This document shows, one piece after another, positions 1-61,327 of a DNA stretch of 61,327 bases; position 1 is the stretch's first letter, and each line of letters begins with the position of its first letter. The notes under the pieces were generated by a model. It was given only the letters and a program-made list of their open reading frames with translations. It was not told the origin of the DNA and did no database searches. The stretch comes from Acidimicrobiia bacterium (lineage in GTDB: Bacteria > Actinomycetota > Acidimicrobiia > IMCC26256 > JAMXLJ01). Where the stretch lies: contig JAMXLJ010000162.1 in NCBI GenBank assembly GCA_024281095.1, positions 1 through 61,327 on the forward strand, given 5' to 3'. The position numbers and the translations under genes are program-made.

Positions 1-4
1 GGCG

Positions 5-463
5 ATGGCTGACGCGAAGCGACGCCGGCGCCACGCCGCGCTGGCGAGTCGCATTCTCACGACCGGGCTGAGCGCCGGAGCGACGTTCGCGATCGTCGCC
101 GCGCTCGCGGGCAACGCAGGACCCACCGTCGCCGTTGCCGCGCCGCCGCCGGCACCGCCGACGACCTCGACCACGACCACGCCGCCCGTCACGGTGATCG
201 TGATCCACCGACCCGCGGCGCCGGCCACGGCGGCCGCGCCGCCTCCGGGTGCGGGGCCCGTGCCGAACACCGTTTCACGCGCGGGTGGTGTGCCGCGATC
301 GGGCACCCGGCCGACGACCGCGGGTGCGACGGCGGGCGCGGTCGGATCCGGTGCGACGTCCGCACCGGCCGCGGCAACAGCGGGAGCAGCCACCCCCGCA
401 CCGGCGCGCGCAACCACACCGACACCCGCGACGACGCCGGTCACGAAGACGAAGGCGAGCTAG
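5..463 (+). CDS. Membrane-anchored Ala/Pro/Thr-rich protein
   Basis: A 152-residue protein with a basic N-terminus (RRRRH) followed by one hydrophobic segment at about residues 14-45. The rest is a low-complexity extracytoplasmic tail rich in Ala, Pro and Thr, with runs such as PPPAPPTTSTTTT. No catalytic domain is visible. The shape is that of a wall- or membrane-tethered spacer protein. The stop lies 3 bases before the GTG of the ferric-reductase-like gene, so the two are probably co-transcribed. The ATG is only 4 bases from the window edge, so the true start may lie further upstream. Function unknown. Confidence 0.6.
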   Translation: MADAKRRRRHAALASRILTTGLSAGATFAIVAALAGNAGPTVAVAAPPPAPPTTSTTTTPPVTVIVIHRPAAPATAAAPPPGAGPVPNTVSRAGGVPRSGTRPTTAGATAGAVGSGATSAPAAATAGAATPAPARATTPTPATTPVTKTKAS

Positions 464-466
464 CCC

Positions 467-1225
467 GTGCTCGCCGCGCTCGACCCGAAGACGTGGTGGT
501 ACACCGCCCGCGCGGCCGGCATCGTCGCGTGGGCGCTGCTCGCCTTGTCGGTGCTCTGGGGTCTCGCGTTGTCGACCAAGGCGTTCGGGCGCACCGCTCC
601 CCCGCCTTGGCTCCTCGACCTGCACCGTCATCTCGGCGGCCTGGCCGTCGTGTTCACGGGCGTGCATCTCGCGGGCCTCGCGCTCGACCACTACGTGTAC
701 TTCGGAACGGCCGAGCTGTTGGTGCCATTCGCCTCGCAATGGAAGCCCGACGCCGTCGCATGGGGCGTCGTCGCGATGTACGTGCTCGTCGCGATCGAGG
801 CGACGTCGTTGCTCCAGCGCCGCATACCCCGGCGATGGTGGCGGCGTACTCATTACGCGAGCTTCCCGCTCTACGTGCTCGCGACCGTGCATCTCGCCAC
901 TGCGGGCACGGATCGCGGCGTGCAGGCGCTGCAATGGACCGCACTCGCGTCGACGGTCGTGATCGTGCTCCTCACGCTGATCCGGGCCGCACAGGCGGCT
1001 GACAAGCGGGCCGGGCGCGCCGAACGCGGCAGCGCACGGGTGCGCAGCGCGGTGGCGGACGCCGGTCAGGCCACGACACCGGCCGCGCGCAGCGCTTCGA
1101 CGCGGTCGGCGAGACCGAGCTCGGCCAGGACCTCGTCGGTGTGCTCGCCGAGCGTGGGCGCCGGTGCGCCGAGCTCGGCGGGTGTCGAGCCGAACTGGGT
1201 GGGATGGCGAGGCAGCCGCGTGTGA
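467..1225 (+). CDS. Ferric-reductase-like transmembrane heme protein
   Basis: A 252-residue membrane protein with about five hydrophobic segments in its first 175 residues. Histidines lie in membrane segments in the pattern of the ferric reductase/YedZ-like fold: H53, H55 and H67 in one pair of helices, H129 and H142 in another. These could ligate one or two b-type hemes that carry electrons across the membrane. The C-terminal 60 residues are Ser/Arg/Ala-rich and run 160 bases into the convergent CoA-transferase gene, so that tail is unusual. The start is GTG. No flavin or NAD domain is attached. The family is recognised from hydropathy and His spacing only. Confidence 0.65.
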   Translation: MLAALDPKTWWYTARAAGIVAWALLALSVLWGLALSTKAFGRTAPPPWLLDLHRHLGGLAVVFTGVHLAGLALDHYVYFGTAELLVPFASQWKPDAVAWGVVAMYVLVAIEATSLLQRRIPRRWWRRTHYASFPLYVLATVHLATAGTDRGVQALQWTALASTVVIVLLTLIRAAQAADKRAGRAERGSARVRSAVADAGQATTPAARSASTRSARPSSARTSSVCSPSVGAGAPSSAGVEPNWVGWRGSRV

Positions 1226-2259
1226 CCGGCAGCCGGGTGGTCACGGTCGACGAACAGGCCGATCGCCCGCGCGTGCGGGTCGTCGGGAAGGTCCGCGGGA
1301 TCGACGATGACGCCACACGGCACCCGCTCCGCCTCGAGGCGCGCCATCGCCACGGCCGTTGACATCTTCGCGGCAGCCTCGTAGTAACGCTCGACGATCT
1401 CCGTCGTGAGCTTGCGGTGCTGTACTCGCTGGGCGATGGTCGCGACCCGCGCATCGTCGTAGCCGTCGACGCCGAACGCCCGACAGATGCCCGCGAAGTC
1501 GGCGTCGGATGTCGGCGTGGCGATGCCCCAGCCGTCGGTGAACCGCAGCGGCCGGAACGTCGCGACGAAGCTCGAAGCCTGTGTACCGTCGCTGTCGAGC
1601 AGCACCTCGTTGCCGGCCGCGTCGGCCCAGAGGAACGACACGACCGCGTCGAGCATCGAGAGCTGCACGTGCTGGCCGCCCGCACCGCGCTCCCGAGCGA
1701 GCAGCGCCGCGGTGATTGCCTGCGCGGCGGTGAGTGCGGTCACCTTGTCGGCCGCGGTCTGGCGCAGGAACACCGGTTCACCGGTCTCGGGGTCGGCCTG
1801 GTTCGACGCGAACCCGCCGTAGGCCTGGATCACCGTGTCGTACGCGGACTTGTCTGCGTACGGGCCGACCGGGCCGAAGCCCGAGAGCGAGACATACACC
1901 AGATCCTCGTGGTCCACCCGCAGATCGTCGTAGCCGAGCCCGAGACGCTCCATCACGCCGGGGCGGAAGTTCTGCACGACGACGTCGGACGCCCGAGCGA
2001 GCGCACGCACGATGTCGCGGCCCGCGTCCGCGTGCGCGTCCACGGCGATCGAGCGCTTCCCTCGGTTGCACGCGAGGAACAGCGCGCTCATCCCGTTGAC
2101 CGCGACTCCGACCCACCGGCCGATGTCGCCGATACCGGGCCGCTCGACCTTGATCACCTCGGCGCCCTGGTCGGCGAGCAGCGCGGTCGCGAGCGGACCG
2201 GTGGCCGCGATCGACAGGTCGAGGACCCGGATGCCGTGCAAGGGCCCGCGCGCGCTCAT
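1066..2259 (-). CDS. CaiB/BaiF family (class III) CoA-transferase
   Basis: 397 residues, the full length for the family. It begins with the typical GIRVLDLS strand, followed by the LLADQGAEVIKVE segment and then NRGKRSIAVD. D171 in the AADKVTAL segment aligns with the catalytic aspartate that forms the acyl anhydride in CaiB/formyl-CoA transferases. Class III enzymes move CoA between carboxylic acids, often for carnitine, bile acid, aromatic or branched fatty acids; the substrate here cannot be read from sequence. Its ATG overlaps the stop of the upstream epimerase by four bases (ATGA), so translation is probably coupled. Confidence 0.9.
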   Translation of the reverse strand: MSARGPLHGIRVLDLSIAATGPLATALLADQGAEVIKVERPGIGDIGRWVGVAVNGMSALFLACNRGKRSIAVDAHADAGRDIVRALARASDVVVQNFRPGVMERLGLGYDDLRVDHEDLVYVSLSGFGPVGPYADKSAYDTVIQAYGGFASNQADPETGEPVFLRQTAADKVTALTAAQAITAALLARERGAGGQHVQLSMLDAVVSFLWADAAGNEVLLDSDGTQASSFVATFRPLRFTDGWGIATPTSDADFAGICRAFGVDGYDDARVATIAQRVQHRKLTTEIVERYYEAAAKMSTAVAMARLEAERVPCGVIVDPADLPDDPHARAIGLFVDRDHPAAGHTRLPRHPTQFGSTPAELGAPAPTLGEHTDEVLAELGLADRVEALRAAGVVA

Positions 2260-3362
2260 CCCGCGAAGTCCGCGTTGCTCCGGGCCCGGCCGCCCGGTCC
2301 GCTGTACGCGAGGCCGAAACCCGGCTCGATCGCGAAGTCGACCACCGGCATCGCGTCACGCGCACGGAGCCACGCGTCGATCAGCTCGTCCTCGGCGCGA
2401 TAGTCGAACGGATCCGTGAGGACCTGCTCTTCGACACCGCCGCGCTCGGGTGGGTGCTGCGCCAGCCACTGCGCGGTATGGGCGAGTGCGTCGCGTGGCG
2501 CGACGAGGTCGTGGTAGCCCAGGTCGCGCCGGATCCGGGTGAGATCGAGCACACGATGCGACGGCAACGGCTGCATCAAGAGCGGCCGGGCCGGTACGGC
2601 GAGGTCGTACGGCATCGACACGAGCTCGAAGGCATGCCCCAGCGCGGCCGCCACCAGCTCCACGACCTGGCGGATCGACAGCACGTCGTCGTCACCGACG
2701 TTGTAGACGGTGCCGCGGGAGGTCTCTGGGTGGTCGACCGCGAGCAGGATTGCATGCGCGAGGTTCTCCGTGTACCCGTGATGATGGAGTGTCAGGCCGC
2801 CGTCGGGCACGACAATGCGCGAGCGACCGTCGAGGACCCGTCGCACGATGCACCACTCCCGCGGCGCCAGCTGGTACGGGCCGTACACGTAGGGATAGCG
2901 GAAGTGCGTCGCGTCGGGATGCGCGTCGAACACCGCTTCCTCGGTGCGCGCGATGCGGTAGCCCTTCTCGTCGTCGTCCGGCACGCGCACGAGCGGTGCA
3001 TCTTCGGCGACGGGAACGGGCAGCCCGTCGGGGGCCAGGCAGGGGTTCATCCATCCGCGATACGCGGGCACGCCACCGACCGAGAGGAAGCGACCGGCCC
3101 GCCCGCGCAGCGTGCGCGCGATGCTGCGAAGGCGGCCGTACATCGCGAGCACGAGGTCGAACGACTGATCGGCGGCCCACGCCGCGAGGGCTCGCTCGTC
3201 GTACGGATCGACGTGGACATGCCGCACACGCTCGGGTGTCTCGGCGCGCTCGTGGCGCCCCCGGTGCAGGATCGTGACCGCGTGCCCCCGAGCGACGAGG
3301 CCGCGCACGAGCGGGAGCCCGGTGGGACCGGTGCCGCCGATGACGAGGACGGTGTCACCCAT
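2256..3362 (-). CDS. NAD-dependent epimerase/dehydratase family protein
   Basis: An extended SDR of 368 residues. The nucleotide-binding Rossmann signature GGTGPTG occurs at residues 9-15, and a PYVYGPYQL segment carries the conserved Tyr region of the family. I chose the ATG at 3362 because it sits nine residues before the Gly-rich loop; the open frame extends upstream, but that part has no family similarity and crosses the repeat region. It overlaps the downstream CoA-transferase by four bases and is transcribed away from the divergent P450. Likely acts on a CoA or sugar-like substrate in the same pathway; the specific reaction is unknown. Confidence 0.85.
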   Translation of the reverse strand: MGDTVLVIGGTGPTGLPLVRGLVARGHAVTILHRGRHERAETPERVRHVHVDPYDERALAAWAADQSFDLVLAMYGRLRSIARTLRGRAGRFLSVGGVPAYRGWMNPCLAPDGLPVPVAEDAPLVRVPDDDEKGYRIARTEEAVFDAHPDATHFRYPYVYGPYQLAPREWCIVRRVLDGRSRIVVPDGGLTLHHHGYTENLAHAILLAVDHPETSRGTVYNVGDDDVLSIRQVVELVAAALGHAFELVSMPYDLAVPARPLLMQPLPSHRVLDLTRIRRDLGYHDLVAPRDALAHTAQWLAQHPPERGGVEEQVLTDPFDYRAEDELIDAWLRARDAMPVVDFAIEPGFGLAYSGPGGRARSNADFAG

Positions 3363-3379
3363 CGCCCGGCAGCGTATGG

Positions 3380-3416
3380 GAGATGTAGCGGAGGCGTGGC
3401 CGGACGGCCGGGACGC
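3380..3416. repeat. tRNA-Ser-like direct repeat, copy 1
   Basis: First of two 37-base copies that differ at one position (T at 3386 against G at 3448). The core resembles the acceptor and D-arm start of a bacterial tRNA-Ser (GGAGGCGTGGCC then a CGGCC pairing), but no anticodon arm follows. It lies in the 170-base gap between the divergent epimerase and P450 genes. Confidence 0.6.
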
Positions 3417-3441
3417 CGCAGCGCAATCGACCCGGAAACAC

Positions 3442-3478
3442 GAGATGGAGCGGAGGCGTGGCCGGACGGCCGGGACGC
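3442..3478. repeat. tRNA-Ser-like direct repeat, copy 2
   Basis: Second copy, offset 62 bases from the first and 55 bases before the P450 start codon. It contains the short dyad GGCCG-GA-CGGCC. Being a near-perfect tandem repeat in a promoter gap, it could act as a regulator site or be a relic of a mobile element that uses a tRNA gene. Direct repetition is seen; origin is inference. Confidence 0.6.
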
Positions 3479-3532
3479 GCGGTCGGCACGGGGTGGTAGC
3501 GCCCGAGGCCCGCAGAGGGTCAAGCTGGGGGA

Positions 3533-4762
3533 ATGGAGCTCGCCGATATCGACCTGCTGTCACCCGACTCCTTCACCGGCGGTGTTCCGCACGAGTGGTT
3601 CACGTACTTGCGTGAGCACGCTCCCGTCTACCTGCATCCCGAGCCTGCGGGCGGCCCGGGCTTCTGGGTCATCACGAAGTACGACGACGTCGTCGCGTTC
3701 AACCGTGACTGGGAGACGAACTCGTCGGATCAGGACCGCGGCGGCGTCGTGGGTCTCGGCGAGATGCCACCGGGCGACTTCGAGCAGGGCGGCAAGCTCA
3801 TGCTGACCATGGACCCCCCGGACCACACCCGGTATCGCAAGCTCGTCAACAAGGGCTTCACGCCGCGCATGATCGGCGCGCTCGAACGTCACATCCGTGA
3901 GCTCGCCGCCGGCATCATCGACGCCGCGGTGAAGCAGGGTACGTGCGACTTCGTCACCGATGTCGCCGCCGAGCTGCCGCTCGAGGCGATTGCCGAGCTC
4001 ATCGGCGTGCCGCTCGAGGATCGTCACAAGATCTTCGACTGGAGCAACCGGATGATCGGCAGCGAGGATCCGGAATACGTGGTGAGCGCGGAAGCGACCA
4101 CAACCGCGCAGATCGAGATGTTCATGTACGCGCAGCAGCTCGCGGACAACCGCCGCGCGGAACCGCGCGACGACATCGTCACGAAGTTGCTCGAAGCCGA
4201 CGTCGACGGCGACAAGCTCTCCGAGATGGACTTCAACCTGTTCTTCCTGCTGCTCGCAGTCGCGGGCAACGAGACCACACGCAACGCCATCTCGCACGGC
4301 CTGGACGCCTTCCTGCAGCACCCCGATCAGTACGAGCTCCTCGTCGAGGACCCGGGCCGGGTCGCGCGGGCGACCGAGGAAATCCTGCGGTGGGCGAGCC
4401 CCGTGATGTACTTCCGCCGCAACACCACGCGCGACTCCGACGTTCGTGGGCACCACATCGCCGCGGGCGACAAGGTCAGCCTGTGGTACATCTCGGCGAA
4501 CCGTGACGAAGACATCTTCGACGAGCCGTTCCGGTTCGACGTGACGCGCGACCCGAACCCGCATATCGCGTTCGGCGGGGGCGGCCCGCACTTCTGCCTC
4601 GGAGCCAGCCTCGCCCGGCTCGAGATCCGGGTGCTGTTCGAGGAGCTCGTTCAGCGCGTGCCGCGCATCACGCCCATCCACGATGCCGCACGCCTGCGGT
4701 CGAACTTCATCAACGGCATCAAGCACCTGCCCGTAGTGCTTCACGCACCGGCACACGCCTGA
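3533..4762 (+). CDS. Cytochrome P450
   Basis: 409 residues, the standard length of a soluble bacterial P450. The I-helix oxygen-activation motif AGNETTR begins near residue 243. The K-helix ExxR is in EEILRWASP. The heme loop FGGGGPHFCLG has C355 as the thiolate ligand. It would hydroxylate a hydrophobic substrate using ferredoxin electrons; no ferredoxin or reductase is adjacent. The Gly-rich heme loop recalls actinobacterial steroid- and lipid-oxidising P450s, but the substrate is not determinable. A purine-rich GGGGGA precedes the ATG. It is divergent from the epimerase/CoA-transferase pair, which may share its pathway. Confidence 0.95.
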   Translation: MELADIDLLSPDSFTGGVPHEWFTYLREHAPVYLHPEPAGGPGFWVITKYDDVVAFNRDWETNSSDQDRGGVVGLGEMPPGDFEQGGKLMLTMDPPDHTRYRKLVNKGFTPRMIGALERHIRELAAGIIDAAVKQGTCDFVTDVAAELPLEAIAELIGVPLEDRHKIFDWSNRMIGSEDPEYVVSAEATTTAQIEMFMYAQQLADNRRAEPRDDIVTKLLEADVDGDKLSEMDFNLFFLLLAVAGNETTRNAISHGLDAFLQHPDQYELLVEDPGRVARATEEILRWASPVMYFRRNTTRDSDVRGHHIAAGDKVSLWYISANRDEDIFDEPFRFDVTRDPNPHIAFGGGGPHFCLGASLARLEIRVLFEELVQRVPRITPIHDAARLRSNFINGIKHLPVVLHAPAHA

Positions 4763-4789
4763 CGTCGCGCGGCTTCTGCCGTCGCTGTG

Positions 4790-6301
4790 TCAGGCGGGGT
4801 CCGACTCCACCGCGCCGACGTCCTCCCCACCGTGGCGCGCCGCGGCGTGCGTGCGCGCCGGCACCATCGGGATGGTCACCGTGAACGTCGCCCCGTGTCC
4901 TGGCGCGCTCGTCAACGAGACACCGCCGCCGTGGGCCGCGACGATCGCCTGGACGATCGAGAGGCCCAGACCCGCGCCGCCGCTCTGACGGGACCGAGAC
5001 GCGTCGACGCGGTAGAAGCGCTCGAACACCCGGGCCGCGTCGCCGTCGGCGAGACCCGGCCCGTCGTCCGCGACCTCGATCACCGCGTCATCACGGTCCT
5101 CGTCGATGCGCACGACCACCGATGTTCCCGGCGGCGTGTGCGCGCGAACGTTGGCAAGGAGATTGTCCAGCACCTGCCGGAGCCGGCCGGAATCGCCCTC
5201 GACCTCGACCGGCCGGCGCGCCTCGAGCTGCACGGGCCACTCCGGGCCGACGGCGCGCGCCGCGTCCACCGCTTGAGCGGCCACACCGACGAGCTCGACC
5301 GGTTCCCGCTGCAACGGACGGCCCTGGTCGAGCCGGGCCAGCAGGAGGAGATCATCGACGAGGTGCCCCATACGGGTCGTCTCCGTACGGATGCCGGCCA
5401 TCACGCGCGCGAGGTCGGCCGGTCGTTCGCTCGCGCCACGCTCGAAGAGCTCTGCGTACGCGCCGACCGCGGCGACCGGCGTGCGCAGCTCGTGCGACGC
5501 GTCCGCGACGAACCGTCGCAGCCGCGCTTCGGTCGCGTCCCGTTGCGCGAACGCGTCTTGGATGCGGGTCAACATCGTGTTCAGGACGCGCGCGAGGCGA
5601 CCGAGCTCGGTGCGGGCCGTGTCGCCTGGAACCCGCCGGTCGAGCTCGCCCTCGGCGATCGCCTCCGCGGTGTCCTCGATACGACGCAGCGGACGCAACC
5701 CCACGTGCACCAGCCACCAGCCCAGGAGCAGCGCGGCGAGGAGCGCGCCGCCCGTCACCGCGAGCTCGATGTTGAACAAGCGGTGCAGCGTGCCACTCAC
5801 GCCGTTGAGCGGCAGCGCAACGATGAGCTGACCCCCGTCAGTCAGCGTCGACGCCCTCACGCGGAACTCCGGATCGCCCTGAACCGTGGACGGGACCGTG
5901 AGAAACCGGACCGACTCACCGGGTTCGCTCGACGGCTTCAAGCCGGTGATCGCCGCGGGAAGCCGCGGCGCGGCCTCGCGCCCGGCACCGATGAACGCGC
6001 CCCCGGCCGGCTTCTGCACGACCTGGTTCGCGGCGTCGCGAATCTCGACGTACGCGCCGGGCAGCAGCCGGTTCAGGTCCTCGATCCCGGGCCCGTGCCC
6101 ATGACCGCCGTCGGGCGGCGGCCCCCCGTTGTCGACACCCTGGACCGTCTGAGCAAGCCCGGGATGCGCGGCCGTGAGCTGCTGATCGACGCGGCCGTAG
6201 AGGAACGACTTCAACGCCGAGTACGTCGCCAGGTCTGCGGCCACGAACGCGACGAGCGCGACGATGCCGAGCGCGAGCAGCAGCCGGGTACGCAGCGACA
6301 T
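4790..6301 (-). CDS. Two-component sensor histidine kinase
   Basis: 503 residues. Membrane helix at about 5-27, an extracytoplasmic sensor region (about 28-178) that includes a Gly/His/Pro-rich stretch near residues 57-72, a second helix near 180-199, HAMP to about 251, then a HisKA domain with the phospho-acceptor H270 in SHELRTP. The HATPase domain has N- and G-boxes (DNLLANVRAHT, VADDGPGLADGD, GAGLGLSIV). Its ATG follows the stop of the response regulator with no spacing, so they form a coupled pair. The signal is unknown; the HGHGPG stretch could bind metal, but that is speculation. Confidence 0.95.
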   Translation of the reverse strand: MSLRTRLLLALGIVALVAFVAADLATYSALKSFLYGRVDQQLTAAHPGLAQTVQGVDNGGPPPDGGHGHGPGIEDLNRLLPGAYVEIRDAANQVVQKPAGGAFIGAGREAAPRLPAAITGLKPSSEPGESVRFLTVPSTVQGDPEFRVRASTLTDGGQLIVALPLNGVSGTLHRLFNIELAVTGGALLAALLLGWWLVHVGLRPLRRIEDTAEAIAEGELDRRVPGDTARTELGRLARVLNTMLTRIQDAFAQRDATEARLRRFVADASHELRTPVAAVGAYAELFERGASERPADLARVMAGIRTETTRMGHLVDDLLLLARLDQGRPLQREPVELVGVAAQAVDAARAVGPEWPVQLEARRPVEVEGDSGRLRQVLDNLLANVRAHTPPGTSVVVRIDEDRDDAVIEVADDGPGLADGDAARVFERFYRVDASRSRQSGGAGLGLSIVQAIVAAHGGGVSLTSAPGHGATFTVTIPMVPARTHAAARHGGEDVGAVESDPA

Positions 6302-7009
6302 CTACGGCGCGCGGTCCGGCTCGCGCAGCGTGTACCCCACGAGCCGGATCGTGTGGATCAGCGGGGGACCGTGCTTGTCGAGCTTCTTCCGCAGATAGCT
6401 GATGAACGTCTCGACGACGTTGGGATCACCGCCGAAGTCGTAGTGCCACACGTGATCGAGGATCTGGTTCTTCGAGAGCACGTGGCGCGGGTTGAGCATG
6501 AAGAACCGCAGCAGGTTGAACTCGGTTGCCGTGAGCCGGATCGGGTGGCCGTCGCGGAACACCTCCCGCGTGTCGTCGTCGAGCTCCAAGTCGGCGAAGC
6601 GGAGCTTCCCGTCGCGTTGGCCGTCGCCGTTCGTCCGCCGCAACACCGCGCGCGCCCGAGCCACGAGCTCCGCGAGCGAGAACGGTTTGGTCACGTAATC
6701 GTCGCCGCCGATCGTGAGGCCGGCGACCTTGTCGTCGACACTGTCCCGCGCGGTGAGAAAGAGCACCGGCACACGGATCCCGTCCTGACGAATCCGCCGC
6801 ATCACTTCGAAGCCGTCGAGGTCCGGGAGCATGACGTCGAGGATGACGAGGTCGGGCGGGCCGTCCTGCACCGCGGCGAGCGCGGTGCGGCCGTCGGTCG
6901 CCTCGTGCACGTCGAAGCCTTCGTAACGCAGCGCGGTCGCGACGGCGTCGACGATCGACATCTCGTCGTCCACGACAAGGATCCGCTGTCGCTCAGCGGT
7001 CTGGGTCAT
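6302..7009 (-). CDS. OmpR/PhoB-family response regulator
   Basis: 235 residues. The receiver domain has acidic residues D14/D15, phospho-acceptor D58 in VILDVMLPD, and the conserved Lys in TKPFS. A C-terminal winged helix follows (about 135-230) with TATEFNLLRFFM and VETFISYLRKKLD. The ATG at 7009 is preceded by a strong Shine-Dalgarno AGGAGGTGG, which is why I reject the longer frame starting 38 codons upstream. It is co-transcribed with the downstream kinase. The overall order resembles the MprAB/TcrXY-like systems of actinobacteria, but targets cannot be told from the sequence. Confidence 0.95.
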   Translation of the reverse strand: MTQTAERQRILVVDDEMSIVDAVATALRYEGFDVHEATDGRTALAAVQDGPPDLVILDVMLPDLDGFEVMRRIRQDGIRVPVLFLTARDSVDDKVAGLTIGGDDYVTKPFSLAELVARARAVLRRTNGDGQRDGKLRFADLELDDDTREVFRDGHPIRLTATEFNLLRFFMLNPRHVLSKNQILDHVWHYDFGGDPNVVETFISYLRKKLDKHGPPLIHTIRLVGYTLREPDRAP

Positions 7010-7149
7010 ATCGACCACCTCCTGGTGCGCGAACCTCGCGGGCTGCGCCCGGGTCCACCTGGGGGCCGGCTGTGCGCCACCTGTGAAGCCTCGCGGCGAA
7101 CGTACTCCCAGCCGTCCGCCCACTTCACCAGTTGGGGGCGGGGTCGGCG

Positions 7150-9318
7150 TCAGCGCGAGCGCGGACGCATCGCGATCAGCGCGACGTCGTCCTCGTGATT
7201 CGCCTCGTCGAGCACGGTGGCGACCACTGTGTCGACGAGCCGGTTGAGCTCCTCGGGCGCGGCGCCAACAGCGTCACAGAGACGGGCGAAGCCCTCGTCG
7301 AGCGGTTCCTGGCGCCGTTCGATGAGCCCGTCGGTGTACAGCAGCAACGTGGCGCCGGGCGCCAGCGCGGCCACCGTCTGCTCGTACGTCGCGTCTGCGA
7401 CGGCACCGATTGGCGTGCCGGGTGCGATGGACAGCAGCTCGGCATCGCCCGGGGCCGCGCGCAGCACCGGCGGGAGATGACCGGCGTTCGCGAACCGCAC
7501 CGAGTTCGTACGCGCGTCGTAGTCGGCGACGAGCATGCTCGCCATGGTGGGCTCCTCGCCCGCGGCGATCGTCATGTAGGTGTTGAGCCGCCCGAGGATC
7601 TCGGCACCGCTCAACCCTTCGAGCGCGTAGACATGGAACGCCGTGCGCATCCTGCTCATCCACGCCGCCGCATGGATGCCGTGGCCGAGGACGTCGCCGA
7701 TGACCACGAGCGTGCGCTCTCCGGGAAGCGTCACGACGTCGTACCAGTCGCCGCCGACCTTCGCCCCCAGCGCCGCGGGCCGGTACCGCGCGACGAGCTC
7801 GAGCGAGTCTGAGTCGCCGATGTGCTCCGGCAGCAGACTCCGTTGCAACGTCTCCGCCGTCGCGTGCTCTTGCTCGAACCGCAGCGCGTTCTCCAGCGCG
7901 GGAGCGACGCGGCGAGCGATCTCGCCCGCAAGCGGCACGTCGTCGGCCCCATAGTTGCGCTTGATGAGCGCGAACGCGAGCGAGCCGAACGCGCCCTCCG
8001 GCGTCGCCAGCGGCACCGCCAGCATCGATTGCACGTCGGATTGTTCCGCGGCCTCACGCTTCGCGTCGTCGTCGAGGAAGGGCTCGAGGTCCCGGTTGCC
8101 GACGTCGCCGACCAGGACGGCCCGGTTCTCGGCGATGGCCCGCATCGGCGGCGCGGCACTCCCCGGCTCCAACGCCGGCCATTCGGGCAGCGTGGCGAAG
8201 AGCGCGTCGTGCTCGGGGTCCTTGTGCGCGAACGACGCGAGCCGAGCCGATCCGTCGCGTTGTTTGAGGTACACGACCGCGAGATCCGCGAAGTGCGGCA
8301 CGGCGAGCCGGGTGATGCCGTCGAGTCGGGCTTGCGAATCGAGCTCGACGGTCATGAGCTCGCCGACACGCGCGAGCAGCTCGAGACGGTTGCGGGCACG
8401 AAGCTCGGAGAGCGCGAGCGACGCGTTGCGGATCGCGTCGGCACAGCGCTTCGCGAGCTCGTCGGCCAGCGGCTCGTGCTGAGGAACATAGGCGCGGGCC
8501 GAGTGCGTGTTGAGGAACACGAGCACGCCGAGCACGTGTCCGGCGGTGACGAGCGGCGCCGCGATGAGCGAGCGCGATGCGCTGTCGAGAGGAGACTGCT
8601 CTTCGCCGGCACCGACCCGCAGCGTGCGACCGCGACGCAACGCCGCGTCGACCGCATCGGCGACGTCGAGCTCCGGCGGGCACATGCGACCGCTTCCCGT
8701 CTGCAGGCCGCCGGTCCGCTCGCTGACGGCCCAAGTCCACGTGGGCAACTCGGTGCCGGAATCGGGCAGGTACAGGACCACGGCGTCCGCGAACAACGGG
8801 ATGGCGAGCCGTACCACGCGATCCACCATGTCGCCGACATCGGGCGACGACGCGAAGAGATCACTCGCCGCGACGACGAGCCCGATCGCGGCCTCACCGC
8901 GCCGTTGATTGGTAACGTCGACGACCGTGACGCCGGCGCCGCGCACGACGCCGCCGGCGATCACGGGGAATGCCCGGGCGAGATAGTGACGGCGGGTCCC
9001 GATCGGCCCGTCGACGGGAACGACGAGCTCGGTCTCGTCGACCGGCAGGCCCGACTCGAAGGCACACGCGACCGCTCGCGCCAGGCCCGAGGGCAGGCCG
9101 GGGATCTCGTCGACGTGGCGGCCTTCGAGATCGGGCCCGGGCGCGTCGAGCATCTCACGGAACGCGTCGTTCACCCGTTCGACGTGCAAGTTCGCGTCGA
9201 AGAAGGCCAGCCCCATCGGCGCCGAGGACAGCAGCGCGTCGACGCGATCCTCGGTCCCCGCGTGTGCACGCAGGGTGCTCCGGGACCGCCGTTGGAAGGA
9301 ACCGGACAAGGAACCCAT
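7150..9318 (-). CDS. PAS-GAF-GAF PP2C-type (SpoIIE) serine phosphatase
   Basis: About 722 residues. An N-terminal PAS-like segment (SAPMGLAFFDANLHVERVN) is followed by two GAF-like regions (roughly 125-290 and 300-480), then a SpoIIE/PP2C catalytic domain with the metal-binding GGDWYD motif, a GDVLGHG loop and a TDGLIE motif near the end. Such proteins dephosphorylate anti-anti-sigma factors in partner-switching stress pathways; no anti-sigma or STAS gene is adjacent, although a SigB/F-type sigma factor lies about 31 kb away. The start is uncertain: ATGs at 9318 and 9336 both lack a good ribosome site and nearly touch the divergent gene. Confidence 0.9.
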   Translation of the reverse strand: MGSLSGSFQRRSRSTLRAHAGTEDRVDALLSSAPMGLAFFDANLHVERVNDAFREMLDAPGPDLEGRHVDEIPGLPSGLARAVACAFESGLPVDETELVVPVDGPIGTRRHYLARAFPVIAGGVVRGAGVTVVDVTNQRRGEAAIGLVVAASDLFASSPDVGDMVDRVVRLAIPLFADAVVLYLPDSGTELPTWTWAVSERTGGLQTGSGRMCPPELDVADAVDAALRRGRTLRVGAGEEQSPLDSASRSLIAAPLVTAGHVLGVLVFLNTHSARAYVPQHEPLADELAKRCADAIRNASLALSELRARNRLELLARVGELMTVELDSQARLDGITRLAVPHFADLAVVYLKQRDGSARLASFAHKDPEHDALFATLPEWPALEPGSAAPPMRAIAENRAVLVGDVGNRDLEPFLDDDAKREAAEQSDVQSMLAVPLATPEGAFGSLAFALIKRNYGADDVPLAGEIARRVAPALENALRFEQEHATAETLQRSLLPEHIGDSDSLELVARYRPAALGAKVGGDWYDVVTLPGERTLVVIGDVLGHGIHAAAWMSRMRTAFHVYALEGLSGAEILGRLNTYMTIAAGEEPTMASMLVADYDARTNSVRFANAGHLPPVLRAAPGDAELLSIAPGTPIGAVADATYEQTVAALAPGATLLLYTDGLIERRQEPLDEGFARLCDAVGAAPEELNRLVDTVVATVLDEANHEDDVALIAMRPRSR

Positions 9319-9334
9319 GCTAAAGGATCGACGC

Positions 9335-10927
9335 ATGCGGGTCAGCCGGGTCGGCCGATCCGGAGAAATGGGTAACACCACGGTCGTGAACGACGGCCGC
9401 GGCAGCCAAGGGGAAGCGGCACACGAAGCGGCAGACGACGGGCACGGCGCGGCACGCGGCGAGCGGGTGCCGCTCGTCGTGGTCTCACACCGCGGCCCCG
9501 TGCGCTTCGACCGCGACGCCGGCGGCACCCGTCGCGTGGAACGGTCGGGGGGTGGCCTCGTCACCGCCCTGCTCGCGACGTTGCCCACGCTCGACCGTTC
9601 CCGTTTCGACCCGATCTGGCTCTGTGCCGCCGCGACCGACGAAGATCGTGCCGTCGCGGCCGAGCAGGGCACCGAACCGATCGAGGTGGACGGCGTGCCG
9701 TGTCCCCTGCGTCTGCTCGCGCCGGATCCCGAAGAGCACGAGCGGTTCTACGCCTCGTTCTCCAACCCGATGCTCTGGTTCATCCAGCACGAGCTCTGGG
9801 GCCTCGCGACCGAACCGGTGATCGGCCGGGCGGAGCACGACGCGTACCGTCACGGATACGTGCCCGTGAACCAGCACTTCGCCGACGCAGTGCACACGGA
9901 GATCGAGCGGCGAGGAGCGCGACGCCCGGTCGTGATGGTCCACGACTACCACTTCTATCTGGTGCCCGGCCTTTTGCGATCGCTCCACCCCGATGCCCGG
10001 CTGCACACCTTCGTGCACGTCCCGTGGCCACAGGCCGACGCGTGGCGTGTGCTGCCCGCCGAGGTGCGGGGCGCGTTGCTGCACGGCCTGCTCGGCAACG
10101 ACGTCGTCGGCTTCCACACGCACCGCTACGCGCGGAACTTCCTCCTCAGCTGCCAGGAGCTCCTCGACATGCCGATCGATCTGCGCGACATGGTTGCGCG
10201 ACTCGGTGACCGTGAGATCGCGGCGACCTGGTCGCCGTTGTCGGTGGATCTCACACGGCTCGAGGAGGAAGCGTCACGCAGCCCGGTCCCGAAGAGGCGA
10301 CGCGAGATCGTCGAGAGCCGGCGCGAGCACCTCCTCGTGCGCGTCGATCGCAGCGACCCGTCGAAGAACATCGTGCGCGGGTTCCTCGCGTACGACTTGC
10401 TCCTCGAGCGTCATCCGGAACTGCGCGGCCGGGTGACCTTCCTCGCGCTGATCCCACCCAGCCGTCAGGACGTTCCGCAATACGCCCGTTATCTCCTCGA
10501 GATCCGTGAGACGGCGGACGCGATCAACGAGCGGCACGGCCGCGACGGCTGGGAACCCATCGATCTCCGGATCGAGGAGAACTTCCCGCTCGCCCTGGCC
10601 GCGTACCAGGAGTACGACGCGCTGCTCGTCAACAGTGTCGCCGACGGGTTGAACCTCGTCGCGAAGGAAGGGGTCGCACTCAACGAGCGTGACGGCATGC
10701 TGGTGCTGTCGGAGAACGCCGGCGCCTACGAGGAGCTCGGCGCCTTCAGCCTCGCGGTGAACCCGTTCGACATCGTGCAGCAGGCCGACGCGCTGCACGA
10801 GGCGATCATCACCGAGCCGCGGCGGCGCCGGGGTCTCCTCACGACGGCGCGCCAGGTCGTCGAGCACAACGACCCGGCGCGGTGGCTCGATCTGCAGCTC
10901 GAGGCGCTCGAGCGCCACACGTCGTGA
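9335..10927 (+). CDS. otsA: Trehalose-6-phosphate synthase (GT20)
   Basis: About 530 residues of the GT20 family, which joins UDP- or GDP-glucose to glucose-6-phosphate. Recognisable blocks are VVSHRGPV, the glycine-rich SGGGLVTALL, the HDYHFYLVPGLLR block, the RVDRSDPSKN phosphate/nucleotide-sugar block, and VNSVADGLNLVAKE with a conserved Glu near the C-terminus. I chose ATG 9335 because AAAGGA precedes it by 7 bases; ATG 9368 is possible. No OtsB phosphatase is in the window, so the phosphate must be removed elsewhere. A related GT20 activity (for example glucosylglycerol-phosphate synthase) cannot be excluded. Confidence 0.9.
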   Translation: MRVSRVGRSGEMGNTTVVNDGRGSQGEAAHEAADDGHGAARGERVPLVVVSHRGPVRFDRDAGGTRRVERSGGGLVTALLATLPTLDRSRFDPIWLCAAATDEDRAVAAEQGTEPIEVDGVPCPLRLLAPDPEEHERFYASFSNPMLWFIQHELWGLATEPVIGRAEHDAYRHGYVPVNQHFADAVHTEIERRGARRPVVMVHDYHFYLVPGLLRSLHPDARLHTFVHVPWPQADAWRVLPAEVRGALLHGLLGNDVVGFHTHRYARNFLLSCQELLDMPIDLRDMVARLGDREIAATWSPLSVDLTRLEEEASRSPVPKRRREIVESRREHLLVRVDRSDPSKNIVRGFLAYDLLLERHPELRGRVTFLALIPPSRQDVPQYARYLLEIRETADAINERHGRDGWEPIDLRIEENFPLALAAYQEYDALLVNSVADGLNLVAKEGVALNERDGMLVLSENAGAYEELGAFSLAVNPFDIVQQADALHEAIITEPRRRRGLLTTARQVVEHNDPARWLDLQLEALERHTS

Positions 10928-10943
10928 AGGAGACCCGAGAGCG

Positions 10944-12239
10944 CTACTTCGGGAACGGGAACGTGCGGGCCGCGTCGGACTCCATGTTCGTCGCGAGCGA
11001 CTTCAAGTAGCCCGTGGTGGCCGCGGCGGGGTCGACCGCGAAGATCGTCGACACCCTCGGCGGCACCCGGCTCGCGGGCGGACCGTAGTGGTAGATGCCG
11101 GCCAGACCCATCGTGTCGACGTCGCCCAGCTGGTCGAGCGCCTTCATGATTCCCGGGCGGCTCAGGTCGCCCAGCGCCACCGCTTTCTCGAGGAGCTTCG
11201 AGACGGTGAACGCCTGTACGTAGCCGAACGAGAAGTAGATGTCGGGCTTCTGCGACGGGCTGTACTTCGCGATGTCGTCGAGCATCTGCTTCATGCCGGG
11301 CACCGACGTGTCGCCCCACTCCGGCCCCTGCGATGCGAGCCAGTAATGCTGCTGCATGTACGCGCCGGTCGCGCCCGATGCGAGCAGCGACACCCACGTG
11401 GGCGCCTGGCCGATCCAGCGGATGTTCGCGTTCTGGGATGCCGCCTTGCTGAAGAGCGGGATCGACGCGGTGGGCAGCGCGACGAGGAAGACCGCGTCGC
11501 ATCCGGACGAGACCTGCTGCAGCTGGGCGGTGAGATCGGTCTCCGCGGTGCCGAACTTCGCGATGGTGCCGAGCTTGAAGTTGAGGTGCTGCTGCGCGTA
11601 GCGAACGCCGGCCTCACCCGCGGCGCCGTAGAGGCTGTCCTCGCGGATCATGCAGACCGTCTTGCCCGCACCGCCGTGGTCCACGTAGTACGACAGGCCG
11701 TTGATCGCCTGGATCTGGTACGGGGCCGCCACCGGCAGCAGGTTCGGGTTGCGCACCCACTCGGCGTCGAGGCTCGCCGGCGACGCGACCATGTTGTCCT
11801 GGCGCATCGGCGTGAGGACCGCGTTCGTGATGTCGGTGCCGAGCAGCTGCGCCAGCATCACGACCTTGTCGCGCAGGTCGGAGTAGTTCTGCTGCGCGAT
11901 GTTGGAGTTGTACTGACTGTCGCGGACCTCGAGGTTCACCTTGTACTTGCCCGCGATGCCGCCGCGGGCGTTGAGGCCTTGGAAGAACACCCGGTTCCCG
12001 TTGGTCAGCGGCATGCCGATGATCTGGGCCAGGCCGGTCTGCGGAGAGATGGCGCCGAGGGTGATCGTGGTGCCGTCGAAGCCGGTGGTGGGTGAGGGTG
12101 CGCCCGCCTTCGTCTTCCCGCCGCCGCCCCCGCTGCCACTGCTCGAGCTTCCGCCGCGGCAGCCGGCGAAGGCGAGAGCCAGCGTGACGGTGACGGCGAA
12201 GACCGCCATCCCCGATCGCGTCGACCTGGTGCGTCTCAT
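10944..12239 (-). CDS. Branched-chain-type ABC transporter substrate-binding lipoprotein
   Basis: 431 residues. A lipoprotein signal peptide ends in a lipobox (AFAGC), followed by a Ser/Gly linker and a periplasmic-binding-protein fold of the LivJ/Peripla_BP_6 type (TITLGAISPQTGLAQ, FFQGLNARGGIAGKYKVNLEVRD). It captures the substrate outside the membrane and delivers it to the LivH/LivM channel. It is the last gene of the transport operon, 70 bases after LivM. These receptors bind amino acids, but in operons with CoA ligases they often bind fatty, aromatic or steroid-like acids. It is convergent with the GT20 gene. Confidence 0.92.
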   Translation of the reverse strand: MRRTRSTRSGMAVFAVTVTLALAFAGCRGGSSSSGSGGGGGKTKAGAPSPTTGFDGTTITLGAISPQTGLAQIIGMPLTNGNRVFFQGLNARGGIAGKYKVNLEVRDSQYNSNIAQQNYSDLRDKVVMLAQLLGTDITNAVLTPMRQDNMVASPASLDAEWVRNPNLLPVAAPYQIQAINGLSYYVDHGGAGKTVCMIREDSLYGAAGEAGVRYAQQHLNFKLGTIAKFGTAETDLTAQLQQVSSGCDAVFLVALPTASIPLFSKAASQNANIRWIGQAPTWVSLLASGATGAYMQQHYWLASQGPEWGDTSVPGMKQMLDDIAKYSPSQKPDIYFSFGYVQAFTVSKLLEKAVALGDLSRPGIMKALDQLGDVDTMGLAGIYHYGPPASRVPPRVSTIFAVDPAAATTGYLKSLATNMESDAARTFPFPK

Positions 12240-12309
12240 GAGTCCTCCCCCCGGACGTGCTGCGACGAACTGGCAGAACCTACCCCGTAGTAACCGGGCT
12301 GTACCGGCA

Positions 12310-13458
12310 TCAGCGGGAGAACGGCCACGAACGGAAGTACCCCCGCGCCCGCTCGAACAGCGCGACGAGACCTCGCGACTCGAAGAGCAGGAACACGATG
12401 ATGAGCAGTCCGAAGATGATCTGGTTCAGCGCGAACACGGAGAGCACGCCCGAGCCCCCCGTGGTGCTCTTCACGAACGGGATGTGGGTCTGCTCGCTGA
12501 AGTGCTGGATCACCTGGGGCAGTCCGACCACGAGGACGGCACCGATCACGGCACCACGGATCGTGGCGATGCCGCCGATGATGATCATCGCGACGTAGCT
12601 GATCGACAGCACCAGGCCGGGTGCGCCGCCGAAGTCGGTCGGGTTCACGAACTGCTGCACCACACCGAACAACCCGCCGGCGACTGCCGCGAACGCGCTC
12701 GACACCGCGAAGGCGCCGATCTTGTAACGCGTCAGGCTCACACCGACGACCTCGGCCGCGACGTCCTGGTCGCGCACCGCCTGCATGGCGCGGCCGGGGC
12801 GGCTTCGCACGATGTTGGTCGCGATCAGCGCGACGATCGCGACCACGCCCCAGCAGAGCCAGAACATGCCCTGTCGGCGGGTGTAGATCTGTCCGAAGGC
12901 GTGCAGATGGTTGAAGTCGATCGGGCCGATCGCGACCGGTGCCGCGGTCGCGGTGCCCGCATGGCCGCCGGTGACCGAGGTCCAGTTCGTGAAGATGTGC
13001 GCGCCGACGTATAGGAGCCCGACGGTGACGATGGCGAGATAGTCACCCCGGAGGCGCAGCGCGAACGGCCCGATGACGGCGCCGATGACCGCACCGATCA
13101 CGGCGGCGAGCGGCAGCCACGCCGCGAGCGGCAGGTTCTGCTGCACACCGAAGTACCCCGCGACGTATGCACCACAGCCGATGAAGAACGCGTGGCCCAG
13201 GGAGATCTGCCCCGTGTAGCCGGTGAGCAGGTTGAGCCCGATGGCGCCCACCGCGGCGAGCCCGCAACGCGCGAGCACGTCGAGCCAGAAGTCGGTGAGC
13301 AGGTTCGGCAGCATGATGTAGACGACGAGCAGCACGACGATTGTGAGCTTCTGCGTCGGAGTGCGGAACAGCTTCAGGCGGTCGGCCGGGCGGCGGGGCA
13401 GCGTGCGTGGCGCGCGAACGCGGCGGACCCTTCGTGTGGGCACCAACTGGGCGGCCAT
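12310..13458 (-). CDS. LivM-type ABC transporter permease
   Basis: 382 residues with about ten membrane helices and the LivM signature LNLLTGYTGQISLGHAFF near residues 80-97. The EAA-like coupling loop (GRAMQAVRDQDVAAEVVGVS) is present in the C-terminal half. The ATG overlaps the LivH stop by one base (TGATG). An open frame continues upstream but is out of frame with LivH and has no family content. It forms the transmembrane channel with LivH and is energised by LivF and LivG. Confidence 0.93.
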   Translation of the reverse strand: MAAQLVPTRRVRRVRAPRTLPRRPADRLKLFRTPTQKLTIVVLLVVYIMLPNLLTDFWLDVLARCGLAAVGAIGLNLLTGYTGQISLGHAFFIGCGAYVAGYFGVQQNLPLAAWLPLAAVIGAVIGAVIGPFALRLRGDYLAIVTVGLLYVGAHIFTNWTSVTGGHAGTATAAPVAIGPIDFNHLHAFGQIYTRRQGMFWLCWGVVAIVALIATNIVRSRPGRAMQAVRDQDVAAEVVGVSLTRYKIGAFAVSSAFAAVAGGLFGVVQQFVNPTDFGGAPGLVLSISYVAMIIIGGIATIRGAVIGAVLVVGLPQVIQHFSEQTHIPFVKSTTGGSGVLSVFALNQIIFGLLIIVFLLFESRGLVALFERARGYFRSWPFSR

Positions 13459-14354
13459 CACGCCCTCCGCACCTGGCGCTGACCGAACAGCCCGTACGGT
13501 CGCACCATGAGGACGATGATCATGACGAAGTACGGCATGACGAGGTTGAAGCCCTGTCCGAGCCACGACGCGTACTCCGGCTGGTAGCCGGCGGTCAGCG
13601 ACTGCGCGAGCCCGATGATCAGGCCGCCGACGACCGCACCACCCGGTGAGTCGAGCCCGCCGAGGATGATGGCGGGGAACGCGGCGAAGGCGACGAGCTC
13701 GATGTCGGGCCGCACGCCCGCGCCACCACCCGCGAGCGTCACGCCGGCCAGCGCGGCGACCATGCCGGCGATGGCCCACGACACTGCGACGACCCCGCGC
13801 ACGCTGATGCCCTGCGCGAGCGCGGCCTCGAGGTCCACCGCGGTCGCGCGCATCGCGACGCCGAACTTCGTGTAGCGGAAGAAGAGGAAGAACAGCACGA
13901 CGACACCGAACACGATGCCGATCGTCCAGAGATCGCTGACCCGCAGCACGATGTCGCCGACCTTCTTCGACTTCACGCCCCAGGGGTCGCCCAATGGGAG
14001 CGGGTTCGCGCCCCAGATCGTCGGCACGATCTGCTCGATGATCGTGAGCACGCCGATCGTGATCATGATCACGACGAACGGCGGTTGGCCCACGAGCCGC
14101 CGGAGCACCGTTGCCTCGACGATCACGCCGATCAACGCGCCCGCCAACATCGCGAGCGCCAGCGCCGGATAGAAGGGCACGCCGAGCGTGATGTGGAAGT
14201 CGTACGCGAGATACGCGCCGAGCACGACGAAGCCCGCCTGCGCGAAGTTGATCACACCCGTCGCCCGGTAGATGATCACGAACCCGAGCGCGACGAGGGC
14301 GTACTGGGCGCCGGTGGCGATGCCCTGCACGCACAGCTCGAGGAACTTCGTCAT
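13458..14354 (-). CDS. LivH-type ABC transporter permease
   Basis: 298 residues, with about eight membrane segments. It contains the LivH hallmarks GAQYALVALGFVIIYRATGVINFAQ (split here as GAQYALVALGFVII and RATGVINFAQ), a RATAVDLEAALAQGI coupling loop and a VRPYGLFG end. ATG 14354 overlaps the stop of the ligase gene by four bases; the longer open frame reaches back through the ligase and is a shadow. It pairs with LivM to form the channel. Confidence 0.93.
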   Translation of the reverse strand: MTKFLELCVQGIATGAQYALVALGFVIIYRATGVINFAQAGFVVLGAYLAYDFHITLGVPFYPALALAMLAGALIGVIVEATVLRRLVGQPPFVVIMITIGVLTIIEQIVPTIWGANPLPLGDPWGVKSKKVGDIVLRVSDLWTIGIVFGVVVLFFLFFRYTKFGVAMRATAVDLEAALAQGISVRGVVAVSWAIAGMVAALAGVTLAGGGAGVRPDIELVAFAAFPAIILGGLDSPGGAVVGGLIIGLAQSLTAGYQPEYASWLGQGFNLVMPYFVMIIVLMVRPYGLFGQRQVRRA

Positions 14355-16159
14355 CGGTACATGTCCTCCACGAGCGCGACGAAGCGCTCGACGACTGCCT
14401 CGCGGCGAACACGACGAGTCGACGTGAGCGCGCCGGGAACGTCCTCGAGCGGCGTCGGCAGCACGCGGAACGCACGGATCTGCTCGGATGGCCCGAGGTC
14501 GGCGTTCACCGAGCCGACCAGACCCTCGACCAACTCGGCGACCTCCGGCTTCTGGCTGAGGTCGCGGAACGTCGTATACGGGACCGAGTGCTCGGATGCC
14601 CATGCGCCGACGTTCTCCGGGGCCAGGTCGACGAGCGCGGCGAGGTACGGCCTGCCGTTGCCGACGAGCACCGCCTCGCGCACGTACGGCGAGCGCTTCA
14701 GCCGGTCTTCGAGGAAGCGGGGCTCCACCGGCGTGCCCCCGGCGGTCACGATGACGTCCTTCTTCCGCCCGGTGACGACGAGGTGCCCGTCACCGTCGAG
14801 CCAACCCGTGTCGCCCGTGTGGAACCACCCGTCGGGGTCGAGCACCTCCTTCGTGTGGTCGGGATCGCGGGCGTAGCCCAAGAAGACGTTCGGTCCGCGC
14901 ACGAGGACCTCCTCGTCAGCCGCGACGCGGACCTCGCCGCCCGGCAGCGGCTTGCCCGCGGTCCCGACGCGGAATTCGCGTGCGGGCACGCAGGTGGCGA
15001 ACCCCGTGGTCTCGACAGTGCCGTAGCTGTTGCGCACCGGCAACGCGAGCGCGGCGAAGAATTCCACGACCTGATCGGTGACGGGAGCACCGACCGACAA
15101 CGCGATGCGGGTGCGCGCGAGGCCGAACTTGCGCCACAACGGCCGGTACAGCATCCACCGGCCGAGCGCGCTCGGCCGGCGCCCGATGCGCGCGCCGCCC
15201 CGGCGGCGCCAGTAGCGGTAGACGCGTCGCTTCAGCGGGTCGGCGGCCGCCATGCGCAACTCGATGACGTCTCGGGTCTGCTCCCACCAGCGCGGCACCG
15301 CCACGAACACGGTGGGCTGGGCCTCGCACGCGTCCTCCAAGGCGGTGTACGGGCCCGCGCCGAAGTTCACGACGTATCCCGCCCGCAGCGCCGCCGCACC
15401 GGCCAACACCCGCTCGACGACGTACGACAGCGGAAGCAGGGCCGAGAGGATCTCGTCGTCGGCGCGAAGGTCGAGCGCCTCCACGAGCATCGAGCCCGTG
15501 CTCACCAGATTGACGTGCGACAGAACGACGGCTCGCGGCGGGTCGCTCCCAGCCGTCAATGCAACGGTGGCCGGCCCGTCGAGAGTGAGCGCTCCGAGCG
15601 CATCGCGCCATGCCGCGAGCGCGTCGGGAGCCGTCGCGTTGCCGTTCGCGCACAGCTCCTCGAAGCTGCACTCGCTCTCGCCCTCCAGCGCCGGCAGACC
15701 GGCCGTGTCGATGACGGCGACGTGACGCAAAGTCGGCACCTGCGCGCGTACGGAGCGCGCGATCTCGAGCTGCTCTTCGTCCTCCACGAGCAGTGCGACC
15801 GCGTCGACGTACTGGAGCATGCGCGCCACTTCCGCGGCCGGGCTCGCCGGATGCAGCGCGGCCGTGATCGCGCCGACGCCCTGCAGCCCGAGGTCCGCCT
15901 GCAGCCACTCGGGCCGGTTCCCGCAGAGGATCGCGACCACCTCGCCCGGCTTCACCCCGATGGAGCGCCATCCGAGCCCGGCGGCGGCCGCGCGCGACGC
16001 GTATTCGCCCCACGTGAGCTCGTGCCAGTAGCCCAGACGCTTGTACCGGTGCGCGACGCGGTCACGCATGGCCTCGGCCCGGGCCAGGAGAAGGTGTGGA
16101 AGGCTCGGGGCGTCGACGCCCGGGCGGGCGATGGTCGGCGGCGGCACCGTGCCGGTCAT
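14351..16159 (-). CDS. AMP-dependent acyl-CoA synthetase/ligase with degenerate P-loop
   Basis: 602 residues of the ANL superfamily, similar in layout to long-chain fatty-acid CoA ligases. The usual Thr/Ser/Gly-rich AMP loop (TSGTTGxPKG) is replaced by LTAGSDPPRAVVLSH at about residues 200-215. The later motifs are intact: YGTVETTG, the adenine-binding DGWFHTGDTGWLDGDGHLVVTGRKKD, and the C-terminal flexible domain. It would activate a carboxylate to its CoA thioester. It is embedded between LivG and LivH with four-base overlaps at both ends, so it is probably made in step with the transporter. The altered loop raises the question of reduced activity. Confidence 0.9.
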   Translation of the reverse strand: MTGTVPPPTIARPGVDAPSLPHLLLARAEAMRDRVAHRYKRLGYWHELTWGEYASRAAAAGLGWRSIGVKPGEVVAILCGNRPEWLQADLGLQGVGAITAALHPASPAAEVARMLQYVDAVALLVEDEEQLEIARSVRAQVPTLRHVAVIDTAGLPALEGESECSFEELCANGNATAPDALAAWRDALGALTLDGPATVALTAGSDPPRAVVLSHVNLVSTGSMLVEALDLRADDEILSALLPLSYVVERVLAGAAALRAGYVVNFGAGPYTALEDACEAQPTVFVAVPRWWEQTRDVIELRMAAADPLKRRVYRYWRRRGGARIGRRPSALGRWMLYRPLWRKFGLARTRIALSVGAPVTDQVVEFFAALALPVRNSYGTVETTGFATCVPAREFRVGTAGKPLPGGEVRVAADEEVLVRGPNVFLGYARDPDHTKEVLDPDGWFHTGDTGWLDGDGHLVVTGRKKDVIVTAGGTPVEPRFLEDRLKRSPYVREAVLVGNGRPYLAALVDLAPENVGAWASEHSVPYTTFRDLSQKPEVAELVEGLVGSVNADLGPSEQIRAFRVLPTPLEDVPGALTSTRRVRREAVVERFVALVEDMYR

Positions 16160-16929
16160 CCGGGCTGCCCGAGGTAGGCCTCGATGACCCTCGGATCGCG
16201 CTGCACCTGCTCGGGCGGCCCGAGCGCGATCACTTGTCCGAAGTCGAGCACGAGCACCCGCTGCGCGATGTCCATTACGAGATGCATGTCGTGCTCCACG
16301 ATCACCACGGCCACGCCGAGCTCGTCGGGAAGCGCGACCACGTGCCGGGCCATGTCCTCGGTCTCCTCGAGGTTCATTCCCGCCACCGGCTCGTCGAGCA
16401 ACAGCAGCTTCGGCTCCATCGCGAGCGCGCGGCCGAGCTCGATGCGCTTCTGCACGCCGTACGGGAGCAGACCGACGGGCCGGTTGCGATACATGCCGAG
16501 GTCCAGGAGATCCGCGATCTCCTCGCAGCGCTCGCGGTGCACGAGCTCCTCCCGGCGCGCCGGGCCCACCCAGATCGCACCGGCGAGGAATCCGGTGTGC
16601 ATCAGGTGATGGCGGCCGAGCATGAGGTTGTCGATCACGTCGAGGTTCGTGAAGAGACCGATGTTCTGGAACGTGCGACCGACGCCGAGCCTCGCGATCG
16701 TCGAGGGACGCTTGCCGATCAGCTCGACGCCGTCGAGACGGATGCTGCCGATCTGCGGCCGGTAGACACCGTTGAGGCAGTTGAAGATCGACGTCTTGCC
16801 GGCGCCGTTCGGGCCGATGATCGCGAAGAGCTCGGCCCGCTCCACGGTGAAACTCACTTCCGACAGCGCGGTGACGCCGCCGAAGCGGAGAGTCACATCA
16901 CGCGCGTCGAGCAGCGGCCGCCCGCTCAC
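16156..16929 (-). CDS. LivG-type ABC transporter ATPase
   Basis: 257 residues. Walker A GPNGAGKTS lies near the N-terminus and Walker B LLLLDEP near residue 170; the family-specific VGRTFQNIGLF and the C-terminal LGQPG are also present. The signature loop reads LPYGVQKRIELGRA instead of LSGGQ, which is common in LivG. I prefer the GTG at 16929: it overlaps the LivF stop by four bases and is preceded by GGTGGAG. An earlier GTG at 16938 is possible. It pairs with LivF to drive the importer. Confidence 0.92.
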   Translation of the reverse strand: MSGRPLLDARDVTLRFGGVTALSEVSFTVERAELFAIIGPNGAGKTSIFNCLNGVYRPQIGSIRLDGVELIGKRPSTIARLGVGRTFQNIGLFTNLDVIDNLMLGRHHLMHTGFLAGAIWVGPARREELVHRERCEEIADLLDLGMYRNRPVGLLPYGVQKRIELGRALAMEPKLLLLDEPVAGMNLEETEDMARHVVALPDELGVAVVIVEHDMHLVMDIAQRVLVLDFGQVIALGPPEQVQRDPRVIEAYLGQPG

Positions 16930-17738
16930 GCGCTCCACCGGTGACGACGGCGGACCTTGAGGTCGCGGAAGGACCGCCGGCCGGCCTCGCCGACGCCGAG
17001 GTAGAACTCCCGGATCTCCTCGTCCGCGAGGAGCTCCTCCGCGGGCCCTTCCTTCATGATGCGGCCGTTCTGCATCACATACCCGTGATGCGCGATCGAC
17101 AGCGCCATCGTCGCATTCTGCTCGACCAGGAGCACGCTCGTGCCGGTGCTGTTGATCTGCACGATGATGTCGCGGATCTGTTGCACGATGAGCGGCGCCA
17201 GGCCGAGGGACGGCTCGTCGAGCAGCAGCAACCGGGGGCTCGCCATCAGGGCGCGTCCGATGGCCAGCATCTGCTGCTCCCCGCCCGACAGATACCCGGC
17301 TTGCTGCTGACGCCGACGTTCCAGGACAGGGAACATCGACATGACGAGCTCGTACGTGCGGTGGACCTCGCCACGGTCACGGCGCGTGTACGCCCCCGCT
17401 CGCAGGTTCTCGTCCACGGTCAGCTCGGCGAAGATGCGTCGCCCTTCCATCACCTGCGCGAGACCCCGCCGGACGATGTTCGGCGCGGCCATCCGCTCGA
17501 TGCGCTCGCCCGCGAGCATCACGGTGCCGCCGACGACCTCGCCTCGATGCGTCGGCAGGAGACCCGACACGCCGCGCAACAGGGTCGTCTTCCCGGCACC
17601 GTTCGCGCCGAGCAGCGCGACGATCGTGCCCGTCTCGACGCGCAGGCTCGCGCCACGCAGCACGACAATTCCTGCACCGTATGCGACCTCGAGGTTGTTG
17701 ACCGCGAGGATGGGCTCGCGCCCCCCGGCTCCCCCCAC
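16926..17738 (-). CDS. LivF-type ABC transporter ATPase
   Basis: About 270 residues. Walker A GANGAGKTT, signature LSGGEQQMLAIGRAL, Walker B LLLLDEPSLGLAP, and the typical LLVEQNATMALSIAHHGYVM H-loop region. I place the start at the GTG at 17738, nine residues before ILAVNNLEVAYG, which gives a normal LivF length. A TTG at 17810 would couple it to the SDR stop, but the extra residues do not resemble the family and the DNA there holds palindromes. With LivG it forms the ATPase of the importer. Confidence 0.92.
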   Translation of the reverse strand: MGGAGGREPILAVNNLEVAYGAGIVVLRGASLRVETGTIVALLGANGAGKTTLLRGVSGLLPTHRGEVVGGTVMLAGERIERMAAPNIVRRGLAQVMEGRRIFAELTVDENLRAGAYTRRDRGEVHRTYELVMSMFPVLERRRQQQAGYLSGGEQQMLAIGRALMASPRLLLLDEPSLGLAPLIVQQIRDIIVQINSTGTSVLLVEQNATMALSIAHHGYVMQNGRIMKEGPAEELLADEEIREFYLGVGEAGRRSFRDLKVRRRHRWSA

Positions 17739-17767
17739 GGGGGGAAGTATGCCCCGCCCGGGCCGCG

Positions 17768-17789
17768 AGTTCCCGGGAACTCTCCGGAG
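17768..17789. promoter_or_regulatory. Double palindrome, possible operator
   Basis: A perfect 14-base palindrome AGTTCCCGGGAACT (17768-17781) is directly followed by the palindrome CTCCGGAG (17782-17789). They lie just after the end of the SDR gene and upstream of LivF. Position and symmetry suggest a dimeric regulator site or an RNA hairpin inside the operon. The regulator is unknown. Confidence 0.4.
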
Positions 17790-17806
17790 CGGTCGTTCGA
17801 CTGCGC

Positions 17807-18577
17807 TCAATGCGGGACGAGACCGCCGTCCGCGAGGAGGACCTGGCCCGTCACGAAGCTCGAGGCGTCGGAGGCGAGGAACAGCGCCGGACCGACCATC
17901 TCGTCGGGGTGAGCGGCCCGGCGCAGATACGCGGCCTTCGCCATGCGCTCCTGGGCCTCGGGTGTGTTGTTGCGCACCATGTCGGTGTCGACGGTTCCGG
18001 GCGCGAGCGCGTTCACCCGGATGCCGAGCGGCGCGAACTCCGCCGCCATGGAGCGGGTGAACGAATAGAGACCCGCCTTCGCAGCCGAGTACGTCGCGGT
18101 GAAGGCGGAGAACAGGAATGCACCGGCGGAGAGCACGTTGACCACCGCGGCCGACGGGCTGTCCTTCAGGTACGGCAGTGCTTCCTGGACGAGGAACACC
18201 GGACCGCGCAGGTTGACGTCGAGCGACTTGGCGAACGCCTCGGGGGTGAATCGACCGAGGTCCTCGCGCAGCGCGGTCGCCGCGTTGTTCACGACGATGT
18301 CGAGCCGTCCGAAGCGCTCGACGGTGCGCTCCACGAGGGGGCGCAGACCCTCGAGGTCGCCCAGATGCGTCGGCACGCCGAGGGCGTCGCCGCCCATGCC
18401 TGTGAGGGCCTTCTCCGTCTCGGCGCAGGCCTCGGCTTTTCGGCTCGCGACCACGACACCCGCGCCCGCGGCGACGAAACCCTCCGCGATCGCGCGCCCG
18501 ATGCCACGCGTCCCGCCGGTGACGATGGCGACGCGGCCGCTCAGGTCGAACAGCGACTGCAGCTTCTCCCGATCCAC
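17807..18577 (-). CDS. Short-chain dehydrogenase/reductase (SDR)
   Basis: 256 residues, a classical SDR. Cofactor motif TGGTRGIG at 20-27, NNAA at 97-100, and the catalytic S150, Y163 and K167 (YSAAK). The product C-terminus ends in the common TGQVLLADGGL. It would oxidise or reduce a secondary alcohol/ketone with NAD(P), for example a 3-hydroxyacyl-CoA or a cyclic alcohol. It sits between the LLM oxidoreductase and LivF in the same direction, so it is probably part of the uptake and degradation operon. Confidence 0.93.
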   Translation of the reverse strand: MDREKLQSLFDLSGRVAIVTGGTRGIGRAIAEGFVAAGAGVVVASRKAEACAETEKALTGMGGDALGVPTHLGDLEGLRPLVERTVERFGRLDIVVNNAATALREDLGRFTPEAFAKSLDVNLRGPVFLVQEALPYLKDSPSAAVVNVLSAGAFLFSAFTATYSAAKAGLYSFTRSMAAEFAPLGIRVNALAPGTVDTDMVRNNTPEAQERMAKAAYLRRAAHPDEMVGPALFLASDASSFVTGQVLLADGGLVPH

Positions 18578-18607
18578 GACGACACTCCCCTGTCCGTCGA
18601 ATGCGAG

Positions 18608-19618
18608 CTATCCGTGAACGAGATCGCGGATCTGACGCAGTTGCTGCGCGTCCCGGCCGGCAACGAGCAGCGTGGTGACGGGGCTCGCGCGCCAGGCCTC
18701 GAGCCGCGCCGCGATGCGCGACGGCGGTCCGACCAAGGAGATCTCGTCGGCGAAATCGTCGGGGACCGCGGCAATCGCTTCGTCGCGCTTGCCCGCGAAG
18801 AAGAGGTCCTGGATCTTCTCGGCTTCGGACTCGAAGCCCATACGGGCCATGAGCTTGGTGTGATAGTTCTGGCCCTTCGCGCCCATGCCACCGATGTAGA
18901 AACCGAGCGTCGCCTTCACCGGCCAGAGGCCGGAGGCGACGTCGTCGGTCACCGCGAAGTTCACCAGCGCGGCGATCTCGAAGCCCGGCTTCGCGGCCGC
19001 GAGTTGATCCGCGTACACCTCCCTCCGGTATGGCGAGTAGTACAGCGGCAACCAGCCGTCGGCGATCTCCGCGGTCTGCGCGACGTTCTTGGGCCCCTCG
19101 GCGCCGAGGTAGATCGGGATCTCGGTTCGCAGCGGGTGGACCATGATCTTGAGCGGCTTCCCGAGCCCGGACGCACCCTCGCCGCGATACGGCAACGGGT
19201 AGAACACGCCGTCGTTCGTCAAGGGGCCGTCGCGCCGCAATGCCCGCCTGATCACGTCGACGTACTCACGGGTGCGCGCGAGCGGACGGTTCGACGGCCG
19301 CCCGTACCAACCTTCGACGACCTGGGGCCCGGAGACGCCGAGGCCCAGGATGACACGACCACCCGACAGGTGATCGAGCGTCGCCGCGGCCATCGCCGTC
19401 GCCGTCGGTGTGCGCGCCGCGATCTGCACCACGCCGGTGCCGATCTTGATGGTCGACGTGTGCGCGGCGACCCACGCCGCAAAGGTCAAGGCGTCGTTGC
19501 CCCACGACTCCGCGACCCAGACCGAGTCGAACCCGAGGCGCTCGGCCTCCTGCGCCAGCGGGATGTAGTCGTCGCGTGGCGCGGCGCCCCAGTAGCCGAA
19601 GACCAGACCCAGTTTCAT
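18608..19618 (-). CDS. LLM-class F420-dependent oxidoreductase
   Basis: 336 residues of the luciferase-like monooxygenase family. It begins MKLGLVFGYWG, with the AERLGFDSVWVAE strand-helix, IKIGTGVVQIAARTP and LSGGRVILGLGVSGPQVVEGWYG, which together are typical of the F420-using actinobacterial branch. The cofactor (F420 or FMN) is inferred from this branch, not seen directly. ATG 19618 is chosen because the open frame upstream has no family content. It is the first gene of the minus-strand transport/activation operon, 108 bases from the divergent enoyl-CoA hydratase; the two likely share a control region. Confidence 0.9.
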   Translation of the reverse strand: MKLGLVFGYWGAAPRDDYIPLAQEAERLGFDSVWVAESWGNDALTFAAWVAAHTSTIKIGTGVVQIAARTPTATAMAAATLDHLSGGRVILGLGVSGPQVVEGWYGRPSNRPLARTREYVDVIRRALRRDGPLTNDGVFYPLPYRGEGASGLGKPLKIMVHPLRTEIPIYLGAEGPKNVAQTAEIADGWLPLYYSPYRREVYADQLAAAKPGFEIAALVNFAVTDDVASGLWPVKATLGFYIGGMGAKGQNYHTKLMARMGFESEAEKIQDLFFAGKRDEAIAAVPDDFADEISLVGPPSRIAARLEAWRASPVTTLLVAGRDAQQLRQIRDLVHG

Positions 19619-19726
19619 GGACGCTCCCAGATGCTGTGGGGCGGGTGCCGCGGCGCCGCCGGTACTGCGCGCATCGTGACATACGATCCCGCGCCACGAC
19701 CAAGTAGCGATCCGAGGGACGCCCCC

Positions 19727-20512
19727 ATGAGCACCTACCAGACTCTCCGGTACGACGTCGACAACGGGGTCGCGACGATCACCCTCGACCGCCCCGACAA
19801 GCACAACACCTTCAGCCCCACGATGATCGACGAGATCGAGGACGTCTGGCAGCGCCTGCGCGTCGACGACGAGGCGCGGGTCGCGATTCTCACCGGCGCG
19901 GGCGAACGGGCATTCACGGTCGGCATCGACCTCACATTCGAGCATCCGCAGCCGTCGTCGAAGACAATGATCAACGACCCGATGATGCGCATCGGCCCGA
20001 AGAGCAACGATCTCTGGAAGCCGGTGATCGTGGCCGTCAACGGGATGGCGTGCGGCGGCGCGTTCTATCTGCTCGGCGAGGCCGACATGATCATCGCCGC
20101 GGAGCACGCGACGTTCTTCGATCCCCACGTCACGCACGGCATGCCCTCTGTGTACGAGTCGATGTTCATGGTGCAGCGCATGCCGGTCGGCGAGATCATG
20201 CGGATCGCGCTCCTCGGCCGGCACGAGCGCATGACGGCGGCGCGCGCCCACCAGATCGGCCTCGTACAGGAGGTGGTGGCCGGCGCCGAGCTGCTCGACG
20301 CGGCGCAGCGCGTCGCGCGCATCATCGCCGACGCGCCGGACCCGCTCGCGGTCGAGATCACGGTCAAAGCGGTGTGGACGGGTGTGTACATGAACATCCA
20401 CCAGGCGTTGCAGACCGCCCCGACGCTCGTGAACCTGATGCCGGCCCCGAACGAGGTTGCCCGCCGGGCCGACACGTTGCGCCGCCAGAACGTCGAACCG
20501 CTCGCGCGCTGA
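19727..20512 (+). CDS. Enoyl-CoA hydratase/isomerase family protein
   Basis: 261 residues, crotonase fold. It starts with the typical NGVATITLDRPDKHNTFS, has a CoA/oxyanion-hole segment ERAFTVGIDL, and a second hole segment VNGMACGGAFYLLGEADMIIAA. The two catalytic Glu positions of classical hydratases are not obvious, so it may be an isomerase, a hydrolase or a specialised hydratase. ATG 19727 follows GAGGGA. It is divergent from the LLM/SDR/transporter operon and is likely the beta-oxidation-like step after CoA activation. Confidence 0.92.
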   Translation: MSTYQTLRYDVDNGVATITLDRPDKHNTFSPTMIDEIEDVWQRLRVDDEARVAILTGAGERAFTVGIDLTFEHPQPSSKTMINDPMMRIGPKSNDLWKPVIVAVNGMACGGAFYLLGEADMIIAAEHATFFDPHVTHGMPSVYESMFMVQRMPVGEIMRIALLGRHERMTAARAHQIGLVQEVVAGAELLDAAQRVARIIADAPDPLAVEITVKAVWTGVYMNIHQALQTAPTLVNLMPAPNEVARRADTLRRQNVEPLAR

Positions 20513-20525
20513 CCGGAGGCCGAAC

Positions 20526-21146
20526 ATGCCGATCGACCTGGGTGAGCTCACCGATCCTGCGCACAGCGCGGTGTTGACCATGGAGATGCAGCGCGGGGTC
20601 ATGGGCGACCTGGCGTCCATCCCCGACCTCGCGAAGGCCGCGGCCGCGACGGGCATGGTCGATGCGACCGCGCGCCTGCTCGCGGCGGCCCGCGGCGCGG
20701 GGGCGCGCGTTGTGCACTGCACCGCGCAGTTCCGTTCCGATCGGGCCGGCTCCGCCACGAATGCGCCGCTGCTCGCCGTGATGCTGCGTCGACCGGGCCA
20801 TCTCGTCGTCGGATCCGACGCCGCGCAGATCATGCCGGAGCTCGACCCCCAGCCGGGCGACGTCATCTCGTCGCGCGGGCACGGCCTGTCGCCGTTCATT
20901 GGAACGTCGCTCGACATGACCCTGCGGAACCTCGGCGTGCGCACCGTCGTGGCCACCGGTGTCTCGGTCAACATCGGCGTGTTCGGGCTCGTGCTCGAGG
21001 CGGTCAACCTCGGCTATTCGGCCGTGCTTCCGACTGACTGCGTCGCGGGCGTGCCGCCGGAGTACGCGGCCGAGGTCATCGAACGCTCGCTGTCGCTCAT
21101 GGCGACGTGCGTCCGGTCCGAGGATCTCATCGACCTCTGGTCCTGA
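20526..21146 (+). CDS. Isochorismatase-fold protein lacking the usual catalytic triad
   Basis: 206 residues of the cysteine-hydrolase/isochorismatase fold, ending in CVAGVPPEYAAEVIERSLSLMA. The family uses an Asp-Lys-Cys triad. Here the Asp position is E20 (TMEMQRG), the Lys region reads SSRGHGLSPF with R117, and the Cys position after the TGVSVNI strand is G151. True isochorismatases also lack the Cys, so a non-thiol reaction or a binding role is possible. It starts 14 bases after the hydratase, so they are probably one transcript. The substrate is unknown. Confidence 0.85.
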   Translation: MPIDLGELTDPAHSAVLTMEMQRGVMGDLASIPDLAKAAAATGMVDATARLLAAARGAGARVVHCTAQFRSDRAGSATNAPLLAVMLRRPGHLVVGSDAAQIMPELDPQPGDVISSRGHGLSPFIGTSLDMTLRNLGVRTVVATGVSVNIGVFGLVLEAVNLGYSAVLPTDCVAGVPPEYAAEVIERSLSLMATCVRSEDLIDLWS

Positions 21147-21209
21147 CCCCACGGCGCAGTTCGGACGGTCTTCCGGCTGTGCGACGGAACATCGTCCCAA
21201 CTGAGGGGT

Positions 21210-22514
21210 TCAACGGGTGTCGTGGAGGTTGCGGTGGATCTCGCGGCGGGTGCGGGCCGTTGCGGTGATCACCCGTCCGAGACCAGAAGCGACGGCCGCG
21301 CCCGCCGACGCGACGCTCGGCGACGAGCCGCGCAACAACGCGTTCCAGTAGACACCCCATGCGCCGGCGATGCGCGGCCCGACGACCGGGTTCGTGAGCG
21401 TGCGGCCGACCGACGATACGAGTCGCGGGTGTTGCACCATCGCCGCGTGCACCGTCGCCGTGGTGGACGCGTACGCGCCGAAGTCGCGCGCGAGGAATGT
21501 CCGGTAGCTGCAAGCGGCGGAAGCCGGTTCGCGCAGCACCGCTCGAGCCGCAGCGCGCCCGCTCGTGAGCGCGTGGGCGATGCCTTCGCCCTGCAACGGG
21601 TTCACGAGGCCCGCCGCGTCGCCGACGAGCAGCACGCGGCCCCGTGCCGGCACGGTGCCGACCCCACCGACGCGCAGCCATCCTCCGAGCGAGCGCGACG
21701 GCGTGAGCGTGCGCGTCGTCGCACCGATGCGATGCAGATGTTCGAGGAACGCGGGGAGATGCCGGGTGACGCCGGTCCCGAGCCGGCGCTGTGCGCCCGT
21801 GCCGACGCCGAGACCGACGTTGACACCCCCGGACTCACCGGGAAAGACCCAGCCGTATCCCGGCAGGCCTCGTCCGGGTGACTCGTCCCAGAACACGATC
21901 GTCGGAAGATCGACGTCGTCGTCGGCGTAGAACCGCAGGGCGAATCCCCACAGCGACCGTGATGCGTCGCACAGTGCCGCGCCGTCGGCCACGGTCGAGA
22001 GCGCGCCGTCGGCCCCGATGACGACGCCGGCGCGCAGCTCGGAGCCGTCGTCCAAGCGCACGGAAGGGGCGGCCGGGTCGCATCCCACGACCCGCGCCGC
22101 CACCGGCGACGCGCCCGCGTCGAGCGCGGCATCGCGCAACATCGCGTCGAACCGCGTGCGCGCAACCGCGAGCGCATAGCCCGGATAGTCGCGGCCCGGC
22201 CGCGCCGGCAGCACGACGCGTGACCCGGTGGGCCCGATCACCGCCATGTCGCCGAGGCGCGGCACACCCGTGACGTCGAGATCGAGATCGAGGAGGACCT
22301 GCACGCCACGGGGGCCGATGAGGTCGCCACAGGCCTTGTCGCGGGGGAACCCGGCTCGGTCCACGAGCGCGACACGCGCGCCGCCTCGAGCGAGCACGAG
22401 CGCGGCGACGCTGCCCGCGGGCCCGGCGCCCACGACGGCCACGTCGAACGGGTGCGCGGTCACGATCGTCGCTAGCCTCTCGTCGAGCTTCTTGGTGGCT
22501 GTCCTCCGCGACAT
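21210..22514 (-). CDS. Geranylgeranyl-reductase-family FAD oxidoreductase
   Basis: About 434 residues. FAD-binding DVAVVGAGPAGSVAALVLARGG, then DKACGDLIGPRG, the GADG motif, and the second FAD contact GRVLLVGDAAGLVNPLQGEGIAHAL. This is the geranylgeranyl reductase/digeranylglycerolipid reductase layout. It would saturate isoprenoid chains of a quinone or lipid. The ATG at 22514 lies ten bases from the start of the divergent methyltransferase and lacks a ribosome site; GTG 22463, giving 417 residues, is a good alternative. Its neighbours support a quinone-tail or isoprenoid role. Confidence 0.88.
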   Translation of the reverse strand: MSRRTATKKLDERLATIVTAHPFDVAVVGAGPAGSVAALVLARGGARVALVDRAGFPRDKACGDLIGPRGVQVLLDLDLDVTGVPRLGDMAVIGPTGSRVVLPARPGRDYPGYALAVARTRFDAMLRDAALDAGASPVAARVVGCDPAAPSVRLDDGSELRAGVVIGADGALSTVADGAALCDASRSLWGFALRFYADDDVDLPTIVFWDESPGRGLPGYGWVFPGESGGVNVGLGVGTGAQRRLGTGVTRHLPAFLEHLHRIGATTRTLTPSRSLGGWLRVGGVGTVPARGRVLLVGDAAGLVNPLQGEGIAHALTSGRAAARAVLREPASAACSYRTFLARDFGAYASTTATVHAAMVQHPRLVSSVGRTLTNPVVGPRIAGAWGVYWNALLRGSSPSVASAGAAVASGLGRVITATARTRREIHRNLHDTR

Positions 22515-22524
22515 GGAGGCCGCG

Positions 22525-23259
22525 ATGCAGTCGATCCGCTCACGGGACGATCCGAACGCGTTCGCTCGAACGCTGTTCGACGGCCTTCCCGAGCGGTACG
22601 ACATCCTTGCCGACGTGCTGTCGTTCGGCCAGAACGCCCGCTGGCGTCGCGCCATGGTCGACCGGGTCGTGGCTGCCGAACCCCGCCGCGTCCTCGACGT
22701 CGCGACAGGGCCGGCCGGCGTCGCCCGTCAGCTGGCGCGGCGCACCGGTGCCACGGTGGTGGGCATCGACATCACGGAGGAAATGGTCCGCAAGGGCGTC
22801 GACAACGTGGCACGGGACGCGGGCGCGGCCGACGTCCGCCTGCTCGTCGGTCGGGGTGAGCAGTTGCCGTTCCCGGACAACACGTTCGACGCACTCACCT
22901 TCACGTATCTGCTGCGCTACGTTGCCGACCCTGCCGCAACGCTGGCCGAGCTCGCGCGGGTCGTGCGCCCGGGCGGCACCATCGCGTCACTCGAGTTCGC
23001 GGTGCCGGTGCAACCCTTCTGGCACGCGTCATGGTGGCTGTACACAAGAACGCTGCTTCCCGCGGCCGGCGCGGTCACCGGCGGACGGGAGTGGTTCGAG
23101 GTCGGCCGCTTCCTCGGCCCGAACATCTCGCGTCACTACCGCGACTATCCCGTCGCATGGACGGTCCGGGCGTGGAACGCCGCCGGTATCACCGCGGTGG
23201 GTACCCGACGCATGAGCCTCGGCGGAGGTCTCGTCATGTGGGGACGCAAGGCGGCGTGA
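22525..23259 (+). CDS. UbiE/MenG-like SAM-dependent methyltransferase
   Basis: 244 residues. It opens with the family-like FDGLPERYDILADVLSFGQNARWRR, then SAM-binding VLDVATGPAGVARQLARR, the acidic-loop VVGIDITEEM, LPFPDNTFDALTFTYLLRYV and the C-terminal FLGPNISRHYRDYP. This matches the C-methyltransferases of menaquinone/ubiquinone synthesis. ATG 22525 is selected because GGAGG precedes it by five bases; ATG 22513 also exists. It overlaps the next gene by four bases (GTGA). The last step of menaquinone synthesis is a plausible role, but a special isoprenoid substrate is equally possible. Confidence 0.88.
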   Translation: MQSIRSRDDPNAFARTLFDGLPERYDILADVLSFGQNARWRRAMVDRVVAAEPRRVLDVATGPAGVARQLARRTGATVVGIDITEEMVRKGVDNVARDAGAADVRLLVGRGEQLPFPDNTFDALTFTYLLRYVADPAATLAELARVVRPGGTIASLEFAVPVQPFWHASWWLYTRTLLPAAGAVTGGREWFEVGRFLGPNISRHYRDYPVAWTVRAWNAAGITAVGTRRMSLGGGLVMWGRKAA

Positions 23260-24017
23260 GCGAGCCGCGGCCTCCGCCCGCGCCGGCGTACTACGCGTCG
23301 CGTCAGGGCGCGGGCAGCGGTGGTTGGGCCGACTGGTGGAGCGTGTTGCACCCGCCGTACACCGCATGGCATCTGTCGTATGTCGTGCTCGGCGCGATGC
23401 TCGCTCCCCACATCAGCTGGACCCGACTCGTCGCGACCCTATTGGCGTTCCTTCTCGCAGTCGGCGTCGCCGCGCACGCGCTCGACGAGCTGAACGGCCG
23501 CCCGCTGCGCACGGGCATCCCCGCCTGGGCGCTCACGACCGCGGCCGTGGTCGCGCTGCTCGGCTCGGTCGCGCTCGGCGCCGCGGGTGTGGTCCGTGTC
23601 GGCGTCGGGCTCGTGCCGTTCATCGTCATCGGCGCGCTGCTCGTGCTCGCGTACAACCTCGAGCTCTTCGGAGGCGTGATGCACACGACGGCCGGGTTCG
23701 CGCTGGCGTGGGGCGCGTTTCCGGTGCTGACCGCGTACTACGCGCAGGCGTCGTCGCTCGGTATCGCGCCAGTCGCGGTCGCGATCGCCGCGCTCGCGCT
23801 GTCGTGGGCCCAGCGAACACTGAGCACGCCGGCACGGCGGCTCCGGCGCCAGGTGGCCGACGTGGAGGTCTCGACCGTCATGCACGACGGCACCGTGGTG
23901 AGCTCCGGTCGGACCGAGCTCCTCGCGCCCCTCGAGGGCGCCCTGCGCACGATGTCGTGGGCGATGGTCGCCCTGGCATGCGGTGTCGCGCTCGCACGGG
24001 CCAGTGGTTGGAGCTAG
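23256..24017 (+). CDS. UbiA-like multi-pass membrane protein
   Basis: 253 residues with about seven hydrophobic segments. The segment HALDELNGRPLRTGIP after the second helix resembles the prenyltransferase motif region of UbiA (NDxxDxxxD followed by a basic, Gly-containing loop), but its Asp pattern is degenerate. A second motif near YNLELFGG is also weak. It may be a divergent prenyltransferase that has lost or changed its metal site. The GTG start overlaps the methyltransferase stop by four bases, so the pair is translationally coupled. The link to the divergent reductase suggests one isoprenoid pathway. UbiA membership is a judgement from motif shape. Confidence 0.6.
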   Translation: MSEPRPPPAPAYYASRQGAGSGGWADWWSVLHPPYTAWHLSYVVLGAMLAPHISWTRLVATLLAFLLAVGVAAHALDELNGRPLRTGIPAWALTTAAVVALLGSVALGAAGVVRVGVGLVPFIVIGALLVLAYNLELFGGVMHTTAGFALAWGAFPVLTAYYAQASSLGIAPVAVAIAALALSWAQRTLSTPARRLRRQVADVEVSTVMHDGTVVSSGRTELLAPLEGALRTMSWAMVALACGVALARASGWS

Positions 24018-24493
24018 CGCAGGAGCTGGCGGCCGAATCCGCGCACCGCGGCCTCCACGACGCGGTCGTGGCCCCACTGCAGCAGAGGACGGGCGACCCG
24101 TGCGGCCACGCGCATGCGCCGCTGTTTCATCTCGACGTCCCACCCGATGGCCACGTGGGTCCCGTTGCCGCCGGCCGGTGCACTGATCTCGAGATTCGCG
24201 GGGCCCTCGAGATCGCCGCCGACCGACGCCACGATGCGGCGCCCCGGTTCGTACTGATCGATGGTGACGCGCACCTGCATGGTGAACGGCACGGGCGGGT
24301 CGACGACGCCGGTCAACACCGATCCGGTGGTGATGTGCTCGTCGGTGCTCTCGAGGTCGTGAAGCCATCCCCACCAGCGCTCGAAGTTCCGTGGCTCCTC
24401 GATCATCGCCCAGAGCACGTCGGGCGCAGTCGGGAACGCGAACCGCCCGATGTACACGATGTTGTACGGGCCGCTCACCGCATCAACCCTCAC
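24014..24493 (-). CDS. SRPBCC-family polyketide-cyclase/CoxG-like protein
   Basis: 159 residues with the START/SRPBCC outline: a first strand IGRFAFPTAPDVLWAMIEEPRNFERWW, a middle EPGRRIVAS strand and a long C-terminal helix (ARVARPLLQWGHDRVVEAAVRGFGRQL). This fold binds hydrophobic ligands in a cavity. The GTG at 24493 is not strongly supported, and a nearby in-frame GTG is equally possible. It overlaps the convergent UbiA-like gene by four bases, and a hairpin separates it from the P450 upstream on the same strand. Lipid or polyketide binding is inferred. Confidence 0.8.
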   Translation of the reverse strand: MRVDAVSGPYNIVYIGRFAFPTAPDVLWAMIEEPRNFERWWGWLHDLESTDEHITTGSVLTGVVDPPVPFTMQVRVTIDQYEPGRRIVASVGGDLEGPANLEISAPAGGNGTHVAIGWDVEMKQRRMRVAARVARPLLQWGHDRVVEAAVRGFGRQLLR

Positions 24494-24498
24494 CTTGT

Positions 24499-24536
24499 GT
24501 GTGGTTTGCGCGGCGCATCTGCGCGCATTACCACAC
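24499..24536. terminator. Hairpin between P450 and SRPBCC gene
   Basis: The arms GTGTGGT (24499-24505) and ACCACAC (24530-24536), then TGCGCG (24507-24512) and CGCGCA (24522-24527), form a 13-bp stem with a small internal loop and a nine-base apical loop. No U-run follows on the minus strand. It may terminate the P450 transcript or act as an operator of the SRPBCC gene. Confidence 0.45.
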
Positions 24537-24547
24537 GAGGTCGAGAC

Positions 24548-25738
24548 TCAGGCGACGAAGTCGAAGTCGACGTGAGCCGAACGAAGGCCGTACACGAACG
24601 CGTTCGGCATCTCGACCACGTCGGTGCCCGGGGTCGGCCGCAGACCGGCGACCCGGCGGAGCAGCTCCTCGAAGAAGACCCGGATCTCGAGGCGGGCGAG
24701 GGACGCGCCCAGACAGAAGTGGGTACCGAACCCGAACGCGAGATGGTTGTTGGGTTGACGGGCGACGTCGAAGCGCTCGGGATCACGGAAGTGTGCGGGA
24801 TCGCGGTTCGCCGACGAGTACATCAACACGACCTGTTCACCCGCCCGGACCGTCTCGCCACCGAGGACGCAGTCCTCGGTTGCGACACGGCACATGTTGT
24901 GGATCGGTGTCACGAAGCGGATGAACTCCTCGACGGCCACCGTCATGTCGGCACCCGCCCGCAACCGAGCCCATTCGTGCGGATGACGGATCAGCTCGAG
25001 GAGCGTGCGGGCGATGACCGTGCGCGTCGTCTCCGCGCCGCCGTCGAGGAGCAGCAGGCAGTCCGACACGACGGTCTCGAGTGGCAACGGCTCGCCGTCG
25101 ATCTCGGCCTGGGTCCACACCGTCATGACGTCGTCGGCAGGACACCCGCGCTTCTGCGTGTAGAGCTCCGCCGACGCGACACCGAACTCGATCGCGGCGG
25201 TCATGCCGTCGTCGTTGTGGTAGCGCGGTCCGCCACCCAGCGCGATGGTGCGCTCCGACCATGACTGCAGATCGGGCCACCGGTCGTCGGGAAAGCCGAG
25301 CAGGTGCCCGATCATCATCGCCGGCAGCGGTGCGGCCAGGTCCCCGACGACCTCGGCGTGGCCCCCGTTGGCGGCAACGTCGTCGAGCAACCGGTTCACG
25401 ATCTCGCGCGTCAGCTTCTCCCACCGCGTCACCGCGCGCGGTGTGAAGCGACGCGACACGAGATTGCGACGACGATGGTGCAGCGGGTCGTCGAGGCCGA
25501 TCAACGACGCGTCGGCCGGGATGTTCGGCCGGTACCCGCCCTTGACCTGGTCCGAGCTGATGAACACGTCCTTGTGCTTCTCGATCTCGACGACATCGTC
25601 GTAACGCGAGATGCCCCACAGCTCGTTGACCGGGTCCCAGTAGGCGGGCGCGTGCTCCCGCATCCACGCGTACGTTGCGTACGGATCGCCGGTGTAGAGC
25701 TCGCCGTCCAGCAGATCGATCACGGGTCGGTCGTTCAC
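24548..25738 (-). CDS. Cytochrome P450
   Basis: 396 residues. The I-helix motif GGAETTR begins at residue 233, the K-helix ExxR is in EEFIRF, and the heme loop FGFGTHFCLGASLAR has C342 as ligand. It is not a close duplicate of the P450 at 3.5 kb: the I-helix begins GGAE rather than AGNE, and the N-termini differ. Soluble, probably acting on a hydrophobic substrate such as a steroid, terpene or alkyl chain. No dedicated ferredoxin gene is adjacent. It reads toward the SRPBCC protein. Confidence 0.95.
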   Translation of the reverse strand: MNDRPVIDLLDGELYTGDPYATYAWMREHAPAYWDPVNELWGISRYDDVVEIEKHKDVFISSDQVKGGYRPNIPADASLIGLDDPLHHRRRNLVSRRFTPRAVTRWEKLTREIVNRLLDDVAANGGHAEVVGDLAAPLPAMMIGHLLGFPDDRWPDLQSWSERTIALGGGPRYHNDDGMTAAIEFGVASAELYTQKRGCPADDVMTVWTQAEIDGEPLPLETVVSDCLLLLDGGAETTRTVIARTLLELIRHPHEWARLRAGADMTVAVEEFIRFVTPIHNMCRVATEDCVLGGETVRAGEQVVLMYSSANRDPAHFRDPERFDVARQPNNHLAFGFGTHFCLGASLARLEIRVFFEELLRRVAGLRPTPGTDVVEMPNAFVYGLRSAHVDFDFVA

Positions 25739-25775
25739 GCTGCCTCCGCATGCCGCGAGCCGAGCGGCCGCGAGC

Positions 25776-27893
25776 CTACGAGGACGACGACGACGTCGGC
25801 GACGTGAGGTCGTACACAGTCACGCCGCCGACCGAGCTCGACGTGAAGTGGCTCTCCACCCAGGAGGTGATCTCACTCGAAGTCGACGACGTCGCACCGA
25901 ATCCCGGACCGCCGCCGCTGCCGCCCGTGATGAAGTAATGGATCGCGTGGTCGCGCACGTACTGCTGGAACCGGGCCAGCGTCGGCCACGGGTCGGTGCC
26001 GTTGAAACCGCCGATCGCCATGACGGGCATGTCGGAGGCGAGCTGGTAGCCGGACGCCTCGTTCGAACCGACCGCGGCGGCCGCCCAGGTGAAGCCGCCG
26101 CTGTTGCGTTGCAGCAGCGCAGTGAGCTGCGGGTCGGACCGGCTGCCCTGGAGAAGGCCGCCGACACCACCCGGACCGCGGCCACCACCTGCACCACCCG
26201 GCGGGGCGCCGGCCCCCGGACCGCCACCGCCGGCCGGCCCCGACGCGAAGTTTCCGGGCGGTGCGAACGCGCCGGGCGCGCCGTTTCCCGAGGGAGGCAA
26301 CCCGCGTAGGAAGCCGCCACCGCCGAACGCGCGTGGGCCCGGTCCGCCGGGCCCACCGAGGTTCGCGCCCGCCGGCCCCGACGACGGGATCGCACCGGCG
26401 TGCGCCGTGGCCGCGGTCGCCACCGTGTACGCGCCCGGGCCGAGCAACGCGAACACGACCGCCGCCGCCACCACGCCACCGCGCGCCGGACGCGAGAAGT
26501 ACGGCAGGAACAGCAGCGGCACCGCGGCGGCGAGGCCACCCAAGAGCACGATCGTGCGGAGCCACGGGAACCAGGCCGGCACGCGGTCGAGCAACATCCA
26601 GGACCAGATCGCGGTCGTCGCGAGCACGAGTGCGAGCACGCCGCGCGCGACCACGTTGGAACGCTGCTGCCACAGCACGGTCGCGCCGATGCCGACCACG
26701 GCGCCGACCGCGGGCGCGAGCGCGACCGTGTAGTACGGGTGGATGATGCCGCGCGACAAGCTGATGACCGCGGCCGTGACGGCGAGCCATCCGCCCCACA
26801 GCATCAGGGCGGCGCGTGTCCGGTCGGTTCGCGGCCGGCGCGACGTGAGGACGACACCGGACACGAGAAGGATCATGGCCGCAGGCAACAGCCATGAGAT
26901 CTCGCCCCCGAACTGGCTGTTGAACAGCCGGGTGACGCCGGTCGGGCCCCAACGCCCGGCTGCGTTCGCGGCGCCGCCGACGCTACCCGTCTCGTTGCCG
27001 CTCAACCGGCCGAACCCGTTGTATCCGAAGATCAGGTTCAGCACGCTGTTGTTCTGCGAGCCGCCGACGTACGGCCGCGCGCTCGGCGGCGTCAGCTCCA
27101 CCGCCGCCACCCACCAACCCGCCGAAGCGACCATCGCGACAGTGGAAGCGAGCAACTGACCGATGCGTCGCCGGAGAGGCACCGGCGCGGCCACGAGATA
27201 GACGAGCCCGAACGCGGGCACCACGAGCAGCGCCTGCAGCATCTTCGCGAGGAACCCGAGCCCCACGAGCACGCCCACGAGAACAAGCCATCGTGCCCGG
27301 CCACCTTCGAGCGCGCGCACCAGCGCGTACGCCGACGAGGTCAGCAGTAGCGTGAGCATCGCGTCCGGGTTGTTGAAGCGGAACATGAGCGCCGCGACCG
27401 GCGTGAGCGCGAGCACGGCGCCGGCGAGCAGCGCCGCTGCGGGGGTGAACCACCGCCGGACCGCGGCGTAGAGCACGCCGACTGCGGCCACGCCTTCGAG
27501 CGCCTGGGGCACGAGGATGCTCCACGAGCTCACGCCGAACACGCGGGCGGTCAGCTCCATCGGCCACAGGAACAGGGGCGACTTGTCGACCGTGATGAAG
27601 TTGGCCGCGTCGGACGAACCGAAGAAGAACGCCTTCCAACTCTTCGCGCCGGCCTGCACCGCGGCGGAGTAGAAGCTGTTGGCGTAGCCCGACGCGCCGA
27701 GCCCCCAGAGATAGAGCAGCGCGGTGAGGCCGAGCAGTGCGAGCAGGCCCGGGCGGACCCACGCAGGATCATCGGGGTGTCCGCGCAGCCGCTTGTGATG
27801 TCGCCGGCGCGCCGGCGCAAGCGACTCCGGTGACATCTCGGCATCCTCGATGTCGCCGACGAGGCGTGGGTTCGGCCCGGTGATCGTCGTCAT
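25776..27893 (-). CDS. ArnT/PMT-like glycosyltransferase (GT-C fold)
   Basis: 705 residues. About eleven membrane helices fill residues 48-470, and the first extracellular loop FFFGSSDAANFITVDKSPLFLWPM includes acidic residues typical of polyprenyl-sugar transferases. The rest (about 480-600) is a very Gly/Pro/Ala-rich extracytoplasmic stretch (GGGGPGAGAPPGG and similar) followed by a small C-terminal domain ending in SSSSS. It would transfer a sugar from a polyprenyl phosphate donor to an envelope acceptor. The divergent DPM-like enzyme downstream could make that donor. The donor and acceptor are unknown. Confidence 0.88.
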   Translation of the reverse strand: MTTITGPNPRLVGDIEDAEMSPESLAPARRRHHKRLRGHPDDPAWVRPGLLALLGLTALLYLWGLGASGYANSFYSAAVQAGAKSWKAFFFGSSDAANFITVDKSPLFLWPMELTARVFGVSSWSILVPQALEGVAAVGVLYAAVRRWFTPAAALLAGAVLALTPVAALMFRFNNPDAMLTLLLTSSAYALVRALEGGRARWLVLVGVLVGLGFLAKMLQALLVVPAFGLVYLVAAPVPLRRRIGQLLASTVAMVASAGWWVAAVELTPPSARPYVGGSQNNSVLNLIFGYNGFGRLSGNETGSVGGAANAAGRWGPTGVTRLFNSQFGGEISWLLPAAMILLVSGVVLTSRRPRTDRTRAALMLWGGWLAVTAAVISLSRGIIHPYYTVALAPAVGAVVGIGATVLWQQRSNVVARGVLALVLATTAIWSWMLLDRVPAWFPWLRTIVLLGGLAAAVPLLFLPYFSRPARGGVVAAAVVFALLGPGAYTVATAATAHAGAIPSSGPAGANLGGPGGPGPRAFGGGGFLRGLPPSGNGAPGAFAPPGNFASGPAGGGGPGAGAPPGGAGGGRGPGGVGGLLQGSRSDPQLTALLQRNSGGFTWAAAAVGSNEASGYQLASDMPVMAIGGFNGTDPWPTLARFQQYVRDHAIHYFITGGSGGGPGFGATSSTSSEITSWVESHFTSSSVGGVTVYDLTSPTSSSSS

Positions 27894-28024
27894 GGCGCGG
27901 CATCGTGATCATCCCGGCTGGACATGAGCTGTGCGAGAACCGAACGTTTCCTGAGAAGCCGTTCCAAGGTGGCGCACAGCGACGCGCGAGCGGAGCCTCA
28001 GCACGTTCGGGCACCGTCCGGCGC

Positions 28025-29236
28025 ATGAGCACGATCACAGCGGGCAATGTCGTCGCCGGGCACGTCGCGGAAGAACGAGCCGGGGATCGATACGACGTCG
28101 AGATCGTGGTGCCCGTGTACAACGAGCAAGACGCGCTCGACAGGAACGTCCGGCGGCTGCGCCGGTATCTCGACGAGCACATGCCGTTCCCGACGCTGGT
28201 GACGATTGGCGACAACGCAAGCACCGACATGACACCGGCGATCGCGGCTGCCCTCGCCGCCGAGTTGCGCGGCGTCCGCGCGGTGCGGCTCGAGGGCAAG
28301 GGCCGCGGTCGGGCGCTGCGCGCGATCTGGACGGCGAGCCGCTCGTCCGTGGTGGCATACATGGACGTCGACCTCTCCACTGATCTCGATGCATTGCTGC
28401 CACTCGTCGCGCCGCTGCTGTCCGGCCACAGTGACGTCGCCATCGGCACCCGCCTGGCCCCGGGCTCGCGCGTCGTGCGGGGCGCGAGACGCGAGACGAT
28501 CTCGCGGAGCTACAACGGCCTGCTCCACCTCGTTCTCCGCACCAGGTTCTCCGACGCGCAGTGCGGGTTCAAAGCGGTCCGCGCCGACGTCGCCCGGCTG
28601 TTGTTGCCACTCGTCGAGGACAACGGCTGGTTCTTCGACACGGAGCTGCTCATGCTCGCGGAGCGCAGCGGATGCCGGATCCACGAAGTGCCCGTCGATT
28701 GGGTGGACGACAGCGACTCGCGCGTCGACGTCGCGCGCACGGCGCTCGAGGACCTTCGCGGCATGTCGCGAATGGTTCGACGGATCGCGTCACCGCGCCT
28801 GCTCGCAGCGGCCGCCCGTTCCGGACGGCCGGAGCTGCCCGACGACGCGGCCGCGGAGCTCGTGCGTTTCGCCGCGATCGGGTCTGGCAGCACGCTGGCG
28901 TACCTCGCGCTGTTTCTCGCGTTGCGCTCGACGATCGGAGCGGTGGGCGCGAACGTCGTCGCGTTCCTGCTGTGTTCGATCGGCAATCGCGCCGCGCACC
29001 GGCGGGCCGCGGCGGGGACGCAGTCACGCTCGACGTTCGCGTACGTCGCACAGACCGTCGGCGGCGGCCTCGCCGTGAGCCTCGTGTTGACGACCGCCTC
29101 GCTGCTCGTCGCCGCCCGCGTCTCGAGCGGATCCGTGCCGGTCGAGCTCGTGGCCCTGCTCGTGGCCACGGGTGCCGCGACGATCGTGCGGTTCACGATG
29201 CTGCGCCATGACATCGCAGTGGCGCGACGGTCCTGA
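28025..29236 (+). CDS. Family 2 glycosyltransferase with GtrA-like membrane domain
   Basis: 403 residues. N-terminal GT2 domain: EIVVPVYNEQDALDRNVRRL, NASTDMTP, a DVDLSTD metal motif, and RETISRSYNGLLHLVL. A C-terminal GtrA-like domain of about four helices follows (from near residue 285). This layout belongs to enzymes that make polyprenyl-phosphate sugars. Together with the divergent GT-C enzyme it suggests a donor-plus-transferase pair. ATG 28025 was chosen because the family homology starts about 20 residues later; the longer open frame lacks family content. Confidence 0.9.
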   Translation: MSTITAGNVVAGHVAEERAGDRYDVEIVVPVYNEQDALDRNVRRLRRYLDEHMPFPTLVTIGDNASTDMTPAIAAALAAELRGVRAVRLEGKGRGRALRAIWTASRSSVVAYMDVDLSTDLDALLPLVAPLLSGHSDVAIGTRLAPGSRVVRGARRETISRSYNGLLHLVLRTRFSDAQCGFKAVRADVARLLLPLVEDNGWFFDTELLMLAERSGCRIHEVPVDWVDDSDSRVDVARTALEDLRGMSRMVRRIASPRLLAAAARSGRPELPDDAAAELVRFAAIGSGSTLAYLALFLALRSTIGAVGANVVAFLLCSIGNRAAHRRAAAGTQSRSTFAYVAQTVGGGLAVSLVLTTASLLVAARVSSGSVPVELVALLVATGAATIVRFTMLRHDIAVARRS

Positions 29237-29326
29237 ACGCGCCGGCCTTCAGCGCGTCGTGCACTACATTGCCGTGTCCGGACTGTCCGTTTCGCGGGCC
29301 CGCCGGCCAGGAGGGCGATCCAGCAC

Positions 29327-29869
29327 ATGCACCGGTGCCGCACGATTGCCGCGCTCGCGGCTGCAGGGGTGCTGATCCTCGCCGGCTGTGGTGGCGGTGG
29401 CAGTAGCGGCAAGAGCGGGTCCGGTTCGGCCGCCTCCGGCACGCCCCGCGGCACGGCGAACGGTTCGACATCCACCACGGTCGACGTCGCGTCGCTGTAC
29501 CAGGCCGCGGTGCGGCGGGCCGACGTCGAGACGTGCCGGTTCGACAAGGCGGTCAAGGCGCTCGGAGCGGGGGCGAAGGTGCGCCAGACGAAGGACCTCG
29601 TGCCGCCGGTCGTCGCGGCGTTTCGCCGCTTCAAGAACGACCTCGGCGAGGTGCCGTGGCCGGCCAAGGCCAAGGCCGACGCGGTGAAGCTGCAAGAAGC
29701 CACCGACGCCCGGAGCGCCGACATCGCGACGTACCCCGACCAGACCCCGACCAGCTTGGCGTCGTGGAACGCGAAGTTCGAGAAGGACCAGGCGGCCTTC
29801 GCCGCGGCGACCCGGGCCCTCCGAAGCGACATCGGGCTCTTGCCGCTCGCCACCTCGACATGCTCCTGA
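29327..29869 (+). CDS. Small lipoprotein of unknown function
   Basis: 180 residues. Lipoprotein signal peptide with lipobox LAGC at about residues 18-21, then a GGGGSSGKSGSG linker and an Ala/Lys-rich, probably helical domain (about 45-180) with a C-terminal Cys. No known domain is recognised. AGGAGGG lies 11 bases before the ATG. It lies alone between the glycosyltransferase and the WS/DGAT gene. Surface lipid-anchored function is assumed only from the signal. Confidence 0.75.
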   Translation: MHRCRTIAALAAAGVLILAGCGGGGSSGKSGSGSAASGTPRGTANGSTSTTVDVASLYQAAVRRADVETCRFDKAVKALGAGAKVRQTKDLVPPVVAAFRRFKNDLGEVPWPAKAKADAVKLQEATDARSADIATYPDQTPTSLASWNAKFEKDQAAFAAATRALRSDIGLLPLATSTCS

Positions 29870-29951
29870 GCCGATTCGGGCACAGTGGTCACGTGGCACA
29901 CGCCGCGGCAGAGTGTGCACCGCGTAGGGAGCCGTGAACCGGGAGGTCGCG

Positions 29952-31340
29952 ATGGACAGGATGAGCCCGCTCGACGCCTCGTTCCTCCATATCGAGGACG
30001 CGAACACCCACATGCACATCGGGTCGGTCGCGGTCTTCGAGGGGCCGGCTCCTTCGTATGACGAGTTCGAGCGACTCGTCGCGAGCAAGCTCCCGGCCGT
30101 CCCTCGCTACCGCCAGAAGGTGCGCTTCGTCCCGTTGCAGATCGGCCGGCCGGTCTGGGTCGACGACCCCCACTTCCAGCTCGGATATCACCTGCGCCAC
30201 AGCGCGCTCGCGCCTCCCGGTGGGGATCACGAGTTGAGGAACCTCGTCGGCCGGCTCATGGGGCAGCGACTCGATCGCAACCGCGCACTGTGGGAGATGT
30301 GGATGGTCGAGGGGCTCGAGGACGGGCACTGGGCGATCATCTCGAAGGTCCACCATTGCATGGTGGACGGCGTGTCCGGCACCGATCTGCTCGCGGTCAT
30401 GCTCGACTCCGAGCCCGAGCCGCTGCGGCCCGCGCCGCAGAACTGGGTGCCCGAGCCCGAGCCCAGCAACGCCCGGCTCCTCAGGGATTCGGTCGCGGGT
30501 CTCGTGGGTCGCCCGTACGAGCAATTCCGTGCCGTCCGTTCGGCGACGCGCGCGCCACGGGCCGCGCTCGGCCGCGTCGGCGAGGTCGTGCGCGGCGTGC
30601 GGGCGTGGGCCGGTGTCGCCCGCCCCGTGCCGCCCACCTCGCTCAACTCGCCGATCGGCCCGCACCGCCGCTGGGACTGGGCCCGCACGACGCTCGCCGA
30701 TGTGAAGACGGTGCGCAACGCGCTCGGTGGAACGGTGAACGACGTCGTGCTGAGCGTCCTCACACGGGGCTTTCGCGACCTCTTGATGGAGCGCGGCGAA
30801 GACGTCGACGACCGCGTGGTGCGCACGCTCGTGCCGGTATCCGTCCGCTCGGCGAGCGAGCGCGGCACCTACAACAACCGGGTGTCGGGGATGATCGCCG
30901 AGCTGCCAGTAGGTATCGGTGACCCCCGCGAGCGTCTCGAAGCGATCCGGGCGCAGATGGACGGCCTCAAGGAATCGAAGCAGGCGGTCGCAGGAGAGGT
31001 CCTCACGTCGTTGTCGGGCTTCGCTCCCTCGCTACTCCTGGCCCTCGGCATGCGCGCCGCGATGCGGGTGCATCAGGGCAACGTCAACACGGTCACCACG
31101 AACGTGCCCGGCCCGCAGTGGCAGCTGTACGCATGCGGGCGTCCGATGCTCGAGGCGTTCCCGTTCGTCCCACTCGGCCCGAACATGACCGTGACCGTCG
31201 CGATCTTCTCGTATCGCGGGATGCTGAACTACGGCGTGACGGGCGACTACGACAAGTCGAACGACATCTCGGTGCTGTGTCGCGGCATCGAAGCCGGGAT
31301 GACGGAGCTCCTCAAGCTGGCTGACGCGCCGTCGACCTGA
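29952..31340 (+). CDS. Wax ester synthase/diacylglycerol acyltransferase (WS/DGAT)
   Basis: 462 residues. The start MDRMSPLDASFLHIED is typical of actinobacterial WS/DGAT, and the active-site HHxxxDG is H134-H-C-M-V-D-G140. Later family motifs NDVVLSVL, SVSG-like VRSASERGTYNNRVSGM, and NVPGP are present. It esterifies acyl-CoA to diacylglycerol or fatty alcohols, making storage lipids in inclusions at the membrane. ATG 29952 was chosen for the GGGAGG five bases upstream, over GTG 29934. It overlaps the convergent patatin by 29 bases; a synthase next to a lipase hints at storage lipid turnover. Confidence 0.93.
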   Translation: MDRMSPLDASFLHIEDANTHMHIGSVAVFEGPAPSYDEFERLVASKLPAVPRYRQKVRFVPLQIGRPVWVDDPHFQLGYHLRHSALAPPGGDHELRNLVGRLMGQRLDRNRALWEMWMVEGLEDGHWAIISKVHHCMVDGVSGTDLLAVMLDSEPEPLRPAPQNWVPEPEPSNARLLRDSVAGLVGRPYEQFRAVRSATRAPRAALGRVGEVVRGVRAWAGVARPVPPTSLNSPIGPHRRWDWARTTLADVKTVRNALGGTVNDVVLSVLTRGFRDLLMERGEDVDDRVVRTLVPVSVRSASERGTYNNRVSGMIAELPVGIGDPRERLEAIRAQMDGLKESKQAVAGEVLTSLSGFAPSLLLALGMRAAMRVHQGNVNTVTTNVPGPQWQLYACGRPMLEAFPFVPLGPNMTVTVAIFSYRGMLNYGVTGDYDKSNDISVLCRGIEAGMTELLKLADAPST

Positions 31341-32289
31341 CGATCTCCATGCGATCGGCGACGTCGGGCCGGGCGAGGCGACGCAACGCCGACTCGTGGG
31401 CCTGCGCGACGACGCGAGGCACACGGGTCGCGTCCATCGCGTTGAAGCCCATCACCGCGAGATCGGCGACGGTCGGTTGGAACGTGAGCACGGGTGTGCC
31501 GCGGCGACGGATGGCGGCCACCTCGCGCGCCAGGTAGAAGCGGCACAACTGCCGTGCCGCGAGGTCGGCACGCAACGGCCGGCCCACCACGGACATGGGC
31601 GAGCTCACGATCACGAGGTCGAGACCCGAGCCCGAGAGCAGGTCGGCATTCGTCGGCGAATGCGCGCCGCCGTCGACATAGCGGACGCCATCGATGCTCA
31701 CCGGCGCGAAGAACCCGGGAATCGCGCAGGACGCGGCGGCCGCTGTGGCGACGTCGTCGACCGCGGCGCCGTCTCGCCCGAACACCGCGCGCTTGCCGTT
31801 GTCGAGTCGCACCGCGACGATCCACAAGCCCGCGGGCCAGCCCGCCGGGGCTACCGCGCGCAGACCCGCAGCGACGCCGTCGGTCGGGATCGTTCCCACG
31901 GGCATCGCCGCCGCGGCGACGACCCCCGGACGCGCCTGCCAGGGCTGCATCCCCAGACGCAACAACACGCCGGGTGCGGCCATGGCACCGAGCGCGCCAC
32001 GCGCCGGACGGGGCGGGGGCGACGACGGCGGCACGTAGCGCTCGGCCCGGGCGACGAACGCGGCGCCCTCTGCCGAGAGTGGTTCACCGCGCGCGTGCGC
32101 GGCCAGGTCGGCCGGCGCCAGACCGGCGCGGAGGAGCGATCCGACGACGGAGCCGGCCGAGGTCCCCACGATGACGTGTGTGTCACGTGCGTCGAACCCG
32201 GTCTCGTGGACCAGTGCCGACAGCACACCTGCGTGGAACGCGTGCCCGACCATCCCCCCGGCGCCGAGCACGAGACCGATGCGAGCCAT
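31312..32289 (-). CDS. Patatin-like phospholipase/lipid acyl hydrolase
   Basis: 325 residues. The oxyanion loop GAGGMVG is near the N-terminus, the nucleophile is S44 in GTSAG, and the catalytic Asp is D206 in VDGGAH, completing the Ser-Asp dyad of patatins. No signal peptide is visible, so it is likely cytosolic or membrane-peripheral. It would release fatty acids from glycerolipids. The gene overlaps WS/DGAT tail-to-tail by 29 bases, so transcripts of the two would be antisense at their ends. Confidence 0.92.
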   Translation of the reverse strand: MARIGLVLGAGGMVGHAFHAGVLSALVHETGFDARDTHVIVGTSAGSVVGSLLRAGLAPADLAAHARGEPLSAEGAAFVARAERYVPPSSPPPRPARGALGAMAAPGVLLRLGMQPWQARPGVVAAAAMPVGTIPTDGVAAGLRAVAPAGWPAGLWIVAVRLDNGKRAVFGRDGAAVDDVATAAAASCAIPGFFAPVSIDGVRYVDGGAHSPTNADLLSGSGLDLVIVSSPMSVVGRPLRADLAARQLCRFYLAREVAAIRRRGTPVLTFQPTVADLAVMGFNAMDATRVPRVVAQAHESALRRLARPDVADRMEIVRSTARQPA

Positions 32290-32352
32290 CGCTCCTTGGT
32301 ACCACTGCAGACGGGCCGGGCGACACGCGGGTGCGCAAATGTATGGTGCGCC

Positions 32353-33297
32353 GTGCCCGATTCACCGGTCGGCCCGCCGCTCTTCGAGCACCTGGCCGGT
32401 GCCGTGCGCGCGGTCGCCGCCGCGGGCGACGCCGAGCCCGTTCCGCAGGTGCTCGAGATCGCCATGCGCCCGTTCGAAGCCGTCGGCGGCCTCGTGCTCC
32501 TCTTGACGGAGCACGGCGGGCTCCGCCTCGAGGCCCACGTGGCAGTCCCGGACGACGTGCTCGAGCGGTTCCTGACGCTCGGCATCGCGTCAGGCGTGCC
32601 GGTCACCGATGCGGTGCGCTTCGGCCGGCCCGTGTGGATCGAGACCCTCGCGGACCGCGACGCCCGCTACCCCATGATCGGACGGCAGCGGGCCGGCTCG
32701 GTGTCATCGGCGTCCGTGCCGATCGTCGTCAGGGACCAGATCGTGGGCTCGATCGGGATCGCGCTCGGCCACGAGCGGAGATTCTCGCCCGAGGAGCGCG
32801 CGTTCCTCGAGGCGATCGCGGACCTGTGCGCACTTTCGCTCGAGGGCTCACGCACGCGCGAGGCGACGCGGTACGCGGAAGAGAAGAGCCGGTGGGCTGT
32901 CGCGACGCTCGCGGACCAGTTCCGGCTCGTCGGCGTCGAGCGCGAGCGCGTCGCCGACGAGGCGCGCCGGCGGCAGGTCGGATCGATCGTCGACGCGATG
33001 ACCGAGGGTGTGGCGGTGGCCACTGCCGTCGACGAGCCGGGCGCGGACCGCAAGTTCGTGATCGAGTACGCCAATCCCGCCGCGGCCGCGGTGCTCGGCA
33101 CCGATCGCGCCGCGCTCATGGGCTCGTCGGTCGGCGACCTCTTTCCGGGCACACCACTGCTCGGCGCGTTGCATTCGGTGTTCGACGGGCGCGAGCCCAG
33201 TCAGGTGATCGTCGTGGCGACGCCGGGCGGCCGCATCGATTTCACGATCACGCGCTCCGACGACGGCGTCGTCCTCCTGTTGCGCGAGATGGGCTGA
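32353..33297 (+). CDS. GAF-PAS sensory protein without output domain
   Basis: 314 residues from GTG 32353. A GAF domain (about 20-165) contains SVSSASVPIVVRDQIVGSIGIALGHERRFSPEERAFLEAIADL, split across two strands and a helix. A coiled-coil-like linker (about 165-210) and a PAS-like region (about 212-314; SIVDAMTEGVAVATAV, YANPAAAAVLGTDR) follow. There is no kinase, phosphatase, GGDEF or DNA-binding domain, so it may sense or relay through protein contacts. No ribosome site is clear before the GTG. It is divergent from the patatin. Confidence 0.8.
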   Translation: MPDSPVGPPLFEHLAGAVRAVAAAGDAEPVPQVLEIAMRPFEAVGGLVLLLTEHGGLRLEAHVAVPDDVLERFLTLGIASGVPVTDAVRFGRPVWIETLADRDARYPMIGRQRAGSVSSASVPIVVRDQIVGSIGIALGHERRFSPEERAFLEAIADLCALSLEGSRTREATRYAEEKSRWAVATLADQFRLVGVERERVADEARRRQVGSIVDAMTEGVAVATAVDEPGADRKFVIEYANPAAAAVLGTDRAALMGSSVGDLFPGTPLLGALHSVFDGREPSQVIVVATPGGRIDFTITRSDDGVVLLLREMG

Positions 33298-33399
33298 CCA
33301 ACCGACCCGCTGACCGCCGCCGCGCCCAGCACGTCAGTCGGGACGTCAAGGACGATCGCGCCGCGAGATCCGAGCGTGATCGTCGCAACTGAAGGCGGG

Positions 33400-34836
33400 T
33401 CAGCCGGCGCGGGCGCCTTCGAGGCGCGCCGGTCGCAACAGCTCGCCCGCGAGCTCGCGCTCCCACCACGCTCCGGTACGGCGGCGCTCCTCCCGCGAGG
33501 TGAACCGGTACACGAACAGCCGCGCGCGCACGAACACGGGCGGGGCGTCGGGGAACGGGTTCCTTCGCAGGAGCTTCGACGTCTGCGGGTCGTTCTCGAG
33601 CAGCTTCACCACGAAGCTGCCGAACCACTCCTGCCCGTACGCCGGAGAAATCCCGACGAACCACATCAGCCAATCGAGCCGCAGGTGGTACGGCGCAACC
33701 TGTGGGGGGCGCCGTCGCACGTTGCCGGGCTTTCCCTTGAACTCGTACTCGCGCCATTGCGTCGAGTCGGTGACCACCGTGTCGTCGGTGCCTTCGACGA
33801 CCACCTCACGACGCACGCGGGTGATGCCACCGAACGCGCCGTACGTGTTGACCAGGTGCAGCTGGTCGAAGCTCGCGTTCATCAGTTGCCGACGCGACAC
33901 CAGGTTGCGGACCGGCCGGTAGCTCAGCACGGCAATCAGCAAGGTGAGAGCGATGGCGAGCGCCCCGAACCATCCCGGCGACGACAACGAGTGCGGAGCC
34001 GGAAACGGGAACACGTGCCGCAACAAGCCGTCACCAAGTGCCGGGATCGCGATGGTGATCGTCAATGCGTTCAGCCACGCGAAGTTTCCGCTCAACATCA
34101 GCCACGACTGTGTAACGATCATCACGAGGGCCGCAATGCCGGCGACGGGTTGGGGCGCGAACAACGCGAACGGCACGACGAGCTGCGTGAAGTGGTTCGC
34201 AAGCACCTCGACCTTGTGCAGGCCGCGCGGCAAGTGGTGGAAATACCAGCTGAGCGGGTTGGGCATCGGCTGGGTCTCGTGGTGGTAGTAGAGGCACGTC
34301 AGATCGCGCCAGCAGGGGTCGCCTCGCAACTTGATGAGACCGGCGCCGAACTCCACGCGAAAGAGCAGCCACCGCAACAGCCACAGCACCAGCGTCGGCG
34401 GCGCGACGTGCGCAGGACCGAGGAAGATCGCGAGGAACCCGGTCTCGAGGAGCAGGCTCTCCCAGCCGAACGAGTACCACGTCTGGCCGACGTTGACGAT
34501 GGAGAGGTAGAGGGCCCAGAGCACCCCCCACGCCAACATCGAGGTCCAGACCGGCGCGCGCTCCACGAGCCCTGCGATCGCGGCGACCGACAACACCATG
34601 CCGACCCAGGTCGTCGCGTCGAACAGGCGGTCGGAGTAGCGCAACTGGAACAGGCTCGGCGCGCGCCGGAACGGCACCGCACGCGTGAAGCGCGGGATCG
34701 GCAGGATCCCGTACTCGCCGAGCAGCGGGCGGAACTGGTTGCGGGCCGCGAGGAACGCGATCAGGTAGATGGTCGCGAGCGATCGCTGGAAGACGAAGCG
34801 GCTCAGCCAGTACCCGGGCGCGGGGATCCAGTTCAC
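33400..34836 (-). CDS. Lipase maturation factor (LMF1) family membrane protein
   Basis: 478 residues with about eight hydrophobic segments. The family-defining features are NVGQTWYSFGWESLLLETGFL, RVEFGAGLIKLRGDPCWRDLTCLYYHHETQPMPNPLSWY (given here in pieces of the LMF core) and a C-terminal hydrophilic domain with RLDWLMWFVG. In animals LMF1 helps disulfide-containing lipases fold in the ER; bacterial members are uncharacterised. The GTG start overlaps the FAD gene stop by four bases. It is third in an operon after a redoxin and an FAD oxidoreductase, which fits an extracytoplasmic thiol or folding role. That role is inference. Confidence 0.85.
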   Translation of the reverse strand: MNWIPAPGYWLSRFVFQRSLATIYLIAFLAARNQFRPLLGEYGILPIPRFTRAVPFRRAPSLFQLRYSDRLFDATTWVGMVLSVAAIAGLVERAPVWTSMLAWGVLWALYLSIVNVGQTWYSFGWESLLLETGFLAIFLGPAHVAPPTLVLWLLRWLLFRVEFGAGLIKLRGDPCWRDLTCLYYHHETQPMPNPLSWYFHHLPRGLHKVEVLANHFTQLVVPFALFAPQPVAGIAALVMIVTQSWLMLSGNFAWLNALTITIAIPALGDGLLRHVFPFPAPHSLSSPGWFGALAIALTLLIAVLSYRPVRNLVSRRQLMNASFDQLHLVNTYGAFGGITRVRREVVVEGTDDTVVTDSTQWREYEFKGKPGNVRRRPPQVAPYHLRLDWLMWFVGISPAYGQEWFGSFVVKLLENDPQTSKLLRRNPFPDAPPVFVRARLFVYRFTSREERRRTGAWWERELAGELLRPARLEGARAG

Positions 34837-36299
34837 GGCCTGATGCCGGTGACCTCGGCGACACTCTCGTCGCCCAACCCGAAGACTCGTCGCAGCACGG
34901 TACGCGCGGCGTGGTATCCGCACATGCCGTGCACACCCGGCCCCGGCGGGGTCGCGGACGAGCAGAGGTAGATCGACGGATTCGGCGTCGCGTATGGCGT
35001 GCGCGCGATGACGGGTCGGAACAATGCCTGTACGCCGCCGAACCGGCCGAGGGCGATGTCGCCACCCACGTTGTTCGGGTTCCGGGCCTCGATGTCAGGG
35101 GGTCCGGCCGCGGCGCGCGCGAGCACCACGTCCCGAAAGCCGGGCGCGAATCGTTCGATCTGTTGCTCCACGGGACCAGTCAGGTCGCCACGCCAGTCGA
35201 AGGGTACGTGCGCGTAGACCCAGAACACGTGCTGCCCCGGCGGAGCTCGAGTGGGATCGAACCGGCTCGGTTGCGCCGTGATCAGGAATGGCGTCGACGG
35301 CGGACGTCCGTGCACCACCGCCCGCAGCGCGGCGGTGATCTCGGCCTCGGACGCGCCGACGTGCACGGTGCCCGCGTCGCGACACTCCTCCGCGGTCCAC
35401 GGGACCGGTTCACTCAATGCGTAGTCGATCTTGAACACTCCGGGGCCGTGACGGTAACGGCGCAGGCGCGTGACGTAAGGGCCCGGCAGGCGGTCACCTG
35501 CAATCCCCAGCAGGCCTTCGACCGACAGATCGAAGAGATACGCCCTTGCCCTCGGAAGCTCGTCCAGCGATTCGACGCGATGTCCGGTGATGATCTCACC
35601 GCCCGATGTCCGCACGTGCGCGGCGAGGGCGTCCGACAGCGACTGCGACCCGCCGCGGGGGAACGGCCATCCGACGGCATGCGCGGCCAGGGCGAACAGG
35701 AGCGCGACGCCACCGGTCGCCGGCGACGTGGGAACGGCGATCGCGTGCCCGGCCAGACCCGCGAACATGGCGCGCGCCCGCTCGTCCGGCATCAGTGCGG
35801 ACAGGAGCTTCACGGGGAGGCCGGCCCGCGCGACGAATTGCGCGAACAGCAGCGGGTCTTCGGGCCACGACGTCACCGGCCGCAGCACGTCGTGGGCGAG
35901 CGTGTCCCACCGGTCGAGGAACGGCGCGACGATGCGGAGGTAGGCGCGGCCCGCCGCGCCGAGCGTCGCGGCCGTCTGCTCCGGCGAGCGCGCGAGCGTC
36001 GCGACGGAGCCGTCCCCGAGCGGGTGGGCGAGGGCGAGCTCCGGCTGGATCCACTCCAACCCGTGGCGTTCGAGCGCGAGCGCACGAAACACGGGTGAGC
36101 CGGCGCCGAGCGGGTGCACGGCCGAGCACGGATCGTGCAGGAATCCCGGGAGTGTCAGCGGCTCGGTGCGCGCTCCCCCGCCCACGACCGGCGCCGCTTC
36201 GTAGACGCGCACCGTGACGCCGGCCTCGGCGAGGATGGCTGCGGCGGTCAGCCCGTTCGGGCCGGCACCGACGACGACGGCGTCGACGCGTTCCATCAC
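34833..36299 (-). CDS. Phytoene-desaturase-like FAD oxidoreductase (NAD(P)/FAD amine-oxidase fold)
   Basis: 488 residues. FAD-binding DAVVVGAGPNGLTAAAILAEAGVTVRVYEA near residues 6-35, then GGGARTEPLTLPGF, and the C-terminal CSSATPPGPGVHGMCGYHAA contact. This is the phytoene dehydrogenase/retinol saturase group, which isomerises, saturates or oxidises long polyenes or related lipids. The start is ATG at 36299 (or the second ATG). It lies 64 bases after the redoxin and overlaps the LMF1 gene. A carotenoid role is possible, but no phytoene synthase is in the window. Confidence 0.88.
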   Translation of the reverse strand: MMERVDAVVVGAGPNGLTAAAILAEAGVTVRVYEAAPVVGGGARTEPLTLPGFLHDPCSAVHPLGAGSPVFRALALERHGLEWIQPELALAHPLGDGSVATLARSPEQTAATLGAAGRAYLRIVAPFLDRWDTLAHDVLRPVTSWPEDPLLFAQFVARAGLPVKLLSALMPDERARAMFAGLAGHAIAVPTSPATGGVALLFALAAHAVGWPFPRGGSQSLSDALAAHVRTSGGEIITGHRVESLDELPRARAYLFDLSVEGLLGIAGDRLPGPYVTRLRRYRHGPGVFKIDYALSEPVPWTAEECRDAGTVHVGASEAEITAALRAVVHGRPPSTPFLITAQPSRFDPTRAPPGQHVFWVYAHVPFDWRGDLTGPVEQQIERFAPGFRDVVLARAAAGPPDIEARNPNNVGGDIALGRFGGVQALFRPVIARTPYATPNPSIYLCSSATPPGPGVHGMCGYHAARTVLRRVFGLGDESVAEVTGIRP

Positions 36300-36363
36300 G
36301 GCGGCTCAGGCAGGGTCAAGACCTGAATGCGCCTACCCATCGTCGCCCGCGGGTGCACATCTG

Positions 36364-37404
36364 TCACCCGGACGCGAGTGTCGGCCCGAGACCGTGGTAC
36401 GGGCGGCCGTTGCGCTGCCACTCCTCGTAGAACTCGAAGAACGCCGGACCGAACGGATCATCGCCCACGAGGGGCATGGACGCCCGGCGGATCGTCCAAT
36501 CGTTCGGTGCCAGCTGCGCCGCCTGTACGAAGTGGCGCCGCGCCGCCTCTTCGTCGCCATGGCGGCGTGCCTCCGTCGCGATGCGGAAGTGCAAACGCGC
36601 CCGCACTTCGTCGTCGGAGAGCTGGCCCACTGCGCCGCGCGCGTCCTCACGAGCGATCGGCACAACGCCCTCGCGCACCCAGCGGCGAATCTCGTCGAGA
36701 TGCGGCTCGGCTTCCACGCCGGTGAAATCCTTGAAGGTGTCAGTGCCGTACGCGACGCCGTTGGGTCGCGCGATCCGGTCCTCTTCGTCGATCCAGATCA
36801 CGGTCGGCACGTTGCTGATCGCGTACAGCTCTGTCGTGAGATGCTGCGCATCGAGCAACACAGGGAACGTGATCTCGTCGGTGAACGGTTTCACGTCGTC
36901 GGGTGAGTCGTCGAGCGCGACACCGATCACCGTGAACCCGAGCGGAGCCAGCTCCTCGTACAGCGCCTGCCACCCGGGCAGGTCGTAGCGGCAACCTCAC
37001 CAGGTCGCGAAGGCGAGCAGCAGCTTCTTGCGACCGTGCCATTCCGCGAGGTCGTGGACCCTTCCGTCGAGGTCCGGGAGCGTGAACTGCGGCGCCTCGA
37101 GTGCGTCGAGCGCACGGGCGCGCTCCTCCGCGGGAAGCGCGACCGCGGCGATGCCAGCGTCATTGTCGACGACCACCGGGCGGCGTAGCGCGCCGGCCAC
37201 CGCAGCGAGGTCGAGGCGGTCCTCGACCCGGAGCGACTCGACGTCGCGGACGGGCACGCACACGTCGCCACGGCACAAACCCTCCGGCTTCAGCTCCCAG
37301 CCGAGCGCCGACGGCAGATCGCCCGAACGGAGGAGCATCCGACCGTCGCGAACCGTTGCGTCGAAGACGCGCACGTCCTCGGCGATCACGGTGAACTGTG
37401 TCAT
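36364..37404 (-). CDS. Redoxin/TlpA-like protein with in-frame TGA, candidate selenoprotein
   Basis: Read through one TGA this is a single 346-residue frame; without recoding it is split into a 135-residue and a 188-residue open frame. Residues 1-100 form an N-terminal domain with C44 and C49. Residues 104-135 carry the thioredoxin-like FTLPDLDGRVHDLAEW and KLLLAFATW. Codon 136 is TGA, then G137 and C138 (TW-U-GCRYDLPGW). The fold continues with VIGVALDDSP, NVPTVIWIDEEDRI and a helical tail with TPR-like AARRHFVQAAQLAPNDW. Cys is expected at codon 136 in redoxins, so selenocysteine fits. AAAGGTG precedes the ATG by four bases. It is first in an operon with the FAD protein and LMF1. A nonsense or sequencing change from TGC is the alternative. 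Confidence 0.8.
36964..36999 (-). promoter_or_regulatory. Candidate SECIS: TGA codon and downstream bulged hairpin
   Basis: On the coding strand the TGA is at 36999-36997. After 20 bases comes an apical loop CGGGT (36976-36972). The stem pairs CTGCC (36981-36977) with GGCAG (36971-36967), then C36982-G36966, a bulged A36983, G36984-C36965 and C36985-G36964, giving 8 bp. Bacterial SECIS elements sit at about this distance from UGA and have G-rich apical loops with a bulged base. Position and shape fit; thermodynamics and conservation were not computed. Note that such GC-rich DNA forms hairpins easily. Confidence 0.5.
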
Positions 37405-37499
37405 CGATCACCTTTCGACGCCCGCACGATCGACCGCCGGAACCACACTGTCAAGTCACGTGGTTGGGATCCGTCACGTCTGGGCAAGACGGAGGCAGA

Positions 37500-38420
37500 A
37501 TGAACGTGATGTGGTGGAGCCGGGCCGGAAGCCGGCCCTCGGTCGACCAACCGCCGCTACCCGAGGGACGCTTCCTCGAGCTCCCTGATCGCGGCACCGT
37601 CTTCGTGCGCGACGCACGCGGGCCCGCGGGCGCACCGGTGCTCTTCCTGCTGCACGGCTTGGCCGCCACCGCCGACCTCAACTGGTGGTTCTGCTACCGC
37701 TCGCTGGCACGCCAGTTCCGCGTCGTCGCGATCGACCATCGGGGCCACGGCCGCGGCATGCCGGTGCGTGGCCACTTCCGTCTCGCGGATTGCGCGGACG
37801 ACGCGGTCGCGGTCGCCGACGCGTTGGGAATCGAGCGGTTCATCCCCGTCGGCTACTCCATGGGCGGCCCGATCGCACAACTCGTCTGGCACCGCCACCC
37901 GGAGCGGGTGGACGGTCTCGTGTTCTGCGCGACGAGTCGCGACTTCCAGGGGTCGCTGCGCGACTGGGCGTCGTTCGCGGTCACCCCGTGGCTGTCGCTT
38001 GCCGCGCGCGTGGTGCCTTCGTCGCCGTTGTTGCTCGCGGCCACGAAGTTGCTCGCCAGCCGGGGTGGTGACGAGCCGTACGCGGAATGGATGCTGCGTG
38101 AGTTCACCCGCGGCGACGTCCCGACGATCCTCGAGGCGGCCGGCGCGCTCGGGCGCTTCAGCTCGCGCGGGTGGATCGGTCGCGTCGACGTGCCCGTCGC
38201 GGTCGTGGCCACCGCGTCGGACAGCCTCGTGCCGCTGCGCCGTCAGGTGAAGCTCGCGATGGCGATCCCGAGCGCGACGCTTCACGTCACCGCCGGCGAC
38301 CACTACCTCAGCCCGGCCGACCGCGACGAGTTCGTGACCGCCCTCGACGAGGCCTGCACGCTCGTTGCCCGACGTGCCCGCGCCGCCCGTCACGCGCGCG
38401 ACCGCGCCGTCGCGCGCTGA
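37500..38420 (+). CDS. Alpha/beta-hydrolase fold protein
   Basis: 306 residues. LFLLHGLAAT oxyanion strand, DHRGHGRG, and nucleophile elbow GYSMGG, with a late Asp (ASDSLVPLRR) and catalytic His in TAGDHYL. This is the complete Ser-Asp-His layout of an esterase/lipase-like hydrolase. GGAGG is 6 bases before the ATG at 37500. It is divergent from the redoxin operon with a 95-base shared control region, which could link hydrolase and maturation factor expression. No signal peptide is obvious, so it is probably cytosolic. The substrate is unknown. Confidence 0.92.
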   Translation: MNVMWWSRAGSRPSVDQPPLPEGRFLELPDRGTVFVRDARGPAGAPVLFLLHGLAATADLNWWFCYRSLARQFRVVAIDHRGHGRGMPVRGHFRLADCADDAVAVADALGIERFIPVGYSMGGPIAQLVWHRHPERVDGLVFCATSRDFQGSLRDWASFAVTPWLSLAARVVPSSPLLLAATKLLASRGGDEPYAEWMLREFTRGDVPTILEAAGALGRFSSRGWIGRVDVPVAVVATASDSLVPLRRQVKLAMAIPSATLHVTAGDHYLSPADRDEFVTALDEACTLVARRARAARHARDRAVAR

Positions 38421-38438
38421 CGATCGTCGCGGCGAAGG

Positions 38439-38717
38439 TCAGGCCGAGAGCGGATCGAGACCGAGACGCCGGCGCACGTCCGGGCGGCGGAGCGGCGGTA
38501 CGGTCTTCGGCGGCTGACGGCGCTCCGGCAGTGTCCCGAGGAGCTCCGCGGTCACCGCGGCAACCTGTTCCGCCGCCGCGTTCATCGCGCGTGCCAGCTC
38601 GGCGCTTGGCCGCTGGACTCCGGAGACCTTGCGGATGTATTGCAGGGCGGCGGCCTTGATCTCCTCCTCGGTGGCGGGCGGTTCGAGGCCACGAAGCTCT
38701 GTGATGTTCCGGCACAT
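38439..38717 (-). CDS. DUF2277 domain protein
   Basis: 92 residues spanning the whole domain. It starts MCRNITELRGLEPPATEEEI, followed by AAALQYIRKVSG and ends with the family-like PPLRRPDVRRRLG. DUF2277 proteins are small, soluble and without assigned function. It is convergent with the hydrolase and lies 30 bases upstream-direction of the CoA-transferase end. Confidence 0.92.
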   Translation of the reverse strand: MCRNITELRGLEPPATEEEIKAAALQYIRKVSGVQRPSAELARAMNAAAEQVAAVTAELLGTLPERRQPPKTVPPLRRPDVRRRLGLDPLSA

Positions 38718-38747
38718 GCCGTCATGCTAATGGCGACGAGATGCGGC

Positions 38748-39809
38748 TCAGGCGGGCGCAGTCGGGCCGGAAAAGCCTTCAGGATGCTCGCCGATCCCGG
38801 GCACCTTGGTGGCCGACTGCCTGGGGTTGCGCAGGATCAACGCCGGCAGGCTGGGCACGAGGCCGTGCTCGGTCTCCACGTAGACGCCTCTCGCCGTCAG
38901 CTGCTCGTGACAGGTCGCTTCCTCGGGTGTGAGCACCGGCGAAGCGGGTGCACCATGCGCGAGAAGCCGCTCGATCACGTCGTCGAGGTCGCGTGCCTGG
39001 ACCGCCGCCGCGACACGCGCGTTCACCGCTTCGACCATGCCGAGACGGGTGGCAAAGTCGACGGCCGCGAGATCGTCGAGCTCGAGCGCCTCGCAGATCG
39101 ACCGCCAGAGGCGCGCTTCGCCGAGCACGCCAATCGCGATCCAACGTCCGTCGCGCGTGACGAAGATGCCATAGCCGGGGGAGCCGCGTGTCGGCTCGGC
39201 GGCGTCGACGTGCGCGGTGCCCGAATGTGCACCCACCCACCAGGCGATCACGTCCGTCATGGAGACGTCGATGCGCTCCCCTTCGCCCGTGACGAGCCGG
39301 CGCGCCCACGCCGCGCACACGAGGAGCGCGCACATGGTGCCGCCCTCGAGGTCTGCCGCGGGGAGCCGCGGGATCACGGGCTCGCGCAAGGGAGGACGCG
39401 GCGGCGCGAGCGCTCCGGCAAGGGCCTGGTAGTTGACGTCGTGGCCCGGGACGTCGCGCCACGGGCCGGTCTGCCCGTAGCCGGTGAGCGAGCAGTAGAT
39501 CACCTGCGGGTTCACGTCCGTCACCGCCTCGTAGCCGAGACCGAGGCGCGCCGCGACTCCCGGTCGCCACGCCTCGCACACGACGTCTGCCTCCGCCGCG
39601 AGCTCGAGCGCCCGACGACGGCCCTCGTCGGTGCGCAGATCCAGCACGATGCTGCGCTTGCCCCGTGCGATGGCGGCGAACAGCTCGGGGTACGCGCGCA
39701 TCGGATCGCCGCCCGGCGGCTCGAGCTTCAACACCTCCGCGCCGAGGTCGGCCAGCACCTGCGTTGCGTGCGGCATCGGCCGGTAGGGCGACGCGTCCAG
39801 CACGCGCAT
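38748..39809 (-). CDS. CaiB/BaiF family (class III) CoA-transferase
   Basis: 353 residues from ATG 39809, which is somewhat short at the N-terminus. MRVLDASPYRPMPHATQVLADLGAEVLKLE, GKRSIVLDLRTDEGR and YCSLTGYGQTGPW are family features. The catalytic Asp is probably D153 in RLPAADLEGGTM. An in-frame GTG at 39857 would add 16 residues; neither start has a good ribosome site. It is a second CoA-transferase in this window, distinct from the one at 1-2.3 kb. Its closest functional link may be the SDR/ligase/hydratase CoA pathway, but it lies apart from it. Confidence 0.88.
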   Translation of the reverse strand: MRVLDASPYRPMPHATQVLADLGAEVLKLEPPGGDPMRAYPELFAAIARGKRSIVLDLRTDEGRRRALELAAEADVVCEAWRPGVAARLGLGYEAVTDVNPQVIYCSLTGYGQTGPWRDVPGHDVNYQALAGALAPPRPPLREPVIPRLPAADLEGGTMCALLVCAAWARRLVTGEGERIDVSMTDVIAWWVGAHSGTAHVDAAEPTRGSPGYGIFVTRDGRWIAIGVLGEARLWRSICEALELDDLAAVDFATRLGMVEAVNARVAAAVQARDLDDVIERLLAHGAPASPVLTPEEATCHEQLTARGVYVETEHGLVPSLPALILRNPRQSATKVPGIGEHPEGFSGPTAPA

Positions 39810-39924
39810 TCCCCCGAGTAGACCTCGCTGTCTCGACAGACGCGCATCGTCGGCCACCGCCGTATCCGTACCGGAGACCGGTGCCGTCGCGCAAAAGCGC
39901 GGCCGCCCCCGCAGCCGCGATCGA

Positions 39925-40749
39925 TCACCCCGCGGCGGCGGCCCCTGCGAGCACGCGCGAGCCGCGACGGTGGTTGCCACCGCGCTCACCGGCGGCAACG
40001 CGCGGGCGTGATGCCTCCGACCGGTGCTGGCGCGTCTCCGCCGCAGCCTGAGCCGCGGCCACGCGCAGTTCGTGAAGGCTGCGGCGCAGCAGTCGCGAGA
40101 TCTGCATCTGGCTGACACCCATCCGCTGCGCGATCTGCGACTGGGTCTGACCCTCGAAGAAACGCAGCACGACGATCTCCCGCTGGCGCGCCGGAAGGTG
40201 CTGCAACAGCGTCGCGAGAGTTGCCCGCTTCTCCACCCGATCGAGGCCCCCCTCGACGACACCGACACCGGGCGGAAGCGTCTCGTCGACCGCGCTGTTG
40301 ATCCGCCGGCACGACGACAAGGCCTCCATCGCTTCGACGACGTCGTCGCACTCGAACTCGCCGCGCCCGGCGACCTCGTCGACCGTGGGTGAGCGGTGCA
40401 ACTCGTGGGTCAACGTCTCCACGAGAGACGCGACCTCGCGTGAGCGGTCCTGTACGTCGCGGGGCGGGCGTACCGCCCAACCGTGGTCGCGCAGGTGCCG
40501 CTTCAACTCGCCGACGATCGTCGGCGTGGCGAACGTGGAGAAGCTCACGCCGAAGTCGGGATCGAAACGCTCCACGCTCTTGAACAGCGCGAGGAGCGCG
40601 ACCTGCCGGAGGTCCTCCAGTTCCTCGCCGTGGCCGGCGAAACCGCGCGCAAGCGCGTAAGCGACGCCCAGATGCGCCTCCACGAGCTTGTCACGCAGAT
40701 GGCGGCTTCGCGTGCGGCGGTACTCGACGAATTCGTCGCGTGAATCCAT
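39925..40749 (-). CDS. SigB/SigF-family RNA polymerase sigma factor
   Basis: 274 residues with the sigma-70 regions 2-4 characteristic of general-stress and sporulation sigmas. Region 2: LVEAHLGVAYALARGF, DLRQVALLALFKSVERFDP and FSTFATPTIVGELKRHLRDHGWAVRPPR. Region 3 lies around 118-160. Region 4: LQHLPARQREIVVLRFFEG, MGVSQMQISRLLRRSL. A His/Arg/Gly tail follows. I prefer the ATG at 40749 (GAGAGG upstream) to 40767. No anti-sigma or STAS gene is adjacent; the PAS-GAF-PP2C phosphatase of the window is a possible but unproven partner. Confidence 0.93.
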   Translation of the reverse strand: MDSRDEFVEYRRTRSRHLRDKLVEAHLGVAYALARGFAGHGEELEDLRQVALLALFKSVERFDPDFGVSFSTFATPTIVGELKRHLRDHGWAVRPPRDVQDRSREVASLVETLTHELHRSPTVDEVAGRGEFECDDVVEAMEALSSCRRINSAVDETLPPGVGVVEGGLDRVEKRATLATLLQHLPARQREIVVLRFFEGQTQSQIAQRMGVSQMQISRLLRRSLHELRVAAAQAAAETRQHRSEASRPRVAAGERGGNHRRGSRVLAGAAAAG

Positions 40750-40982
40750 CGTGGCCGAACCTCTCATCGTGGGGGACGAGCGCTACGTCGCACCCGTCTC
40801 GTGTAGGACTCGTCGCACTATGCGACGCGCCACCCCACCCGGGCATCACGTGGACGCGTAGTCCTGCCCGACAGCACCCTCGAGTGCCGTACGACGACTA
40901 CGCGCACGCGTGGTGCAGAGCCAACGGCATCGACCGAGGATGGAGACGTACGCGCACGGTCCCCCGACTCAGGAGCGGTCAA

Positions 40983-41351
40983 GTGACGCAGACTCGAACC
41001 GAGCGCCCGTTGATCGAATGGCGCGATTTCCTCGAACGGCTGACAGCGGAGCACCAGGGCGACGAGGTCACGATCGAGGTGATGAACCCCGAGATCGGCG
41101 ACCAGGACGAGGCGGAGCGACTGGCCTTCTCGTACCTCGAGTACGACAACAAGGACGACGTCGTGATCGTCGCGGTCGGCGGCCAGGACGGCCGCTACCC
41201 GTTGCTCCGCCACATCATCTACCACCCGCGCAAGATCCTCGTCGATCCGCCCTCACCTGGGAGCGCGCGAGCAGTCGAGGTCGAGGACCAGGAGGGCACG
41301 CACACCATCGTCACGTTGCGTCCACGCGCCGGACGCAACCCGGGCAGTTGA
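40983..41351 (+). CDS. DUF5335 family protein
   Basis: 122 residues. WRDFLERLTAEHQGDEVTIEVMNPEIGDQDEAERL and VAVGGQDGRYPLLRHIIYHPRKILVDPP (two parts of the DUF5335 outline) are visible. Members are small actinobacterial proteins without known function, often found with stress genes. GTG 40983 follows AGGAG by seven bases. Its stop overlaps the ATG of the eRF1-like gene (TGATG), so translation of the two is coupled. It is divergent from the sigma factor gene across 233 bases. Confidence 0.8.
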   Translation: MTQTRTERPLIEWRDFLERLTAEHQGDEVTIEVMNPEIGDQDEAERLAFSYLEYDNKDDVVIVAVGGQDGRYPLLRHIIYHPRKILVDPPSPGSARAVEVEDQEGTHTIVTLRPRAGRNPGS

Positions 41352-42502
41352 TGGGACCCGGCGACCCGGCAGTCGACCGGCTCGTCGGGTTCCGTGCCAT
41401 GGGGGCGCCCGTCCTCTCGGCCTATGTCGGAGTCCCACCCGACCCGTCGGAGATCAAGGGTGTGCACGCGCGGTTTCTGTCGGTCCTCCAACCGGTGCGC
41501 GACATGGTGGAGTCGGACGCGTTCACCCACGCGCAACGCGAGTCGTTGCGAACCGACATCGATCGTGTTCTCGAGGTCGCGAGTCGCGCGACGGAGATGC
41601 ACGGTCACGCCGTAGGCGTGTTCGCCTGCCGGCTCGCGGACCTGTACGAAGAAGTTCAACTGCCGAAGCCCGTCCGTAACCGGGCGATCGTCGACGCAAC
41701 GCCGTACGTGCGTCCGTTGCTCGAGGTGCTCGACGAGGCCCATCGATACCTCGTCGTCGTCGTCGCACGCGACAACGCTTGGTTCTACGAATTCTCTCTG
41801 GGCAAGCTCGAAGCGGGCACGCGTGTCAAGGGGCGGCACCAGCGCAAGCGCGACTATGGCGGGTGGAACGGCTTCGACGAATACCACGCGCGCAATCGCG
41901 CGGAGGAGTTGGCGCGACGGCACTATCGGGAGACGGCAGCCGTCATCGAGGAAATGCTCGCCACCACTGCGGCGGAACTCGTCGTTGTAGCGGGGCACGA
42001 GGAGACAGTCGCGGAGTTCCTCGCCCTCCTGCCCCGCGCGCTGCGGGACAAGGTCGTGGGATCGTTCGTCGTCGATCCGCACACGATGACGCCGGGCCGC
42101 GTGCGCGAACAGGCCGATGACGTGGTCGCGGGATACGAGCTCAGGGAAGAGACCCGGCTCGTCGCGGACGTGCTCGACCGTGTCGGCAGTCGCGGCCTCG
42201 GCGCGGCCGGGCTGCGATGGTGCCTCCTCGCGGCGAACGAGAAAGGGATCGAGCGGCTCCTCGTGCACGACGAACGCGAACATCCGGGACGGACGTGCGA
42301 CCGGTGCGGGTGGCTCGGTCTCGACGACCAGGAGTGCCCCGTCGACGGCTCGCCCACGAGGCCGGTGCCCGACGTCATCGACGAGATCGCCTCGGTCGTG
42401 CTGGCGAGCAGCGGGCGGGTCGAGCATGTCTTCACCGACACCCGGCTCGAGACCCTCGGAATCGCAGCGTTCCTGCGCTTCCCGGTACCCGCCCCCGCCT
42501 GA
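41351..42502 (+). CDS. Bacterial eRF1-like (baeRF/Vms1-type) protein
   Basis: 383 residues. A C-terminal domain like that of eRF1/Pelota with GRTCDRCGWL and a partial Cys cluster (C-x2-C then C), and a middle region with HYRETAAVIEEML and the DPHTMTPGRVREQADDVV segment seen in bacterial archaeo-eukaryotic release-factor-like proteins (baeRF/Vms1 group). The N-terminal region (AYVGVPPDPSEIKG) is typical of this group. Such proteins are thought to act on tRNA or on stalled ribosomes; no canonical GGQ is seen here. It is coupled to the DUF5335 gene. Assignment from motif outline; sub-family uncertain. Confidence 0.75.
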   Translation: MGPGDPAVDRLVGFRAMGAPVLSAYVGVPPDPSEIKGVHARFLSVLQPVRDMVESDAFTHAQRESLRTDIDRVLEVASRATEMHGHAVGVFACRLADLYEEVQLPKPVRNRAIVDATPYVRPLLEVLDEAHRYLVVVVARDNAWFYEFSLGKLEAGTRVKGRHQRKRDYGGWNGFDEYHARNRAEELARRHYRETAAVIEEMLATTAAELVVVAGHEETVAEFLALLPRALRDKVVGSFVVDPHTMTPGRVREQADDVVAGYELREETRLVADVLDRVGSRGLGAAGLRWCLLAANEKGIERLLVHDEREHPGRTCDRCGWLGLDDQECPVDGSPTRPVPDVIDEIASVVLASSGRVEHVFTDTRLETLGIAAFLRFPVPAPA

Positions 42503-42603
42503 GCCCTGGGGCCGCCTTCCCGGCCGGCTGCGCACGCCGTTCCGAACGACGCCGCTGCACGAGGCCTCGTGCGCGCGTAGTGCCGCCGACTTCGATCTCT
42601 CAT

Positions 42604-42632
42604 TTGCTTCTCATCCCGCGCCCCGATAAGTA
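42604..42632 (+). promoter_or_regulatory. Possible sigma-70-like promoter
   Basis: TTGCTT (42604-42609) is followed after 17 bases by TAAGTA (42627-42632), in one of the few AT-richer patches of the window, 37 bases before the mannosyltransferase start. The hexamers deviate from consensus, so this is weak evidence. Confidence 0.25.
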
Positions 42633-42668
42633 GCAACAACTGGCACGAGGGAGGCGAGGAACCTGGCG

Positions 42669-43898
42669 TTGCGGACCGCCACGGCAGCAGGTCACGCGTC
42701 CGGCGCCGACGTCGTGGTGCAGCACCGGGAGCCGGGCACCGCTTCCGGCCGGCACGTCGTCGCCGTGACCGCGGCGTATGCCGCCGTCGCGCTCGGGCTG
42801 TTCGCCGCCGGGATGGTTTCCATGCGCTGGTTCGGCGTCGCACACCACAACGGCGCGCCGGTGCCCCGGGGCTTCATCGACGCGTGGAACCGCTGGGACG
42901 CGAGCTGGTATCGGCGCATCGCCAACGACGGATACTCGTACGTGCCGGGTCACCAATCGACCGTGGCGTTCTTCCCGGCCTACCCCCTGCTGATGCGGGC
43001 ACTCGGTGCTGTGATGCGCGTATCCGTCGCGGGCATGGTGGTGACGATCGCGAGCGGTGCCGCGGCGATCGCGCTGTTCAGCGCGTGGACACGCCGGTTC
43101 GTCGATCCGCGCACGAGCCTGCTCGCGGTGGCGATGCTCCTCGTGTACCCGTACGCGTTCTACCTGTACGGCGCGGTGTACAGCGACGCGTTCTTCCTCG
43201 CGCTCGCCCTGGCGTCGTTCGTGCTCCTCGAATCGGGCCGGCCGTGGCTCAGCGGATTGTGCGGCGCGGCCGCGGCCGCGGCGCGCCCGGTCGGCGTCGC
43301 GCTGGTCGTCGCGCTCGCCCTCCGAAGCCTGGAGTTGCGGCGTCGCAACGCGACACCCGCGTCGCCCGCGTCGCCCGCGTCACCGTCGTCGGGGCAACGG
43401 ATCGACGTCGTGACGTTCGTCCCCGCCCTCCTGACCGTCGCCGGGCTCGTCGCCTACATCATCTTCTTGTGGCAGCGGTTCCGGGCGCCACTGGCTTTCG
43501 TCGACACCGAAGCCGGATGGCACCAGGCGCCCGGGCCGGCGACATGGCTGAAGTTCTCGTTCTTCGACCATCTCATGCACCAGAACGCCTTCGGCATCGC
43601 CCGCTACTCCGCCCACGCGGTGATGACGCTCGTCGCCCTGGCCTTCGTACCGACGGTCTGGCGGCGGTTCGGGCGCGCCTACGGCGTGTACTGCCTGATC
43701 GCAATCCTCGTGCCCGCCGTCTCGACCAAGGACTTCTTCAGCATGGCGCGCTACGTCCTCGCGGCATTTCCGTGCTTCGCAGCCGCGGCCACACAACTGT
43801 CGTCGCACAGGATCGGAGCGCGAGTCGAGATCGCGACCAGTGCCGCGCTGTTGCTCCTGCTCTGCGTGATGTTCAACCGCGGCTACTACATCTCCTGA
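42669..43898 (+). CDS. PIG-V-like mannosyltransferase (GT-C membrane protein)
   Basis: 409 residues with about nine membrane helices. The first extracytoplasmic loop AWNRWDASWYRRIANDGY (W-D-x-x-W-Y) and FFPAYPLLMRAL match the PIG-V/GT76-like group of actinobacteria, which transfer a hexose from a polyprenyl donor. A triple TPASPASPASP coding repeat lies near residue 225. The start is TTG, with AGGA eight bases upstream; a later start is possible. The gene is followed closely by a ChbG-like deacetylase in the same direction, suggesting a surface glycan unit. The acceptor is unknown. Confidence 0.82.
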   Translation: MRTATAAGHASGADVVVQHREPGTASGRHVVAVTAAYAAVALGLFAAGMVSMRWFGVAHHNGAPVPRGFIDAWNRWDASWYRRIANDGYSYVPGHQSTVAFFPAYPLLMRALGAVMRVSVAGMVVTIASGAAAIALFSAWTRRFVDPRTSLLAVAMLLVYPYAFYLYGAVYSDAFFLALALASFVLLESGRPWLSGLCGAAAAAARPVGVALVVALALRSLELRRRNATPASPASPASPSSGQRIDVVTFVPALLTVAGLVAYIIFLWQRFRAPLAFVDTEAGWHQAPGPATWLKFSFFDHLMHQNAFGIARYSAHAVMTLVALAFVPTVWRRFGRAYGVYCLIAILVPAVSTKDFFSMARYVLAAFPCFAAAATQLSSHRIGARVEIATSAALLLLLCVMFNRGYYIS

Positions 43899-43905
43899 GC
43901 ATGCG

Positions 43906-44868
43906 ATGAGCCACGACTTGCCTCCCGTGCCGCGAGCGCTCATCGTCAACGCCGACGACTACGCGCTGACGGACGGGATCTCGCTCGGCATTCTGCGCGC
44001 CGCACAGCACGGCGTCGTGACGAGTACCTCCGTGCTCGCAGTCGGCCCGTCGTTCGAACGGGCCGCGCGCTGGCTCGCCGACGCCGGCGACATCGGAGTG
44101 GGCGTCCATTTCGCGGTGGTGGGCGAGGATCCTCCGTTGCTCCCGGCCCGCGAGATCCGGACGCTCGTCGACCGGCGCGGACGCTTCCCGACCACATGGA
44201 AGGCGTTCGCCGCGCGCGCGGGCTCGGGACGAGTGGACCCCGACGACGTCGCCAGGGAGCTCGCCGCGCAGATCGAACGCGTCGCCTCGATCGGACATCC
44301 GATCACCCACGTCGACGCGCACCAGCACCTCCAGCTCTGGCCTCTGGTCGGCCGCACGATCGTCGCACTCGCGGCGCGGTTCCGCGTTGCCGCGATCCGG
44401 GTTCCCGGGGTCTCCCCCGCTCATCCGCTCTCGATGCCCGTCGCCCTGCTCGGAGCGCGCCTGCGGCGGCTCGCGACCCGCAGCGGGCTACTCGTACCCG
44501 ATCGAAGCGTCGGGATCGACGTCGCCGGGAAGCTCGAACCGGCACGGCTGCGCATCACGCTCCGGCGCCTCGCACGGTCGCGCGCCAGCCTGGTGGAGCT
44601 CACGGTGCACCCGGGCGAACAGCTCGACCCGCAACGGGCGCGGTACGACTGGGGATACCGGTGGTCCGACGAGCTCACCGCGCTCACCGACGCCGGCACA
44701 CGCCAGCTGGTGCAACGGCTCGGGTTCCGGCTCGCGAACTACTCCAGCGCGCTGGGAGCGACGGCGCCTCGCGGCGCCGAGATGGTCTTCGGCATCGCGG
44801 ACCCGTCCAGGTGGTCGGACTCGTTGCCGTCGCGGCGCGACAGGGTGCACTACCCCGGTCGGATGTGA
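43906..44868 (+). CDS. ChbG/YdjC-like carbohydrate deacetylase
   Basis: 320 residues. Metal-binding start LIVNADDYAL near 13-22, GVGVHF at 65-70 and HVDAHQHLQLWPL near 125-137 match the YdjC family. Family members deacetylate N-acetylated sugars such as chitobiose or hopanoid-linked glucosamine. ATG 43906 lies seven bases after the mannosyltransferase stop, which suggests co-transcription. Its substrate could be a sugar placed by the neighbouring mannosyltransferase; that link is inference. Confidence 0.9.
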   Translation: MSHDLPPVPRALIVNADDYALTDGISLGILRAAQHGVVTSTSVLAVGPSFERAARWLADAGDIGVGVHFAVVGEDPPLLPAREIRTLVDRRGRFPTTWKAFAARAGSGRVDPDDVARELAAQIERVASIGHPITHVDAHQHLQLWPLVGRTIVALAARFRVAAIRVPGVSPAHPLSMPVALLGARLRRLATRSGLLVPDRSVGIDVAGKLEPARLRITLRRLARSRASLVELTVHPGEQLDPQRARYDWGYRWSDELTALTDAGTRQLVQRLGFRLANYSSALGATAPRGAEMVFGIADPSRWSDSLPSRRDRVHYPGRM

Positions 44869-44881
44869 CGTCCCGGCGCGA

Positions 44882-47545
44882 CTACAGGTCGCGAAGCGCC
44901 CCGACCGACACCCGAGCCGCGGTGCGCACCGTCACGACCGCGGCCGTCGCAACCGCAGCCGCCGCGATGAGGGCAACGAGCAGCAGGTAGCTCCACGGCA
45001 CCGACAACGCCGCGGGCGGCGGGTCGAACACGCCGGTGAGCACCTTCACGAGCATCTCGGCCAGAGCCCACCCCGTGATCGCGCCGAGCACGACACCGCC
45101 GACGCTCACGACGATCGCCTCGGTCCAGACGAAGCCGGCGAGCTGGCGGCGTCGGGCACCCAGCGCGGCGGTGATCGCGAACGTCCGGCCCCGCTCCGCG
45201 AGCCCAAGCGCGAGAAGCAGCCCGGTCGAGGCCGCCGCGAGCACGACGGCGAAGCCGAGCTCGACACGGGTCAGGCCGGAAAGGTCGACGGCCGTCAAGC
45301 TCGATCCCACCACTTTGCGCGTCGTGGTGATGTCGGTCACCGTCGCCGCAGGGCCGAGGCGCGAACGCAGCCGAGCCGCGACGACACCCGGCGAGGTGCC
45401 TCCCGTGTCGACGAGGAACGCACCGACGGCTGCTGAACCCGTCTGACGCGAGACGTAGTCCACATTCGCGACGAAGAAACTGTCGCGTGGCGCAGTCGGA
45501 AACTCCTTGACAACGCCGACATAGTGGAATGGAACCGCGCGGAACTGCTTCGTGTTCGCGTCCTGCAAGCGCAGGTTGACCGTGTCGCCCTGGTTCAGTT
45601 GGAAGTCCTTGACTGTCTCCGCGCTCACGAGCAGTGCATCGGGCTCGCGCTGCAGACGTTGCATCAGCTGCCGCGCGGCGCCGCCTTGGAAGTACGCGTC
45701 CTGCAACTTCGTCGCGTCGACGATCGTCGACGGGCGAACACCGAACAGGTCCTGCAGATCGGCGCCGACGTACGCGAACCGATGCTGCAGCGGCTCGACG
45801 TGTCGCACACCGCGTGTGGCCGAGATGGCGCGGGCATCGACCACGGCGGCGTCGGAGACCGGCGGCAGGCTCACGGTGACGTCGGCGCCATTCGTCAGCC
45901 GCGCGTCGACCTCGGCTTGGGCACGGTACGTCGTGTTGAACACCGCCGTCGACGCGGCGAACGCGACGGTGAGCGCGACCAGCATCAGCCCGCGCGCGAC
46001 GACGCGGTGCTGGCGCGCCATCGAAGCTGCGACTGCGCCGGCGAGCGGACCCGCAAACGGACGGGCCACGCGGCGCACCGCGCCGCGCGCACGCGCCGCG
46101 AACAGCGCGGCGATGCGCCACGCGAGCAATGCGGCGCCGGCCCACAGCAGCGCGGGGCCGCCGAGGGCCCAATAGCTGACCGATATCGACGGCGTGCCCT
46201 CGGGCGCGAGCACCAGCTGGTAGCCGGTTCGGCTCGTCAGCCAGAACACCAACGCGGATCCGGCGAGCAGCAGGAAGTCGAGCCCAAATCGTGTCCAGCG
46301 GGGTAGGCGCGCTCGGCCGACGGGAACGCGGGCCGACGCGATCGTCGCGCGACGCGCGTCGCGCCACGCGGGAATGGCGATCGTCGCGGCGGCGATGACG
46401 AGACCGGCCATCGCTGCCATCGCGCTCCAAACCACCGCCGATGTCGTCGTCGCGCCGAACCGTACGGTGCCGAACGCGCTGCCTCCGACGACGGCGGCTG
46501 CGCCGAGCCCCGCGACGGCGCCTGTGCCGGCGACGAGCGCGGTCTCCGCGATCGCCAACGTCATGAGCTGACGCACCGTTGCACCACGGGTGCGCAGCAG
46601 GGCCTGCTCCTGCCGGCGACGTTGCGCGCCCGTCGCCGCCACCGCGGCGGTGAGCAGCCCGGCGAGCAATGCGCCGGGCACGCCGAGGAAGAGGAACAGC
46701 GCCTGCGCGTAGAGCGCGTCGCTCCTGGCCGAGGCGAGCGTGCTCCCGAGGTTGTCGCCGACGAGTCCTTGGCCGCTGAGCCGCGCCTCGAGATTGCGCG
46801 CCGCGCGGCTGACCGCGTTGTAGGCCGCGGCGGGGTCGGGTGGAAGCGTTCGACTGAGCCGCGCGTGCGCCTGGAACCGCACGAGGTCGGGCCGAGTGGA
46901 GGCGAGCGGATCGAAGACCCGGTGCCAGTCGGCCATCGGAAGCAGCATCACCGTGTCGGGTGGCGCCTGAGGTTGCGAGCCCGCCGGCGCGCCGACCGTC
47001 TGGAACAGGGAGTTGGCGTCCGGAAGATCGACGATCCCGTCCACCGTCACGTCGACCGGCGGCAGGCCGGCGCGCCCGATCGCGATCGTGTCGCCCGGCG
47101 CGACGCGGAGGTTTGCCGCGGTCTGCTGGGCGACGAGGACACCGTCCCCCCGCCCGGCGAGATCACGTACGACACTTGGGAACGCCGAGCGGTACCCGGC
47201 GGGAAGACCCAGCACGACGCCCGCACCCGTGGTCTGCACCGTGCCGTGGGTCGACGCCCGGAGCGCGCTCGTCGTCGCGTACCCCACCGGCAACGCGACC
47301 CGTACCCGGCTCGCGTGCCGGGTCACGCCCAACACCGCGGCCGGGTCCGCGCCCACGGCCGCCTCGACCTGCCAGTCGACCGAGACGTTCCCGGCGGCAC
47401 GGCGGGTCATCGTCGCCTTGGAGCCCGACAGGAAGGCACCGATCGAAGCGAGCAGGGCCACCGCGACGGCTACACCGGCCGCGATCGCAGCAAGACGCGC
47501 GAACCGTCTCGACAGCAGACCGCGCAGCCAGGTCAGTGTGAGCAC
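44882..47545 (-). CDS. FtsX-like permease of an ABC exporter
   Basis: 887 residues. An N-terminal membrane helix (about 13-38), a large extracytoplasmic domain, groups of membrane helices in the middle and at the C-terminus (with ALGARRRQLAGFVWTEAIVVSVGGVVLGAITGWAL, read in segments) and the alternating FtsX/MacB arrangement. It is about twice the length of a normal MacB permease and holds two FtsX units, so it may act alone as the membrane part. It overlaps the start of the adjacent ATPase by 13 bases. Probably moves lipids, lipoproteins or peptides out of the membrane; the cargo is unknown. Confidence 0.87.
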   Translation of the reverse strand: MLTLTWLRGLLSRRFARLAAIAAGVAVAVALLASIGAFLSGSKATMTRRAAGNVSVDWQVEAAVGADPAAVLGVTRHASRVRVALPVGYATTSALRASTHGTVQTTGAGVVLGLPAGYRSAFPSVVRDLAGRGDGVLVAQQTAANLRVAPGDTIAIGRAGLPPVDVTVDGIVDLPDANSLFQTVGAPAGSQPQAPPDTVMLLPMADWHRVFDPLASTRPDLVRFQAHARLSRTLPPDPAAAYNAVSRAARNLEARLSGQGLVGDNLGSTLASARSDALYAQALFLFLGVPGALLAGLLTAAVAATGAQRRRQEQALLRTRGATVRQLMTLAIAETALVAGTGAVAGLGAAAVVGGSAFGTVRFGATTTSAVVWSAMAAMAGLVIAAATIAIPAWRDARRATIASARVPVGRARLPRWTRFGLDFLLLAGSALVFWLTSRTGYQLVLAPEGTPSISVSYWALGGPALLWAGAALLAWRIAALFAARARGAVRRVARPFAGPLAGAVAASMARQHRVVARGLMLVALTVAFAASTAVFNTTYRAQAEVDARLTNGADVTVSLPPVSDAAVVDARAISATRGVRHVEPLQHRFAYVGADLQDLFGVRPSTIVDATKLQDAYFQGGAARQLMQRLQREPDALLVSAETVKDFQLNQGDTVNLRLQDANTKQFRAVPFHYVGVVKEFPTAPRDSFFVANVDYVSRQTGSAAVGAFLVDTGGTSPGVVAARLRSRLGPAATVTDITTTRKVVGSSLTAVDLSGLTRVELGFAVVLAAASTGLLLALGLAERGRTFAITAALGARRRQLAGFVWTEAIVVSVGGVVLGAITGWALAEMLVKVLTGVFDPPPAALSVPWSYLLLVALIAAAAVATAAVVTVRTAARVSVGALRDL

Positions 47546-48204
47546 GCGACGTCTCCGGTGCCGAGCCGGCCGTCGGTCACCGTCCAGTGCTCGGCGAGGC
47601 GGCTCGAAACCGACGGATCATGGGTGCACACCACGAGCGCGGCCGACGACTCCCATGCGGCGCGGATCAGCACCTCCATCACGGCGCTGCCGGTCTCGTG
47701 ATCGAGCTGGCCGGTCGGCTCGTCGGCCAGGATCAGTCTCGGTCGAGGCGCGAGCGCGCGCGCGATCGCGATCCGTTGCAGCTGACCGCCGGAGAGCTCC
47801 TCCGGCAGCTTGTGCGCGAGATCGTCGAGCGCGAGCAGCGCGAGAGCTTCGTGCGCGACCGCACACGCCTCGCGCTCGCCCCACCCCATGATGAACAAGG
47901 GCAGCGCCACGTTCTCGAGCACGTCGAGCGGTGCCACGAGACTCGGCCCTTGGAAGACGATACCGACCGCCCCCGGCCGCAGACCGTCTCGGTCTCCCAG
48001 TCCCGGCCACTGGACGGAGCCGGTGGTCGGCGCGTCGAGCCCTGCGAGAAGGTGCAACAGCGTCGACTTTCCAGACCCGGAAGGTCCGGTGATCGCGATT
48101 CGTTGTTCACTGCGGATCTCGCAGGTGACGTCGTGCAGCGCGACGACGGCCGCAGGGCCGGTCCCGAAGACGCGGCCGGCGTTGACGCAGCGCACCAACG
48201 TCAT
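47533..48204 (-). CDS. ABC transporter ATPase (LolD/MacB-type)
   Basis: 223 residues. Walker A GPSGSGKST, signature LSGGQLQRIAIARAL, Walker B LILADEPTG, followed by the D-loop QLDHETG. LolD/MacB-like ATPases energise FtsX-family permeases. It overlaps the permease by 13 bases and the upstream ATPase by four bases, so it is part of a tight operon. It is one of two ATPases for one permease. Confidence 0.93.
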   Translation of the reverse strand: MTLVRCVNAGRVFGTGPAAVVALHDVTCEIRSEQRIAITGPSGSGKSTLLHLLAGLDAPTTGSVQWPGLGDRDGLRPGAVGIVFQGPSLVAPLDVLENVALPLFIMGWGEREACAVAHEALALLALDDLAHKLPEELSGGQLQRIAIARALAPRPRLILADEPTGQLDHETGSAVMEVLIRAAWESSAALVVCTHDPSVSSRLAEHWTVTDGRLGTGDVACSH

Positions 48205-48863
48205 GAGCTCAGCGCTCCGTCTCGCATCTTCAACACCCGGTCTGCAGCGGACGCAACCGCTTCGTTGTGTGTCACCACGAGCACCGCGGCGCCCGCGGCC
48301 GCCCGTTCGACCAACAGGTGCACCACCCGCTGCGCGCTTCCCGCGTCGAGCTCGCCAGTGGGTTCGTCGGCCAGCACGACCTGTGGGTCGTTCGCAACCG
48401 CGACCGCGAGGCCGGCCCGTGCCATCTCACCGCCCGAGAGGTGCGACGGCCGGGCGCCGGCCCGAGCCGCAAGCCCGACGGAATCGAGGATCTCGTGGAC
48501 CGGACGAGCGGGGCCGCGTCCAGCGAGCCGTTGCACGACGCGTACGTTCGCGGCGACGGTGAGGTGCTCGAGCAAATTCACCGACTGGTAGAGCATGCCG
48601 ATGTTGCGCGACCTGACGCGGGCCCGTTCCGGCTCGGGCCGGCGCGAGATCGGCCTTCCGCCCAGCTGCACCATTCCGCCGTCGGGATCGTCGAGACCGG
48701 CCAGACACGCGAGCAAGGTGGACTTGCCGGAGCCCGACGGGCCGGTGACCGCGACGACCTCGCCCGCCTCCACCGACAAGGAGACGCCGCGCAGTGCGAG
48801 CACCTCGTCGTCGCCGGCGTGATAGAAGCGGTAGAGGTTCGTCGCCTCGAGTGGCGCCGTCAT
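48201..48863 (-). CDS. ABC transporter ATPase (LolD/MacB-type)
   Basis: 220 residues. Walker A GPSGSGKST, signature LSGGEMARAGLAVAVA, Walker B VVLADEPTG, D-loop ELDAGS. The ATG at 48863 overlaps the lipoprotein stop by four bases; an ATG two codons earlier is also in frame. Its LSGGE signature lacks the usual Gln-Gln-R pattern (GEMAR instead of GQQQR), which differs from the ATPase next to it. The two ATPases could form a heterodimer on the double FtsX permease. Confidence 0.9.
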   Translation of the reverse strand: MTAPLEATNLYRFYHAGDDEVLALRGVSLSVEAGEVVAVTGPSGSGKSTLLACLAGLDDPDGGMVQLGGRPISRRPEPERARVRSRNIGMLYQSVNLLEHLTVAANVRVVQRLAGRGPARPVHEILDSVGLAARAGARPSHLSGGEMARAGLAVAVANDPQVVLADEPTGELDAGSAQRVVHLLVERAAAGAAVLVVTHNEAVASAADRVLKMRDGALSS

Positions 48864-49525
48864 TGCCATGTGAACGAGTCGGTGATGGTCTTCCAGGGGT
48901 CGACGTTGTCGGAGCCCTTCGGTCCCGACAGCGTCACGGTGACGAGCATCCCGTTCTTCCAGAAGTCGTAGCGCTCGACGTCGAGCACGACGTACTTGTT
49001 CGTCACCGGATCGGTCGCACTGTTCGCCCGGTACGTCGTCAGGACCACCGTGCCGGCCGGCCGCGTCACCGTGGTGACGTCCTTCAGCGCGAAGCCGGCG
49101 TTCGTACTCTGCAGCTGCGGCACCGTGACCGATCGAACGGAGCCGACCGTCGGCGCCGCCGCTGCGGTGCCGCGATCGAGCCGCTCCGTGTTGAAGTGAT
49201 CCGTGAACACCGCGCCGGTCTGTGTGTCCGCACGCGCCCACCCCTGCGGAACCTTGATCTGGTAGCCCGCGCCGCCGTACGGCACGTACACCTGGGTGTC
49301 CGGAATGTCACCCGGTACGACGGCCTCCGAGGCGTTCGGGTTCACTCCGGTCCCACCGGCCCCGGTGCTCGAAACCGTGCCGCTCGCCGACGTGCTGGAC
49401 GCGTTCGCGGCTCCGTTCGACGTCTTGGGCGTCGCCTTGTTGCTCGAGCCCCCGCTGCACGACGACAGGAACACTGCAGCCGGTAGAAGCGCGCCGACAA
49501 CGACCGCGCGCCATGTGTGCGTCAT
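48860..49525 (-). CDS. Lipoprotein of the ABC exporter operon
   Basis: 221 residues. Signal peptide with lipobox LSSC at about residues 18-21, a low-complexity Ser/Ala/Gly/Thr linker (about 22-60), and a folded domain with VPYGGAGYQIKVPQGWAR and KTITDSFTWQ. The latter is reminiscent of small actinobacterial domains that follow a PsbP-like outline, but this is weak. The ATG at 49525 follows GGAGGG by five bases. As first gene of the exporter operon it may be the extracytoplasmic partner of the FtsX permease. Confidence 0.85.
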   Translation of the reverse strand: MTHTWRAVVVGALLPAAVFLSSCSGGSSNKATPKTSNGAANASSTSASGTVSSTGAGGTGVNPNASEAVVPGDIPDTQVYVPYGGAGYQIKVPQGWARADTQTGAVFTDHFNTERLDRGTAAAAPTVGSVRSVTVPQLQSTNAGFALKDVTTVTRPAGTVVLTTYRANSATDPVTNKYVVLDVERYDFWKNGMLVTVTLSGPKGSDNVDPWKTITDSFTWQ

Positions 49526-49657
49526 CAAGCCCTCCACTCGTGGAAGAGGCGACCGACGGTACGGGACCGCGCGTCAGCGCCGGCTCAGGTGACGGTTAGC
49601 GCCCGGCAAACATCCGCGCGTCCCTCCGCAGCACGATCGTCGTCGTAACCTGGCGCC

Positions 49658-50338
49658 GTGAGCGCCCGCGTCCTGGTAGTGGAAGACGACGACGCGATCG
49701 GCGCGCCTCTCGCGCGCACGCTCGAGCATCAGGGTTACGAGGTGCAGTGGGCTCACGAGGGTCGCGAAGCGCTCACGACTGCGAAGACGAGGCCTCCGCA
49801 GCTCGTGATCCTCGACCTCGGCCTCCCCGACGTCGACGGCGTCGACGTATGTCGCGAGCTGCGCGCAATGCTTCCCTACGCCGGGATCGTGATCCTCACC
49901 GCTCGACACGACGAGGTGGATGTCGTCGTCGGGCTCGACGCAGGCGCGAACGATTACGTGACGAAGCCGTTCCGGCTCGCGGAGCTGCTCGCGCGCCTAC
50001 GCGTCCAGCTACGCGACAACTTGAGTGAGGCGACGGAGCTCCGGGTCGGAGACGTCGTCGTCGACGTCACCGCGAGACGCGCCTTCGCCGCGGACACCGA
50101 GCTCGAGCTGCGTCCGCGCGAGTTCGACCTCCTGGCACTCTTTGCGCAGGAACCGGGACGGGTGCTCACACGCGAGCGGATCATGACCGAGCTTTGGGAC
50201 GAGCACTGGTACGGATCGACCAAGACGCTCGACGTCCATGTTTCCGCGCTTCGGCGCAAGCTCGCCGCCGATCCGTCCGCGAGGCGGCCCGTCATCACCG
50301 GCCTGCGCGGTGTGGGATACCGGCTCGACGTCCAGTGA
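49658..50338 (+). CDS. OmpR/PhoB-family response regulator
   Basis: 226 residues. Receiver with E9/D10/D11, phospho-acceptor D53 in VILDLGLPD, and TKPFRL; winged helix at about 130-222 (LRPREFDLLALFAQEPG, TLDVHVSALRRKL, GLRGVGYRLD). GTG start. Its end overlaps the kinase GTG by four bases (GTGA). It is divergent from the ABC exporter operon, which it may regulate, as is common for antimicrobial-peptide-like export systems. Confidence 0.95.
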   Translation: MSARVLVVEDDDAIGAPLARTLEHQGYEVQWAHEGREALTTAKTRPPQLVILDLGLPDVDGVDVCRELRAMLPYAGIVILTARHDEVDVVVGLDAGANDYVTKPFRLAELLARLRVQLRDNLSEATELRVGDVVVDVTARRAFAADTELELRPREFDLLALFAQEPGRVLTRERIMTELWDEHWYGSTKTLDVHVSALRRKLAADPSARRPVITGLRGVGYRLDVQ

Positions 50339-51642
50339 AGCGCCGGATCCTCGTCTCGATCGTCGCCGTCTCCGCGATCGCGTTGGTCATCCTCGGCGTG
50401 CCGCTCGGTATCGCCGTGCAACGGCTGTATCGCAACGAGGAGATCGTGCGACTCGAGCGCGAAGCCGCGCAGGCGACTCGCTCGATCGACCCCGCGCTGG
50501 CGACTGCGGGCGATCCGATCGAGCTCTCGAGCGGCTCGCGCGAGCTCGCGCTCGCGTTCTACGGTGTGGACGGCGTTCGCGCCGCCGGCCGCGGTCCGAC
50601 TCGTGCCGACCAGGTGGTCCGGGCGGCGCTGCGCGGCAAGGCGTCGGATACGCATTCGGCCAACGGCCTCACCGTCTCGGTGCCCGTGTCGCGCTCGGAG
50701 GAGGTCGTGGGCGCGGTGCGTGCAGCCGCGCCCACGTGGGTCGTGACCGATCGGGTGCATCGAGCCTGGCTCTTGATGGCGCTGATCGGGCTCGGCGCGG
50801 TGTCGGCCGCCGCCTTGATCGGAGGCTGGCTCTCGCGTCGCCTCACCGTCCCGCTGGAAGGTCTGGCACGCGACGCTCGACGGCTCGGCAACGGCGACTT
50901 CGCGACCCGGGCGCGCCGCAGCGGCGTCCGCGAGCTCGACGACGTCGCGACCGCGCTGGACGGGACCGCGAGCCGGCTGGGCACGCTGGTCGAACGCGAA
51001 CGCCGGTTCAGCAGCGACGCCTCGCACCAGTTGCGCACGCCGATCGCGGCCGTGCGGCTGCAGCTCGAGTCCGCGCTACTCGATCACCACGCGGATTCGG
51101 CGGCCGCGATCGGTGCCGCACTGCGCGAGCTCGACCGCCTCGAACAGACAGTTGAGGATCTTCTTGCTCTCGCGCGCGAACGGCATCACGACGTCGCGCC
51201 GCTCGCGCTCCGTGCGGTGCTCGACGACGTCGAGAGCGATTGGCGCGGCCGACTCGCCGCCACGGGCCGTCCGATTGTCGTGCGGGCGGATCAAGGCCTC
51301 CCGCTCGTGCACGCGTCGCGGGCCGCGACTCGCCAGATCCTCGACGTCCTGGTCGACAACGCGAGCCGCCACGGCGCGGGCGAGGTCCTCGTGAGCGCGC
51401 GACGGACCGAGCGCGGCGTCGTCGTCGAGGTCGCCGACGAAGGCCCGGGTATCGACGGTGACGCCGACGCGATCTGGGCTCGCGGCAACGGCGGCGGCCA
51501 CGGCATCGGGCTGTCGTTGGCGCGCTCGCTCGCCGAGACCGACGGCGGCCGGCTCGTGCTGGAGCGGGCCCGGCCCCACCCCGTCTTCGCACTCGTTTTC
51601 GGCCTCGACGGCAACCGCCCCGGCGACGAGTCCGCACCATGA
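50335..51642 (+). CDS. Two-component sensor histidine kinase
   Basis: 435 residues. First helix at about 5-27, a short extracytoplasmic loop (about 30-140), a second helix (about 143-165), HAMP, then HisKA with H231 in SHQLRTP. The catalytic domain has N-box DVLVDNASRHGAGE and G-box VADEGPGID, GGHGIGLSLARSLAE. The GTG start overlaps the regulator stop. The SHQLRTP form is common in actinobacterial kinases. The stimulus is unknown; the short sensor loop fits a membrane-stress or intramembrane sensor. Confidence 0.95.
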   Translation: MKRRILVSIVAVSAIALVILGVPLGIAVQRLYRNEEIVRLEREAAQATRSIDPALATAGDPIELSSGSRELALAFYGVDGVRAAGRGPTRADQVVRAALRGKASDTHSANGLTVSVPVSRSEEVVGAVRAAAPTWVVTDRVHRAWLLMALIGLGAVSAAALIGGWLSRRLTVPLEGLARDARRLGNGDFATRARRSGVRELDDVATALDGTASRLGTLVERERRFSSDASHQLRTPIAAVRLQLESALLDHHADSAAAIGAALRELDRLEQTVEDLLALARERHHDVAPLALRAVLDDVESDWRGRLAATGRPIVVRADQGLPLVHASRAATRQILDVLVDNASRHGAGEVLVSARRTERGVVVEVADEGPGIDGDADAIWARGNGGGHGIGLSLARSLAETDGGRLVLERARPHPVFALVFGLDGNRPGDESAP

Positions 51643-52325
51643 GCAGCTTCCCCGGACAGCACGAGCCGTCGAGCGCGGCACTCCTTCGGACTGCCGCCGC
51701 CGTGCTGGTGGTCCTTGTCGCCGGTGTAGCGATGGGCGAGGCGGTGAAGCACGGAGCGGTGCCGTTCGACACATCCGTCACACGGGACCTGTCGCGGTTC
51801 TCGCGGTTGCATCCCGCGTTTCGCTCGTTCATGCAGACGCTGACGTTCTTCGGATCGACCGCGTTTCTCGCGGTCGTCGTGTGCGTAGGAGCGGTCACGT
51901 CGTTCCTCCGCGGCGCGGCGGTCGCAGCGCGAGTCCGCGTCCTCGTGGCGCTGCGCCTCGTCCTGTACACGGGCCTCGGTGTTGCACTGACAACCGTGAT
52001 CAAGACGCTCGTCGAGCGTCCCCGGCCGGGCGCTGCACTGCGGCTCGTTCACGCAACCGGCTGGAGCTTCCCGTCGGGTCACGCGACGAACTCGACCATC
52101 GTGTACGGAGCGCTCGTGCTCTGGTTCGGCGCGGCGGTGCCCCGTCGCCGCGTCGCCGCGATCGGCGGCGTCGTCGCGGTGCTGGTCGCGGGCGTCGCAT
52201 GTTCCAGGCTCGCGCTCGGGGTGCACTGGATCTCCGACGTCGTCGGAGGGATGGTCCTGGGCACGGTGTGGCTCGCCCTGGTGCGACCACCGCTGCGCCC
52301 GTACGGGGCCGAGCCGGACGCGTGA
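51639..52325 (+). CDS. PAP2-family phosphatase
   Basis: 228 residues with about five or six membrane helices. The three PAP2 motifs are intact: KTLVERPRPG, PSGHAT, and SRLALGVHWISDVVGG. It dephosphorylates lipid phosphates such as undecaprenyl diphosphate or phosphatidic acid outside the membrane. The start overlaps the kinase stop by four bases (ATGA), so the operon is regulator-kinase-phosphatase. This arrangement suggests an envelope-stress response with adjusted lipid-carrier recycling. Confidence 0.93.
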   Translation: MSSFPGQHEPSSAALLRTAAAVLVVLVAGVAMGEAVKHGAVPFDTSVTRDLSRFSRLHPAFRSFMQTLTFFGSTAFLAVVVCVGAVTSFLRGAAVAARVRVLVALRLVLYTGLGVALTTVIKTLVERPRPGAALRLVHATGWSFPSGHATNSTIVYGALVLWFGAAVPRRRVAAIGGVVAVLVAGVACSRLALGVHWISDVVGGMVLGTVWLALVRPPLRPYGAEPDA

Positions 52326-52589
52326 CGCGCCGCTCCCCGTCGTTCAGGCCGAAAAGCGACGCTCTGCCCGCGGCATGAGGCGGTTTCGTCCATCCGCATT
52401 CGGGCTCGCACGGGTACGTTGAACGCTGGCCTCACGAGACTGCGTCGCGTTGGCGCGCGCCGTGGGAGTCACGTCACCTGCGCCTGCCGAGGACGTGTCG
52501 CGTTCCCCCGCGCGACACCCTGCGTCGGGGTGTGCGCCGGCTGTGCCCCTGCCCGCAGCCGGCGCACCCCGGCACCCCACGCGACCGGA

Positions 52590-53054
52590 TCAGCCGCCGC
52601 CCGGCACCCGCGAGATCGTCACCTGCGACGCGTCGACGCCGCTCGCGGTGCGCGTGCCCCGCACGTCGACGTGATCCCCGTTCTGGATGTCGGTCACGTT
52701 CACCGCCACGGATCGACAGACAGGTGCGCTGCCGAGGTTGACCGCGACCAGCGGTCGGGTCCTCGTGCTCTCGCGTACCGTGAAGTTGGTGTCGGACCGG
52801 TTCTCGACGACGCCGTTGACGCGGATGTCGCCGGGCGCCGCCGACGTGATCGGGCACGGCCGGCCAGGAGGCGGTGTGACGACCTTCGTGGGTCGTGACG
52901 CGTACTGCTCGTAGCCGATGACGTAACCAAGCCCGACCGCGAGCGCGAAGCCGGCGATCAACAACACGATCTGGCCCGTGGATCGCCGTGGCCCCGCGTG
53001 GTCCGGCGGTCCCGTCGCCGTTTCGGTCACGGACGTGGCTGACTGCTCTGTCAT
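52590..53054 (-). CDS. Membrane-anchored DUF5666-like protein
   Basis: 154 residues. Cytoplasmic N-terminus, one membrane helix (about 26-48), then an extracytoplasmic OB-like small domain: IRVNGVVENRSDTNFTVRE and VNVTDIQNGDHVDVRGTR, which follows the DUF5666 outline. ATG 53054 is preceded by GGGAAGG. It is divergent from the beta-propeller gene and convergent with the PAP2 gene across 264 bases that hold nothing I can identify. Function unknown. Confidence 0.75.
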   Translation of the reverse strand: MTEQSATSVTETATGPPDHAGPRRSTGQIVLLIAGFALAVGLGYVIGYEQYASRPTKVVTPPPGRPCPITSAAPGDIRVNGVVENRSDTNFTVRESTRTRPLVAVNLGSAPVCRSVAVNVTDIQNGDHVDVRGTRTASGVDASQVTISRVPGGG

Positions 53055-53270
53055 CGGCCTTCCCTTGTCGGTGCTCCGCCCCCGGCCTTCGCAGATCGTA
53101 CGTACGGACAAGGGAGTGGGGCCACGCGCGAACGCGTGAAGCGGGGAGTAACCCGGGCGTCCGGGAACTGCATTCGGCGGCTGGTTGCAACTGGAACGCG
53201 CCATGATTAGGGTCCGCGTCGCGCGACGTCGTCGGGGTGCCGGCCCGATGCAGTGCGCGCCGGGGGGAAC

Positions 53271-54566
53271 ATGCGACGTCGCGGCCCGATCGCTCGTGCA
53301 CCGATGGTCCTCGCCATCTTCGCGACGATGGTCGGGCTGACCGCCGTACCGGCCGCGACCGCGGGTGCCGCACGTGACCACGCCGGCCGCTCACGCTCGT
53401 ACTTCGTGTACTGGGACCAGAACGAGGAACAGGACTTCCTCGCCATGCCGTCGGGCCGGCTCGGGCAGCTGATCCCGCCCTACGACCCGAATGGTCAGAT
53501 GTGCATCCTGCCCGACGGTCGCTTCGTGACCGGCTACAACCCGACGCTGCCCTCGCAGCACAACCCGGGCAGCCAACTTCCGCTCATGCAGCCGCCGGTA
53601 GGAGAAGCGCTCTGGGACCGGCACGGGCGCTTCACCGGCACCACGTTGTTCGTGCCGGGACCGTACAAGTTGCCGGGACAAACGGTCGGTGGCGACATTC
53701 CGCCCGACACGAACCGCGGCGCGTTCAACGACAACGGGACCTTCACGGGCTGCGCGGTCGACCGTCACGCGAACGTGTTCGCAGTCGACCTCGGCACCGC
53801 GCAGGGTCAATTTCCGCCGCCCGACGACGGCCGCCTGATCGAGTGGTTCGCCCCGTCCTACAAGACGTTCTGCATCGTCACCGGCCCGACGGCCGGCGGG
53901 GTGGGGCCGCACCACGTCGACGGTACGGGCGGGCTGAATCAGCCCGGCGACCTCACGTTCGACGATCACGGCGATCTCCTCGTCCCCGTAGCCGGGAACG
54001 CGACGGTCGGATTGTTCTCGGGCCGCGTGCTGCGCTTCGACCATACGTCGTTCCCGCGGCGCGCGGACGACTGCGGACCCGACGGTCTGTATCCACGCGA
54101 CAAGCTGCGTTCCTCGGTGTTCGTCCAAGGAAGCCCTGCTTCGCTGCCATTCCCCGAGTCGGTCGCGGCCGACCCGGCGTGTGACTGCTTCGCTGTCGGG
54201 TCGGTGTTCGGCGACCCGGCGGTCGCCTTCTTCGACGAGCAGGGCCATCCGCTGCCGTCGATGGGAACCGTGCACGGCGAGTCGATCACCACGATCGGCC
54301 AGGATCCGAACGGCATCAACCCGTACGGAATCGCCTTCGCTCCCGACGGCACGCTGTACATCGCCGACATCCACATCCACTGCCGGGCGCCGCTCGTCGG
54401 CTGCGGCCCGGCGGCAAACGGCGGACGTGTGATGAAGGTGGTGTACCACGGCGGTGTTCCCGAACCACCGGTCGTGGTCGCGAGCGGTTACAACTTCCCG
54501 ACGAGTGTCACCGTGTGCGATCCGCACCACCGCCGATGCCCCACACCGCGTACGTCCAACGACTGA
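53271..54566 (+). CDS. Secreted beta-propeller (NHL/SMP-30-like) protein
   Basis: 431 residues. Signal peptide with a hydrophobic core at about 13-29 and probable cleavage after AATAGAA. The mature part holds repeated strand-turn units, for example LPDGRFVTGYNPT, DDHGDLLVPVAGN and FAPDGTLYIADIHIHC, as in NHL/SGL propellers. Several Cys occur (CDCFAVG, CRAPLVGCG), so disulfides are likely outside the cell. ATG 53271 follows GGGGGG. Function may be binding or lactonase-like; no catalytic metal site is certain. Confidence 0.8.
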   Translation: MRRRGPIARAPMVLAIFATMVGLTAVPAATAGAARDHAGRSRSYFVYWDQNEEQDFLAMPSGRLGQLIPPYDPNGQMCILPDGRFVTGYNPTLPSQHNPGSQLPLMQPPVGEALWDRHGRFTGTTLFVPGPYKLPGQTVGGDIPPDTNRGAFNDNGTFTGCAVDRHANVFAVDLGTAQGQFPPPDDGRLIEWFAPSYKTFCIVTGPTAGGVGPHHVDGTGGLNQPGDLTFDDHGDLLVPVAGNATVGLFSGRVLRFDHTSFPRRADDCGPDGLYPRDKLRSSVFVQGSPASLPFPESVAADPACDCFAVGSVFGDPAVAFFDEQGHPLPSMGTVHGESITTIGQDPNGINPYGIAFAPDGTLYIADIHIHCRAPLVGCGPAANGGRVMKVVYHGGVPEPPVVVASGYNFPTSVTVCDPHHRRCPTPRTSND

Positions 54567-54572
54567 CGGTGC

Positions 54573-55220
54573 TCAGACGGCGAGGTCGCACGAGCCCTGG
54601 ATGAACCGCTGGGCCATGATGAAGATCCTGTAGTAGTACGGGTCGACGCGCGGCTGGAAATGGTGCACGCCGACCTCACTTTCGAAGCCGCGCCACGCCG
54701 CGGCCGTGATGTCGTACTCCACGCCACGTGCGCCGGCGCGTGACGCGCGTCCCGAGAAGAGCTCGAGCCCGTCGGGAATGGCGAGCTCCACGAGCGCGGT
54801 GAAGACGTCATGGTCGAGCTGGTACTCCTGCACACCGCGCGGTGACGTGACGAAGTACGCCGGGCAGAACTCACGGATGACGACGTCGTTCGCGCGCCGG
54901 TTGACGTCGATCTTGATCCCGAGCGGAATACGCCTCCCGTCGGTGTCGGGCGTGCCGAGCTCTTCGACGAGCTGCGACAACCGCGCGTCGGCGCTCTCCC
55001 CCGACTCCGGATGCCCCGACGCCGTTACGTCGTAGAGTGCACCGCCCGTGCCGGGCGCCGCCGCACGCCGGGCGAACAGCACGTGACCGGGCGGTCGAGG
55101 CCGGATCACCCAGCAATGGACGGCGACATGCCACAGCCCCCGCTTGTGTGCCTCCGTGCGGGTGTCGGTGCCGATCGGCGTCATGTTGTCGTCGCAGATG
55201 TCGATCAGCTCTTCGGCCAC
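54573..55220 (-). CDS. NUDIX-fold protein with degenerate NUDIX box
   Basis: 215 residues of the isopentenyl-diphosphate-isomerase-like NUDIX type. DVTASGHPESGE is normal, but the helix reads SADARLSQLVEELG: the Arg-Glu pair is missing and the distance to the Glu-Glu pair is one residue short. The metal-binding Glu residues EE are still present. It may have weak hydrolase activity, a changed substrate or a binding role. It is convergent with the beta-propeller gene. Confidence 0.8.
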   Translation of the reverse strand: MAEELIDICDDNMTPIGTDTRTEAHKRGLWHVAVHCWVIRPRPPGHVLFARRAAAPGTGGALYDVTASGHPESGESADARLSQLVEELGTPDTDGRRIPLGIKIDVNRRANDVVIREFCPAYFVTSPRGVQEYQLDHDVFTALVELAIPDGLELFSGRASRAGARGVEYDITAAAWRGFESEVGVHHFQPRVDPYYYRIFIMAQRFIQGSCDLAV

Positions 55221-55393
55221 GGCCGGCTCCCATGGTCGATGGCGCGCGCCCGTACGGAAACGCGTCCACCGGCCGGACTACCCATGCCGTTCCGGACGCA
55301 CACGGGCGTGCCGGCGTCGGGCGGTCGCGCGCTGGGTAGGTCGCGGGCATCGGAACCGAGGAGCGGATCAGCGGCGAGCGGGCCGGTCCCGGC

Positions 55394-57784
55394 GTGGGCC
55401 CGCGCCCCGCCCCGGCCCACACGGCGTCGGAGGCGGTTCGCCCTTCAGCCGCACGCGAGGCCGTACCGGCGTGGGTCGACCTCCCCGAGCCCTTGGGTTA
55501 TCGCCTCAAGACATGGCTGCTCGGCCCACCGCTCGCGACCGAGCGGCTCCGCCACGAACGGCTGGGCAAACCGACCGCACTCGCAGTGTTCGCGTCCGAC
55601 AACCTCTCCTCGGTCGCGTACGGCACAGAGGAGATCCTGCGCCATCTCGTGCCGTACGCGGGCGTGGCCGCGTTCGCACTGGTCGTGCCGATCACCTTCG
55701 CCCTCCTCGTCGTGCTCGGCCTGCTCGTGCTCTCGTACCTTCAGACGATCAAGGCGTATCCGTCCGCCGGAGGCGCGTACATCGTCACCCGTGACAACTT
55801 CGGGCTCGTACCCGCGCAGGTCGCGGGTGTGGCGCTGCTGATCGACTACGTGCTCACTGTGGCCGTATCGGTATCAGCAGGCGCAGCCGCGTTAGCGTCG
55901 GCGTACGCGCCGATGCGATCGCAGCTCGTGCCTCTGTCGCTCGGGTTCATCGGCCTGATCGCCTACGGCAACCTGCGTGGAGTACGCGAAGCCGGGCGCC
56001 TCTTCGCGGGACCGACGTATTTCTTCCTGGCGACGATGGCGCTGTTGCTCGTCGTCGGATCGTCCCGGATGCTCTTCGGACATCTGCCGGTCGAGGCCGT
56101 CACCAAGCCCGGGATGATGCGATTCGGCCATCCGGGCAACGGGCTGTTCATGGGCGTCGGACTGTTCGTCGTGTTGCGGGCGTTCGCGTCCGGTGGGGCG
56201 GCCGTGACCGGCGTCGAGGCGATCTCGAACGGCGTCAGCGCGTTCCGCCCACCCGAATGGAAGAACGCCCGCGAGACTCTCGTCATCATGGCGTCGACGC
56301 TCGGCGTCATGTTTCTCGGGCTGTCGGCGTTGACCGCCCGCATGCACGTGGCACCGTTCGAGCGCGGCACCCCGACGGTGCTCTCGCAGGTCGGCCGGCT
56401 CGTGTTCGGGCACTCGGGCCCGGGCCAGCTTCTCTACTACTGCCTGCAAGCCGGGACGATGCTGATCCTGGTTCTCGCCGCGAACACGAGCTTCGCGGAC
56501 TTCCCGAGGCTCGCGAGCTTCCACGCGGCCGATAATTTCCTTCCGCGCCAGCTGACGAAGCGCGGCCACCGGCTCGTCTACTCGAACGGGATCATCTCGC
56601 TCGCCGCGGCCGCTGCGGTCCTCGTCGTGATCACCGGGGCAAAGGTCGACGCGCTCATCCCGCTGTACGCGATCGGCGTGTTCCTCAGCTTCACGCTGTC
56701 ACAGGCAGGGATGGCGCGGCACCACATGAGGCATCGGCAACCGGGCTGGCGTACCGGCTTCGTCATCAACGCCACGGGCGCGCTCATGTCGGGAGCCGTG
56801 GAGGTGATCATCGCCGTCACCAAGTTCAAGCCGAAGGGCACGATCCTGGGCGCGTGGATCGTGGTCGTGCTCGTACCGGTCGCAGTCGCGGGCCTCGTGC
56901 GGCTGCACCGTCGATACGAAGCCGAAGAGGCCGCGTTGCGCGTGGACGCCCCCGACGCCGCCGTCGGGCCGTTGCCTCCGCGACACGTGATCTTCGTCGT
57001 GCTCGAGAGGCTCGACGAGGCGACGGCACGGACGATCCAGTACGCACGCACACTGAGAGCGGACCAGATCCGGGCGCTGCACTTCGAGGTCGACGACGCG
57101 ACGACGCGTCGACTCCGAAACGCGTGGCAGGAGCTCATGCGACAACGGCCGTCGCTCGCGATGCCGCTCGACGTGATCGGCTCCGCCGGTCGCGTGTCCG
57201 ACCGGCAGATCGTCGAGGTGGTCTTGCCACACGTCGCGGACCGCGAGACGGAAGTCACGATGCTGCTGCCGCGTGACGACTCCGGCGGCGTTCTCGAGCG
57301 CATCCGCTTCGGCCGCTTCGCCGCGGCGATCTCGGCGACGGTCTCACTGATCCCCCATTGCAACCTCTGCGTCGTCCCCTACGACGCGCGCTCCGACGGC
57401 GACCACGGTTTCACGGCACCATCGGCGCAATCCGCGGACACCGGTGACGGCTCCCGGCGCTCGCGCCGCCGCGCCCGCTCGACCGACACGGCACGGCTGA
57501 TTCCGTACGTCGCACCGATCGCGTCGGTCCGGCTCCGCGAGCGAGTGCGCATCGCGGGTCGGGTGGAAGCAGTGCGGGTTCGTGCGCGTGCCGGCACGCC
57601 GACGCTCGAGTGCATCCTTCAGGACGGCACCGGCAGGATCACGGTCGTCTTCCTCGGTCGCCGCACGGTCCCGGGTATCGACGTGGGCGCCCGGCTCGTC
57701 GTCGAAGGAACGGTCGGCGAGTACCACGGCCGTCTCGCCATCCTGAACCCGCAGTACGAGATCCTCGGAGAGGAAGCACCGTGA
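55394..57784 (+). CDS. APC-superfamily permease fused to C-terminal OB-fold domain
   Basis: 796 residues. An APC amino-acid-permease-like domain (about residues 40-520; twelve helices; HERLGKPTALAVFASDNLSSVAYGTEEIL and YPSAGGAYIVTRDNFG) is followed by a cytosolic domain (about 540-660; FVVLERLDEATARTIQYARTL) and, after a basic linker, an OB-fold (about 700-796; ECILQDGTGRITVVFLGRRTVPGI, GRLAILNPQYEI). The OB part resembles small actinobacterial nucleic-acid-binding OB proteins. The start is GTG and uncertain. A permease-OB fusion is unusual. The substrate is unknown. Confidence 0.88.
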   Translation: MGPRPAPAHTASEAVRPSAAREAVPAWVDLPEPLGYRLKTWLLGPPLATERLRHERLGKPTALAVFASDNLSSVAYGTEEILRHLVPYAGVAAFALVVPITFALLVVLGLLVLSYLQTIKAYPSAGGAYIVTRDNFGLVPAQVAGVALLIDYVLTVAVSVSAGAAALASAYAPMRSQLVPLSLGFIGLIAYGNLRGVREAGRLFAGPTYFFLATMALLLVVGSSRMLFGHLPVEAVTKPGMMRFGHPGNGLFMGVGLFVVLRAFASGGAAVTGVEAISNGVSAFRPPEWKNARETLVIMASTLGVMFLGLSALTARMHVAPFERGTPTVLSQVGRLVFGHSGPGQLLYYCLQAGTMLILVLAANTSFADFPRLASFHAADNFLPRQLTKRGHRLVYSNGIISLAAAAAVLVVITGAKVDALIPLYAIGVFLSFTLSQAGMARHHMRHRQPGWRTGFVINATGALMSGAVEVIIAVTKFKPKGTILGAWIVVVLVPVAVAGLVRLHRRYEAEEAALRVDAPDAAVGPLPPRHVIFVVLERLDEATARTIQYARTLRADQIRALHFEVDDATTRRLRNAWQELMRQRPSLAMPLDVIGSAGRVSDRQIVEVVLPHVADRETEVTMLLPRDDSGGVLERIRFGRFAAAISATVSLIPHCNLCVVPYDARSDGDHGFTAPSAQSADTGDGSRRSRRRARSTDTARLIPYVAPIASVRLRERVRIAGRVEAVRVRARAGTPTLECILQDGTGRITVVFLGRRTVPGIDVGARLVVEGTVGEYHGRLAILNPQYEILGEEAP

Positions 57785-58344
57785 CGAAACGCCGCGTGCG
57801 GCTTCCCGGGATTCGCGCCGCCCGTTCCCATACGGTGTCGGCCGACGAGCTCGCGTCGCTGCTCGCGCAGTCGGCGTTGCCGCGGCATGTCGTACTCGTG
57901 CTCGTGCAACGACTCGACCGCAGCGTCACGCGTGCGGTGCGGTACGCGCGAAGCCTGCATCCCGACGTCACCCGCGGCCTTCACGTGGTCGTCGACCCCG
58001 TCGATGCGACGCGCGTCGTGCGCGAATGGCAGGAGACCGGGTTGTCACATCTCGTGCTCGAGGTGCGTGACGCGCCGGACCGTCGCATCGACCGGGCCGT
58101 GCTGACGGCCGCGTTCGAGGAGCTCGACGGGCGGACCCATGTGAGCATCGTGGTACCGCGGCGCCTCTGGCGGCCGCGGTGGTGGGCCCTCCTTGCCCAC
58201 GACCGAAGCGCCGCATGGCTCGTGCGCGCCGTCACTCACCTGCACGTTCGCCATCTCACGGTCACGGTGGTCCCCGTCGCGATCGACGACGTCGATCGCC
58301 CAGCCGACGCGTCGGTGGAATCACCGGAGGCGGCACCGGCCTGA
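57781..58344 (+). CDS. Free-standing copy of the permease cytosolic domain
   Basis: 187 residues. RHVVLVLVQRLDRSVTRAVRYARSL closely follows the permease RHVIFVVLERLDEATARTIQYARTL, and the match continues through GLHVVVD, WQETG, RIDRAVL and VSIVVPRR (permease: LHFEVDD, WQELM, RQIVEVVL, VTMLLPRD). So it is a paralogue of the cytosolic part without membrane helices. GTG 57781 overlaps the permease stop by four bases. It may compete with or bind the permease domain. No known name is assigned. Confidence 0.78.
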   Translation: MTKRRVRLPGIRAARSHTVSADELASLLAQSALPRHVVLVLVQRLDRSVTRAVRYARSLHPDVTRGLHVVVDPVDATRVVREWQETGLSHLVLEVRDAPDRRIDRAVLTAAFEELDGRTHVSIVVPRRLWRPRWWALLAHDRSAAWLVRAVTHLHVRHLTVTVVPVAIDDVDRPADASVESPEAAPA

Positions 58345-58528
58345 GCGCGCATGCGCGCGACCGCTTCACCGCCGGTCGATTCCCGTTCAACGTCCGGGCC
58401 ATACGGCCACGCTTGTGCTTCGTCTCCTGGATTTCGCGAAGATTCCCTCAGTGCGGCGAGGGCGGATGCCGATACCCGACCAATCCGGTCATTCACGCGG
58501 CTCGAGCGCGCCCATGCAGGGAGGCATC

Positions 58529-59653
58529 ATGCGAACCAGGATCGGTAGCGTCGTACGGCGGCCACGGCTGGCGGTCATGCTCGTCGCCGCGTTGGCGATG
58601 GTTGCATCGGGATGCGCCATGGGAGGGCGCGTCAACAGCGGCACGCCGGGTGTCTCCCCTGCCGGAAAGCCACCGGTCTACGTCCACTACTACCTGTGGT
58701 GGACGCCGCAACACTGGAGCGACAAGCTCGGCCCGTCCTACCCGACGAACGCGAACCCGTTGCCGCTGCCTGGAAGCCTCGGTGCAGGCGGGTGCAGCGC
58801 GTCGGTGAACTACTCCGGTGCGACGATCACCGACGTTCCTTCCGACGGGCTGTACGACCAGAACGATCCCGCAACACTCGACCGGCACATCGCGACTGCG
58901 GCCGGCGCCGGCATCCGCGGCTTCGTCGTGTCATGGCAGGGTACGGGCAGCGCGACACAGACGCCTTCATCGTCCGGATACAACCAGCGTCTCGATCTGC
59001 TCGTGAGCCGCGTGAACGCCTACAACGCTACGCATGCCGCGCACTTCAATCTCGCGCTCGGCCTGTCGGTTTTCGGCAACTACAGCCGGCCGTCGTCGGC
59101 GGTGCTCGGTGACCTCTCGTATTTCGCCGCGCGCTACGGGTCCGACCCTGCGTTCGAGAACCAGTTCTCGTCGAAGCCATTGGTGATGATGCTCGCGAGC
59201 CGCAAGTACACCGGCACGCAAGTCGCGGACGCCGGCAACGCGTTCGGCAGCAAGCTCTTCTTGATCAGTGACGACACGAACACAACGTGGTCGGCGCAAC
59301 AGCAGTACGTCTCCGGAGCGAGCTGGTACTGGTCTTCCCAAAACCCGTACAACAACCCGCAGTCCGGCTCACAGGTCGCCGATCTCGGCAATCAGGTGCA
59401 CGCGGCGCACAAGCTCTGGTTCGCGCCCTTCGCACCGGGCTTCAACACCCAGCTCACCGGCGGCTCCGCGTGCACGCCGCGGAACGGGACCACGACGTTG
59501 TCCAAGGTGTGGTCGATGAACCAGCAGAGCCGGCCCGACGCCTGGTTCGGCATCAGCTGGAACGAGTTCGTCGAGAACACCTACCTGCAGCCGTCGAAGG
59601 CCTACGGCAGCCAGGAGCTGGACGCACTGCGCCAGCTCATCGCCGCCCAGTAG
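58529..59653 (+). CDS. GH99-like secreted lipoprotein
   Basis: 374 residues. Lipoprotein signal peptide with lipobox ASGC near residues 26-29. The mature domain opens PVYVHYYLWWTPQHW, with GIRGFVVSWQGTG and WFGISWNEFVENTYLQP, which is the outline of the glycoside hydrolase 99/71-like group (endo-mannanase-like). The Glu in SWNEF may be catalytic, but this was not confirmed by alignment. ATG 58529 follows GGGAGG by four bases. It is followed by a strong hairpin. Confidence 0.75.
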   Translation: MRTRIGSVVRRPRLAVMLVAALAMVASGCAMGGRVNSGTPGVSPAGKPPVYVHYYLWWTPQHWSDKLGPSYPTNANPLPLPGSLGAGGCSASVNYSGATITDVPSDGLYDQNDPATLDRHIATAAGAGIRGFVVSWQGTGSATQTPSSSGYNQRLDLLVSRVNAYNATHAAHFNLALGLSVFGNYSRPSSAVLGDLSYFAARYGSDPAFENQFSSKPLVMMLASRKYTGTQVADAGNAFGSKLFLISDDTNTTWSAQQQYVSGASWYWSSQNPYNNPQSGSQVADLGNQVHAAHKLWFAPFAPGFNTQLTGGSACTPRNGTTTLSKVWSMNQQSRPDAWFGISWNEFVENTYLQPSKAYGSQELDALRQLIAAQ

Positions 59654-59671
59654 CCGAGCCGCATTCGGCAG

Positions 59672-59722
59672 CACTCCGGCGTCGTTCACCGCTGTTCTCA
59701 GTGCGTGAACGACGCCGGAGTG
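59672..59722. terminator. Perfect 18-bp inverted repeat
   Basis: CACTCCGGCGTCGTTCAC (59672-59689) and GTGAACGACGCCGGAGTG (59705-59722) are exact reverse complements, separated by 15 bases. It lies 18 bases after the GH99-like stop codon. Position fits a transcription terminator; there is no clear T-run after the stem, so it may depend on Rho or act as an RNA-stabilising hairpin. It could also be a protein-binding site. Confidence 0.7.
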
Positions 59723-60102
59723 GCTGAACGTGCGCGATCCCATGGTCACGCGGTGTGAAGCGGTGTCACACTTCCGTCCAGCCGGCCGGCTCGGGGGTGA
59801 ACCGGACGGCGAGGGCGGGGGTTGTCGAGCCCAGTGGCGCGCCTCGGGGTTTGGGCGCAGGTCCCGGGGTGCGAGACGCCCTCGCCCTCTTGCGCGGGCC
59901 CACGACGACGGGCAGGGCGGCGCCGTTCGTCCTGGATGCGCGAATCACCCCCGGCAGGGTTGGCGGAGGCCGGGGGCGACTCGGGTGCGTTTCGTGGTCT
60001 CGTGCCGCCGTCGTGCACGGCGACACCCAGAGGTCTTCCCAAACCGGCGCCGAACCGAACACCACCGCCGTGGACGGCGTCCGGGGAGTTTTGACCCGCA
60101 GG
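59723..60102. other. 380-base stretch without a confident gene
   Basis: Between the hairpin and the SGNH-hydrolase end. Short open frames on both strands are Arg/Pro-rich and show no family. The DNA is GC-rich with several short CGGGG/CCCCG runs. I see no RNA gene here. It may be a decayed gene or spacer. Confidence 0.5.
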
Positions 60103-60966
60103 TCAGAAGCCGTGCTGGTGCATGGCCGTCAACAGGATCTTCGCCGTCGCCTCCATGCCGGCTCCGTTCGGATGGATCGGCGCGGCCGGGTTCACCGGCA
60201 CGACGGGCTCGACCCATCGCACGGTCGGCAGCTGGCATGCGTCGCGTCCGATGCTCGGTGTGTACGTGTCGACGTAGACCGCGCCGTTCGCCCCCGCGAC
60301 GGTCTGCAGCATGCTGTTCAGTCGCTTCTCGGTGTCACGGAGGTACGGCACGTCGCCATCGGTGATCGGCATCTGCGGCCAACATCCCGTGCCGCTGTCC
60401 GGAAGGATGTCGAGGTAGCCGAGCAGGAAGATCGTGGCGTGCGGGGAACGCGCGTGAATGCCCTGCAGCACCGCCTGAACCTTCGGCGCGGTGTTCGTGA
60501 TCAGCTCGGCGAGCGTGTCGTGGCCGTTCTTCACGTAGCGGTCCTGGCACGGGGTGCCGGAGTTGACGGGGCTCGAGCAGTTCTCGGCGACGCTGACGAA
60601 TCCGATGTCGTTCCCACCGATCGTCAGGCTGACTGCGTCGGTGTGCGGGCCGAGCGCATCGAACTGGGGCGGGTTCGAGCCGCCCTGCACGCTCTGCGGG
60701 CTCGTCATGTCAGTCGTCGTCGCGCCGCTGCAGCTCACGTCGCGGAGCACGGCACCGTCGAGCGACGCCGCCACGAGGTGCGGGTAGTTGTGGTCCGAGC
60801 GCAGGCAGCCCGACGGATTCGTCTGCTGCACCGGGATCACAGGCCCAGCGGTGTACGAATCGCCGAGCGCGACGTAGTTCACACAGCCGCACGCCGCCAC
60901 CGCCAGCACGACGACGACGACGGTGCGCAGCGCACGGCGCCCGATCGCGTGTGCCCAACTGCCCAT
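60103..60966 (-). CDS. SGNH/GDSL-family secreted lipoprotein esterase
   Basis: 287 residues. Signal sequence with a lipobox-like AACGC near 24-28, directly followed by the active-site block YVALGDSYTAG (S37). GGND is the N/D oxyanion block, and the catalytic His is in IHPNGAGM. The Asp three residues before the His, usual in SGNH enzymes (DxxH), is replaced by Ala, so it may use a Ser-His dyad, as some Streptomyces esterases do. ATG 60966 follows AGGGGGG. Extracytoplasmic esterase/lipase role; possibly a client of the LMF-like system, which is speculative. Confidence 0.88.
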   Translation of the reverse strand: MGSWAHAIGRRALRTVVVVVLAVAACGCVNYVALGDSYTAGPVIPVQQTNPSGCLRSDHNYPHLVAASLDGAVLRDVSCSGATTTDMTSPQSVQGGSNPPQFDALGPHTDAVSLTIGGNDIGFVSVAENCSSPVNSGTPCQDRYVKNGHDTLAELITNTAPKVQAVLQGIHARSPHATIFLLGYLDILPDSGTGCWPQMPITDGDVPYLRDTEKRLNSMLQTVAGANGAVYVDTYTPSIGRDACQLPTVRWVEPVVPVNPAAPIHPNGAGMEATAKILLTAMHQHGF

Positions 60967-61150
60967 CGGTCCCCCCTGGCCCAGCCGTCGACGGCCAGTG
61001 TTCCCCGCACGCACGGGCTTCGTACCAGCGAACCTGCCGCGCGAGCCGCTTCGGCCGGGCTTTGCTGAATGCGCGAACAGGTTGATTCAGGATCGGTTCA
61101 GTGCCGCCGTTCGACCATGGGCTCCCCTGACACCCCTGAAGGAGCCACGC

Positions 61151-61327
61151 ATGAACGTCAAGCGCAAGCTGGCCGTCACCGGCGTCACGGTTCTCGGCCT
61201 CGCCGGCCTCGGAGCCGGTGTGGCGGCGGCGCAGACTGCCGACTCGTCGACCAAGCCGGCGGCGCCGATGGTCGCGCCCGTCCCCGCGACGCCGTCGCCG
61301 ACTCCGGCACCGACCCCGGACCCCGCC
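61151..61327 (+). CDS. Secreted Pro/Ala/Thr-rich protein, truncated at window end
   Basis: The first 59 codons of a gene that continues past the window. Signal peptide-like start MNVKRKLAVTGVTVLGLAG, a hydrophobic core and likely cleavage near GVAAAQ, then a Pro-rich tail (VAPVPATPSPTPAPTPDPA). AAGGAG lies seven bases before the ATG. Function cannot be told from this fragment. Confidence 0.75.
   Translation, partial: MNVKRKLAVTGVTVLGLAGLGAGVAAAQTADSSTKPAAPMVAPVPATPSPTPAPTPDPA

Follow-up and report, generated by a model that had tools for sequence, protein, structure and literature searches.

The question raised by this locus is how a redoxin gene is read when a stop codon occupies its redox position. 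The window, meaning the whole 61,327-nucleotide stretch of Acidimicrobiia DNA that was analysed, carries this gene on the minus strand at 36364..37404. It starts with an ATG at 37404, ends with a terminal TGA at 36366-36364, and contains a single internal stop, TGA 36999-36997, with zero frame shifts. A likely ribosome-binding site, GAAAGG, is predicted from the sequence on the same strand at 37411..37416. The table-11 ORF list ends the gene at the internal TGA, as standard bacterial gene calling does. The original prediction held that the frame is open on both sides of this TGA, that the codon falls between FATW and GCRYDLPGW, and that the gene is a candidate selenoprotein. Re-reading of the ORF agrees exactly on the open frame and confirms the placement, with the TGA (36997..36999, minus strand) as codon 136 in FATW-U-GC. 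The selenoprotein reading is itself supported by selenocysteine (Sec) machinery and by homologues that carry only TGA or a Cys codon at this site. With a probability of about 95%, the mid-gene TGA is read as Sec and the gene encodes a selenoprotein of 346 residues, a UxC redoxin with an N-terminal Cys-pair domain and a helical, TPR-like C-terminus.

A search for selA, selB, selD and selC in the 4.39 Mb genome that contains the window (98% complete) finds all four. SelA is matched at 475 bits and adjoins SelB, which scores 304 bits, or 332 bits with its C-terminal piece. SelD is matched at 411 bits, and there is one tRNA-Sec (69 bits) with the anticodon UCA. SelA, SelB, SelD and tRNA-Sec together are what a bacterial selenoprotein requires. 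The same genome also holds a formate dehydrogenase-like gene (L157, around G000:C142:13778-14530) whose frame carries a TGA where Sec classically lies, in ARIUHSSTVPSLG; this is likely a Sec-containing formate dehydrogenase. Given the machinery and this second TGA-containing gene, the organism, placed in Acidimicrobiia by its nearest named relatives, therefore very probably inserts selenocysteine.

Homologues align over their full length on both sides of the TGA, the closest at 66-67% identity, and the aligned sequences contain no codon other than TGA, TGC or TGT at the site. The 30 relatives that were fetched have TGA in 25 cases, TGC in four and TGT in one. The GTDB species genomes yielded 80 loci, of which five showed no motif to the script and one was a spurious match; in the 74 aligned, TGA occurs 42 times and Cys codons 32 times (TGC 23, TGT 9). 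Selenoproteins are recognised by an in-frame UGA at a catalytic site where homologues have either Sec or Cys, and this is the pattern found here. Missing Sec machinery and homologues failing to align across the TGA had both been named as grounds for refuting the prediction, and neither is the case. The codon also follows the machinery, with selA present in 23 of 25 genomes with a TGA copy vs one of five with a Cys copy. In a tree built with the site masked, the FxxWUGC clade of the window protein has a support of 100/100. Sec and Cys forms are intermixed in this tree, and well-supported branches force at least 5-6 changes between them.

Some of the homologues are unusual in other respects. One genome (G041, loci L026/L144) has a Cys copy despite a selA match of 603 bits, while other selA matches reach at most about 484 bits; this is possibly contamination or another type of selA. 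Six homologues (L109, L117, L123, L126, L131 and L135) lie on contigs labelled Euryarchaeota, Deltaproteobacteria, Deferribacteres, Bifidobacterium breve or Acidobacteria. L135 is outside the tree set and L117 stands apart, but most of those placed nest within Acidimicrobiia clades, which suggests that these are misassigned MAG contigs. Altered motifs are found in paralogues, with WASWUHC (H for G) in L061 and WAPYUGCS in L060.

Bacterial Sec insertion calls for a SECIS hairpin shortly after the UGA, modelled with an upper stem of 4-16 bp, a loop of 3-9 nt that has G[G/U] in its first positions, a distance of 16-37 nt from the UGA and an energy of at most -7.5 kcal/mol (PMC13188914). The sequence CCUGCC-CGGGU-GGCAGG at 36966..36982 on the minus strand agrees with this model throughout. 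It forms a 6-bp stem with a 5-nt loop, CGGGU (36976-36972), that has the G[G/U], begins 20 nt past the UGA, and belongs to a hairpin of -10.6 kcal/mol. Folding energy alone does not single out the hairpin, as dinucleotide shuffles of the region fold just as well (z +0.76). Since the gene is GC-rich and stability is uninformative, the SECIS assignment rests instead on tests of codon constraint and pair conservation.

These tests point to constraint on the hairpin in Sec genes. Of 42 Sec genes, 39 have CTG as the Leu codon of the stem, vs 11.2 expected given the codon usage of each gene; in low-GC genomes CTG is used in 16 of 19 Sec genes vs 1.7 expected. A full Watson-Crick 5-bp stem is kept in 60/63 Sec rows vs 24/36 Cys rows (Fisher p 2.5e-4), and the pair joining Leu base 3 to Gln base 1 in 63/63 vs 25/36 (p 5e-6), although the rows are phylogenetically clustered, such that both p values overstate independence. 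In one Sec row this pair survives as CTT/AAG in place of CTG/CAG, both of its bases having changed. Neither the pair counts nor those of the Leu codon take kinship into account. The constraint on the hairpin is partly lost in Cys homologues. A pattern containing the SECIS is no chance arrangement: it occurs once in the window, vs 0 expected in shuffles, and the whole genome has two occurrences, each in a member of the UGC redoxin family.

Several explanations other than Sec have to be set against these data. The TGA could be a real stop that arose by a recent TGC-to-TGA mutation, leaving a pseudogene or a functional truncated protein. A one-base change suffices for this and the SECIS region is not unusually stable, but the same codon is TGA in most relatives of both sets, the part after it is conserved, the synonymous codons of the hairpin are constrained and the genome has complete Sec machinery. 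This makes a recent stop very improbable. A sequencing or assembly error at one base of the TGA, conceivable where a single assembly is read, is more improbable still, as the same TGA is found in a paralogue of the same genome. Neither an error nor a pseudogene is tenable, because dozens of independent assemblies have the same TGA.

The codon could also be decoded by something other than Sec insertion, through near-cognate readthrough or a code in which TGA means Trp. No support was found for either, and both can be set aside almost entirely: the gene uses TGA as its own terminator, homologues exchange the site for Cys and never for Trp, and a dedicated tRNA-Sec and a SECIS are present. Recoding of the UGA to selenocysteine is thus left as the strongly supported reading. 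Selenocysteine would be formed on the UCA tRNA by SelA and SelD and brought to UGA codon 136 by SelB docked on the downstream SECIS hairpin, giving the predicted full-length protein of 346 residues.

A confident AlphaFold2 model of this protein (mean pLDDT 92.6) has three parts: an N-terminal domain, a redoxin domain with the thioredoxin fold, and a tail of helices. The redoxin domain covers about residues 97-214 (36762..37116, minus strand) and includes U136, C138 and a cis-Pro-type P200. The part after the TGA had been predicted to be the rest of a thioredoxin fold, and the Pfam matches agree, with both AhpC-TSA (56 bits, cut-off 26) and Redoxin (47.8 bits, cut-off 26.6) spanning the TGA over residues 103-213. 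The nearest solved structures are ResA, DsbE and TlpA, and thioredoxin matches of the ResA/DsbE type reach a Z of 15.4; the ResA-like thioredoxin topology is evident from Z of 14-15 to ResA and DsbE over 133-138 residues. The C-terminal helical region, about residues 231-346 (36367..36715, minus strand), has a weak TPR-like match.

The N-terminal domain spans about residues 1-95 to 1-99 (37108..37404, minus strand) and carries the invariant C44 and C49, which lie on adjacent strands of a hairpin in the model. Besides residue 136, the only cysteines conserved across 113 homologues are C44, C49 and C138, each present in 112-113 of them, a set that spans the two paralogue groups and has Sec as well as Cys forms. 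The domain gives zero Pfam matches even at E 10, its best Foldseek hit has an E of 0.14, and it is absent outside the UGC redoxin family in the 21 genomes searched. Pilus-usher N-domains were considered as a relative and rejected, the best VIA-align Z of 5.3 being too weak to use. A likeness to the N-domains of copper amine oxidases, considered as well, gained no support. No export signal or membrane anchor is visible by eye at the N-terminus, MTQFTVIAEDVRVF, so the protein is probably cytosolic, unlike ResA and TlpA.

What the selenoprotein does is less certain than that it is one. From its fold and motif, U136 would be the attacking selenolate and C138 the resolving thiol of the UxC motif, and the thioredoxin-fold domain would reduce a substrate of the disulfide or peroxide type. 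A peroxiredoxin-like peroxidase, in place of a disulfide reductase, fits the Pfam AhpC-TSA and Redoxin matches and the early literature name of Prx-like (PMC2398784). However, the best sequence and structure matches are thiol-disulfide oxidoreductases of the ResA/DsbE/TlpA type and the UxC sits at the position of their CxxC, which makes a peroxidase unlikely, though far from negligible.

The near-invariance of C44, C49, U/C136 and C138 in the 113 homologues suggests a thiol/selenol relay. In such a relay, internal to the protein, the C44/C49 pair would probably either take oxidising equivalents from the Sec-Cys pair or pass reducing equivalents to it. The TPR-like tail probably holds a partner or substrate. 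Taken together, a cytosolic three-domain selenoredoxin in which C44-x4-C49 relays electrons for a Sec-Gly-Cys centre, from a subfamily whose members changed between Sec and Cys on several occasions within Acidimicrobiia, is proposed tentatively, as an account somewhat more apt to fail in part than to hold as a whole.

The genomic context shows no conserved operon and points to no substrate. Directly downstream on the same strand, at 33400-36299 of the window, lie two genes, one FAD amine-oxidase-like and one for a lipase maturation factor (LMF1), which could be co-transcribed with the redoxin gene, although this gene order is not conserved. A search of about 120 homologue loci for proteins encoded next to the gene in the window found none that stays beside the Sec form from clade to clade; the downstream FAD oxidoreductase is near only three homologues, all of them Cys forms. 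Promoter and terminator scans were empty.

The predicted enzyme is common in soil, freshwater and marine Acidimicrobiia and is easily missed or mis-annotated, because standard gene calling stops at the TGA. Its clade contains many closely related Sec and Cys versions, and the constraint on the hairpin weakens with the switch. Because of these repeated switches and the weakening constraint, the clade is well suited as a natural experiment on what selenocysteine costs, what it brings and how a SECIS decays. If the relay selenoredoxin proposal is true, the clade would offer a natural series in which to ask what makes a lineage retain Sec or give it up. The invariant C44/C49 pair, which lies beyond the redoxin domain, would likewise provide a concrete, testable mechanism for a predicted family.

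Proteins of this kind have been catalogued before, which makes the case less novel than the original prediction implied. The 2008 Global Ocean Sampling study listed 46 Sec sequences as 'Prx-like (UGC-containing)' (PMC2398784), a UGC-containing Prx-like protein is among the entries of a 2022 review (PMC9312934), and a 2026 review has the entry 'UGC-containing TlpA disulfide reductase family protein' (PMC13188914). Searching the literature for Acidimicrobi- selenoproteins returned nothing, and none of the searches made brought up experimental work on the window subfamily or on the NCBIfam group discussed below. Like the literature class, the window protein carries a Sec-containing UGC motif within an AhpC-TSA/TlpA-like domain. 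Both share the motif in a pfam00578/cd02966 domain, a predicted Sec and known Cys homologues; the likeness is one of description, the entries (reference MDE0950781.1) giving the redoxin domain and motif only. The gene is a further member of this already catalogued UGC Prx/TlpA-like selenoprotein type.

Within this type, the closest curated model is NCBIfam NF041054 'WAxxUGC_long', which describes a ResA-like WAxxUGC motif-containing protein and represents a longer sister family. The two groups share the N-terminal CxxxxC domain, the UGC redoxin, the helical tail, the Sec position and the SECIS hairpin. However, the window protein falls in a separate clade with 100/100 support and lacks the segment inserted after the redoxin domain. 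Its score is 213.6 bits where the cut-off is 300 (subfamily relatives 228-235), and its motif is FATWUGC, with F replacing the W of WAxxUGC across its clade. Because of this score and this replacement it is assigned to a sister subfamily and not to NF041054 itself. A second TGA-containing UGC selenoprotein in the same genome (L051:2338-3417, G000:C93) has an identical SECIS stem-loop and, at 557 bits, is a full member of NF041054.

Compared with the better known ResA, TlpA and DsbE, the window protein has the same thioredoxin fold, the catalytic position after the W of WxxC and the cis-Pro. It differs in having extra N- and C-terminal domains and no anchor visible in its sequence. The CxxC active site of ResA and TlpA is replaced by UxC, with Sec in place of Cys, and the alignment to ResA shows the motif to be one residue shorter, in line with the unusual U-G-C spacing noted in the original prediction.
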